NCBI GenBank assembly: GCA_029907705.1 | Contig: JARYLJ010000015.1 | Coordinates: forward strand, 1 to 42,138 | Direction of reading: 5' to 3' | Length of the DNA: 42,138 bases | From: Methanomicrobiales archaeon | GTDB lineage: Archaea; Halobacteriota; Methanomicrobia; Methanomicrobiales; JACTUA01 | Shown: piece by piece, positions 1-42,138 of the stretch | How positions within the stretch are numbered: position 1 is the stretch's first letter | Layout of the letters: every line of letters starts with the position of its first letter | Program-made: the position numbers and the translations under genes | The notes under the pieces: model-generated | The model's input: only the letters and a program-made list of their open reading frames with translations | What the model was told of the DNA's origin: nothing | Databases searched by the model: none

Positions 1-63
1 AATCACTGTAGGATACGGGGGATTTTATTTTACATCACTTCGTGTACGCTACCTCTTTTTTTT

Positions 64-507
64 CCCGAGCAGCCGTTTTCATCACAACTTCGAAGAGAAG
101 TATACCCGAGAATTATCTATGCACGATATCGTTCGTGGTATTGCGACCGGGTCGACGCCAGGGCCACCTGCATGCAGTTCGCAATCAAAGAACGCACGGA
201 ATCCATGTCATATCCCGTCCGTGCACAGGATTCCCCGAAGTTCGATCCAGGACAGAACGGGGGAATCGCGCACAGGGGCGCCGTGGCATCGGGGGCAGAG
301 CCATGCGAAGCCCCTGGAGCGTTCAATGTCATGAAAAAAACATGAATATGTGGCTGATCTCAACCCAGAAAAACCGATGGAAGCACTGTTGGAAAAGCCA
401 TCGAATCCATGGTGCTATTTTCTCGTAAAAGGAGGATGTATCCCTTTCAGTCGATCCGGTTCATATCAGAAGTTCGCCTGGTTTTGATTCATCGAGGGGG
501 TAAAAGA
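64..507 (-). repeat. Dispersed intergenic repeat, copy R1
   Basis: This gap holds a full-length copy of an element also seen near 10290, 11665, 16493 and 36597. Shared landmarks are the CGTTTTCAYCACAACTTCGA block (74-93, matching 11679-11698), CTGCATGCAG (168-177), GAAGTTCGATCCAGGACAG (237-255), a GC-rich hairpin with arms CAGGGGC (273-279) and GCCCCTG (310-316), a second hairpin CGATGG (375-380)/CCATCG (398-403), and GATCCGGTTCATATCAGAAG (452-471). The minus strand carries an open frame at 117-332 (71 codons, starting MTLNAPG, containing FCPGSNFG) related to frames in the other copies. The copy ends just before the stop codon of the minus-strand response regulator. Strand is given as that of the shared open frame. 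Boundaries come from eye alignment and are approximate. Confidence 0.75.
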
Positions 508-510
508 GTT

Positions 511-891
511 TCATCGGCCTCTCCTGCTCCCGAAGAACTCCATCAGCGCCTCTTTCAATTCCGGGGAAGATATGGGCTTCTGGAGGACTCTGACGACATT
601 TCCCTCCGCCATTCGCCTCTCCCTCTCCAGAAGCGGTTTTGCGGTAAAGAGCATGATGGGTACATCGGCATCATGGCCCCCGTCTCTGACCTCCTTCATG
701 AACTCCCAGCCGTCCATCGGTGACATCTGGAGGTCGAGAAGTATCAGATCCGGTCGGTGCTCTGCGAGGTGGATGAGTCCCTCCCTCCCGGTTTTCGCCA
801 GATGGGTTTCGTAACCGATCCTTCTCAGTATGATGCCCATCACCGCGAGCGTGTCCAGATCATCGTCCACGACCAGGATATTATAGGCCAT
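511..891 (-). CDS. Stand-alone response regulator receiver (CheY-like)
   Basis: A 126-residue protein made of a single receiver domain with no output domain. Visible signature residues are the acidic pair D9/D10, the phosphoacceptor D53 in LLDLQM, T83 in the LFTA strand and K105 in LQKP, so it should accept a phosphoryl group from a histidine kinase. Its start overlaps the end of the upstream kinase gene by 11 bases on the same strand, so the two are almost certainly co-transcribed and form a cognate pair. With no DNA-binding domain, its output must go through protein-protein contact or a phosphorelay. Kinases paired with single receivers are common in methanogens. The signal and target are not visible from the sequence. 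Confidence 0.93.
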   Translation of the reverse strand: MAYNILVVDDDLDTLAVMGIILRRIGYETHLAKTGREGLIHLAEHRPDLILLDLQMSPMDGWEFMKEVRDGGHDADVPIMLFTAKPLLERERRMAEGNVVRVLQKPISSPELKEALMEFFGSRRGR

Positions 892-2335
892 CGTTCACCC
901 CTTTCGGGAGATGGATCGTAAAGGTGCTGCCGACCCCCACCTCGCTCTTCACCGTGATATCTCCTCCATGGAGATTCATGTAGTTCCTTGCGATCGAAAG
1001 GCTCAGTCCCATGCGGTTATAGCCTCTGCTCAGTCTCTCCCCATCGAGTAGATGGAATGGTTCGAAGATGTGCTCCATCGAATGCTTCTCCATGCCGATG
1101 CCATTGTCCCTCACGGAGACGAGGTGCTCCCTCTCGTTCTCCTCGTAGTAGATCCAGACCCTTCTCGGTGGCGAACTGAACTGCACCGCATTCGAGATCA
1201 GGCTCATCAGTATGGAATGCATGCAGTCCCAGTCCGCAGTGATGACGATATCAGGGGAAACCTCCAGGTTAAACTCGGCAGCATCGCCGAATCCACTCTT
1301 CCCGATCACGGAGCTGACAAGTTCGCGGAGTGGCACTTCCGTGAGATTCAGTCTGAATCTGCCCTCGTAGAGGAGGGAGAGCTCCAGCATCCGCTCCACG
1401 ATGTATCTCTCCCTCTCCACGCTGTCCAGGCATTTCTGGAGCATCCCCCGCACCTCCTCACTCAGTCCGAAAGAGTCCGGGTCTTCCACGAGTATGCTCA
1501 GGTAACCGAGCAGGGGCTGCAGCGGAGTTCTCAGTTCATGGGCAGCAGTTGAAATAAAGTCCTTTCTGAAATCTATCTCCTTATCGAGCCGTTCTGCCAT
1601 GTCCCTATCCTGCAGCTCCTTTGTGATATCCCTGCAAACCGCGAGATAGCGTGTCTTACCTGTATCTCCGTTTATGAAGGGTGCCAGCCTCGTGTCAAAG
1701 GCCCGCCTGCCACCCTTCAGATCCATACTCGAAACGAACCTGATCTCTCTGCCTCCTCCATCGCCTGCGAGGGGCATCTCTCCAGGTATTCCGCTCCGAA
1801 GGACGGCACCGATGTATCTCCCCTCGACTTTCGTCGACTCCAGCCCCACCTCCTCTGCACCCTTCCAGAAGAAACGTACGATGCGGTGGTCCTGGTCGAG
1901 GATGAACATCGGTTCGGGGGAGAGGGAGAGAAGCGCCTCCAGCAGTTCCATTTTTGTCATGCAGCTCGAGATCTCGCGGGTGATATCGGCGATGGAGAGC
2001 AGATACATGCCTTCCAGCACCGCCTGGACTGCATTCAGAGAGATCCATCTGCCATCCTGTTCGATGCATATACAGTTTGAGGCATTGTCATGGTTGGCCC
2101 CCGCGCAAAGGAGCATATCCTTCACTCGGGTGAACCCGCCCGAAAGATCCGTGATCGATCTGCCGATCAGCTCCTGTGGTCCTCTTTCGAGGAGCAGGCA
2201 TGCGGCAGGGTTGAAGTCGACTATCCTGAGTTCCTCGGGCTCGATTACGAGGATGCCGAAACCGACACGTTCGAAGATGTGCATGTATTGAGAGGTCATG
2301 GTGGTGCGCCCTGTAACCGAATGCATCTGCAACAT
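881..2335 (-). CDS. PAS-domain sensor histidine kinase
   Basis: A protein of up to 484 residues. Two PAS-like sensor regions (about 16-120 and 133-240; the second ends in the usual VCRDITKE motif) precede a HisKA dimerisation domain with the phosphoacceptor H266 in AAHELRTPL and a HATPase domain with N box SLISNAVQF (388-396), G1 VRDNGIGM (408-415), F box IFEPF (423-427) and G2 region (443-475). There is no membrane segment, so it is a cytoplasmic sensor, perhaps of redox state or a small ligand. The start is uncertain: an ATG at 2299 would still keep the whole first PAS domain, and neither start has a clear ribosome binding site. It overlaps the receiver gene by 11 bases, which marks that protein as its likely partner. 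Confidence 0.92.
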   Translation of the reverse strand: MLQMHSVTGRTTMTSQYMHIFERVGFGILVIEPEELRIVDFNPAACLLLERGPQELIGRSITDLSGGFTRVKDMLLCAGANHDNASNCICIEQDGRWISLNAVQAVLEGMYLLSIADITREISSCMTKMELLEALLSLSPEPMFILDQDHRIVRFFWKGAEEVGLESTKVEGRYIGAVLRSGIPGEMPLAGDGGGREIRFVSSMDLKGGRRAFDTRLAPFINGDTGKTRYLAVCRDITKELQDRDMAERLDKEIDFRKDFISTAAHELRTPLQPLLGYLSILVEDPDSFGLSEEVRGMLQKCLDSVERERYIVERMLELSLLYEGRFRLNLTEVPLRELVSSVIGKSGFGDAAEFNLEVSPDIVITADWDCMHSILMSLISNAVQFSSPPRRVWIYYEENEREHLVSVRDNGIGMEKHSMEHIFEPFHLLDGERLSRGYNRMGLSLSIARNYMNLHGGDITVKSEVGVGSTFTIHLPKGVNDGL

Positions 2336-2527
2336 GATTCAGGGATAACAGGAAGCGCGGGACATCTCCCTGTCATCGTCCGCATACCGGATGGATCGGT
2401 CGGTGCCTGAAAAAATACATTCCGTTTCATCCTTTTATCGTTCTGACCTGCAATCTCCTGTCGATCTTCATTTCGAGGCGCATTCGCATGGAACAGTATA
2501 TGTAAGGGAGATCTCCAGATGTAGTGT

Positions 2528-3220
2528 ATGCGCCCGTACGTGTACGTGAACGTCGCGATGAGTGCGGACGGAAAGATCTCCACAACGGCAAGGAAGCAGG
2601 TGAGGATTTCGGGTAAGGAGGATTTCCAAAGGGTCGATCGGCTCAGGGCAGAGAGCGATGGCATCATGGTGGGCATCGGGACGGTATTGTCGGATAATCC
2701 ATCGCTGACGATCAAATCGGACGAACTGAAAAAAAGACGACTGCACGAGGGAAAGGATGAGAATCCTGTCCGGATCGTGGTGGACAGCCATGCACGAACA
2801 CCTCCGGATGCAGATATCCTCCACAGGGGTGCGGGGAGGAGGATCATTGCGGTCTCCAGAAGCGCCCGTTCAGAGAAGATTGCAACGCTGGAGAGAAAAG
2901 CCGAAATCCTCGTTGCAGGCGATAACGAGGTGGATCTCGCCGCACTGATGGACCAGATCGGTGAAAGAGGGGTTGAGAGGCTGATGGTAGAGGGAGGGGG
3001 CACCCTGATATATTCGCTCTTCGCTCAGGGCCTGGTGAACGAGTTCTGCACCTACGTGGGCAACCTGGTGATAGGCGGGGGATCCGCTCCCACCCCGGCC
3101 GATGGTGCCGGTTTCATGCTCGAGAAGCACTTCGTCAGACTGGAACTGAAGCAGGTGGTTCCGATGGACAGCGGCGTGCTCATCAGATGGAAGGTGAAAG
3201 GGGGAGGATTCACCTCTTGA
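2528..3220 (+). CDS. arfC: 2,5-diamino-6-ribosylamino-pyrimidinone 5'-phosphate reductase
   Basis: A 230-residue protein of the RibD C-terminal (HTP reductase) family. In archaea this enzyme reduces the ribosyl side chain of the pyrimidine made from GTP to a ribityl chain, a step towards riboflavin, FAD and coenzyme F420. Visible family marks are the N-terminal VNVAMSADGKIS strand-turn, DGIMVGIGTVLSDNPSLT (NADPH-binding region), the VVDSHART segment and the MVEGGGTLI motif near residue 155. The length fits the stand-alone archaeal enzyme, with no deaminase domain. No other riboflavin gene lies in the window. Its 3' end overlaps the convergent lipoprotein gene by 11 bases. Confidence 0.92.
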   Translation: MRPYVYVNVAMSADGKISTTARKQVRISGKEDFQRVDRLRAESDGIMVGIGTVLSDNPSLTIKSDELKKRRLHEGKDENPVRIVVDSHARTPPDADILHRGAGRRIIAVSRSARSEKIATLERKAEILVAGDNEVDLAALMDQIGERGVERLMVEGGGTLIYSLFAQGLVNEFCTYVGNLVIGGGSAPTPADGAGFMLEKHFVRLELKQVVPMDSGVLIRWKVKGGGFTS

Positions 3221-3674
3221 AATAGTCAAACAGCTGGTTCATCAGTTTGTACCTGCTCCCATCCAGGTACGAGACCCAGATCTCTACTCTGTCCACACCT
3301 CTGGTGCCATCGAATTCGATCTCCGCATTCACCCTCGCCGGCAGCGTGTTCTTCAATACCTGCCCATCCGAACGGGTGACCTGCACCTCGATGGACCTGA
3401 TCTGCTGCTGACCCTTACCTCCATCGAACCTGACCGTGATCTTCGGGGTGATCTGATCCCTGAGGACCGAGATAGTCACCGCCTTCTCGGGCGGGATCGT
3501 ATCGGCAGAGGTCGATGCAGGGGTTGTCGTTGGAGAAGGCTGTACGGTGGTCGGTGCTGTCGTCACCGGCGTTGTCGTCGGAGTGGTCACGCCCTCCTGC
3601 TGCGGCTGCATGCAGCCAGCAAAGAGGAGCATGGCGCCGAGCGCGCATATCAGTATGATCACTTTCTTCGCCAT
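3210..3674 (-). CDS. Putative lipoprotein with Thr/Pro-rich linker
   Basis: A 154-residue secreted protein of unknown function. The ATG at 3674 gives a clean lipoprotein signal: MAKK, a hydrophobic core and lipobox LFAGC with C21. A longer upstream reading frame exists but would bury this signal. Residues 28-60 are a Thr/Pro/Ser-rich linker typical of archaeal surface proteins, and the remaining 95 residues look like a small beta-rich domain (ISVLRDQITPKITVRF and following). It is probably anchored outside the cell membrane. A TATA-like box at 3697-3708 lies about 26 bases upstream of the ATG, suggesting a nearly leaderless message. I do not recognise the domain. Confidence 0.82.
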   Translation of the reverse strand: MAKKVIILICALGAMLLFAGCMQPQQEGVTTPTTTPVTTAPTTVQPSPTTTPASTSADTIPPEKAVTISVLRDQITPKITVRFDGGKGQQQIRSIEVQVTRSDGQVLKNTLPARVNAEIEFDGTRGVDRVEIWVSYLDGSRYKLMNQLFDYFKR

Positions 3675-3695
3675 GCATGAGAATGAGTGTGTGTC

Positions 3696-3709
3696 CTTAT
3701 TTTTATATC
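3696..3709 (-). promoter_or_regulatory. TATA box for the lipoprotein gene, in a divergent intergenic region
   Basis: Read on the minus strand this is CGATATAAAAATAA, a good archaeal TATA box. It is centred about 28 bases before the ATG at 3674, the spacing expected for a leaderless transcript. On the plus strand, another AT-rich box (CATATTTTTTAAAG, 3741-3754) directly precedes the ATG of the divergent glutamate-synthase-like gene, so the two genes share an 80-base promoter region. Confidence 0.45.
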
Positions 3710-3754
3710 GGTCTGGGAGTGTTATACCGGATCGATTCTGCATATTTTTTAAAG

Positions 3755-5365
3755 ATGGATAAGAAACGCTCTTCCATGAATCTTCGACAACCCAACGCAA
3801 ACGAGGCGGTAGGAACCTCGAATCGCTCCAGAGATGTGGTGCCGCTTTCCGGAATATGCACCAGGTGCGTGGATGGATGCAAGGGCGCATGTGACATATG
3901 GCTCTCCAGCTTCAGGGGCAGGGAAACGCTCTATCCCGGTCCGTTCGGAGAGATCACCGCTGGTGCGGATAAGAATTATCCGATCGACTACTCGCACCTG
4001 AACATCCAGGGTTACGCCTTCGGGGCGAAGGGCCTGCCCGAAGGGACCGAGATGAGTCCGGATACCGCGGTCTTCTATAGCGTGAATACGGAGACGGAGT
4101 ATGGCTGGGACCGCAAGGTGAAGATGAGGCTGCCCATCTTCACGGGCGCTCTGGGTTCGACCGAAATCGCACGGAAGAACTGGGAACACTTCGCGATCGG
4201 GGCCGCCATTTCCGGAATAACCCTCGTCTGCGGTGAGAATGTCTGCGGGGTCGATCCGGAACTCGTGCTGGACAGCAAAGGCAAGGTGAAGAAATCACCG
4301 GAGATGGACAGGAGGATCGAGACATACAGGAAGTTCCACGAAGGATACGGCGAGATCCTGGTTCAGATGAACGTGGAGGACACACGCCTGGGCACGGCAG
4401 AGTATGTGGCATCGAAGCACAACCTGGAGACGATCGAATTGAAATGGGGGCAGGGGGCGAAGTGCATCGGTGGCGAGATCAAGGTAAAGACACTTGAGCG
4501 TGCGATCGAGCTGAAGAAGCGTGGGTATATCGTTCTACCCGATCCCAGCAGGCACGACGTGCAGCAGGCATTCAGGGATGGCGCTATCAGGGAGTTCGAA
4601 CGCCATTCCAGACTCGGTTTTATCGATAAGGAAGGCTTCATGGAGGAGGTCGATCGCCTCAGGTCCATCGGCTTCAAGCGGATCACCGTGAAGACCGGTG
4701 CTTACTCGATGCAGGAACTGGCGATGGCGCTCAGGTGGGGGGCGGAGGCGAGGATCGATCTGTTAACCATCGATGGCGCACCGGGTGGCACCGGTATGAG
4801 CCCGTGGCCGATGATGAACGAATGGGGTATCCCCACCTTCTACCTGCAGTCGCTCGCATACCAGTTCTGCGAGTACCTGAGAAAGAAGGGCATGAGGGTG
4901 CCGGATATCGCGATGGCGGGCGGTTTCTCGGATGAGGCGAATGTCTTCAAGGCGATCGCGATGGGCAGCCCGTACGTGAAGGGGGTCTGCATGGGAAGAG
5001 GCCTGATGATCCCGGGAATGGTGGGGAAGAATATCGGCGAGTGGATCAAGAGCGGGACTCTGCCCAATACCGTATCGAAATACGGAAAGAGCCCCAAGGA
5101 GATCTTCGTCACATACGAGGAGCTGCGCGAGAAGTACGGCTCCAGATTCGAAGAGATTCCGATGGGTGCGATTGGTCTCTACACATATGCGCAGCGTTTC
5201 AAGACGGGGCTGCAGCAGATCATGGCAGGGAGCAGGAACTTCAGGATAGACAGCATCTCCAGGCGCGATGTGATGGCGCTGACGGAGGAGGCATCCAGAG
5301 TGAGCGGAATTGCGTACGTGATGGACGCATACCGCGAAGAGGCAATGGAGCTGCTGGACGGATAA
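3755..5365 (+). CDS. FMN-binding glutamate synthase-related protein
   Basis: A 536-residue protein of the glutamate synthase domain 2 (GltB/GltS FMN barrel) family. The barrel is recognisable from FTGALGSTEIA, the GQGAKCIGGEIK segment, LLTIDGAPGGTGMSP and the phosphate-binding AGGFSDEANVFKAIAMGS. In glutamate synthase this barrel makes glutamate from 2-oxoglutarate and ammonia with electrons from ferredoxin or NADPH. Two points argue for a side branch: the N-terminus carries a Cys cluster (CTRCVDGCKGAC, about residues 36-47), and I do not find the usual C-x5-C-x4-C 3Fe-4S motif after the barrel. The related methylamine-glutamate N-methyltransferase subunit shares this fold, so the substrate is uncertain. 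ATGs at 3755 and 3776 are both possible starts; 3755 keeps a basic leader. A 2-oxoacid oxidoreductase is encoded 1.2 kb downstream. Confidence 0.85.
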   Translation: MDKKRSSMNLRQPNANEAVGTSNRSRDVVPLSGICTRCVDGCKGACDIWLSSFRGRETLYPGPFGEITAGADKNYPIDYSHLNIQGYAFGAKGLPEGTEMSPDTAVFYSVNTETEYGWDRKVKMRLPIFTGALGSTEIARKNWEHFAIGAAISGITLVCGENVCGVDPELVLDSKGKVKKSPEMDRRIETYRKFHEGYGEILVQMNVEDTRLGTAEYVASKHNLETIELKWGQGAKCIGGEIKVKTLERAIELKKRGYIVLPDPSRHDVQQAFRDGAIREFERHSRLGFIDKEGFMEEVDRLRSIGFKRITVKTGAYSMQELAMALRWGAEARIDLLTIDGAPGGTGMSPWPMMNEWGIPTFYLQSLAYQFCEYLRKKGMRVPDIAMAGGFSDEANVFKAIAMGSPYVKGVCMGRGLMIPGMVGKNIGEWIKSGTLPNTVSKYGKSPKEIFVTYEELREKYGSRFEEIPMGAIGLYTYAQRFKTGLQQIMAGSRNFRIDSISRRDVMALTEEASRVSGIAYVMDAYREEAMELLDG

Positions 5366-5710
5366 AAAAAATTTCATCATTATCCTTTTTCAATCCTTCA
5401 TCCTCGTCGAAGAGAACGTGCTTCGCAACCCCGTATCTGGTGGCCTGGCCACCTCCCAGCAATCTCCTCATTCCGACAATGCAGGATAATGTGCGGGCAA
5501 AGGAAATCGGGCCTTCATTCCGGTGTATCGGCGGGATATCTCCAGAGGGAAAATCCCCCGACTGGCATCCACGTTTCCTCTGATTTCCCGCATCGCCGAA
5601 TCGGGTCACTCTTCGTCATCTCTATCACATGGGTGGTATATCTCCCAGAGCGTGGATCATTCCCGGATTAATTCGCAACGTTTTAACGATCCCCGAATGA
5701 ACTCTCTCGC
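5366..5710. other. Intergenic region without a supported gene
   Basis: The plus strand begins with a run of A then T-rich DNA just after the stop codon of the glutamate-synthase-like gene (5366-5390), which may serve as a terminator for either strand. A minus-strand open frame runs across this gap into the upstream gene; its middle part reads like protein (RRLLGGGQATRYGVAK) but it has no clear start or family. A TTTTAACG stretch near 5680 may be the weak promoter of the following gene. Confidence 0.4.
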
Positions 5711-6505
5711 ATGAGGTTGAAATGGGAGATACGCCTGGGTATACTGCTCGTGTGCATCTCCATACTGATCTATACCCTGAAGTTCCTCCTGCTCGGGGAT
5801 CCGTTGAACACCTACCTGTATGTGATGAACAGTGCGGGTTTCCTCCCGATCAATGTCCTCTTCGTAACCCTGATCATCAATCAGCTACTCGCGGTAAGGG
5901 CGAGGAGGGAACGGCTGGAGAAGCTGAATATGGTGATCGGGACATTCTTCAGCGAGATGGGCACAGACATGCTGAAGCTCCTCTCCCGACAGGACAGGTC
6001 AGTGGACGAGTTCAGACAGGCGCTTCTGGTCAGATCCGAATGGACGAAGGACGATTATGCCAGGGCCGCTTCTGCGATGGAGAAACACCGTTTCGAGGTG
6101 GAGGTGGACGGCATGCACCTCTCCCTGTTGAAGGAGATCCTGGTGAAGAAGGGGAATTTCATGCTCCGTCTTCTGGAGAACCCTGTCCTGCTGGAGCACG
6201 GTCCATTCACAGAGGCACTGAGAGCGGTCTTCCACCTGAAGGAGGAGCTGGAGCGTCGCGAGAGTCTCGAAGCACTCCCGGAAATGGACCTCCAGCATCT
6301 GAGGGGGGACGCGGCGAGAATATATTCCCTGATCGGAAGGCAGTGGCTCGATTATATGCAGTACCTGCAGAGGAGTTATCCGTACCTCTTCTCGCTTGCG
6401 GTGAGGACCAATCCATTCGATCCCTCTGCGTCGGCGGTGATCGAAGGGAGGCAGGAACCACGATCTCCATCGCTAAAAATGACTGCCTCTGGCCGATCGG
6501 AATGA
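5711..6505 (+). CDS. Conserved membrane-anchored protein of unknown function
   Basis: A 264-residue protein. Two membrane segments are visible near the N-terminus (about residues 8-28 and 43-63), with a short loop between them. The remaining 200 residues are soluble, charged and helical, with many Leu/Glu/Arg heptads (for example FHLKEELERRESLEALPEMDLQHLRG), probably coiled coil and facing the cytoplasm. Similar two-helix proteins of unknown role are, to my recollection, common in methanogens and some bacteria. It ends 37 bases before the 2-oxoacid oxidoreductase genes on the same strand, so it could share their transcript, but nothing in it suggests a catalytic role there. Confidence 0.8.
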   Translation: MRLKWEIRLGILLVCISILIYTLKFLLLGDPLNTYLYVMNSAGFLPINVLFVTLIINQLLAVRARRERLEKLNMVIGTFFSEMGTDMLKLLSRQDRSVDEFRQALLVRSEWTKDDYARAASAMEKHRFEVEVDGMHLSLLKEILVKKGNFMLRLLENPVLLEHGPFTEALRAVFHLKEELERRESLEALPEMDLQHLRGDAARIYSLIGRQWLDYMQYLQRSYPYLFSLAVRTNPFDPSASAVIEGRQEPRSPSLKMTASGRSE

Positions 6506-6542
6506 CCGGGAGGCTCATATACCGGTGCGGATACTCTCACAT

Positions 6543-8192
6543 ATGGAAGATTTTTCGGTGCTGATAGGCGGAAGAGCGGGCGAGGGGTTGAACCGGGCGG
6601 GCCAGATCATCGCCCGCCTGCTGAACGCCCATGGTTATCACATTTATATGTACTATGATTATCCCTCGCTGATCCGCGGAGGGCACAACTTCTCGATCAT
6701 CAGGGCTGCCACCCACTCAATCGGCGCCCACAGAACACATGTGGACGTCCTTCTCGCGCTCAACCGGGAGACACTGATCCTCCATTCAGGTAGACTGAGA
6801 GAAGGAGGGGCGATCATATACGACTCGGATGCGGCAAAGGCGGACGGGATCGGAATTCCCCTGTCGAAGATACTGAAAGAGGAGGGAGCACCTCCGATCA
6901 CGAGAAATTCGGGCCTCATCGGTGCATTCGCGAGGGCCGCGGGCATTCAGTGGGAGGTGCTGGAGAGGATCATCAAAAAGGAGTTTCCGAAGGGGACAGA
7001 GATCAACCTGAAGGTGGCCCGCAGGGGTTTCGATGCTTCCGAGCAGAAGCTTCGAATCGATCGTCCCTCGATGAAGGGCTTACCCCTGGTTTCAGGGAAC
7101 GAGGCGATCGGTCTCGGCCTGCTGAGGGGCGGTCTCACCTCGTATATCGCCTACCCGATGACGCCCACCTCCTCGCTCCTTCATTTTCTGGCCGAAGTCG
7201 AAGGGGACTTCGGACTCAAGGTCGTGCATCCCGAGAACGAGATAGCGGTGATGCTGATGGCGATAGGGGCCGCCTGCGGTGGCGAGAAGGTCGCGGTGGG
7301 GACTTCGGGCGGGGGTTTCTGCCTGATGACAGAGGGACTGGGTTTCGCAGGGATGGCGGAGTGTCCGGTCGTGATCGTGCTGGGTCAGCGGACCGGACCG
7401 AGCACCGGCCTTCCCACCTATACCTCACAGGGGGACCTCCTGTTTGCGAGGCATGCATCCCAGGGGGAATTTTCACGTCTCGTCACAGCGCCGGCGGATG
7501 CCAGCGAGGCCTTCTTCTGGTCATCCGAGTCGCTCCGACTGGCATGGAGGTTCCAGATCCCGGCGATCATCCTCTCCGACAAGACCCTCTCCGAGGGGTA
7601 CTACAGTCTTATGGTTCATTCACGAGAGCAGTCGTCCGTGGAAGAAAGTGGCCCCGGAAATGAGGATCGGCCCTACCGGAGGTACAGGTTTACCGACAGC
7701 GGCGTCTCCCCGATGGCGAAGATGCCCACCAGGGGAGCGGTCGTGAAGGTGAACAGCTATTACCACGACGAGGATGGCATCACCACTGAGGATGCGGCAA
7801 TGACGGCCAGCATGCAGGAGAAACTGCTCAGAAAGGGTGAAGCCCTCTCAAAGGAGCTCGGGAAATACGAGACTGTATGGACTCACGGAAGAGGGGAGGA
7901 TCTCGCACTCGTCTGCTGGGGCTCCAATGGTCCCGTCTGCCAGGAGACGGCAGATATCCTCGGTGCGAGGGTCGTGAGACCGATCGTACTCCACCCCTTC
8001 CCGGAAGAGGCCTTCGGCAGAGCGCTGGGGAGTCCGGCCGCCACCGTGGTCGTGGAGCAGAACGCGACCGCACAGCTCTCATCCATACTGAAGGGGTTCG
8101 GTCACCGGGTGGATGCAACGGTGCTGAAGTACGATGGCCGGCCATTCTCGGTTGAAGAGCTCGCCACCCGTGTACAGGAGGTGCATGCATGA
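6543..8192 (+). CDS. 2-oxoacid:ferredoxin oxidoreductase, fused gamma-alpha subunit
   Basis: A protein of about 549 residues that joins two subunits of the family. The N-terminal part (about 1-185) is the gamma domain (VLIGGRAGEGLNRAGQIIARLL); the rest is the alpha subunit, with the substrate/TPP-interacting motif YPMTPTSS, a variant of the YPITPSS motif of two-subunit archaeal enzymes, and the C-terminal domain from about residue 455 (LALVCWGSNGP). With the beta subunit it should oxidise a 2-oxoacid (2-oxoglutarate is the usual substrate of this subtype) with coenzyme A and pass electrons to ferredoxin; in methanogens such enzymes often run in the carboxylating direction. A GTG at 6525 is in frame, but the ATG at 6543 better matches the start of the domain. 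The end overlaps the beta gene by four bases (ATGA). Confidence 0.9.
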   Translation: MEDFSVLIGGRAGEGLNRAGQIIARLLNAHGYHIYMYYDYPSLIRGGHNFSIIRAATHSIGAHRTHVDVLLALNRETLILHSGRLREGGAIIYDSDAAKADGIGIPLSKILKEEGAPPITRNSGLIGAFARAAGIQWEVLERIIKKEFPKGTEINLKVARRGFDASEQKLRIDRPSMKGLPLVSGNEAIGLGLLRGGLTSYIAYPMTPTSSLLHFLAEVEGDFGLKVVHPENEIAVMLMAIGAACGGEKVAVGTSGGGFCLMTEGLGFAGMAECPVVIVLGQRTGPSTGLPTYTSQGDLLFARHASQGEFSRLVTAPADASEAFFWSSESLRLAWRFQIPAIILSDKTLSEGYYSLMVHSREQSSVEESGPGNEDRPYRRYRFTDSGVSPMAKMPTRGAVVKVNSYYHDEDGITTEDAAMTASMQEKLLRKGEALSKELGKYETVWTHGRGEDLALVCWGSNGPVCQETADILGARVVRPIVLHPFPEEAFGRALGSPAATVVVEQNATAQLSSILKGFGHRVDATVLKYDGRPFSVEELATRVQEVHA

Positions 8193-9040
8193 GGGAGGAG
8201 GGGCTGATCAGCCGTGCACAGAACACCTGGTGCCCGGGCTGTGGTAACTTCGCGATTCAGCATGCATTCAAAAACGCAATCCTCGAGCTCGGGTCGGAGG
8301 GTCTGTCGCTGGACGAAGTGGTGCTCGTCACCGGGATCGGATGCCATGCAAAGATGGCCGATTACTTCAACCTCAACAGCGTCTATGCGATACATGGGCG
8401 TGCGGTCCCTGCAGCCGCAGGGCTGAAGATCGCTGATCCTAATCTGAAGGTGATCTGCTGTGTGGGGGACGGCGATGCATATGCAGAGGGGCTCGATCAC
8501 CTCCTCTTTGCGGCGAAGAGGAACATGGACATGACCATCATTGTCCACAACAACCGGGTCTACGGACTCACCACAGGACAGTACACACCCACTTCTCCGC
8601 TGGGTTTCAGGGGTAAATCCACCCCAACGGGGACCGCAGAGCCCCCATTCAACCCAATCGCACTGATGCTGAACGCAGGTGCCTCCTTCGTCGCACGGGG
8701 GTACACGCGCCGCCAGGACCAGCTGAGATGGATGATAAAAGAGGCGATAATGCACAGGGGGCTCTCATTCATCGATGTGCTCCAGATCTGTGCCACCTTC
8801 TTCGATCCGCACGAGGTCTACGACAGGATGGTGTACGAGCCAGAAGGGCACGACAGAAGTTCCATCGAGTCGGCGATGCGCCTCGCCTCTGAGTGGGACT
8901 ACAACAGTGAGAGCAGGATTCCCATCGGTCTCTTCTTCCAGGGGGAAAGACCGGTCTTCGAGGATCGGTTCAGAGGTGTCCGGCCTGATATACCGTCGAG
9001 GGAGAATAAGATCGGGATGTTTCTGGAAGGGAGGAGATGA
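8189..9040 (+). CDS. 2-oxoacid:ferredoxin oxidoreductase, beta subunit (TPP-binding)
   Basis: A 283-residue protein. The N-terminal TWCPGCGNF motif and the thiamine diphosphate/Mg signature GDGDAYAEG followed 20 residues later by VHNN identify the catalytic beta subunit. It has only the CxxC of the N-terminal motif and no ferredoxin-type cluster domain, so the complex appears to be the two-subunit kind; no delta (ferredoxin) subunit gene is adjacent. Its start codon overlaps the stop of the alpha gene, indicating translational coupling. By family the likely substrate is 2-oxoglutarate, feeding or draining the incomplete TCA arm that supplies glutamate, but substrate choice cannot be read with certainty. 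Confidence 0.92.
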   Translation: MREEGLISRAQNTWCPGCGNFAIQHAFKNAILELGSEGLSLDEVVLVTGIGCHAKMADYFNLNSVYAIHGRAVPAAAGLKIADPNLKVICCVGDGDAYAEGLDHLLFAAKRNMDMTIIVHNNRVYGLTTGQYTPTSPLGFRGKSTPTGTAEPPFNPIALMLNAGASFVARGYTRRQDQLRWMIKEAIMHRGLSFIDVLQICATFFDPHEVYDRMVYEPEGHDRSSIESAMRLASEWDYNSESRIPIGLFFQGERPVFEDRFRGVRPDIPSRENKIGMFLEGRR

Positions 9041-9642
9041 AGGCATGTCACCCGATCGAATGCGAGCATCGATCCTGCGGGGATCGCTGTATCCAGATTG
9101 TGTGTGAAGATGTGGCCGTCATCCAATAAAAAAAAATGGGGTGCTCCGTGATTTAGAGGAGAAACATAGCCATTTCCCCTTCGCTTTTTGTATGTTGCCA
9201 TCGGTGAACCACCGATTACCGGGGGGTCCTCATGAACCCCGAATGCTCGAGGAACATCCGTCCGCGGCTGCAGCCTGCAGTCGGAGTTCAAAGAGGGCGA
9301 CGATCTCCTGCACAAGGGCGATCTTCATCTCCATCAAGCGTAATGAGCGCAGGCCCCCCTCCTTTCCCGCAGAGGTAAAACGGTCGGCTGCCGGCAGGGC
9401 AGCAGATATCTCGATGGCATTTCAATCGATTCAGACGCTGCCGCTTCCCTTGGCCAGATGGTGAGGCCAGATATGCCGGGGAAGACGGGCAACGATCATC
9501 GATGCAGCTTCAGGACGGGTGAAAAGGCCGAAAATTCGAATGTACATGAATATGGGCGGTTGAACAGGAGGGTGGAAAATCAGCTGGCTGGATCTTTGGA
9601 AAGATGAAAAAATTTTTTCGAATGGAATTGCAGGATGCGGAC
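9041..9642. other. 602-base intergenic region with small hairpins
   Basis: I see no convincing gene. An A run at 9127-9135 reads as a T run on the minus strand. Two adjacent hairpins lie at 9201-9215 (TCGGTG, loop AAC, CACCGA) and 9223-9240 (GGGGT...ACCCC). The rest is mixed sequence between two gene 3' ends (oxidoreductase on plus, ferritin on minus), so it contains both terminators in some form. Confidence 0.4.
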
Positions 9643-10134
9643 TCACTCCCGCTTTCCCAGCTCCTCGTCGAGGCAGAGGAGTGCATGTCCATGTCCGGCG
9701 AGCATCTTTGTCTTATGGACGAGATCGAAGGCGTTCGCCTCTTCCTCCACCTGTTCGCTCACGAACCACTGAAGCATGTTCGCTGTCGCGTAGTCCTTCT
9801 CATCCATCGCGAGTTCGAGGAGTTCGTGGATCCAGGCGGTCACCTTCTGCTCGTGCTCGTAGATGTTCTCGACCGCCGCCAGCGGAGACTTCCATTCCGT
9901 CGGTGGTGCATCGATTGGAGCAAGCCTCACCTCTCCCCCGCGCTCGACGATATAGTCGAAGAACTTCATCGCATGCACCCGCTCCTCCCCGGCCTGCACA
10001 CGCACCCATTTCGCAAAGCCATGCAGATTCTCGGACTCGAAGTAGGCGGACATGCCCAGATACAGATATGCGGAATAGAGCTCCCGGTTTATCTGTCCGT
10101 TCAGGGCATCGACCATCTTCTGGTTTATTTTCAT
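9643..10134 (-). CDS. ftn: Non-haem ferritin
   Basis: A 163-residue ferritin of the bacterial FtnA type, which oxidises Fe(II) at a di-iron centre and stores the iron in a 24-subunit shell. Visible ferroxidase ligands include E18 in NRELYSAYLYL, E51 and H54 in GEERVH and E95 in IYEHE; the EQVEEEANAF segment supplies the last ligand. The ATG at 10134 was chosen over one at 10155 because the family starts close to MxxxKMVDALNxQIN and because a TATA-like box at 10168-10177 would put transcription start between the two. The gene stands alone. It likely buffers iron and limits oxidative damage in an anaerobe. Confidence 0.93.
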   Translation of the reverse strand: MKINQKMVDALNGQINRELYSAYLYLGMSAYFESENLHGFAKWVRVQAGEERVHAMKFFDYIVERGGEVRLAPIDAPPTEWKSPLAAVENIYEHEQKVTAWIHELLELAMDEKDYATANMLQWFVSEQVEEEANAFDLVHKTKMLAGHGHALLCLDEELGKRE

Positions 10135-10165
10135 CTCCTTCACCCTGATAAGCATACGACATTCG

Positions 10166-10178
10166 TCAATTAATGCTT
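10166..10178 (-). promoter_or_regulatory. Putative TATA box of the ferritin gene
   Basis: The minus strand reads AGCATTAATTGAC here, an AT-rich island in GC-rich DNA. It lies about 26 bases before a transcription start that would leave a leader of roughly ten bases before the ATG at 10134. Confidence 0.35.
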
Positions 10179-10284
10179 ACTGTTCGACTGTCCCCCCGGT
10201 GGCTCTTCAGATCCCAGCCTCCCGGATCCCCTTCAGACCCGACGATCCGTGGAGGTCCGTCTGTCTCCTCTCTCCTGGAACAGA

Positions 10285-10565
10285 CGCCCTGGCCACTTGC
10301 ATGCAGTTCCCGATCCTTCATAGCCCTTCCAGAGAGAGAACGGAGGATTCGCACGCAGGGGCGCCGGAGCGGCGGGTGCAGAGCCGAGTCGCCCCCTAGA
10401 GCGTTCGATGCCATCATAACCCCTGAACAGCGCCTGATGACATCGAAGATCGATGAAAGCACCTTTAAAAAAACCATCGAATCCATGGTGCACTCCTGCT
10501 CGAAGGAGTATAACGTATCCCTTTCAGCCGATCCGGTGCGTGACAGAAGTTCAATTCAGATGGAC
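10285..10565 (-). repeat. Dispersed intergenic repeat, copy R2
   Basis: This copy lacks or has lost the outer left part. It shares GACGCCCTGGCCACTTGCAT (starting 10283) with R1, the GC-rich hairpin (AGGGGCG at 10357-10363, CGCCCCCT at 10390-10397), GAGCGTTCGATGCCAT, the ACCATCGAATCCATGG block with hairpin arms CGATG (10451-10455)/CATCG (10475-10479), and GATCCGGTGCGTGACAGAAG. The minus strand is open from 10486 to 10166; an internal ATG at 10414 begins MASNALGGD, matching the frames of the other copies. It sits upstream of ferritin. Confidence 0.7.
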
Positions 10566-10595
10566 TCATATAAAGGGGAACATCCGATCGTGTGA

Positions 10596-11033
10596 GACGA
10601 TTATTCACAAGGGTTCGCACTGAGATGACCCGAATGTAGCCGCTCGAATATCAGGCGGATAACTGTGGGGGACGTTCATGGGCGTTCCGGTAACGATTTT
10701 TCGCAGAAAAGCCGCGGAAGAAAGTCGTACAATGGGAGGGCGGCCGAATGGTGGCGAGCTGGTGCCTTCGGAGGGGTCCGAGAGGATACGATACCGTCGA
10801 TGGGATTGAAAGGGTCTTTCAGAATCGCAGCGCTTGAGCAAAGGCAGAAATGTCGAGGAAAGAGGGATGACAGCCCTGACGATCAGATACGGTTTCATTC
10901 ATCCCATGGACGGATCAGGGCAGTACATTCAGGCATCCCGATGGAATTTCAGGGTGATATAAAGGCTTATTAGAGGAGATCCCTGTAATTACATATATCT
11001 TTAAGTGATTGTCATGCATATTACCAAGGGTAT
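10596..11033. other. Intergenic region, promoter end AT-rich
   Basis: Nothing gene-like is seen from 10596 to about 10950. Two TATA-like boxes follow: GATATAAAGG near 10961 and ACATATATCTTTAAG at 10991-11005. The second is well placed to drive the small frame at 11034 and the zinc-ribbon gene at 11158. Confidence 0.4.
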
Positions 11034-11153
11034 ATGCGTCGCAGCGTGGAGGGGACCGGGCATTCTCTCAAGTTCTTTCAGCGAGTGCAGAGAGATCCGG
11101 CGACCTTTCACCTGATCTTTATGCGGAATACACCCCGGCACGAGGAGCTCTGA
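11034..11153 (+). CDS. Possible 39-residue small protein upstream of the zinc-ribbon gene
   Basis: An ATG at 11034, 30 bases after a good TATA box and preceded by AAGGG, opens a 39-codon frame (starting MRRSVEGTGHSLKFF) that stops four bases before the next ATG. The close spacing would allow translational coupling. It is rich in Arg, Phe and His and has no recognisable family. It may be a leader peptide, a real small protein or chance. Confidence 0.25.
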   Translation: MRRSVEGTGHSLKFFQRVQRDPATFHLIFMRNTPRHEEL

Positions 11154-11157
11154 AGAT

Positions 11158-11622
11158 ATGACCGTGAGGGTGAATGCACATCACATCATATGCCCTGGCT
11201 GCCAGGAGAAGGTCTTTCTCGACGAGCTTGTGGGGGGGCACTGCCCTCTCTGCGGCTGCGTGATGGAAGATGAGGTGGAGGATGACTATGGAGAGGTGAT
11301 CGAACGCTCCGACCTCGCCTGGATCGTCTTCCAGTACCACATCTTCAGGAAGCTTTCGGAACTCGGGGTGGCCCCTCTCCAGATCATGCAGCTGCTCAGG
11401 AGGATGGAAGACCTGGAGGAGTGTGATCTGCTTCTTGAAGAGAGCCTCGAGTTCGCCATCGAGGTGCCGATGTCGAGAGTCGGACACCTCATTCCGAAAC
11501 GCTGCTCAAAATGCGGCAGGATCTTCGTCGGCGGGGGAAGAAAGGTGATCCTCGCAGACCTGGGCAGGAACCAATTCAGAAAGAGCTACCGCTGTTCCGA
11601 ATGCCAGGAGAAATCTCAGTAA
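11158..11622 (+). CDS. Zinc-ribbon protein of unknown function
   Basis: A 154-residue protein with two zinc-ribbon-like knuckles bracketing a helical acidic middle. The N-terminal ribbon has CPGC (12-15) and CPLCGC (29-34); the C-terminal one has CSKCGRIF (near 115) and CSEC (near 147). The middle (about 45-105) is rich in Glu, Leu and Asp (LLRRMEDLEECDLLLEESLEF). Such twin-ribbon proteins often bind nucleic acid or act as transcription-associated adaptors, but that is inference. It stands alone with a TATA-like box about 160 bases upstream, and copy R3 of the dispersed repeat follows it. Confidence 0.78.
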   Translation: MTVRVNAHHIICPGCQEKVFLDELVGGHCPLCGCVMEDEVEDDYGEVIERSDLAWIVFQYHIFRKLSELGVAPLQIMQLLRRMEDLEECDLLLEESLEFAIEVPMSRVGHLIPKRCSKCGRIFVGGGRKVILADLGRNQFRKSYRCSECQEKSQ

Positions 11623-11664
11623 ACTCCTCCAGATCCGACAATCCATAGGCATCCACTCATCCCT

Positions 11665-12058
11665 TTTTTCAGGGCACACGTTTTCACCACAACTTCGATT
11701 AGAAAGCAGAAGCGGGATTTATGTATCCACGGTATCGCTCGTGTCACAGCGACCGGACAGAACGCACTACGGTTATATATTCTCAGTGTGAGCAGGGCTC
11801 GCCCGAAGTTCGATCTACGACAGATGGGGAAGATCACAGTCGGGCGCCGGAGCCGAGCGTCGCCCCCTGGAGCGTTCGATGCCATTAAAAAACATGGATA
11901 TAAGGCTGATCCCGATATAAAAAAATCGATGGAAGCACCCTTGGGAAAAACCATCGAATCGACATTCTCCTGTTCTTCGTAAAAGGAGAATGAATTTTAT
12001 TATGTCGATCCGGTTCCTGACAGAAGTTCAGCCGTAATCGATTCAGGGGGGTAATAAC
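11665..12058 (-). repeat. Dispersed intergenic repeat, copy R3
   Basis: The best match to R1 end to end: CGTTTTCACCACAACTTCGA (11679-11698), CGAAGTTCGATCTACGACAG, hairpin arms GGGCG (11842-11846)/CGCCC (11861-11865), GAGCGTTCGATGCCAT, CGATGG (11927-11932)/CCATCG (11951-11956), and GTCGATCCGGTTCCTGACAG ending in a G-rich tail. The CTGCATGCAG block of R1, R2 and R4 is missing. The minus strand is open from 11954 to 11616, with an internal ATG at 11885 beginning MASNAPGGD. Like R1, it ends exactly at the stop codon of a minus-strand gene (proS). Confidence 0.75.
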
Positions 12059-13492
12059 TCAGTAGGCCCTTCCGACCAGTGCGTGCGCACCCGCGGTGCC
12101 ACAGACGATACAGGTGCAATTCCCCTCTCCGGACATCTCGGCGTCGAGGCATGAACCGAGCACACTCGCCCCTGTCTTCTTCTCCAGTTCCTGGGCACAG
12201 CTGTAATTTCCACACCAACCGACGATCACGACACCCTTCTCGAGCGCAGACCCTATCTCACCCAGGTCGGAAATCCGCTTTATGCAGGATCTCAAGCGCC
12301 CCTCTGCACTTTCAGAGATCCTCTCGTTGAACTCGCGAAGCAACTCCACGACCCTCTCCCGGATCTCCTCCCTGTTTAACAGCGAGCGTTTTCCATCCCG
12401 TGCCACCGCCATCACCTTCCTTCCGTCGAGATCCCGCGGTCCGACCTCGAGACGGAGGGGGACACCCCGCATCTCCCAGTGGTAGTACTTGGCACCCGGC
12501 CTGATCTCGCGGTCATCGATGCGCACGCGCAGCCCCATCGCCTCCACATCAGCTCTGATCCCATTCGCATATGTCATGATCTCCTCCCTTCGCTTCCCGA
12601 TGATCACGGGCACGATCAGTACCTGAACCGGGGCGACCTCATGGGGCAGCACGAGCCCCCTGTCGTCTCCATGGATGGCAATCAGGGCGGCGATGCAGCG
12701 TTCGGATATCCCGTAGCAGGTCTGCTGCGCATACTTCTGCTCCCCCTTCTCGTCCTCGAACATGATCCCGAAGGTCATGGAGAAGTGATCGCCCAGATGA
12801 TGGACGGTTCCAATCTGGAGCGTCTTCCCATCGGGCATCACCGTATCGATGGCGATGGTATAGTCCGCGCCCGGAAATTTGTCCCACTCGGGTCTCTTCG
12901 AGACGATGACAGGGACACAGAGCTTCCGGTAGAACTCCCGATAAAGGTCGATCGCCGCATTCACCTGCTTCTCCGCCTCCTCCCATGTTCGATGCACCGT
13001 GTGCGCCTCCTTGAAGGAGGTGATCTCCCTGAGCCTGATCAGGGGGCGTGTGTGCTTCGTCTCGTACCTGAAGGTGTTCACCACCTGATACAGCCTGATG
13101 GGAAGGTCCGCATGGGACCTTATCCAGAGCGCATACATCGGATAGATCGCCGTCTCGCTGGTGGGGCGAAGGGCGAGAGGCACCTCCAGTTCGTTCTGCC
13201 CCCCCTTCGTCACCCAGAAGACCTCGTTCTCGAACCCCTTGATGTGCTCCGCCTCCTTCATGAACTCGGTGGCAGGAATGAGCAGCGGAAAGAGTGTCTC
13301 CTGATGATCCCTGTCGAGAAGGCTGCGCAATATCTGATAAACCGCTCGCCTGATGGCGAAACCGTGCGGGTACCATACATACAGGCCCTTCACCGGATAC
13401 CGGACATCCATCACCTCGGCCCGCCAGAGAATATCGTTGTACCACTCGCTGAACTCTTCCTTGGGGGGTAAGGAAACGCTCTCCTCTTGCAT
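12059..13492 (-). CDS. proS: Prolyl-tRNA synthetase, archaeal type
   Basis: A 477-residue class II synthetase that charges tRNA-Pro. Visible marks are the motif 2 region ([17 protein letters not shown]), the proline-site [13 protein letters not shown], motif 3 near [14 protein letters not shown], the anticodon-binding domain starting about residue 280 (VQVLIVPVI), and the C-terminal zinc-binding-type domain with C419?, CAQELE, CTCIVCG, ending in the Tyr that is usual for archaeal/eukaryotic-type ProRS. There is no bacterial editing insert, and the length is normal. It lies 16 bases downstream of the SpoIIM-like gene and probably ends a DUF63-SpoIIM-ProS operon. Confidence 0.96.
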
Positions 13493-13508
13493 CGGCGCTG
13501 TCTCTCCG

Positions 13509-14075
13509 CTAAATTATAAGGTCTAACACATAAGGCGTAATAAAGGACTCGATAAATGCCGCAATCGCCACCAGCGGTATCACGATGGAGATGAAAATTC
13601 TCCCGAGCCTCTCCGCCGATTCAGATGCATCGCCGGCGCCTCTCACCTCCATCCACAACGCCTGTGCAAGGGATAACCCGAGGGCTCCGGAGAGGAGGAA
13701 TGCGGGTATCTCCAGAAGCCCGTGGGGAAGGAGCGCTGCCATGATGAAGAGTGGCCCACGCTCATGAACGCTGAAGGCGATCACACCGCCGATGAGAAGG
13801 CCGTTCAGCGATATGATGAGGACAGTGAAGAGGCCGAGAGAGGTGCCGCCGAGAAATAGGAGCGCGCAGGCCTCGAGATTATTCAGGAATATCCTGATGA
13901 AGATGATGAACGGATCGTCTCCGAGAAGTCCGGCATACAGCTCACTCCTGACGAACTCTATCAGCTGCTCACCTGCCTCCCTGTTCGATGTGACGATGCC
14001 ATAACCGACAGACACCGTGAGCAGCAGCACCAATCCGGCAACCGCGAGATTGAACTTCATTCTATCATCAGACAT
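13509..14075 (-). CDS. SpoIIM-family membrane protein (DUF95)
   Basis: A 188-residue integral membrane protein. Hydrophobic segments are visible at about 9-28, 60-103 (probably two helices), 107-136 and 160-185, so four to five helices. The [12 protein letters not shown] motif near residue 116 is the hallmark of the stage II sporulation protein M family. Archaea do not sporulate; members there are thought to act in membrane remodelling or transport, but no function is proven. The start overlaps the end of the DUF63 gene by 8 bases, so the two are translationally coupled and may form a membrane complex. Confidence 0.88.
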
Positions 14076-14913
14076 AGAGGATCATTCTCACCATATCCCT
14101 GATTCCGGGAGCGAGACCGAGGAGGATCATGACGAGGATCACGATATGGTACAGCCCGGTTTCACCCTCAGTTCTGTAACGCTCGAGCAGATATACCGCC
14201 GGGATCAGCACACCGATCTTGAGCAGGTACATGGAGAAACCGCTTCCTGTCATCGATATGAGGGTGGAACCCACCACATGCACCTCCCTGTAGGGGATCT
14301 CGTGCAGGTCAACTCCGTAGCCGGTCGCGCTCGCATCCAGCATATGCCCGAAGATCAGCATGCGGTAGAGCGTATCGGAGACGTACTTCCATCCGAGTCC
14401 ATATCTGAGCAGTGCCCAGAAGGCGATGGACGAGGCGGCCGCGAGGGCCGAGATCAGGGCCAGGACAAAAAACCCGATTCTGCCCTGTGTCAGTCCGTAC
14501 ACGATGAGTACCGTGCTGCAGACGAAGACGCATGCGATCCCTGTTCCTGCATATATACTTCTGTAGTTCTGCACCCGGCCTTTATCCTGCAGGTAGGTGC
14601 CAGCGAGCAATGCCATGACGGCGATGAAGAAGACAGAGAAGAAGATGAGCGGCGTGACCAGCAGGAATCTTAAGTCCGAGGTGATCAGCCCCGTATCCTC
14701 GACCACACGGAGGAGTCCGCCAAAGACGACGAAAGGAATTGTGGAAAGGACGAAGTTTCTGTCCAGCGGTGTGCCCCTCGCGATCAGCCATTTATAAACG
14801 AGGTAGACGGAAACGAGGAGGATGCCCGCGTATGTTAGGGTATCCACCACGTTATAGGGATGTCCGTATCTGATGGGATCGATGTAATATTTGTATATGA
14901 ACTCTCTAAACAT
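14068..14913 (-). CDS. DUF63 family membrane protein
   Basis: A 281-residue protein of the archaeal DUF63 family, with about eight predicted membrane helices. The ATG at 14913 gives the family-typical beginning (MFREFIYKYYIDPIRYGHPYN); the longer frame upstream overlaps egsA on the other strand and is not likely used. Conserved polar spots include VVFGGLLRVVEDTG (about 61-74), HMLDASATGYGVDL and HEIPYREVH, which resemble a catalytic or metal site inside the membrane; function is unknown. Only 12 bases separate it from the divergent egsA start, so both promoters must overlap the opposite gene's 5' end. Confidence 0.88.
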   Translation of the reverse strand: MFREFIYKYYIDPIRYGHPYNVVDTLTYAGILLVSVYLVYKWLIARGTPLDRNFVLSTIPFVVFGGLLRVVEDTGLITSDLRFLLVTPLIFFSVFFIAVMALLAGTYLQDKGRVQNYRSIYAGTGIACVFVCSTVLIVYGLTQGRIGFFVLALISALAAASSIAFWALLRYGLGWKYVSDTLYRMLIFGHMLDASATGYGVDLHEIPYREVHVVGSTLISMTGSGFSMYLLKIGVLIPAVYLLERYRTEGETGLYHIVILVMILLGLAPGIRDMVRMILYV

Positions 14914-14925
14914 GATTGATTCCGA

Positions 14926-16005
14926 ATGGGTGCAGATGGTATCTCGGTACTGAAGAATAAAGGTTTTGACAAGTCGAAATGGATGCAATTCCCGCGGGAT
15001 GTGGTCATAGGCCACAGGGTGCTGGACAGCATCACAGAGATCTGCCAGGATCTCGATCTCGGGCGTTCTGCACTCATCGTCACGGGAAGCAGCACATACG
15101 GGATCGCCGGAAGAAAGGTGGAAGAGCTGATCGGCAGGAGCTGTGACACCCGGGTTGTGCATACCGAGGAGATCTCCATGGAGGTGATCAGGGATCTCGA
15201 GCGGGCCGGAGAGGGATTCGATTTCTTCATCGGCGTCGGTGGGGGGCGCGTGATAGATACAGCAAAGATCGTCTCGTACAACCTCGATCGGCAGTTCATC
15301 AGCATACCGACCGCGGCATCGCACGATGGAATCGCGTCCGCACGTGCCTCTGTCCCTTCACCGCAGGGAAGCGCCTCCATACAGGCGCACCCCCCCATTG
15401 CGATCGTTGCGGATACGGAGATCATTGCGGCTGCGCCGCACCGGCTACTCGCCTCAGGATGTGCCGATATCATCTCCAATTATACGGCGATTCTCGACTG
15501 GGAACTCTCCCATCGGATCACGTCGGAACCGATCAGTGAATACGCGATCGCGCTTTCGAGGATGACGGCGGAGATGCTGATGAAGAATGCGGATATCATC
15601 AAACCAAATCAGGAGGCAAGCGCATGGCTCGTGACGAAGGCGCTCGTGGCATCAGGGGTTGCGATGAGTATCGCAGGTTCCTCGCGGCCGGCGAGCGGGG
15701 GCGAGCACAAGTTCAGCCTTGCACTGGAACGGCTGGCGCCCGGAAAGGGTCTCCACGGCGAGAGGTGCGGGATCGGTACCATCATGGCGATGTTCCTGCA
15801 CGGCGGGGACTGGCGCGGGATAAGGGGGGCGCTGGCAAAGATAGGTGCCCCCACGACGCCGACGGAGATCGGTGTCCAGGACGAAATTGCGGTCGAGGCA
15901 CTGCTGAGAGCGAGGGAAGTCAGACCGGAGAGGTTCACCATACTGGATACAGGTCTGACGAGGGAATCGGCAGAGGCACTGGTGAAGATGCTGTACCGGG
16001 AGTGA
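14926..16005 (+). CDS. egsA: sn-glycerol-1-phosphate dehydrogenase
   Basis: A 359-residue NAD(P)- and zinc-dependent dehydrogenase that reduces dihydroxyacetone phosphate to sn-glycerol-1-phosphate, setting the stereochemistry of archaeal ether lipids. It shows the conserved KSKWMQFPRDVVIGH start, the nucleotide loop GVGGGRVIDTAK (103-114), the AASHDGIASAR active-site stretch, and likely zinc ligands D181 (GCADIISN), H261 (GGEHKF) and H277 (GLHGERCG). Length is normal. Ten kb downstream the geranylgeranyl reductase acts at the other end of the same lipid pathway. UPF0179 follows 7 bases later, probably in one operon. Confidence 0.96.
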   Translation: MGADGISVLKNKGFDKSKWMQFPRDVVIGHRVLDSITEICQDLDLGRSALIVTGSSTYGIAGRKVEELIGRSCDTRVVHTEEISMEVIRDLERAGEGFDFFIGVGGGRVIDTAKIVSYNLDRQFISIPTAASHDGIASARASVPSPQGSASIQAHPPIAIVADTEIIAAAPHRLLASGCADIISNYTAILDWELSHRITSEPISEYAIALSRMTAEMLMKNADIIKPNQEASAWLVTKALVASGVAMSIAGSSRPASGGEHKFSLALERLAPGKGLHGERCGIGTIMAMFLHGGDWRGIRGALAKIGAPTTPTEIGVQDEIAVEALLRAREVRPERFTILDTGLTRESAEALVKMLYRE

Positions 16006-16012
16006 GCGGCAT

Positions 16013-16462
16013 ATGCCTGCACCGAAGACGAAGATCACGCTGGTCGGATCCGCCATGGCCAGGCACGGTGTGGAGTTCATCTATGAGGGTGAGCTCTCCG
16101 CCTGCAATGCCTGCAAAGTGCGCAAGGCGTGCAACAACCTCCAGAAGGGCAAGATGTACCGGGTCACGGTGGTGAGGGAATCATCCAGGCATGAATGTCC
16201 TGTGCACCTGGGCGGGGTGTGTGCAGTGGAAGTGGTCGAATCGCCACTCGTGGCGCTGATAGGCGCCGATATGGCGATCCTGAACTCGACCATCCAGTAC
16301 AGTGCCCCATGCAACCGCGCAGACTGCAAGATCTTTGAGCTCTGCCATCCGGAAGGGATTGTCGAAGGGGCCAGGTACGTGGTGACAGAGATCCTCGGCA
16401 ACCCTCCCGATGGCTGCGAGAGGGGCAGGGTCCTGAAACTCGTGGAGCTGCAGAGCCAGTGA
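16013..16462 (+). CDS. UPF0179 family Cys-rich protein
   Basis: A 149-residue protein of the archaeal UPF0179 family. It has conserved cysteines in groups: CNACKVRKAC (31-40), HECPVHLGGVC and CNRADCKIFELC, consistent with a bound zinc or iron-sulfur site. The rest is beta-rich. Its function is not established. It begins 7 bases after egsA and is most likely co-transcribed with it. Confidence 0.92.
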   Translation: MPAPKTKITLVGSAMARHGVEFIYEGELSACNACKVRKACNNLQKGKMYRVTVVRESSRHECPVHLGGVCAVEVVESPLVALIGADMAILNSTIQYSAPCNRADCKIFELCHPEGIVEGARYVVTEILGNPPDGCERGRVLKLVELQSQ

Positions 16463-16492
16463 AGTGGATGGCCCTGCAGGATCCCCATCCCT

Positions 16493-16925
16493 GCTCCCCC
16501 GCATCGATCCCGAGAGAACTCCTGTCATGAACCATATCGACAGAAGTTGAACGTTCTGTTTCTCCGGGTAAAAAGTTCAGCAGGGGATCTCCTGTTTTTT
16601 CATAGAGGATGATAAACCGGCTTTCGATGGTGAAATGGTTAAATATATCCGGCATCTTCCTCAATCGATGAACACGCCGGGGCTCCGCCATGCGATGCCC
16701 CCGCCGCTCCGGCACCCCTGCGTACGAGCCCCCTTTTGTCCAGGATCGAACTTCGGCGATCTCCTGCACGGACTGAGAATGCATGACGGAGGTGCTGCAG
16801 GGTCGTCACTCGGTAACCGCATGCATGTGGCTAGGGCGTTCGATCCGGTCGCGATATCATGAGAGATATCGTTAATCCTCTTCACCCGTACTTTTTATCC
16901 GGGGTCGGAATGAATATGCCCGCTC
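16493..16925 (+). repeat. Dispersed intergenic repeat, copy R4 (inverted relative to R1-R3)
   Basis: Read on the minus strand, this copy aligns with R1 and R3: CGAAGTTCGATCCTGGACA, CATGCATGCGG, GCGACCGGATCGAACGCC, and GTCGATATGGTTCATGACAG at the far end. The GC-rich stem has arms GGGGC (16679-16683) and ACCCC (16714-16718); on the minus strand this is GGGGT with GCCCC and still pairs using a G-U wobble. The plus strand is open at 16635-16862, with an internal ATG at 16668 (MNTPG) and the motif PFCPGSNFG also present in R1. The stretch 16863-16925 matches R5, which sets the right-hand limit. Confidence 0.72.
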
Positions 16926-17085
16926 GGGAAAATGAATGACAGGAGGAATCGATGAAACCCCGGGGGGTGGCAAAGCTCCATGAAAGAAACGAGGTACGGG
17001 GACGGGTCCCGCGATCCCCTTGTCCAAGGAATAGAACCATCGGCCTTATTCAGGATCGGGGTTCGCCTGCTGTCATCTCCTGAAT
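16926..17085. other. Short intergenic remainder after repeat R4
   Basis: An AGGAGGAATCG ribosome-binding-like stretch precedes an ATG at 16952 that opens 43 codons ending just before the ADP-ribosylglycohydrolase stop. The frame reads like random GC-rich DNA, and I do not call it a gene. Confidence 0.3.
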
Positions 17086-17976
17086 TCAGCCCTTCGACAC
17101 ACTCCATAAGTCCTCTGCGAGGCGCATGATCTCGTGCCTCCTGTGGAGCCCTTCCAGCAGATGTGCGGGTATCCCGTCGATCCCCCAGCAGGCACCTGCG
17201 AGCGCCCCGCATATCGCCCCGATCGTGTCCGCATCCCCACCCATGTTCACCGCCCTGTAGAGGGCATCCTCGAAGGATTCGGCATCCATCAGGTGGAAGA
17301 GGGCGCAGTGCAATGCGCCGAGGGCATCGAGGGATGGCGCTGGCCTGTACGCCCGGAAATTTTCGAGCACATGCCTCACCTCCGGGATTCTGCAGCAGGC
17401 GATTGCCTTTTTATAGGCAGAGGATCTCCGGTCTCCACGACAGAGCCGGGAGACCATCAGATTTGCGAATGCCGAAGATTCGCCGGCAACGGGATCGAGG
17501 TGCGTGAGCGAGGAGCACTCCATGCTGATGCGATAGACCTCCGTGGGGTCGCAGTAATAGATGCCGACAGGAAACCCCCTCATCACACTGCCGTTCGTCC
17601 GGCTCCCGCCGTTCCTCTGATGTGCTTCTATTACCGCCTCCCTGATCGATCCCCCCCCGGTGATCAGCCTGAAGACGGTCGAGGATGTGGGGCCGAAGAG
17701 GTGCCCGGCAGAAAGAAAGGCATCCAGCAACCTGCGCATCGCATCCTCGGCGGAGAAACCCCGGCAGACGATCAGCGATCTGGCGATCGCGATCGCCTGC
17801 AGGGTATCGTCGGTAAAGTGGCCTGCAGGGAGTCCGAACCTGCCGCCGGAGGTGTAATGCTTCAGAGGGGTCGCAGGAGGCGGACCGCCCTCCAGGGGCG
17901 CACCGAGCGCATCCCCGATCGCAATTCCAAGGAGGGATCCGAGGGCCCTTCTCTGGTTCAATATAAACTTCACCAA
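17086..17976 (-). CDS. ADP-ribosylglycohydrolase (DraG/ARH family)
   Basis: A 296-residue protein of the family that removes ADP-ribose from proteins or related substrates using two magnesium ions. The N-terminal GIAIGDALGAPLEG, the metal motif TDDT (55-58) and the C-terminal metal motif GGDADTIGA (246-254) are complete, so it should be active. In some anaerobes DraG controls nitrogenase reductase by reversible ADP-ribosylation, but no nif or draT gene lies nearby, so the target is unknown. It stands alone and is divergent from the UPF0058 gene with 49 bases between them. Confidence 0.92.
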   Translation of the reverse strand: MVKFILNQRRALGSLLGIAIGDALGAPLEGGPPPATPLKHYTSGGRFGLPAGHFTDDTLQAIAIARSLIVCRGFSAEDAMRRLLDAFLSAGHLFGPTSSTVFRLITGGGSIREAVIEAHQRNGGSRTNGSVMRGFPVGIYYCDPTEVYRISMECSSLTHLDPVAGESSAFANLMVSRLCRGDRRSSAYKKAIACCRIPEVRHVLENFRAYRPAPSLDALGALHCALFHLMDAESFEDALYRAVNMGGDADTIGAICGALAGACWGIDGIPAHLLEGLHRRHEIMRLAEDLWSVSKG

Positions 17977-17989
17977 TAAACTATATCTC
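17976..17989 (+). promoter_or_regulatory. Putative TATA box of the UPF0058 gene
   Basis: ATAAACTATATCTC lies about 40 bases before the GTG start at 18026. A clear ribosome binding site GAGGTGA (18015-18021) follows five bases before the GTG. Confidence 0.4.
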
Positions 17990-18025
17990 TTCAGGAAAAA
18001 TAGTAGTTCTTATAGAGGTGACAGC

Positions 18026-18292
18026 GTGCAGAAAGAGGAACTGCTTCATTTACACATGCTCCTGATTCAGATCAAAAAATACTACGAAAGTATGAACGGC
18101 GAGGAGATACAAACAGAAAAATACTCTTCTCTTCTGGTTTCCCCGGTTCACATTCACAAGAATAAAGTTCTGCACAAGAAGGCGATTCTGGCCCTCGGCG
18201 AGGAGATCGTACAGCACATCCACCAGCACGAGATGAGCAGGGTGGGATTTTTGGCCGATACGGCATCGAGCAGGGTGGCTGTCGAACACTGA
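18026..18292 (+). CDS. UPF0058 family small protein
   Basis: An 88-residue helical protein of the archaeal UPF0058 family. It shows the typical MQKEELLHLHMLL start, the SPVHIHKNKVLHKKAI middle and His-rich segments (EEIVQHIHQHE). The GTG start is supported by a ribosome binding site five bases upstream (GAGGTGA). Function is unknown; the family is nearly confined to euryarchaea. It ends four bases before the elp3 start, so it is probably the first gene of the following run. Confidence 0.92.
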   Translation: MQKEELLHLHMLLIQIKKYYESMNGEEIQTEKYSSLLVSPVHIHKNKVLHKKAILALGEEIVQHIHQHEMSRVGFLADTASSRVAVEH

Positions 18293-18296
18293 GTGC

Positions 18297-19868
18297 ATGG
18301 ACACCGCCAGAACGCACCGGGAGATCATCTCCCGCCTTCTCTCCGAGTCGACCAGCGATATCCAGCACGTGAAGCTGGAGGTATGCCGCCAGGGAGGCCT
18401 CGAACGGATTCCGAAGAATTCAGAACTGCTCGGTGCCGCATATCCGGAGGAGCGAGAACTTCTCAGGAGGAGGCTGATGCTGAAACCGACGAGGACGGCC
18501 AGTGGCGTAGCTCCCGTCGCGGTCATGACCTCTCCTCACCCATGTCCGCATGGCAGGTGCCTCCCGTGTCCGGGAGGGCCCGATCATCCGTTCCACTCTC
18601 CCCAGAGCTATACGGGGGAGGAGCCAGCGGCGCTCCGAGGCAGAGAGCATGATTACGATCCCTTTGCACAGGTGACTGCCAGGCTGGCGCAGTTCGATGC
18701 GCTCGGCCATCATGTGAACAAGGTGGAACTCATCGTCATGGGTGGCACGATAACGGCGAGGCCCCGAGAATTTCAGGAATTTTTCGTCAGGCGGTGCCTG
18801 GATGCGATGAATAACTTTCCCGGCGACGCAGCAGGGCTATCTGGAAGCTTCGGTGAAGCTGCCCTGAAGAACGAGGGGGCGAAGACGAGATGTGTCGCCA
18901 TAACATTCGAAACGCGCCCGGACTGGTGCAGGAGGGAACATATCGAGTCCATGCTCGAGCTGGGAGTGACGAAGGTGGAGCTCGGCGTGCAGCATCTCGA
19001 CGATCGGATACTTGAAATGAACAGGAGGGGTTGCAACAGCAAGGATACCATCGTGGCAAATACGCTCCTGAGGGATGCCGGTCTGAAGGTCGGTTTCCAT
19101 ATCATGCCCAATCTTTATGGTAGCACGATCGAACAGGATCGGAAGATGTTCCAGAAACTCTTCGAGGATTCGAATCTGAGACCGGATTTCCTGAAGATAT
19201 ATCCGACACTCGTCACTCCCGGTTCAGAACTCGAGCATCTCTGGAGAAAAGGCGAATACACTCCCTACCCGGAAGACGAGCTCCTGGATCTTCTCGCCCA
19301 TGCAAAGGCGATGCTGCCCGAATATGTCAGGCTGCAGCGCATTCAGAGGGATATTCCCGCACGCTTGATATTGGCAGGATCGCATCACGGAAACATCAGG
19401 CAGCTTGCACGGAACCGTCTTGAGGCCTCGGGGGGGAGGTGCCGGTGCATCCGATGCCGGGAGGTGGGGAGGAATCCGGAAACTGGCGGCGATATTGAAT
19501 TCAGAATCCTGTCTTACGCCTGCTGTGAGGGCGAGGAGTACTTCATCTCTGCCTGTGCAGGGGAAAGACTCATCGGGTTCGCCAGGCTCCGGTTTCCTTC
19601 ACAGCCTTTCCTTCCGGAACTTGAAAATACCACCCTCCTCAGGGAACTGCATGTGTACGGAGAGATGGTCCCTGTGGGGAGTCGGCCCGACGAGTTCGCG
19701 TGGCAGCACCGGCACATCGGGAGTGAGCTGATCGGCATCGCAGAGCGCAGGGCAGAGGACCAGGGTTTCCGTTCACTCGCCGTGATGAGCGGGGTCGGTG
19801 TTCGCCCCTATTATCGCCGCCAAGGGTACGTCAGGGCGGGGCCCTACATGCGGAAGGATCTTGGATGA
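18297..19868 (+). CDS. elp3: tRNA uridine(34) acetyltransferase, Elp3 type
   Basis: A 523-residue radical-SAM/acetyltransferase enzyme that adds a carboxymethyl-type group to the wobble uridine of certain tRNAs. The cluster cysteines are C83, C88 and C91 in CPHGRCLPCPGG (the archaeal CX4CX2C spacing), followed by the radical-SAM barrel (KVELIVMGGT, FETRPDWC, ELGVQHLDD) and a C-terminal GNAT domain with the acetyl-CoA loop QHRHIGSELIGIAERRA and VRPYYRRQGYVR. Length is normal for archaeal Elp3, which works without the other Elongator subunits. It overlaps priS by four bases (ATGA), tying a tRNA-modification gene to replication genes. Confidence 0.95.
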   Translation: MDTARTHREIISRLLSESTSDIQHVKLEVCRQGGLERIPKNSELLGAAYPEERELLRRRLMLKPTRTASGVAPVAVMTSPHPCPHGRCLPCPGGPDHPFHSPQSYTGEEPAALRGREHDYDPFAQVTARLAQFDALGHHVNKVELIVMGGTITARPREFQEFFVRRCLDAMNNFPGDAAGLSGSFGEAALKNEGAKTRCVAITFETRPDWCRREHIESMLELGVTKVELGVQHLDDRILEMNRRGCNSKDTIVANTLLRDAGLKVGFHIMPNLYGSTIEQDRKMFQKLFEDSNLRPDFLKIYPTLVTPGSELEHLWRKGEYTPYPEDELLDLLAHAKAMLPEYVRLQRIQRDIPARLILAGSHHGNIRQLARNRLEASGGRCRCIRCREVGRNPETGGDIEFRILSYACCEGEEYFISACAGERLIGFARLRFPSQPFLPELENTTLLRELHVYGEMVPVGSRPDEFAWQHRHIGSELIGIAERRAEDQGFRSLAVMSGVGVRPYYRRQGYVRAGPYMRKDLG

Positions 19869-21025
19869 AACCCGCCACCCTCGAGTTCATCAAGCAGCGC
19901 TTCACCGAGTACTACAGGGAAGGGCATCTCATCGCTCCCCCATCAGTGAGCGAGCGTGAATGGGGTTTTATGTATTTCGAGAGCCAGGCAGCAGCGATCT
20001 CCATGCACCGTCACATGGCCTTTTCGGCCAAGCGGGAACTCTTCGATTATATAAGAAACGTGGTGCCCGCGCATATCTACTACTCCTCCGCATACTACGC
20101 CGAACCGGCCGCTCCGACCATGGGCGAGAAGAGATGGTATGGCGCGGACCTCATCTTCGATCTCGATGCCGATCACATCATGAAAGGCCCCTATCACCTG
20201 ATGCTGTCGAAGGTTAAGGAGGAGACAGAGAAACTGCTGGAGATGCTCACAGAGGAGCTTGGATTTGAGAAGAGGGCGATAAGGGTGGTCTTCTCCGGAG
20301 GAAGGGGCTATCATATTCATGTGACAGACATCTCCATCAGATCCTGGGGTAGCAGGGAGAGAAGGGAGATCGTGGACTATGTGCGAGGGATCGGCATCGA
20401 ACCCCGCACGATATTTTCGAGAGATGCTCAGGAGTGCGCCGGTGGCTGGAGGTCGAGGCTGCAGGATGTGATGGAGGAGTATCTGGCATGGCTGAAGGAA
20501 CGGTCTGCGAATGAGGCGCTGGAACACCTCACCTCTATAGGGGGTATTGGTGCCGCCATCGCGAATGATGTCATAAAGGGTATCGAAGATATGATCGGCG
20601 AGCTGCACCGCGGAGATGTACCGCTCCTGCTCAGGCGCAGGGGGGTGAAGACGATCCTCTCGGAGAAGAATCCAGAGTTCAGGAGGCGACTCGAGGAGTG
20701 TTCTGCGAGGGCGGACGAACCTGTGACGACCGATACAAAGAGGCTGATTAGAATGCCCACATCGCTGCACGGGGGCAGCGGACTCCGTGTTACACCCCTG
20801 GCAGTTCGGGATCTGCCTGCATTCGATCCTCTGATCGATGCGGTTGTCTTTGGAAGAAGGGAGGTGGAGGTCGAACCCGCACTCACCACCAGTACGAGAT
20901 TCCTGGACAACGATTATCGTGTGGAGAAGGGGGTCACGGAGCGTATACCCGAAGCACTCGCTGTATTCCTGTGCTGCCGCGGACTGGCAGAGATAGCCGG
21001 AGGTAGGAGCATTGCGGCTGGATGA
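19865..21025 (+). CDS. priS: DNA primase small (catalytic) subunit
   Basis: A 386-residue archaeal/eukaryotic-type primase catalytic subunit that makes primers for replication. The catalytic FDLDAD (D99, D101) and the nucleotide-binding SGGRGYH (144-150) are intact, as are SSAYY and the later TKRLIRMPTSLHGGSG segment. The large subunit gene is not in the window. It starts inside the end of elp3 (four-base overlap) and its last 14 bases overlap the GINS gene, so these are translationally coupled. Confidence 0.96.
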   Translation: MKPATLEFIKQRFTEYYREGHLIAPPSVSEREWGFMYFESQAAAISMHRHMAFSAKRELFDYIRNVVPAHIYYSSAYYAEPAAPTMGEKRWYGADLIFDLDADHIMKGPYHLMLSKVKEETEKLLEMLTEELGFEKRAIRVVFSGGRGYHIHVTDISIRSWGSRERREIVDYVRGIGIEPRTIFSRDAQECAGGWRSRLQDVMEEYLAWLKERSANEALEHLTSIGGIGAAIANDVIKGIEDMIGELHRGDVPLLLRRRGVKTILSEKNPEFRRRLEECSARADEPVTTDTKRLIRMPTSLHGGSGLRVTPLAVRDLPAFDPLIDAVVFGRREVEVEPALTTSTRFLDNDYRVEKGVTERIPEALAVFLCCRGLAEIAGGRSIAAG

Positions 21026-21629
21026 TCTGAGGAACGTATTGCTGAGCGAGCGGGAGAGCGGCCGGCTGGTGGAGATACCCCCCCGTCTCTTCGAGGGTGC
21101 ACTGGAGCGTCTGGCGGAGCTGGAGAGGGAGGTGAAGCAGATAGGCGATCCGCTCAGCGAGCAGTCCCATATCCTCGTGGAGGAGATCTACAGCATCCGG
21201 GAGACGATGCGTGACATCTTCCAGATTCGGATGAGAAAGATCCTCACGCTGGCGCTGACGAGTCTGGAGAGCACGGAGGACCGGGATGAGATGAAGAAGA
21301 TGCACGCGTCGGAGCAGGGGATGTACAGCGCCATCGCCTCCGCGATGGAGAGTTGCAGGAGAGTCCTGATGGAGCCGGGCAGGATCGAACAGGGTACCGT
21401 CATGGAGGAGGAGATCGTCGATACAGGGGAGAAGGTGGCAGTTGCACCGTCCGAGTCGGGGCCTTACGATGAGGTGCTGGTCCGGATCCTGAAGGATATG
21501 GAGCCATTCATGGGTGTGGACGGAAGGGTGTATCATCTGAAAAAGGAGGACATCGTCTGTCTCCCGAGGATACATGCCGAGATTCTTCAGGAGAGCAACA
21601 TAGCCTTAAATATAAATACCGGCACATAG
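21012..21629 (+). CDS. gins51: GINS complex subunit, Gins51 type
   Basis: A 205-residue protein of the archaeal GINS complex, which works with MCM and Cdc45/RecJ-like protein at the replication fork. The domain order is the Gins51 kind: a long helical A domain (about 1-110) first and a small beta B domain (about 145-200, [31 protein letters not shown]) last. The start is a TTG at 21012, supported by the ribosome binding site GGAGGTAG about ten bases upstream inside priS. The priS-gins51 order is a well-known archaeal neighbourhood, which supports the call despite low sequence conservation. Confidence 0.9.
21604..21620 (+). promoter_or_regulatory. Putative TATA box before the L44e-S27e-aIF2 operon
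   Basis: CCTTAAATATAAATACC lies at the end of the gins51 coding region, about 50 bases before the L44e ATG. It suggests a second, internal promoter giving the ribosomal genes extra expression independent of the primase/GINS message. Confidence 0.5.
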
Positions 21630-21666
21630 TTATGGTATTCGGCAGACGCGACAGGTGTTTGTTTTT

Positions 21667-21945
21667 ATGAAAATGCCAGTGAAGTTCAGGACTTATTGCC
21701 CGTTCTGCAGACGGCACGAGCTGCACGAGGTGGAGAAGGTCAAGAAGGGCAGGGCCAGCGGGTTGAACTGGATCAATCGCCAGAAGGCGAGACGTGGCGG
21801 TGTCGGGAATCTGGGCAAGTTCAGCAAGGTGCCGGGAGGGGACAAACCGACCAAGAAGATCAATGTCCGGTATCGTTGCACGGTCTGCAAGAAGGCCCAT
21901 CTAAGGGCCGGCTTCCGATTGAAGAAGTTCGAGCTGACGGAGTGA
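21667..21945 (+). CDS. rpl44e: Ribosomal protein L44e
   Basis: A 92-residue large-subunit ribosomal protein shared by archaea and eukaryotes. The zinc site is formed by CPFC (9-12) and CTVCKKAH near residue 75; the basic linker ([23 protein letters not shown]) is typical. The family start [14 protein letters not shown] fixes the ATG at 21667 rather than an in-frame GTG at 21655. S27e follows four bases later. Confidence 0.97.
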
Positions 21946-21949
21946 TACC

Positions 21950-22138
21950 ATGGTGAGAGCAAGAAGAACGAACAGGTCTGTTTTCTACAGAGTGAAGTGT
22001 CCGGATTGCGAGAACGAGCAGATCGTATTCGAAAAGGCGAGTACATCCGTCGAATGCCTCGTGTGCGGAAGGATCCTCGCGGAACCCACAGGCGGAAAGG
22101 TAACCCTGACAGGAGAAAAACTGGCCGAGTACCAGTGA
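21950..22138 (+). CDS. rps27e: Ribosomal protein S27e
   Basis: A 62-residue small-subunit zinc-ribbon protein. The four cysteines are in [10 protein letters not shown] and [10 protein letters not shown], followed by the conserved [12 protein letters not shown] tail. L44e, S27e, aIF2-alpha and Nop10 in this order form a standard archaeal operon, and all four are here. Confidence 0.97.
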
Positions 22139-22154
22139 TGGACCGATCGCCGTG

Positions 22155-22943
22155 ATGCAGAGCAAAGAGTGGCCGAAGGAGGGTGATCTCGTCGTCTGTA
22201 CGGTGGATAATGTACAGGATTTTGTCGCGTTTGTCCGCCTCGACGAGTTCGGCGGGCGCCACGGGCTGATACCCATATCAGAGATCGCGACCGGGTGGGT
22301 GAAATACATCAGGGATCACATCCGGGAGGGTCAGAAGATTGTCTGCAAGGTCCTTCACGTCGATCCAGTGCGCGGGCATATTGATCTCTCCCTCAAGGAT
22401 GTGAACGAGCACCAGCGGAGAGAGAAGATAAGGGAATGGAAGAACGAACAGAAGGCGCAGAAATGGCTGGGGTTCGTGAGCCAGACGACGGGTGAGGAGA
22501 CACCCCGGCTGATGGAGGCGATATATAAAAAATATACCCTTCTGTATCCGTTCTTCGAGGACATAGTCACGCAGAAGGAGGAGGCATTCGATGGCCTGGG
22601 ACTCAGGGAGAACGTGAAGGAAGCGTTCTTCCAGGTCGCATCGCAGAATCTCAAGATACCCCATGTCACGGTGAGCGGATATATTGAACTCACATCCACG
22701 AAACCGGATGGCGTGAACATCATACGCCGTGCATTGAGGAGTGCCCAGCCGAAGATACCGGATGTGGAGATCGATCTCATCTACGTGGGGGCGCCCACAT
22801 ACAGAATAAAAGTAACCGCTTCCGACTACAAGACAGCAGAGAAGGCGATCGAGAAGGCATCCACAGCCGCGATAAAGGTGATGGAGAAGGCAGGTGGAAC
22901 GGGTAAGTTCCTGAGAAAACAGAAGGGTGGAAAAGGGTCATGA
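22155..22943 (+). CDS. eif2a: Translation initiation factor aIF2, alpha subunit
   Basis: A 262-residue subunit of the factor that brings initiator tRNA to the ribosome. An N-terminal S1 domain (about 8-85: EGDLVVCTVDNVQDFVAFVRLDEFGGRHGLIP, then GQKIVCKVLHVDPVRGHIDLSLKDV) is followed by the helical middle and a C-terminal alpha/beta domain. An in-frame GTG directly precedes the ATG at 22155; either could be used. The stop overlaps the Nop10 ATG by four bases. Confidence 0.97.
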   Translation: MQSKEWPKEGDLVVCTVDNVQDFVAFVRLDEFGGRHGLIPISEIATGWVKYIRDHIREGQKIVCKVLHVDPVRGHIDLSLKDVNEHQRREKIREWKNEQKAQKWLGFVSQTTGEETPRLMEAIYKKYTLLYPFFEDIVTQKEEAFDGLGLRENVKEAFFQVASQNLKIPHVTVSGYIELTSTKPDGVNIIRRALRSAQPKIPDVEIDLIYVGAPTYRIKVTASDYKTAEKAIEKASTAAIKVMEKAGGTGKFLRKQKGGKGS

Positions 22944-23101
22944 GAGCAAGGATCAGACGCTGCAGAACTGACGGGAGGTATACGATGAAGGAGATATGCC
23001 CGTACTGTGGCCATCGAACGGTGATAGCGCATCCTCCGCCGTACTCACCTGATGACCGGTTCTGGAGATATCGCAGGATCGCAATGGACGCGGTCGTTTG
23101 A
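22940..23101 (+). CDS. nop10: Ribosome biogenesis / H/ACA RNP protein Nop10
   Basis: A 53-residue protein of the H/ACA pseudouridylation complex with Cbf5, Gar1 and L7Ae. The translation begins MRARIRRCRTDGRYTMKEIC, followed by PYCG, the AHPPPYSPDDRFWRYRR segment and a short tail, an unmistakable Nop10 pattern. The usual archaeal zinc-binding set is reduced to C8, C20 and C23 as visible here. It starts inside the aIF2-alpha stop (ATGA overlap). In many archaea the next gene is a proteasome-assembly chaperone (PAC2); here a different gene follows. Confidence 0.95.
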   Translation: MRARIRRCRTDGRYTMKEICPYCGHRTVIAHPPPYSPDDRFWRYRRIAMDAVV

Positions 23102-23249
23102 TCCAGAAGGATTCGTCACCATTCTTTTACCGCATGGGAGTCCATGCCCAGGCTCTCAGTATAACCGGTCCTGTCCATCGCATTCGCCTCCGATTCCGTG
23201 TCGCCCGTGAGGGCGGTGCTGCACATTCCGGCACTGCATAAGGGTGAGC

Positions 23250-24401
23250 ATGCTCGTCGATGCAGACCTGCATATCCATTCGCGCTTTTCCATCGGTACT
23301 TCTCGCTCGATCTCCCTGCCGCTCCTCGAGAGTGGCTGCCTTCGGAAGGGCATATCGGTGCTGGGCAGCGGGGATGCATTCCAGCGGGAGTGGCGACGCG
23401 AATGCCTCGAATATGCAGCGGAGGGGCAGGGCGTACTCCTCGTCCCGTCAGCAGAGGTGGAGGATGCCAGGCGCATCCACCATCTCATCCTGATGGAGGA
23501 CTTCGATTCATTCGCATCTCTCGCCGAGTTCATCTGGCCTAGGAGTCCGAACCTCGAGAGGAGGGGAAGACCTCGCATTGAAATGGGCGGCGCGGAGATC
23601 GCCTTTCATGTCCATGAACATGGGGGTCTGGTCGGCCCGGCCCATGCGTTCACGCCGTGGACTTCATTGTATGCCGCCTGCGATTCCCTCTCCTCCTGTT
23701 ACGGTGAGGAGAGGATCGATTTTCTGGAGCTCGGCCTTTCCGCTGACTCCTCCTATGGCGCGTGCATCTCCGAGCTGCGGGGGATACCCTTTCTATCCAA
23801 TTCGGATGCACACAGCGCGAAGCCCCATGCGCTGGGTCGTGAATGGAACCGCCTGGAGATTGGTTCACTGGACGTCAAAGCGGTCCTGGGCGCGATAAAA
23901 AGTGGAAATATCGTGGCGAACGCGGGCCTGTTCCCCGAACTGGGAAAGTACAACCGCACGGCCTGCAGCAGATGCTACAGGCAGTATTCGCTCGTGGAGG
24001 CGATGCGCCTGCAGTGGCGATGCCCCGCTGACGGCGGCAGGCTGAAGAAGGGCGTATCGGACCGGGTGATGGAACTCTCCGATGCTCCACCTTCGTTCCG
24101 GCCACCGTACCTTCATCTGATACCACTGATCAGCCTCATCGGCATGGAGCTTGGCATCGCATCTCAGGAAAGTGTCGAAGCGCAGGCACTATACGAACGC
24201 CTCCTGGAGGCGCTGGGGAACGAGATCGGGGTACTGACCACGGTACCCATCGCCAGGATTGCGGCCGTGAATAAGGGGGTCGCCGACGCGATTCGGGCGC
24301 TACGCGAGGAGAGAATCGCCATCCATCCCGGCGGAGGCGGGCGATACGGTCGTATCTATCTCGAAAAAAGCAAAGATTATCAGAGCAATGCACATACCTG
24401 A
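23250..24401 (+). CDS. Endonuclease Q-like PHP-domain DNA repair nuclease
   Basis: A 383-residue protein of the TIGR00375/EndoQ family, which nicks DNA 5' to deaminated or abasic bases (uracil, hypoxanthine, AP sites). The PHP metal site is visible as DADLHIHS (4-11), HVHEHGG (near 120) and SNSDAHS (near 185). A zinc-finger region has C239, C242 and C258, but the position where a fourth Cys is expected (RCPADGG) is Asp. The C-terminal part contains a helical stretch (YERLLEALGNEIGVLTTVPIARIAAV) and ends in a basic Gly-rich PGGGGRYGRIYL. The ATG at 23250 follows AGGGTGAG; an in-frame GTG at 23244 is the alternative. It occupies the place next to nop10 and leads into the ferredoxin/reductase pair. 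Confidence 0.87.
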   Translation: MLVDADLHIHSRFSIGTSRSISLPLLESGCLRKGISVLGSGDAFQREWRRECLEYAAEGQGVLLVPSAEVEDARRIHHLILMEDFDSFASLAEFIWPRSPNLERRGRPRIEMGGAEIAFHVHEHGGLVGPAHAFTPWTSLYAACDSLSSCYGEERIDFLELGLSADSSYGACISELRGIPFLSNSDAHSAKPHALGREWNRLEIGSLDVKAVLGAIKSGNIVANAGLFPELGKYNRTACSRCYRQYSLVEAMRLQWRCPADGGRLKKGVSDRVMELSDAPPSFRPPYLHLIPLISLIGMELGIASQESVEAQALYERLLEALGNEIGVLTTVPIARIAAVNKGVADAIRALREERIAIHPGGGGRYGRIYLEKSKDYQSNAHT

Positions 24402-24406
24402 TCTCG

Positions 24407-24583
24407 ATGCTTGTCATTCACAGGGAGATCTGCGGGTACTGCGGGGCCTGCGTCTCTGTCTGTCCGGAAGGTGCACTTGAACTGATTGATGCCTATCTCG
24501 AGGTCGACGACAACTGCATTAGTTGCGGCATCTGCACGAGGGCGTGCCCGCTGGGGGCGCTGGAGGTGAAGGATGAGGAGTGA
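24407..24583 (+). CDS. Small 2[4Fe-4S] ferredoxin
   Basis: A 58-residue ferredoxin with two CxxCxxCxxxC motifs: C9, C12, C15, C19P and C37, C40, C43, C47P. It is only six bases downstream of the EndoQ-like gene and its last 11 bases overlap the geranylgeranyl reductase start, so it is very likely the electron donor for that reductase. This fits the known need of archaeal geranylgeranyl reductases for reduced ferredoxin. Confidence 0.93.
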
Positions 24584-25769
24584 GTACGATCTCCTCGTCA
24601 TCGGAGGTGGCCCGGGAGGCGCGATTGCAGCAAAGACCGCGGCAGAGAAGGGTCTGAACGTCTGCCTCATCGAGAAACGTCCTGCCATAGGAGCGCCCGT
24701 GAGGTGTGCGGAGGGGATCGGAAGGGAACTTCTGGAGGAGTTCATCGAGCCGGACGAGCGGTGGATCTCTTCGGAGATCGATGGCGCAAAGATCATTGCG
24801 CCGAACGGAACCGCTCTTGTGCTGGAGCCACAGATGGCAGGGAACGAGGTCGGCTACATTCTGGACAGGAAGGTGTTCGACCGGGAACTCGTCTGGCAGG
24901 CGGCGGAAGCAGGATCCGATGTGATGGTGAAGACGAGGGCAATATCCCCACTCATGAAGAACGGAAAGGTGGGGGGTGCGCATCTGGAGTTCTGCGGTAT
25001 CCAGAGGGATGTGAGGGCAGAGGTGGTGATCGCGGCAGACGGTGTGGAATCGAAGTTCGCGCGCTGGTGCGGTATCGACACGACGATCCCATACAGGGAG
25101 CTCGCCACGTGTGCACAGTACCTCCTGACCAATATCGATATCGAACCCAGGACAACCATCTTCTATCTCGGCAACCGCATCGCACCGGAGGGATATGTCT
25201 GGGTCTTCCCAAAGGGCGAGCGGAGTGCGAATGTCGGCATCGGCATCAGCCCGGCTGACTGCGGTCCGGGCCAGAGACCCCGGGATCTGCTGGATGCATT
25301 CGTTAAATCGAATCTCCCGACTGGAAGACCAATCGAATGTGTGGTGGGAGGCGTGCCTGTGTGCGAACCGCTGAAATCGACGGTTTCAGACGGGCTAATG
25401 ATTGTCGGGGACGCGGCGCGGGTCTCGGATCCACTTACCGGCGGGGGCATCTACAACGCGATGTTCACAGGTAAACTGGCGGCCGAGGTGGCATCCGAGT
25501 GCATCTCCCGCGGTGACTGCAGCCAGAAAGCCCTCGAAAAGTACGATTCGGGGTGGAGAGACTCCAGAATGGGAAAAGCGCTCGCAAGAAATTACCGCAT
25601 CAAGGAATTTTTTATAAAACTATCGGATGAGAAACTGAATTTACTGGTCGAGTCGGCCGCAAAGATAAATCTGAAGGAGTTCTCCACACTCACTCTGATC
25701 AAGGAGCTGATCGTAAGGAATCCGTCGCTCCTTCTCGAACTGAAGTCCCTCAGAGACTCAATCAGATGA
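24573..25769 (+). CDS. Geranylgeranyl reductase family flavoprotein (archaeal lipid saturation)
   Basis: A 398-residue FAD enzyme that hydrogenates the isoprenoid double bonds of digeranylgeranylglycerophospholipid. The FAD-binding [17 protein letters not shown] (10-26) near the N-terminus, the [10 protein letters not shown] stretch, the [16 protein letters not shown] motif near 155 and [15 protein letters not shown] near 285 are all present. Length is normal. The overlapping ferredoxin gene gives its probable reductant. The 3' end overlaps the convergent TrkA-type gene by 12 bases. Other members of the family act on menaquinone or chlorophyll chains, but in an archaeon with egsA the lipid role is the natural reading. 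Confidence 0.93.
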
Positions 25770-26426
25770 ACGTTTGAACTGCCTGTTCAGGAGCCGCATG
25801 CACTCCTCCTCCGACTCCTTCTTCGTGAAGACGACGAGCGTATCGTTCGGCCGTATCTTCACCGATCCGCTCGGAATGATCAGTTCGCCGCTCATCCTCC
25901 TGATCGCGATGAAGACGAAGTCCTTGACGACGATATCCCGTATTTCATGGTCGATGATCGGGGCCCCCTCTTCCGCCACGATCTCGAAGATCGAACCCCC
26001 CGGAATGGAGAGAAGCTGCTGCATCCTCGGGTTCATCGCCCAGTAGTACAGACGCGTCGCGACGAGCTCGTCAGGGTTCTCCGCAATCTTCACTCCCACT
26101 TCCTTGAAGAAATCGGAGTGAGCTTTCTGGTTCACGACGGAGACGACGTTCTGGACATTGAACTTCTTCGCCAGCAGGCAGGTCATCAGATTCACAGCAT
26201 CGTCGCTCGTGGTGCATATGATCGCATCGGCCCTGTCGATGCCTGCCTCCTCGAGCACGGTTTTGTCCGTCGCGTTACCGGTAATCGCCAGTACATCGTG
26301 CTGCTCCAGTATGGCCGTGCACCGGGACTCGTCCTGATCGATCACCACCACATTGTTGCCCCTCTCCGCGGCGATCGACGTGAGGTTGCGGCCGATACCC
26401 CCCAGCCCGACGATGATGATATACAT
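25758..26426 (-). CDS. trkA: TrkA-type potassium channel regulatory (RCK) protein
   Basis: A 222-residue cytoplasmic protein with an N-terminal RCK/Rossmann domain ([10 protein letters not shown], residues 6-15, and [11 protein letters not shown], with the NAD-ribose-binding acid D30) and a C-terminal TrkA-C domain (about 140-215). It would gate a TrkH/KtrB-type potassium transporter by sensing NAD(H) or ATP. No membrane partner gene is in the window, so it must be encoded elsewhere. It is divergent from rnhB with 53 bases between them. Confidence 0.93.
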
Positions 26427-26479
26427 CCTAGCAGATCTGACAGTGCTCCCTTAAAATAGCTTGTGGACTTCTATTTTTT

Positions 26480-27118
26480 GTGATTTGTGGCGTCGACGAG
26501 GCAGGGAAAGGCGCGGTGCTCGGCCCTCTGGTCGTGGCAGGTGTCTGCTGCGGTTCTGAGGAGGAGTGCAGGAGGCTGGGGGCGAGGGACTCGAAGGAGC
26601 TGACACCCTCCCGGCGCAGAGAGCTCAGCCGAAAGATCGAGAGGCAATTCAGGCACGCGGTGATCTCCATCGAACCTGCGGAGATCGATGCAGCGATGGA
26701 GCGGTCGACCCTGAACGACCTCCTCGCCTCTGCCCATGCGGAGATCGTCAGGAGATTGAAGCCGGATGTCGTGTACCTCGATTCCTGCGATGTGGACGCC
26801 GCACGATTCGGAGGTCATGTGAAAGGGCTCCTCGGATTCGAGTGCAGTATACACTCTCTGCACGGTGCAGACAGGCGGCACCCCGTGGTGGGGGCGGCGA
26901 GCATCATCGCGAAGGTGCGGCGTGATCTCGCGATGGAGGAGCTGTGCCGCGTTCATGGCGAGCTGGGAAGTGGATACCCCTCGGATCGGATCACGAGGAA
27001 GTTCCTGGAGCGTTATATCGCAGAACACGGCGCCCCTCCACCCTATGCGAGGAAAAGATGGAGGACGATTGCCCGGATGATGGGGGAACGGGAGCAGAGG
27101 AGGTTTCCCGGCGCCTGA
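26480..27118 (+). CDS. rnhB: Ribonuclease HII
   Basis: A 212-residue enzyme that cleaves RNA in RNA-DNA hybrids and nicks at single ribonucleotides in DNA. The catalytic N-terminal GVDEAGKGAVLGPLV (D6, E7) and D101 in VYLDSCD are visible, as are the ASIIAKVRRD segment and the SGYPSD substrate loop. The start is a GTG at 26480, which places GVDEAGKG at the normal distance from the N-terminus. Length is normal for archaeal RNase HII. Confidence 0.95.
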   Translation: MICGVDEAGKGAVLGPLVVAGVCCGSEEECRRLGARDSKELTPSRRRELSRKIERQFRHAVISIEPAEIDAAMERSTLNDLLASAHAEIVRRLKPDVVYLDSCDVDAARFGGHVKGLLGFECSIHSLHGADRRHPVVGAASIIAKVRRDLAMEELCRVHGELGSGYPSDRITRKFLERYIAEHGAPPPYARKRWRTIARMMGEREQRRFPGA

Positions 27119-27655
27119 TACGTATGGGGTGGGTCGTCTTCTCAAGACCGGTTCTCCACGAAGGGATGCTTCTCTCACTTCGGTTCTTCGCTATCTGGCA
27201 TATTTTGATGAGGTCATTTCTGCATTTGAGAGATGGAAGGGTTTTCAGGGCATTGTATGAGCGTCGGTGGAATTCGCCCAAGAAGGGAGGATCGTATGCA
27301 GACCGCATGGCACCTGTTCCCACCCGAAGGGAGTGCTGACGAACCAACAGGAATTGAAAACCCTGATCGATGATTTTCTTCAATAATTCCTCATCGCAGG
27401 CAACAACGTAGAAGATCATTCTGCGAGGCCTTGAATGATGCAATCATACACCATGGGTCATGGTGCGGGGAAGGATGAGGGGGCCCAGGGGCGTTCACCC
27501 ATCCTCTGGAAAAAAGGTAGCGGCTCTTTCCCAGCCATTATTTTCCCAATGAGCGCCTGAATCATCGTTGTAAAAACGACGACCAGAGTTGCGGTGACCC
27601 GATCTCCATCTCAAAATCACGCCCCATACCCATAGATATCCATGTCGATCTCTTC
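27119..27655. other. 537-base intergenic region with a possible decayed minus-strand frame
   Basis: The minus strand has an open frame whose first part (ATG at 27419) reads like protein (MIFYVVACDEELLKKIIDQG) but then drifts and overlaps rnhB by more than 100 bases. I cannot assign a family. The plus strand shows no supported gene. This may be a relic of a gene between rnhB and the amidotransferase. Confidence 0.3.
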
Positions 27656-28372
27656 TCACAGCCTGTCAGAAAGGACGAGCACCCGCCCATCGGTGATCAG
27701 CATCACCCTCTCTTCCGGTATCTTTTTCCACTCCGGGAAATCTTCGGATTTCAGCCTGCTCGTGGACACGGCGATCGCATTCTCCCCCTCCCGCTCCCTG
27801 AGCGAGACGAAGAGGGGTTTCTCGGGATAATGGTTGAAGGCGTACAGCACGGATCCGTCTGAAAGGAGGAAATTGAATGTGATATTCTTCGAATAGCGCT
27901 CGAAGAGCCTCCTGATGCTGTGCTTTATGCCCGGATAGAGCCCATGGAAGTCCGACCGATGCACATATGCCTCGATGTCATCGATCATCCGCAGAAACGC
28001 CCTTTCCGAGTCCGTTGTTCCTCCTGAGAGGGTGTGAGGCGGGATATCGTCTATCGTACCGTTGTGAGCGAAGATCCAGTCCCTCTGGAATGCGCTTCTC
28101 CTGAAGGGATGGCAGTTCTCCGTGCAGATCTCCCCCTGTGTCGCCGATCTGACATGTGCGATGAAGATCCTGCTCACTGCGTCCTGTATCGCCCTTCTGA
28201 ACCTCGGGCTTTCGCTCGCGGAGATCGCCTCCTTCTCGATTATCGCCCTCCCGTCCCTGTAATATGCCAGTCCCCATCCGTCAGGATTCGAAGCCGAGAG
28301 CTCGCCGAATCTGGATAGTATTGCCACCCCGTTCACCGGACTCTGGCAGCTCATCCCGAAGAGCTCGCACAT
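27656..28372 (-). CDS. Class II glutamine amidotransferase (YafJ-like)
   Basis: A 238-residue protein of the Ntn-hydrolase amidotransferase family. The ATG at 28372 was chosen because it puts the nucleophile at position 2 (MCELFGMSC): removal of Met exposes the catalytic Cys. Other family marks are NPDGWGLAYY (29-38), IFIAHVRSAT, the HNGTIDD loop and TTDSERAF. There is no synthetase domain, so it is a stand-alone amidohydrolase whose acceptor is unknown. Alone on its strand. Confidence 0.9.
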   Translation of the reverse strand: MCELFGMSCQSPVNGVAILSRFGELSASNPDGWGLAYYRDGRAIIEKEAISASESPRFRRAIQDAVSRIFIAHVRSATQGEICTENCHPFRRSAFQRDWIFAHNGTIDDIPPHTLSGGTTDSERAFLRMIDDIEAYVHRSDFHGLYPGIKHSIRRLFERYSKNITFNFLLSDGSVLYAFNHYPEKPLFVSLREREGENAIAVSTSRLKSEDFPEWKKIPEERVMLITDGRVLVLSDRL

Positions 28373-28889
28373 CTGGCACCACTCCGCATATCCTGAATCC
28401 GATTTCCCTCGTCTATGAGTATGATCTCTGAACATTTTCTTCATTCGGGCATATCTTCCTTGGGACGCAGGCAAAGTGCTGCTGGGTGAATCGCTCCATA
28501 TGCGGTTTGCCGAACAAGAGCCGACCCAGGATGATGCAAAATAAATTTCCCGCTATAAGAATGTTCACATATCCACTATTTCCCATGTTCACAAACATTT
28601 CAGGATAATACGGTGATGATGAATGGTGAATGGTTTTTAAAATCATCTCCCGCTCGTTTTAGAACCATCATCGATCTGGAGATCGTATAACGGGCGGCAG
28701 GACTGTGGATAACATCACCAAAGGCAAATTTCAGGGATAATCCTCGAATTCACTGGCATCTTTCAGACCCCAATCTCCCGTTACGCCGGGGATATGCACC
28801 TATCCGAACATATAATACCAGAGAAGAGCATCCTGACATGTCGACGGAGGGGATTATGCCACTGTTCGAACGATGGGGTGAGATATAGG
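28373..28889. other. 517-base divergent promoter region
   Basis: No gene is supported. ACATATAATACC (28809-28820) is a good plus-strand TATA box for the following gene. A 14-base perfect palindrome-like hairpin CGATCTGGAGATCG (28672-28685) lies mid-region and could be a regulator site. A 16-codon plus frame at 28837, closing four bases before the next ATG, may be a chance leader peptide. Confidence 0.35.
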
Positions 28890-29393
28890 ATGCGGGGGAT
28901 GACGGACAGCATGCGCTGGCAGATGTCCTCGAGGATCAACTCCTTCCTTTCGGTCCTGTTCGGGCTCGGGCTTCACGATATGGGACCGGATGCGGGGGAC
29001 CGCCTGGTCGAGGATATCTGGTACTTCTGCGGGAAGGAGATGGCTGATCTGGCGAAGGGGTGCGGGGCGCCTCCGAAGACCGCTGGCGATCTCTCGGTGG
29101 CCCTGACAGAGGTGCTAAAGACGATCTTCGGCGGCGAGTACCGCTCGGAGATCATCGAGATCTCAGACGAGAGGGCCGTGGTGCTGATGCGGACCTGCCC
29201 CTGCCAGCTCAGGGCGATGGAGCTCGGGGAGGATCCGTCCATCGTCTTTCACCCCTGCCTCTCGGTCGCTGTCTCCCTCGTAGAAGGGTTGAAGAAGGAC
29301 TACTCCGCCAGGTTCATCAGGGGAATCTGCATGGGGGACAGAAACTGCGAGATACTCATCGCACCGAAGGTGACCCTCGAAGGGAGCGACTGA
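28890..29393 (+). CDS. V4R / methanogen output domain-like small protein
   Basis: A 167-residue soluble protein. The C-terminal stretch with RTCPCQLRAM, HPCLSVAVSLV and RGICMGDRNCEI resembles the V4R family, which usually ends in a C-x-x-GDxxC motif and binds small ligands; similar domains are used as output domains in methanogen sensors. Here it is free-standing. The ATG at 28890 is preceded by GGTGAGATATAGG, a usable ribosome binding site, and a TATA box lies 70 bases upstream. It could sense a ligand or redox state through its Cys residues. The assignment is from motif memory only. Confidence 0.55.
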   Translation: MRGMTDSMRWQMSSRINSFLSVLFGLGLHDMGPDAGDRLVEDIWYFCGKEMADLAKGCGAPPKTAGDLSVALTEVLKTIFGGEYRSEIIEISDERAVVLMRTCPCQLRAMELGEDPSIVFHPCLSVAVSLVEGLKKDYSARFIRGICMGDRNCEILIAPKVTLEGSD

Positions 29394-29477
29394 GCTGAAA
29401 GGATGCTGCAGGGGCAGAATACTTTCACACCGCATCAGGATTATTAATCAAAATTTTCCTCCAATCCTCTTCTGATT

Positions 29478-30569
29478 ATGCTGCAATCCCGCGCTGGGCA
29501 TTCATTGCGTGGCATCGCGGAGAGGTGGCAGAAGAAGGTATCCAAGCTACACGAGTACGCGGTGGTGAAGGACGGAAATCTCTTCAGAGCGGGCCTCGAG
29601 AACTCCTTTCTCTTTCAAAGCGAGTATCAGGCCGCGTTGGAGATGGGGGACCGGCTCGCGGGGGAATACAGCGGCGTACCCCTGGATTCTGTATTTTCAG
29701 GCAGATGCGAGGAGACGCCGTGCGGTGAATCGTACTGCATCGAGACATATATGGAGGCGACTCCTCCGGCTATCGACAGCGGCACATTATCCGAGTCTCT
29801 GCTGTCCAGGCTGACGCTCATCCACGGGATCGGTCCTGCGATGGAGCGGAGACTGAAGGGCCGGGGCTACCGCACAATACAGGATCTCCTCCATCACCCT
29901 CTGTACAGAAGGGCTGCTGCCGCAATCCTGCATAAGATCGAGGCACGGGAGGCAGGAAGCCTGGAGGAACTGACACGGGAGCGCCTGCCACGTTCGCACC
30001 CCCTCGTTTTAAAGACCTCTCTGGTTCTCGAGCCCGAGAAACTCGTCTTTCTGGATATCGAGACCCTGGGGCTCTTTACCCGCCCCGTCATCCTCATTGG
30101 TATCGGACGGATGGAGCGCAACGGAATCCGGGTGGCCCAGTATCTCATCCGGGATCCCTCGGAGGAGCCAGCCGCACTCTGGTCGTTTCGCCGCAGGCTA
30201 GAGGGCGCATGTGATGCGTTCGTCACCTTCAACGGGCGTTCCTTCGATATCCCGTATATCATGGAGCGTCTCGCCTATTACGGGATTCAGGCAGGCTTCA
30301 TGTGCCCCCATTACGATCTCCTCCAATTCTCCAGGAGGAGGTGGAAGGGTCTGCTCAACGATACGCGCCTTCGAACCCTCGAACGAAAGATCCTCGGTTT
30401 CGAGCGGAGAGACGATATCCCCAGCCAGCTGGTGCCGGAGTTCTACGAGATGTACCTGAGAACGGGCAACTGCGGGCCTCTGATTCCGATCGTGATGCAC
30501 AACAGGGAGGATATCCGCTCGCTCTTCAGGCTCTATTCATGCCTGGCGGGGGAGGATGCATGGCCCTGA
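29478..30569 (+). CDS. mrfB: YprB/MrfB-like DEDD exonuclease
   Basis: A 363-residue protein. A helix-hairpin-helix element (LTLIHGIGPAMERRLKGRGY, about 112-131) comes before an RNase H-like DEDD exonuclease domain with D193 and E195 (FLDIETLG), D257 (FNGRSFDIPYI) and D345 (HNREDIRSL). This matches YprB/MrfB, which in Bacillus subtilis acts with helicase MrfA in repair of mitomycin adducts independently of UvrABC. The helicase gene follows with a 10-base overlap, so the pair is kept. The gene symbol is by analogy; an archaeal role in nucleotide-excision-type repair is inference. Confidence 0.82.
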   Translation: MLQSRAGHSLRGIAERWQKKVSKLHEYAVVKDGNLFRAGLENSFLFQSEYQAALEMGDRLAGEYSGVPLDSVFSGRCEETPCGESYCIETYMEATPPAIDSGTLSESLLSRLTLIHGIGPAMERRLKGRGYRTIQDLLHHPLYRRAAAAILHKIEAREAGSLEELTRERLPRSHPLVLKTSLVLEPEKLVFLDIETLGLFTRPVILIGIGRMERNGIRVAQYLIRDPSEEPAALWSFRRRLEGACDAFVTFNGRSFDIPYIMERLAYYGIQAGFMCPHYDLLQFSRRRWKGLLNDTRLRTLERKILGFERRDDIPSQLVPEFYEMYLRTGNCGPLIPIVMHNREDIRSLFRLYSCLAGEDAWP

Positions 30570-32833
30570 AGGATTTTATAGAGACGCTCACTTCGAATCC
30601 CGGTTTCAGCGATTGCATCGCCCATGTAGAGAGTTATCCGTCGAAAGCAGGGGTGAAGGGCACGCTGGCGAGGCCCCTCCATCCCCTGCTGCAGGAGTAT
30701 CTCGATATGAAAGGGATAGAGCTCTACCGGCATCAGTGCGAGGCGATCGATGCACTCAGGGAGGGCAGACACACCATCATCACCACGGGCACCGCATCGG
30801 GAAAGACCCTCGCCTTCACCCTCCCTGTCTTCGAGAGGATACTGGATGTTCCGTCCACCCGTGCACTGTTTGTGTACCCGGCAAAGGCGCTGGCGAACGA
30901 CCAGCTCAAAGCGATACAGGAGATCGAGCGGTACACCGGTTGCATGTCGAAGTCCGCGGTATACGACGGCGATACGGCTCAATCGAAGCGCGCCGGGATA
31001 AGAAACGAGTCGTCCATCGTGCTCACGAACCCATATGAGCTGCACCACATCCTCCCCTGGCATCACCGCTGGGGGAATTTCTTCAGAGATCTTGCATTCG
31101 TCGTCATCGACGAGGCGCACCGGTACAGGGGTGTATTCGGATCGAACACGGCCCTGCTCATCAGGAGACTGCGCCGGATATGTGCGCATTACGGTGCCGC
31201 CCCCACATTCGTCCTTTCCAGTGCAACACTGGCCAATCCTCTGGAATTCGCCAGAAAGCTGACTAGCCTTGATTTTTTTTCTGTCGACCAGGATGTCTCA
31301 CCGAGGAGCGAGCGCCATTTCGTCCTCTTCAACCCGTACAGGAACGGTTCAGGAAGCAGAAATACCTATACAGCGGCAAAGGATCTCCTCGTCTCATCCA
31401 TCGGCAGCGGGCTGCAGACACTCTGTTTCACCTCCTCCCGCCGTATGTCGGAACTCGTCGCCCGATGGGCGCTGGAAGATGCCGCACGCCAGAAGGGAAC
31501 ATGCGGCGGGTCCATCTCGTGTTACCGGGCGGGTTATCTGCCCGAGGAGAGGAGATCGCTGGAGGAGATGCTGAAGCGGGGGATGCTGAGAGGTCTGGTC
31601 TCCACCAATGCACTGGAGCTCGGGATCGACATCGGTACACTGGATGCGGTGATCATGTGCGGATTTCCAGGAACACTCATCTCGACCTGGCAGCAGGCAG
31701 GGAGGGCAGGAAGACGGGGGAAGGGATCCATCTCCATCCTCGTTGCATACGAGAACCCCCTCGACCAGTACTTCATGAATCATCCCTCCTCGTTCTTCGG
31801 CAGACCCGCGGAGCATGCAATCCTGGACGAAGGAAACCCATACATCCTGAGCGGACACATCCTCTGCGCTGCCTCCGAACTGCCGCTCGACATTCCAAGG
31901 GATCGTCATTATCTGGGCAACGGGCTGGAGGAATCGGTCCTCGCACTCGCCGGTGAAGGATTGCTCCGCCAGAGCAGTCATGGCTGGGTGTACGCCGGCA
32001 GGGGGCGGGCGACCGAGGCGGTCTCTCTGGAGAGTATCGCATCGGAGCACTTCGGGGTGCTCTGCGAAGGGAGGATCATCGAAACGATGGACCGGATGCA
32101 GGCATTCAGGGAGGCCCACCCGGGAGCCGTGCTCCTGCACAGAGGGGATACCTACCTGGTCCAGTCGCTCGATCTGGAAGAGAGGGTCATCCGTGTCAGA
32201 AGGGCAGAGGTGGATTACCACACCGAGGTGGTGAAGAGATCGGATCTCAGAGTCAGGGAGGAGCGAGAGAGGGTCATGCATGGAGAATTCGCGATCTCCT
32301 ACGGCGATGTGGAGGTGGAAGAGAGTTATGTCGCCTACAGGATTATCCAGCGGGGCAGCGTGGTGAAAACTGAACCGCTGGACCTTCCTGCGGTTCGATT
32401 CGAGACACGGGCATGCTGGCTGGAGATCCCGGAGAGACTGGTCACCCTCCTGATCGAGCAGGCCCTCGAGCTGGCAGGTGGTCTGCATGGGATGGAGCAC
32501 GCGATGATCGGCATCATGCCATATCATGTCCTGTGCGACCGCTGGGACATCGGAGGTCTATCGGCGGTCTCTTTCCCGTCGACCAGGAGAGCGAGCGTAT
32601 TTGTGTACGACGGGTGCGAAGGAGGGATCGGACTCTCGGAGAAGGCATTCCACCTGATGGATGAGATCCTCACCAGTGCCCTCGAGCTGGTGAGGGACTG
32701 CCGATGCGAAGGAGGATGCCCCTCCTGCATCCATTCGCCCAAGTGCGGTAACGACAACAGACCGCTCGACAGGAGGGCGACGATCCTCCTGCTGGAATCG
32801 CTCTGCGGAATGCTTTCGTGTCACGGAGGCTGA
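30560..32833 (+). CDS. mrfA: MrfA-like superfamily 2 DEAH helicase with C-terminal DUF1998
   Basis: A 757-residue helicase. The Walker A TGTASGKT (76-83), DEAH box (184-187), SSATLANP (motif III) and the C-terminal helicase motif QQAGRAGRRGKG are complete. The last 250 residues form the DUF1998-type region with a four-Cys cluster C716-C720-C723-C729 (CEGGCPSCIHSPKC), as in MrfA of Bacillus subtilis (about 750 residues). The ATG at 30560 follows GGAGG. It should unwind or translocate on DNA and hand it to the DEDD exonuclease encoded just upstream. A DNA methyltransferase starts at the very next base, so the three genes form one unit. Confidence 0.9.
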   Translation: MALKDFIETLTSNPGFSDCIAHVESYPSKAGVKGTLARPLHPLLQEYLDMKGIELYRHQCEAIDALREGRHTIITTGTASGKTLAFTLPVFERILDVPSTRALFVYPAKALANDQLKAIQEIERYTGCMSKSAVYDGDTAQSKRAGIRNESSIVLTNPYELHHILPWHHRWGNFFRDLAFVVIDEAHRYRGVFGSNTALLIRRLRRICAHYGAAPTFVLSSATLANPLEFARKLTSLDFFSVDQDVSPRSERHFVLFNPYRNGSGSRNTYTAAKDLLVSSIGSGLQTLCFTSSRRMSELVARWALEDAARQKGTCGGSISCYRAGYLPEERRSLEEMLKRGMLRGLVSTNALELGIDIGTLDAVIMCGFPGTLISTWQQAGRAGRRGKGSISILVAYENPLDQYFMNHPSSFFGRPAEHAILDEGNPYILSGHILCAASELPLDIPRDRHYLGNGLEESVLALAGEGLLRQSSHGWVYAGRGRATEAVSLESIASEHFGVLCEGRIIETMDRMQAFREAHPGAVLLHRGDTYLVQSLDLEERVIRVRRAEVDYHTEVVKRSDLRVREERERVMHGEFAISYGDVEVEESYVAYRIIQRGSVVKTEPLDLPAVRFETRACWLEIPERLVTLLIEQALELAGGLHGMEHAMIGIMPYHVLCDRWDIGGLSAVSFPSTRRASVFVYDGCEGGIGLSEKAFHLMDEILTSALELVRDCRCEGGCPSCIHSPKCGNDNRPLDRRATILLLESLCGMLSCHGG

Positions 32834-33868
32834 ATGGTATCTCACGAACCCGTATTCATCCACGGCGCCGCCCTGTACAATATCGACTGCGTAGAGGGGG
32901 CGAGGCGCCATCTGCAAGATGGCTCCGTCGATCTGATTTTTACCGATCCGCCATATGGCATCCAGAGCGACAGACTGCACCTCCATTACAACAGGGACGA
33001 GGGATATGTCCTGGATGGTTACGTGGAGGTGAGAAAGGAGGAGTATGCGGAGTTCAGCGAACGGTGGATAAAGGAGGCAGAGAGGGTGCTGCGCCCCGGT
33101 GGTTCGCTGTATGTCGTATCCGGATATACCCATCTCTACGAGATACTGCATGCCCTGAGAAAGACCTCGCTCCGCGAGGTGAACCACCTCGTATGGAGGT
33201 ACAGCTTCGGCGTCTTCACGAAGAGGAAGTACATCTCCTCTCATTATCATATCCTCTTCTACGAGAAGCCGGGTGGTGAAAGGACTTTCAATGCGGAGTC
33301 GAGGTTCGGTTTCAGCGAACGTTCCGAGGACGGCCGTTCCCCGAACAGCACGGATCGCGAGGACGTCTGGATGATAAACCGCGAGTACAAGCCCGGCAGG
33401 CAGAAGAACAGGAACGAACTCCCCATCGAGCTCGTCACAAAGGCACTGCAGTACAGCAGCAGGGAGGGCGATCTCATCTGTGATTTCTTCCTCGGCGGGT
33501 TCACCACCGCGAAGGCGGCGATCGGGCTCGGGAGAAGATTCGTCGGTTTCGAGCTGTCGCCCGAGATTTTCAGGGCAAGGATCGATGAGATTCGATCTCT
33601 CGAGGAGGGATGGCTTCTCCCGAAAGTGCGGAAGCCCCACCTCTCGAGTCATGTGAACCGGCACAAACGCTGGACGGAGGGGGAGAGGGTGCGTCTGAAG
33701 GAACTCTATTCATCACTGAAAGAACAGGGGTGCTCGAAGAAGGAGATTCTGGAGATCACCGGAAGGGAGCTGGGAAGGGGGCGCTGGGGATTGGAGAGGG
33801 CGATTCGGAGATTTATCAAAAAAAAGAATCCGAACATCGAAGTGGATACTGACAGTCCCGATAAATGA
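32834..33868 (+). CDS. DNA methyltransferase (N4-cytosine/N6-adenine type) with C-terminal helical domain
   Basis: A 344-residue protein. The catalytic DPPY (38-41, in FTDPPYGIQ) comes before the AdoMet-binding region (ICDFFLGGFTTAKAAIGLGRRFVGFEL, about 215-240), the beta-class order. The AdoMet motif reads FFLGGFTT instead of the common DPFxGSGTT. The last 70 residues (RWTEGERVRLKELYSSL onwards) look like a basic SANT/Myb-like helix-turn-helix. No restriction endonuclease gene is adjacent, so it is an orphan or works with the helicase/nuclease pair. It begins at the first base after the helicase stop. Target sequence cannot be inferred. Confidence 0.88.
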   Translation: MVSHEPVFIHGAALYNIDCVEGARRHLQDGSVDLIFTDPPYGIQSDRLHLHYNRDEGYVLDGYVEVRKEEYAEFSERWIKEAERVLRPGGSLYVVSGYTHLYEILHALRKTSLREVNHLVWRYSFGVFTKRKYISSHYHILFYEKPGGERTFNAESRFGFSERSEDGRSPNSTDREDVWMINREYKPGRQKNRNELPIELVTKALQYSSREGDLICDFFLGGFTTAKAAIGLGRRFVGFELSPEIFRARIDEIRSLEEGWLLPKVRKPHLSSHVNRHKRWTEGERVRLKELYSSLKEQGCSKKEILEITGRELGRGRWGLERAIRRFIKKKNPNIEVDTDSPDK

Positions 33869-34418
33869 CTGTATCGGTAACCAATCAAGCTCCCCGAGAT
33901 ACTGAATTTAAAATGCTGCCCGATGCCATCTTGATTGAATCACCCATCAATTCGTAATTCCTCGAAAGCGACAGCAACAGAAGGTTGTGGTGCGAGGAAC
34001 CGGGTCACTGACCATTCGCAGTGACCCATGACGACGCAATACAGTAAAAGGGGGTTGAGTCAACGATTTTTCTGATTGCGTCAAGTAACTATTTCAATTT
34101 ATTATATAAAAATTTTATTATATGAGCATTCATGTGAATAATTGATTAAATTGTGTATTAATATTGAATTTCCTGGCATCTCTTTTTTAATTCGAACACA
34201 CTGCAATAATGCATAAAGGGTGAAGATCCCGGTTATCCCGCAGGCCTACCGATGTCCCCGATACGGCAGGATGCATTCAGCAGTTACAATTCAGAGATCG
34301 CATCGGTGCCCCAGGATCTCTTGAATATCGCGAGAAAGCGGTATCCTGGTTTGCCAGAAGGATAGATCTGAGTTGAACAACAGCTACGATGAAAATTACG
34401 AAAAATTTTTTTCGAGGA
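33869..34418. other. 550-base AT-rich intergenic region with a perfect inverted repeat
   Basis: No gene is supported. GGGTCACTG (34002-34010), 8-base loop, CAGTGACCC (34019-34027) forms a perfect nine-pair stem. From about 34080 to 34200 the DNA becomes very AT-rich (many TTTATTATATAAAAATT-like runs), unlike its surroundings. Such a stretch may be a promoter, a replication-related site or recently acquired DNA. Confidence 0.4.
34002..34027. repeat. Perfect 9-bp inverted repeat
   Basis: Arms GGGTCACTG and CAGTGACCC enclose eight bases. It lies about 130 bases after the methyltransferase stop. There is no following T run on either strand, so it is not a simple archaeal terminator; it may be a protein-binding site, an RNA hairpin stabilising the end of the message or an element end. 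Confidence 0.6.
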
Positions 34419-34994
34419 TTACTCCTCGCCCTTCTTGAGGAACCAGATCGCGCCTATGAGGCCAACCAGCATCATCGCCGGGAACGCGAGCATGGGGAAT
34501 TCAGGGGCGGCGGTCGGGCATGTTTCAGGTGGATCGTAATTGATACTCATGGTCTTGGATCCCCCGCGGGATCCATTGAACCACAATGCTTCAACATCGT
34601 TCGCACCCCCCTCCTTCGTGCTCACCGTTATGCTAAAGACATGGCTGAACCATCCGTTTCCGATGGGTGCAAACGCAATCGGATCGGCGGGTGACCAACC
34701 GGTCGTGGTTTTGTCAACGCGGCCTTCCCATATCACTGTGTTGCCAACCACTGTCGCGCGTTCGCTGTCAGAATAACCGGTGATCGTTGCGCTTCCATCG
34801 GGCTGAAGCGTATCTACCACTTTCACATTGTAACCTTCATTACCTTCATATGTTACGTTGATCTCGAAAGTAATCTCCTCGCACTGCTCACTCTTGCACG
34901 TTTTTTTCACATCTATTTTGCATGCCGCAGCAGGAGCGATCATGGCGAGAAGGAAGATGAGCAGAACAACACTCACCGCAAAACTACGCTTCAT
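34419..34994 (-). CDS. Secreted protein with PEF-CTERM sorting signal
   Basis: A 191-residue surface protein. It has a Sec signal peptide (residues 1-25, MKRSF then a hydrophobic core ending APAAA), a beta-rich ectodomain with a four-Cys N-terminal patch (C25, C33, C38), and a C-terminal tripartite signal: PEFPMLAFP, a hydrophobic helix and KKGEE. This is the PEF-CTERM signal, cut by an archaeosortase and joined to a lipid anchor; no archaeosortase gene is in the window. The ATG at 34994 places the signal peptide right at the start. The ectodomain looks like a DUF11/cohesin-like beta sandwich but I cannot assign it. Confidence 0.85.
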   Translation of the reverse strand: MKRSFAVSVVLLIFLLAMIAPAAACKIDVKKTCKSEQCEEITFEINVTYEGNEGYNVKVVDTLQPDGSATITGYSDSERATVVGNTVIWEGRVDKTTTGWSPADPIAFAPIGNGWFSHVFSITVSTKEGGANDVEALWFNGSRGGSKTMSINYDPPETCPTAAPEFPMLAFPAMMLVGLIGAIWFLKKGEE

Positions 34995-35351
34995 CTCTCT
35001 CAATCCTCTTTTACTGTAATAAGCACACTCACATGTGCCTATCACTGAATATCCGTGATAGATAATAAATATTTCTCAAATAATATTATCCAGCTGATTA
35101 TTGAAATTTTTTAGCAACATATTTTTATATAATATACATTTTTTAATATTTGTATATAAAAATATTGATATTTGAAAATGGTCGAATCGAAATTTTCCAT
35201 GATTTTTATCCATTACTCCACCGATCCCATCCAAATAAAAAATGTTACATCAATTCGGGTGAAATCCGCCTTCGGCCATTCAGATGATGGACCCCTGAAT
35301 AAATGGTCGGAGCAGGGTGGCGTTCTTTGAACATTTTCGCACTCGAAAATT
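34995..35351. other. AT-rich promoter region
   Basis: No gene is supported. The stretch 35050-35230 is markedly AT-rich with several TATA-like boxes (for example TTTTTATATAATATACATTTT near 35125), in contrast to the GC-rich flanks. It should carry the promoter of the minus-strand PEF-CTERM gene. Confidence 0.4.
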
Positions 35352-36113
35352 CTAGAGAACGAGGAGCGTAACGAAACCGAGCGCGGCGCAATAATAAGAA
35401 AACAGGTGAAAATGATTGCCCAGAAGGATCCTCTTCAGAATGCGGATTGCGATGTACCCCGAGATGGCGGCGAGAGATGCGCCGATCAGCATGTATGGGC
35501 CCGTTTCGGCGGGCATAGTTCCATCGATCTTCATGATCATCGCCCCGATCACCGCGGGAATGGAGAGCAGGAAGGAGAAGCAGAACGCCTCCTCTCTCGG
35601 GACGCCCTGCATCAGGGCGGCGGAGATCGTGGAACCGCTACGCGATATGCCCGGAGCGAGCGCGACCGCCTGGAAGATACCGATGACCAGTGCAACCGGA
35701 TAGGAAAGGCGCATCGATACAAGGGAGCATCTGGAGAGCTGGAGCAGGAGAGCGGTGAGGAGGAGACCGATACCCACCGCTCTGGTGCTAGAAAAGAGGG
35801 ACTCGAAGAAGGGGAGAAAAAAGATACCTGCGAGGGCGATTGGAATCGAGCCGGCTGCGAGCAGAAGAAGATAGTGCATTCTGCTGTATCCTGGACCAGA
35901 AGAGGGGGTGGTGCCGAAAAGAGCAGCGATCTCCCTTCTGAAGAAGAAGAGGACGGCGACGAGAGTTCCTGCGTGCAGTGCCACATCGAATCCTACAGAG
36001 ACATTCAGATCCATCAGTTGCTGAGCAATGACGAGGTGCCCGGAACTGGAGACGGGGAGCCACTCGGTGAATCCCTGGAGGATGGCGAGGAAGACGACTT
36101 GCAGAAGATCCAC
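35352..36113 (-). CDS. uppP: Undecaprenyl-diphosphatase (UppP/BacA family)
   Basis: A 253-residue membrane enzyme that removes a phosphate from polyprenyl diphosphate, recycling the lipid carrier used in glycosylation. Both family motifs are present: GFTEWLPVSSSGHLV (15-29) and PGISRSGSTISAALMQG (about 150-166). Eight membrane helices fit the hydrophobic profile. In archaea the carrier would be a dolichyl-type phosphate serving S-layer or N-glycan assembly, which fits the neighbouring surface protein, though they are probably not in one operon. Confidence 0.95.
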   Translation of the reverse strand: MDLLQVVFLAILQGFTEWLPVSSSGHLVIAQQLMDLNVSVGFDVALHAGTLVAVLFFFRREIAALFGTTPSSGPGYSRMHYLLLLAAGSIPIALAGIFFLPFFESLFSSTRAVGIGLLLTALLLQLSRCSLVSMRLSYPVALVIGIFQAVALAPGISRSGSTISAALMQGVPREEAFCFSFLLSIPAVIGAMIMKIDGTMPAETGPYMLIGASLAAISGYIAIRILKRILLGNHFHLFSYYCAALGFVTLLVL

Positions 36114-36257
36114 ATCAGATATTATCGCAGATTATAATTATGAATGATTGTTTGCGGATGAAAGGATGAACCAGACTTTAAAATGTCATAGTAGGGTATC
36201 AAAATCGGCCGGCTGGCATCCTTCATCTTTCTTCTATCGAATGGGGGGGGATCGATA

Positions 36258-36542
36258 TCACCCGATCTGCCGGACCCTTCCGACATTGCCATCTTCGATC
36301 CGGACTTTGATGCCATGCGGGTGAAAGGACGACCTTGTGAGAACCTCCTCCACCCTCCCTTTGATCAGTTTCCCGGTCCCCTGATCCCTCTTCAGCTCGA
36401 TCTTCACCATGGCACCGACAGAGATATCGCTTCGCTGCCGTCCGTCCTCATGGACAATCGAACGTGACTCCCCTGGCAAGGCTGTTCCTCGCCCGTGCAG
36501 TTTCTTCACCTGAAGGTGGTGATTATCTTTATTGAAAGACAT
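36258..36542 (-). CDS. YwbE family protein
   Basis: A 94-residue protein. Residues 35-92 (RQRSDISVGAMVKIELKRDQ, then TGKLIKGRVEEVLTRSSFHP and HGIKVRIEDGNVGRVRQI) match the YwbE family, small SH3/KOW-like beta-barrel proteins of about 60-65 residues whose role is unknown. The first 34 residues have no counterpart in the family. No in-frame ATG lies closer to the domain; a TTG at codon 22 or GTG at codon 12 could be the real start, so the N-terminus is uncertain. Confidence 0.82.
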   Translation of the reverse strand: MSFNKDNHHLQVKKLHGRGTALPGESRSIVHEDGRQRSDISVGAMVKIELKRDQGTGKLIKGRVEEVLTRSSFHPHGIKVRIEDGNVGRVRQIG

Positions 36543-37070
36543 TCCTGATTCCGATATGTGGGGTGGCTCGGGTTATAAAATTCTCCTCGAATGCATTGCC
36601 TTTGTGCAGGAAAGAGAGTGCCCTTTGAACACACTGAGAAAATGACAGAGGTGCGGTGCGTTCGCCATTCAAAAATTGCATGCGTGTGGCCACGACATTT
36701 AATCTGGCCGGGCTGACATGAGCGATACCGTGAATCCTCGATTATCGCGTGTAATTTTATCCGGAGTCGTGAAAAACACGTGCGCTCGAAAGAAGAGGGG
36801 GTTACCGGATCCAGATGGATCGTCGGGTCTTTGGGGCATACAATGGAGATTGCCATCTTTCCGTAGTAAAAAGGCTCCCGATTCACGCCTGTCATACATG
36901 ATACTCTGCATCGACAATCCCGCAGACCGAACAGAAAGCCACGCACAGGGTTCTTCTATGCGGCTCGCCGGGTGCAAACGGCTCCCCTTTAAATTCAGGA
37001 GCGTCACAATCCGACGCTCGGGTATCTTAAGTATACTCTGGTGGTCTGCACTGGATAAGAATTGATACCT
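36543..37070. other. 528-base intergenic region; partial repeat copy R5
   Basis: The left half (36597-36784) is a decayed copy of the dispersed repeat. From 36785 to 37070 I see no supported gene; long minus-strand frames cross it but have no family features. Confidence 0.45.
36597..36784 (+). repeat. Dispersed intergenic repeat, partial copy R5
   Basis: This aligns with the right-hand half of R4 in the same orientation: ACTGAGAAAATGACAGAGGT matches ACTGAGAATGCATGACGGAG, GCATGCGTGTGGC matches GCATGCATGTGGC, and TTTTATCCGGAGTCG matches TTTTATCCGGGGTCG near 16890. Over 30 bases beginning at GCATGC most of the differences are C-T or G-A transitions, as in an old decaying copy. The GC-rich stem half is missing. 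Confidence 0.62.
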
Positions 37071-37409
37071 TCAGATATGGTGGTTCCTGCGCAGCCAGTC
37101 CGTCTGAGTGCCGACGTACCTGTAGACGATATCGCACTTCTCGTCCTGGAAGCTCCAGGGGGTGACGATGAGCATGTCTCCCTCACGTATCCAGGTTCTC
37201 CTCTTCATCGTCCCTTTGATCCTGCCCATCCGGACGACACCGTCGGAACACCTGACTCGGATATGGTTCGCGCCAAGCATCAGTTCTGCACGGGCGAACT
37301 GTTCTCTCTTCCATTTCTTGGGCAGCCGTATACGGATAACGGGCGTCCTATCGGGATTTACCGCATTCTGGCTCGGATTGTTATCATTTTTCTGAACATG
37401 TTCTTCCAT
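37071..37409 (-). CDS. eif1a: Translation initiation factor aIF1A
   Basis: A 112-residue OB-fold factor, homologue of eIF1A and IF1, which occupies the ribosomal A site at initiation. Visible features are the basic N-terminus, IRIRLPKKWKREQFARAELM, the GANHIRVRCSDGVVRMGRIK strand pair, and GDMLIVTPWSFQDEKCDIVYRY. The ATG at 37409 fits the family start; another ATG at 37433 is in frame but leads into less conserved sequence. It is a single gene with the possible decayed frame upstream on the opposite strand. Confidence 0.96.
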   Translation of the reverse strand: MEEHVQKNDNNPSQNAVNPDRTPVIRIRLPKKWKREQFARAELMLGANHIRVRCSDGVVRMGRIKGTMKRRTWIREGDMLIVTPWSFQDEKCDIVYRYVGTQTDWLRRNHHI

Positions 37410-37432
37410 TAAACCAACTACGTCGGAATACA

Positions 37433-37854
37433 ATGGCGTCTGACATGAAGAAGGTATGGCTCCTCACGTATATTCCCCATAACGGGGATACGTCATATGG
37501 CCGATATGCCTTTGTGGTCGCACTGGAACTCCGAACCATGTGCGATCATGAGGGCGTTCAATAAAGGAGGGAATTGATGAACGCGATAGATATGGGTCTT
37601 CTTCCCAGAGGCGATGCACCAGAAATCACCTGAGAACTCACCTGCGCCGGTTCGGCGAGGAATTGGTATGCAGAAAGCCCCCCGTTATATTCACGCACAT
37701 GAGACCCCGATGGTCTGTGAGAGGAACTCCGTCAATATCGCGATCTCCATCGGGCATGGAAAGGAAAGGTAACGGAGGAAATCACCGGAAATGCGTCCAA
37801 AGTGATAAAGGACGAGATCGATATCACAGAGGATGCCTCAGCCCGGATTTGAAC
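37433..37854 (+). pseudogene. Possible decayed gene between aIF1A and tRNA-Phe
   Basis: One reading frame from ATG 37433 holds a 43-codon open stretch (MKKVWLLTYIPHNGDTSYGR in its middle), a stop at 37562, a second open stretch after GGAGGG with ATG at 37577 (18 codons), several more stops, and then, still in the same frame, about 45 codons (from 37721) that look strongly coding: EELRQYRDLHRAWKGKVTEE, then ITGNASKVIKDEIDITEDAS. The last part runs into the tRNA gene. This fits an old gene broken by stops, or a set of small frames, but I recognise no family. Confidence 0.3.
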
Positions 37855-37907
37855 CGGGGACAGCCAGATCTTCAGTCTGGCGCTCTCCCAGTCTGAGCTA
37901 CTGAGGC
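37834..37907 (-). tRNA. tRNA-Phe (GAA anticodon)
   Basis: A 74-base tRNA. The acceptor arms GCCTCAG/CTGAGGC pair fully; the D arm is GCTC...GAGC, the anticodon arm CCAGA-CTGAAGA-TCTGG with anticodon GAA, and the T arm CCCGG-TTCAAAT-CCGGG. The discriminator base is A and the 3' CCA is not encoded, which is usual in archaea. No intron is present. Confidence 0.97.
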
Positions 37908-37908
37908 C

Positions 37909-37948
37909 CCGGATCATCATTCGACCTGTCGATTAATAAATGATCCGG
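37909..37948 (-). promoter_or_regulatory. tRNA-Phe promoter with TATA box inside a 9-bp inverted repeat
   Basis: CGATTAATAAATG (37930-37942) reads as CATTTATTAATCG on the minus strand and is centred about 29 bases upstream of the tRNA 5' end, as expected for a TATA box. Perfect arms CCGGATCAT (37909-37917) and ATGATCCGG (37940-37948) flank it, the inner one beginning next to the tRNA. Confidence 0.5.
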
Positions 37949-38016
37949 TCTATTTTATTATCAGATGCGTTTCAGCAGAAAATTGAAAAATTGAAGGCCT
38001 GAGCAGGTAACGTCAG

Positions 38017-39003
38017 ATGATTGCCCCTCTGATACTGAAGAAGAAGAACGGAAGCAGCCTCCTCGATAGTTTGAGAGAGCGACAGGTGCATGTGGTTCAT
38101 CTCACACACAATGACCTCGATGCCGTGGGAGCGGATGCGATACACAGGATGGCATATGGTGGGGTCTTCTCCATCTTCACGTCGGTGAGCAACTTCGCCT
38201 CCATGCTCCAGCTGATCGCCGACCTTCCCGGAAAGGGAGACCTGCTCAGCATCACCGATCTGGGATATCAGCGCGGAGTAGAGGATGCGATGAGAGCACT
38301 GCAGGAGAACGGATGGAGGGTGGAGTGGCGGGATCACCACCGCTGGGAGGAGGGGGACATACAGAGGGTGAGGGATCTCGTCTCTCTCCTGAAGGTGGAC
38401 ACTTCCACCTGCGCCTGTGGCATCGTCGCCTGGGATCTGAAGAGAGGGGACCCTATGGCGGAGGAGGTGGCGAGGGTGGTCTGCGACTATGATATGTGGA
38501 GGAACGAGGATCCGAGGGCAGCGGTCCTCGCCCGTGTGGTTGCCAAAAACGAGAACCGTGCATATGTGAGGGATGCGCTGGTGAAGGGCATCTTCACCGA
38601 CGACTTCATCGCCTCGGAGTCCCTGAGGATCGAAGGGGAGATGCAGGACTGCATCAGATGGAGCATCAGGCACACACGGATCTACGGGGTGCGGTACCGC
38701 ATCGCGGTGGCGCCCCTCTACGGTTACCCGAGCGAGACGGCGGCAGCGATACGCGAGAGTGCAAAAACAGATATCGAGGTGCTCGTCAGTTCGAATGGCC
38801 GGTTCTCCATCAGGTCCGTGCCTCCCATCAGCCACCTCGTCGCCCGGGAGTTCGATGGAGGGGGGCACCCGCATGCGGCAGGCGGGAACTTTGGATTCTC
38901 CATCTTCGACAGGTTCGTATTTCTACTGCTGAAGTGGACGGTGCATTTCCAGCGGCTGGTGGAACGGGCAGAGATCATCGGGTCACGTACGCCCTCGATA
39001 TGA
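38017..39003 (+). CDS. DHH family phosphoesterase
   Basis: A 328-residue protein of the DHH/DHHA1 superfamily (RecJ, NrnA and cyclic-dinucleotide phosphodiesterases). Metal-binding motifs are THNDLDAVGADA (29-40), the ITDLGY aspartate (near 85), the DHH core in WRDHHRWEE (108-116) and the DHHA1 signature GGGHPHAAGGNF near residue 286. There is no membrane, PAS or CBS domain. It may degrade short oligonucleotides, phosphoadenosine phosphate or cyclic dinucleotides; which one cannot be told. The end overlaps the convergent unknown gene by 29 bases. Confidence 0.9.
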   Translation: MIAPLILKKKNGSSLLDSLRERQVHVVHLTHNDLDAVGADAIHRMAYGGVFSIFTSVSNFASMLQLIADLPGKGDLLSITDLGYQRGVEDAMRALQENGWRVEWRDHHRWEEGDIQRVRDLVSLLKVDTSTCACGIVAWDLKRGDPMAEEVARVVCDYDMWRNEDPRAAVLARVVAKNENRAYVRDALVKGIFTDDFIASESLRIEGEMQDCIRWSIRHTRIYGVRYRIAVAPLYGYPSETAAAIRESAKTDIEVLVSSNGRFSIRSVPPISHLVAREFDGGGHPHAAGGNFGFSIFDRFVFLLLKWTVHFQRLVERAEIIGSRTPSI

Positions 39004-39760
39004 GATCCGGCCAGTAGTTCTCGCAATCTCTCCTGCAATATCCTCCGACCATGATCCGGTCGGAGTCCAGATGCTCCAGTGCCTGCGTGATGTCTTCAGC
39101 ATCGGGATCGAGGAGTGCGATCCTTCGGATCGAGTAACGGTCCAGGAGGTCGTTTAGAAGAGGCAGCATGGTGGAGGGCAGCATCACCTCCGGTTGGTAC
39201 TCGAGGAGGAGCTCCAGATCCTCAGGTGAGGGCGAGGGCATGAAGAAGAGGCGTTTCTTCGAGGATAAAAGCTCCAGCTCCTCCTCCACGATCCTCTTGC
39301 AGAGGAGTACATGCCCATATGCACCCTGATCCCGCATCTCACGCATCAGACCGAGGTAGCAATCCGATATGGCAGAGAGGAATTCCTCCGGATCTCCGAA
39401 ATGACGGTCCTCGAGGGCGAGGAGATGCGGGGCCGGAATCGCCCACCAGAGGTTCGTTCGATTCCTGCTGACGACCGCGAGATCCATGAGGACGTCCCTG
39501 CCTCTCGGCGCAGGCTCCCCCACGAGCCTTCTCCCCTCCAGCCCCTCGATGGAACAGAGCCACCTCTCGTGGTAAAATTCCCCGCCGATACAGGGGAGAT
39601 CGACGCCCTCCTGGTGGTGCATGGAGAGATCGAGGAGGCAGGTGATCAGATCGGCCTCCATCCCCTGGTGCTCCCTGATCCATTCGGTAAGAAGCACCTC
39701 TTCAGGTATGGGGGCGTCCTCACCGAAGGAACGGACAGGAATTCTGACCCTTCTGACCAT
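38975..39760 (-). CDS. Conserved protein of unknown function
   Basis: A 261-residue soluble protein I do not recognise. It has three loosely defined parts: an acidic N-terminus (PIPEEVLLTEWIREHQGME), a middle with SIEGLEGRRLVGEPAPRGRD, and a C-terminal Rossmann-like half (IRRIALLDPDAEDITQALEH, then IMVGGYCRRDCENYWPDLIS). Single Cys residues CRRDC near the C-terminus could bind a metal. Coding quality is convincing over the whole length. It is divergent from metG with 43 bases between starts and its 3' end overlaps the DHH gene by 29 bases. Confidence 0.7.
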   Translation of the reverse strand: MVRRVRIPVRSFGEDAPIPEEVLLTEWIREHQGMEADLITCLLDLSMHHQEGVDLPCIGGEFYHERWLCSIEGLEGRRLVGEPAPRGRDVLMDLAVVSRNRTNLWWAIPAPHLLALEDRHFGDPEEFLSAISDCYLGLMREMRDQGAYGHVLLCKRIVEEELELLSSKKRLFFMPSPSPEDLELLLEYQPEVMLPSTMLPLLNDLLDRYSIRRIALLDPDAEDITQALEHLDSDRIMVGGYCRRDCENYWPDLISRAYVTR

Positions 39761-39803
39761 GCGGTATTACCTTATTTATAGCACGAGGTTGAAAAAGGTA
39801 GGG

Positions 39804-41795
39804 ATGAATGGGCGACCGTTGCTGGTGACCTGCGGGCTCCCGTACACGAATGGACGCTGTCACCTCGGGCATCTGAGGACATATGTTCCCGCGGATTTCT
39901 ATGTCAGATACCTCCGCCGGGCAGGCGAGGATGTCGTCTTCATCTGCGGTTCAGACAATCATGGCACCCCGATTGTGGTCAGCGCAGAGGACGAGAAGAT
40001 CCATCCACGGGAGCTCTCTCTTCGGTATCACAGGCACTTCGAGGATACTTTCAGGCGGCTGAACATAATTTTCGATCATTTCGGAATGACCGACGGGGAG
40101 ACGAACCACAGGCGGACGAGGTCGATCGTCCAGACCCTGATCGAGAGGGGTTATGTGTACAGGAAGACAGTTCAGCAGAGTTACTGCCTGAAGTGCAGGA
40201 GGTTTTTGCCCGATCGCTATGTGGAGGGCATCTGCCCGTACTGCGGGACAGGTGCGAGGGGTGACGAATGCGACCAGGGCTGCGGCCGCCATCTGGAACC
40301 GGGCGAAATCAGGGCTCCACGCTGCAGTGTATGCGGGGAACCCGCGGAATTGCGGGAACAGGAGCATTTCTTCTTCAGGCTGAGCAATTTCCGGGACTTT
40401 CTGCTGGAATACCTGGAGGATCTGAAGGGGACCGTTATCGCACGCAATTATGCGATCGGCTGGGTGAAGGAGGGCCTGCGAGACTGGTGCATCACGAGGA
40501 CCCTCGACTGGGGGGTGAAGTTCCCGGAGCACGAGGATCTCGTGGTGTATGTATGGGTGGACGCCCCCGTGGGATATATCTCCTTCACCGAGGAGTGGGC
40601 GGAGGCCCACGGGAAGGACTGGAGGTCCTACTGGTGTGGCGAGATTGTACCGGTGACGCACTTCATCGGGAGTGATATCATCTACCACCACACGATCTTC
40701 TGGCCTGCGATGCTGAAAGGGGCCGGATATGGCCTCCCGGAGGCGATCGTGGCAAGTGGCATGCTCAAGGTGAACGACCAGAAGTTCTCCAAATCGAGGG
40801 GTTATGTCGTCTGGACGAATGAGGACTATCTCGACCTGGGGCTGCCACCGGATTACCTCCGCTACTACCTCCTCTCCTATACGAGCCACACGAGGGAGCT
40901 AAACTTCTCCTGGAAGATGTTCCAGGAGAGGGTGAATAACGAGATCGTCGGCACCCTGGGTAACTTCATCTACAGGAGCCTGTACTTCACATCGAAGTTC
41001 TTCGGAGCCATACCAGCCGTGGCACCCGAGCAGGAGATAATGGACCAGATATCGCGCTGCATGGACGAAGTAGACGGGAAAGTGAGGGAATTCGAGTTCA
41101 AGGGGGCGGTTGATGCGATGATGGCGCTCGCTGCTTTCGGTAATACATATATCCAGGGGAATGCCCCTTGGAAGCTGGTGAAGGAGGATCGTGCTACCTC
41201 TGAACGAGTGGTGGTGAACTGCCTGCAGATCGTAAAAGCGCTCGCCCTGATGATGGAGCCCGTGATGCCGGATTCTGCACAGAAGATCTGGTATATGCTC
41301 GGCGAGAGTGGGTATGTAGGGGATCATCCATTGAGCGAGGCACTCGTGCCCCCTGCCCCGAGGGCGCTGGATACCCCCTCCCCTCCATTCGTGAAGCTGG
41401 ATGACGATCGGGTGAAGGAACTCGAATCCACACTGGAGAGGAGGATAGGGGAGGCGAGGAGGAAGGAGCAGGGGAAGCAGGTGGTATCCCCAGAGGAGTT
41501 CAGGCGCCTCGATATTAGAACGGGGAGGATCGTTGCAGTGGATGCGATAAAGGGATCGAAGAAGCTGCTCAGGCTCTCTGTTGACATAGGCGGGGAAATG
41601 AGGACCGTCGTGGCAGGTATTGCGGAGTTCTATCCTCCGGAGGAGCTCCGCGGAAGGGATGTGGCAATCATCGTGAATCTGAAGCCGGTGAAACTCTTTG
41701 GTGTCGAGAGCCAGGGGATGATCCTTGCCGCCGGCGACCAGGCATCCCTGCTCGTCCCGCTCAGAAAGGTGGAGCCCGGCACGAAGATAAGGTGA
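39804..41795 (+). CDS. metG: Methionyl-tRNA synthetase with C-terminal tRNA-binding domain
   Basis: A 663-residue class I synthetase. The HIGH-type motif is HLGH (20-23, in TNGRCHLGHLRTY) and the KMSKS-type motif is KFSKS (327-331). A double zinc knuckle is built from C128/C131/C144/C147 and C156/C160/C174/C177. After the anticodon-binding helical domain, residues from about 560 form an EMAP/Trbp111-type tRNA-binding domain (FRRLDIRTGRIVAVDAIKGS, then LFGVESQGMILAAGD). Some archaea encode that domain separately; here it is fused. The ATG at 39804 is preceded by AAAAAGGTAGGG. A longer upstream frame overlaps the divergent gene and is rejected. Confidence 0.96.
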   Translation: MNGRPLLVTCGLPYTNGRCHLGHLRTYVPADFYVRYLRRAGEDVVFICGSDNHGTPIVVSAEDEKIHPRELSLRYHRHFEDTFRRLNIIFDHFGMTDGETNHRRTRSIVQTLIERGYVYRKTVQQSYCLKCRRFLPDRYVEGICPYCGTGARGDECDQGCGRHLEPGEIRAPRCSVCGEPAELREQEHFFFRLSNFRDFLLEYLEDLKGTVIARNYAIGWVKEGLRDWCITRTLDWGVKFPEHEDLVVYVWVDAPVGYISFTEEWAEAHGKDWRSYWCGEIVPVTHFIGSDIIYHHTIFWPAMLKGAGYGLPEAIVASGMLKVNDQKFSKSRGYVVWTNEDYLDLGLPPDYLRYYLLSYTSHTRELNFSWKMFQERVNNEIVGTLGNFIYRSLYFTSKFFGAIPAVAPEQEIMDQISRCMDEVDGKVREFEFKGAVDAMMALAAFGNTYIQGNAPWKLVKEDRATSERVVVNCLQIVKALALMMEPVMPDSAQKIWYMLGESGYVGDHPLSEALVPPAPRALDTPSPPFVKLDDDRVKELESTLERRIGEARRKEQGKQVVSPEEFRRLDIRTGRIVAVDAIKGSKKLLRLSVDIGGEMRTVVAGIAEFYPPEELRGRDVAIIVNLKPVKLFGVESQGMILAAGDQASLLVPLRKVEPGTKIR

Positions 41796-41812
41796 GTCAG
41801 GACGCTATACTG

Positions 41813-41830
41813 TTCACTCCATTTTTTTGA
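41813..41830 (+). terminator. Putative T-rich terminator of metG
   Basis: A run of seven T (41822-41828) lies 27 bases after the metG stop, consistent with an archaeal oligo-T terminator. No stem is needed in archaea. Confidence 0.4.
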
Positions 41831-42138
41831 GGGATCGCGGGGTTTATCAGGTCGATAATAGGTAACTTCAAACTTGAAATACACCCGGTTCAATCCTCTT
41901 CGCCTAGCTCTTTGCATCAGGGTTTTTTATAATTGCTCATGAAAGATCGCAGCCTGAGAAGTTCCGAACCAGATCTGAGATGAGCATATCTCCCTGAATA
42001 CTCTGGATGGCTTCCATTCCAATCCCCCCCGCTGCGGGGCCCCTGCGTGCTATACGGTATTTCGGACGGATGGCGGAAGAATGCGGCAGTGTACACCTTA
42101 AGCTGTAAATTGAGTTCCCGTATCCTGACAGGATCTCT
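41831..42138. other. Intergenic end of the window with a possible repeat fragment
   Basis: No gene is supported. The short stretch 42008-42055 (GGCTTCC then a C-rich block and CCCCTGCGTGC) resembles the GC-rich core of repeat copy R4 in the same orientation. The rest shows no clear similarity to the element. The window ends inside this gap. Confidence 0.35.

Follow-up and report, generated by a model that had tools for sequence, protein, structure and literature searches.

The three adjacent genes described here are best explained, at a probability that we put at about 0.8, as an archaeal mrfBA repair operon behind which a solitary beta-class DNA methyltransferase (MTase) was attached once, the latter probably retaining a function of its own. 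They lie in a 42,138-nucleotide stretch of DNA from a Methanomicrobiales archaeon (the window; its genome is the source genome here), in surroundings of a housekeeping character that include ProRS, Elp3, PriS, MetRS, RNase HII, geranylgeranyl reductase, BacA and tRNA-Phe. The three open reading frames, their coordinates, the overlap and the junction were re-derived from the sequence, and all matched the initial annotation (Table 1). The exonuclease and helicase genes share 10 bases (30560-30569), and the MTase ATG, at 32834, is the base next to the helicase stop (TGA, 32831-32833), with a GGAGG a few bases 5' of it. The open frame of the helicase is longer, extending from 30302, and the ATG at 30560 coincides with the start of its alignments with relatives. 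Upstream of mrfB there is a further gene, encoding 199 aa and without a Pfam or NCBIfam family, that is kept directly 5' of mrfB in G038, G044 and G107 and adjoins mrfB in the sister genus g5 as well; it is taken here as a neighbour rather than as a part of the unit.

Table 1. Coordinates of the features in the window and of the genes compared with them at other loci (L numbers).
Feature	Location	Strand	Basis
mrfB-like DEDDh 3'-5' exonuclease (predicted), 363 aa	29478..30569	+	PF13482, PDB 8un9 MrfB, predicted fold
mrfA/yprA-like SF2 helicase (predicted), 757 aa	30560..32833	+	PF00270, PF00271, PF22982, PF09369, PDB 6znp
MZB/DUF1998 domain (in helicase), sole one in genome	32492..32731	+	genome profile search
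Beta-class amino-DNA methyltransferase (predicted), 344 aa	32834..33868	+	PF01555, PADLOC MTase_II PDLC03296, PDB relatives, model
GGAGG ribosome-binding-like site with abutting helicase stop and MTase ATG	32824..32836	+	sequence
199-aa gene without known family, upstream neighbour of mrfB	28794..29393	+	Pfam/NCBIfam, sister-locus comparison
P-loop NTPase-like genes behind mrfA	L102:8937-9482, L104:4652-5281, L105:4099-4668
Candidate MTase-partner genes, ~215-240 aa	L157:3254-3916, L164:5351-5998, L115, L128, L142, L159, L160, L161, L166, L169, L176, L178, L180

The exonuclease matched RNase_H_2 (PF13482) in Pfam at 2.8e-34, and its best, and sole strong, PDB relative by sequence was MrfB (8un9, 2e-18), the core of which was also returned at rank 1 by Foldseek (E 1.7e-8) for the AlphaFold model (pLDDT 83). 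The five DEDDh catalytic residues of Bacillus subtilis MrfB, D107, E109, D172, H258 and D262 (PMC11194089), align with D193, E195, D257, H341 and D345 of the archaeal protein, and these are invariant across 14 archaeal orthologues. The exonuclease domain occupies about residues 186-356, and the N-terminal region contains a helix-hairpin-helix-like motif at about 112-140. The TPR domain described at the C-terminus of B. subtilis MrfB (PMC11194089) is absent, the protein stopping about 8 residues past the exonuclease domain, and it is therefore classed, on sequence and model, as MrfB-like rather than as a full-length MrfB match. An exonuclease of this kind is also kept in 21 sampled genomes without an MrfA above threshold, many of them from the Methanoculleus genus g9 (examples are L252, L253 and L256 in the Methanoculleus-type G034, G004 and G062, and L254 and L255 in G079 and G119). 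Decayed helicase pieces are all that remains 3' of it in G119, and in MrfA-less genomes it may act solo or with another helicase partner.

The helicase comprises DEAD, Helicase_C, WHD_HRQ1 winged-helix and C-terminal Zn-binding MZB (DUF1998) domains (Pfam), and it matched B. subtilis YprA/MrfA (PDB 6znp) with 468 bits over residues 36-726 (4e-139). Its score against TIGR03817 was 783 bits, under that model's curated cut-off of 874, and those against the DrmA and DruE models, 74 and 144 bits, respectively, were far under both this score and the YprA/MrfA match. A survey of the YprA family placed MrfB-neighboured helicases in a repair branch (PMC12458937), to which the protein is assigned, as an MrfA, from its match scores and its MrfB neighbour. 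The MrfA-like and MrfB-like identities first proposed for these genes were thereby borne out by Pfam and PDB matches, and for the exonuclease by predicted fold as well. The fusion of helicase and DUF1998 had been singled out as a feature of this locus; the fusion is real, but as a peculiarity it is misleading, since MrfA/YprA proteins normally carry it and DISARM alone splits it (PMC12458937).

The mrfBA pair is conserved across Methanomicrobiales. Among 150 genomes sampled from the order, mrfA was present in 94, and helicase and exonuclease were both present in 91, 89 of which had them adjacent (90 adjacent pairs were listed, the split exonuclease of G112 having been counted twice). The two non-adjacent cases were a contig break (G050) and genes on different contigs (G052). 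The pair resembles the mitomycin repair pair MrfAB (YprAB) of B. subtilis in its adjacent and co-directional genes, in the domain order of MrfA over the length of the 468-bit match, and in a DEDDh exonuclease core that retains each of the five catalytic residues. It differs in that the archaeal order is mrfB-mrfA and that the exonuclease, at 363 aa, carries a helix-hairpin-helix region at its N-terminus and lacks the C-terminal TPR domain. By analogy with the B. subtilis pair, MrfA would act as a 3'-5' translocase/helicase, opening the DNA where a lesion is bulky or crosslinked, and the DEDDh exonuclease MrfB would degrade the exposed strand in a step resembling nucleotide excision repair.

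The third gene matched N6_N4_Mtase (PF01555, 5e-36) and the PADLOC model MTase_II (PDLC03296, 442 bits), and in alignments its motif IV (DPPYGI) comes before its motif I (DFFLGGFTTA). Its model had a mean pLDDT of 66, with the core and the C-terminal helices alone being reliable, the latter forming a three-helix, DNA-binding-like tail. The product is a beta-class "type II" enzyme for which N6-adenine is the likelier target, judging from motif and neighbours. The nearest PDB structures by both sequence and fold, CcrM, M.BceJIV and M.RsrI, share with it the order of motif IV then I and the DPPY, but identity in the fold alignments is only about 21-26%, its motif I reads DFFLGGF(T/S)TA, and its C-terminal tail is different. 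A survey of archaeal restriction-modification (RM) systems reported orphan type II MTases that persist in Methanomicrobiales, in groups that include HG3 (GATC, m6A) and HG16 (AGCT, m4C) (PMC10609329). A recognition site was sought through this survey, and the distribution of the enzyme fitted neither HG3 nor HG16 cleanly. Like those persistent orphans it is type II-like, solitary, found in most sampled members of a genus and without a restriction partner; unlike them, it is joined here to mrfBA.

Orthologues of the MTase, defined by a score of at least 230 bits, were present in 49 of the 150 genomes of the order. At the Methanoculleus loci examined (f4/g9) the MTase is a solitary gene among conserved neighbours, and most Methanoculleus genomes keep it without an mrfA above threshold. 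A scan with the MTase alignment found relatives at 70 genomic loci, spread over archaea and numerous bacterial phyla, and on 58 viral contigs, and neither MrfA nor MrfB was found within the flanks of these 128 other MTase loci, the single weak helicase match near one of them (L173) being unrelated. Phage and plasmid records held no close homologue at E 1e-30, and relatives are present on IMG/VR viral contigs. On 33 of the viral contigs (L187-L240, e.g., L187:4445-5011) the MTase relative is preceded, often with an overlap of about 10 bases, by a gene of one family that has no Pfam or PADLOC match, a pairing that could possibly represent phage-borne restriction-modification or a modification accessory.

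The alternative that survives best, unlikely as we consider it, is that the MTase is the relic of a type II RM system that lost its nuclease partner, and that its place behind mrfA is accidental or that it is retained as protection against incoming restriction enzymes. Lending it some weight, a conserved family of ~215-240 aa proteins adjoins the same MTase family, often within a few bases, at 13 loci from several phyla. This family has no Pfam or PADLOC match and may be an undescribed type II restriction endonuclease family, and no homologue of the ~215-aa partner gene was found in the source genome. Against a relic, neither a restriction endonuclease gene nor a nuclease remnant was found beside the MTase at the locus, and most members of the order hold the MTase solitary, so that solitary function is the norm. 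The relic overlaps with the explanation that we prefer and differs from it solely in the reason for which the MTase is kept.

The initial annotation had presented the three genes as one unit and proposed checking their order across Methanomicrobia; a conserved trio was rejected at the level of the order and the phylum. The MTase was directly 3' of mrfA in 3 of the 94 mrfA genomes (the source genome, G026 and G044, all of one family). The two genes were unlinked in 18 genomes, where they lay on separate contigs or were separated by 52 kb or more, and in 28 MTase-bearing genomes no mrfA passed the threshold; their co-occurrence in the order, uncorrected for phylogeny, was if anything negative (odds ratio 0.29). 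No further linkage was seen among 295 genomes of the phylum, for which coordinates were compared by eye, and Methanohalophilus-type genomes hold both genes far apart. Within the family (11 genomes) the trio occurs in the source genus, g1, and in two of three genomes of g5, the contig of the third ending inside mrfA; the genera g2, g3, g4 and g6 have mrfBA without the MTase behind it. A P-loop NTPase-like gene (GPPGCGKTT-type motif) fills the slot behind mrfA in g2, g4 and g6. The linked sample amounts to three genomes, two of them fragmented, in which the proteins of the trio are roughly 55-60% identical between the two genera and the junctions are tight, the MTase start forming an ATGA overlap in both G026 and G044. 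As a unit, then, the tight trio holds for g1 and g5 and not beyond, which comes close to the outcome named at the outset as telling against it, an MTase adjacent in one genome only with mrfBA alone elsewhere, the difference being the two genomes of a sister genus that share the trio.

The phylogenies bear on how often this linkage arose. The helicase of the source genome is sister to that of the linked genus g5 (93/92). In the MTase tree of 90 rows, the copy from the window is nearer to unlinked Methanoregula than to the linked g5 copies (99/81), and a similar group was obtained with 30 rows (97/85); a single clade of the three linked MTases is not rejected by the MTase data (p-AU 0.165). One insertion in the ancestor of g1 and g5 is the simplest account, and the MTase tree leaves it unproven.

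Retention of the trio across two genera at roughly 55-60% protein identity goes beyond what an accidental insertion of recent date would show, and it leaves room for a joint role specific to this lineage. Methyl-directed repair exists elsewhere, as in Dam/MutHLS, and a tight, partly overlapping gene order common to two genera could be read as a single machine of the lineage, with parental strands or sites marked by the MTase and the mark recognised by MrfAB for strand choice or site access. We regard such methylation-guided repair as quite improbable: more than 95% of the sampled holders of mrfBA are without a linked MTase, the MTase is kept where mrfA has been lost, and the Pfam scan found no methyl-reading domain in exonuclease or helicase. 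A coupling of methylation and repair is possible solely as a lineage-specific recruitment, the sole positive evidence for which is the tight linkage in two genera, and the specific version, in which an adenine MTase was recruited into the MrfAB operon of one Methanomicrobiales family and guides or controls MrfAB through its marks, strikes us as more doubtful still.

Like DISARM, the locus combines a YprA-type SF2 helicase with a DUF1998 domain and a DNA MTase, but the DISARM reading raised in the initial annotation fails. DISARM splits helicase (DrmA) and DUF1998 (DrmB) and has the PLD nuclease DrmC and MTases of its own, whereas the source genome gave one DUF1998 (MZB) match, inside the helicase, and therefore has no separate DrmB. 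Neither DrmC nor the MTases DrmMI and DrmMII were found among the window genes scanned. DISARM was rejected on the single DUF1998 gene, the wrong helicase branch and the housekeeping context, and the system of PMC4752239, which also combines DUF1998 and an MTase, proved to be an unrelated multi-protein translocase system. An anti-virus role, as DISARM or within the wider YprA-defence systems, with self DNA marked by the MTase and unmarked DNA attacked by helicase and nuclease, can draw on the presence of both an MTase and a nuclease, but it is highly improbable given a helicase that scores far higher as MrfA than as DrmA or DruE, the lack of a second DUF1998 protein in the genome, the absence of any DISARM MTase model from the best 25 PADLOC matches, and flanks that hold ProRS, PriS, MetRS, RNase HII and tRNA-Phe rather than a defence island.

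Under the preferred explanation, of an ordinary mrfBA operon with an independent MTase, the solitary and probably N6-adenine-specific enzyme would have been inserted behind mrfA once, in the common ancestor of g1 and g5, and would now probably be co-transcribed with mrfBA, its start touching or overlapping the helicase gene. It would mark its own short site genome-wide with no need of MrfAB, and unlinked orthologues presumably act likewise in Methanoculleus, Methanospirillum and other Methanomicrobiales. The MTase is a lineage-specific passenger or recruit of the operon, and the trio is not a DISARM system, nor is it a conserved machine for methylation-guided repair. An MrfAB operon with an MTase next to it is thereby spared classification as a novel system of defence or methylation-guided repair, and the comparison draws attention to the form that MrfB takes in the Methanomicrobiales pair, TPR-less and with an N-terminal helix-hairpin-helix region.
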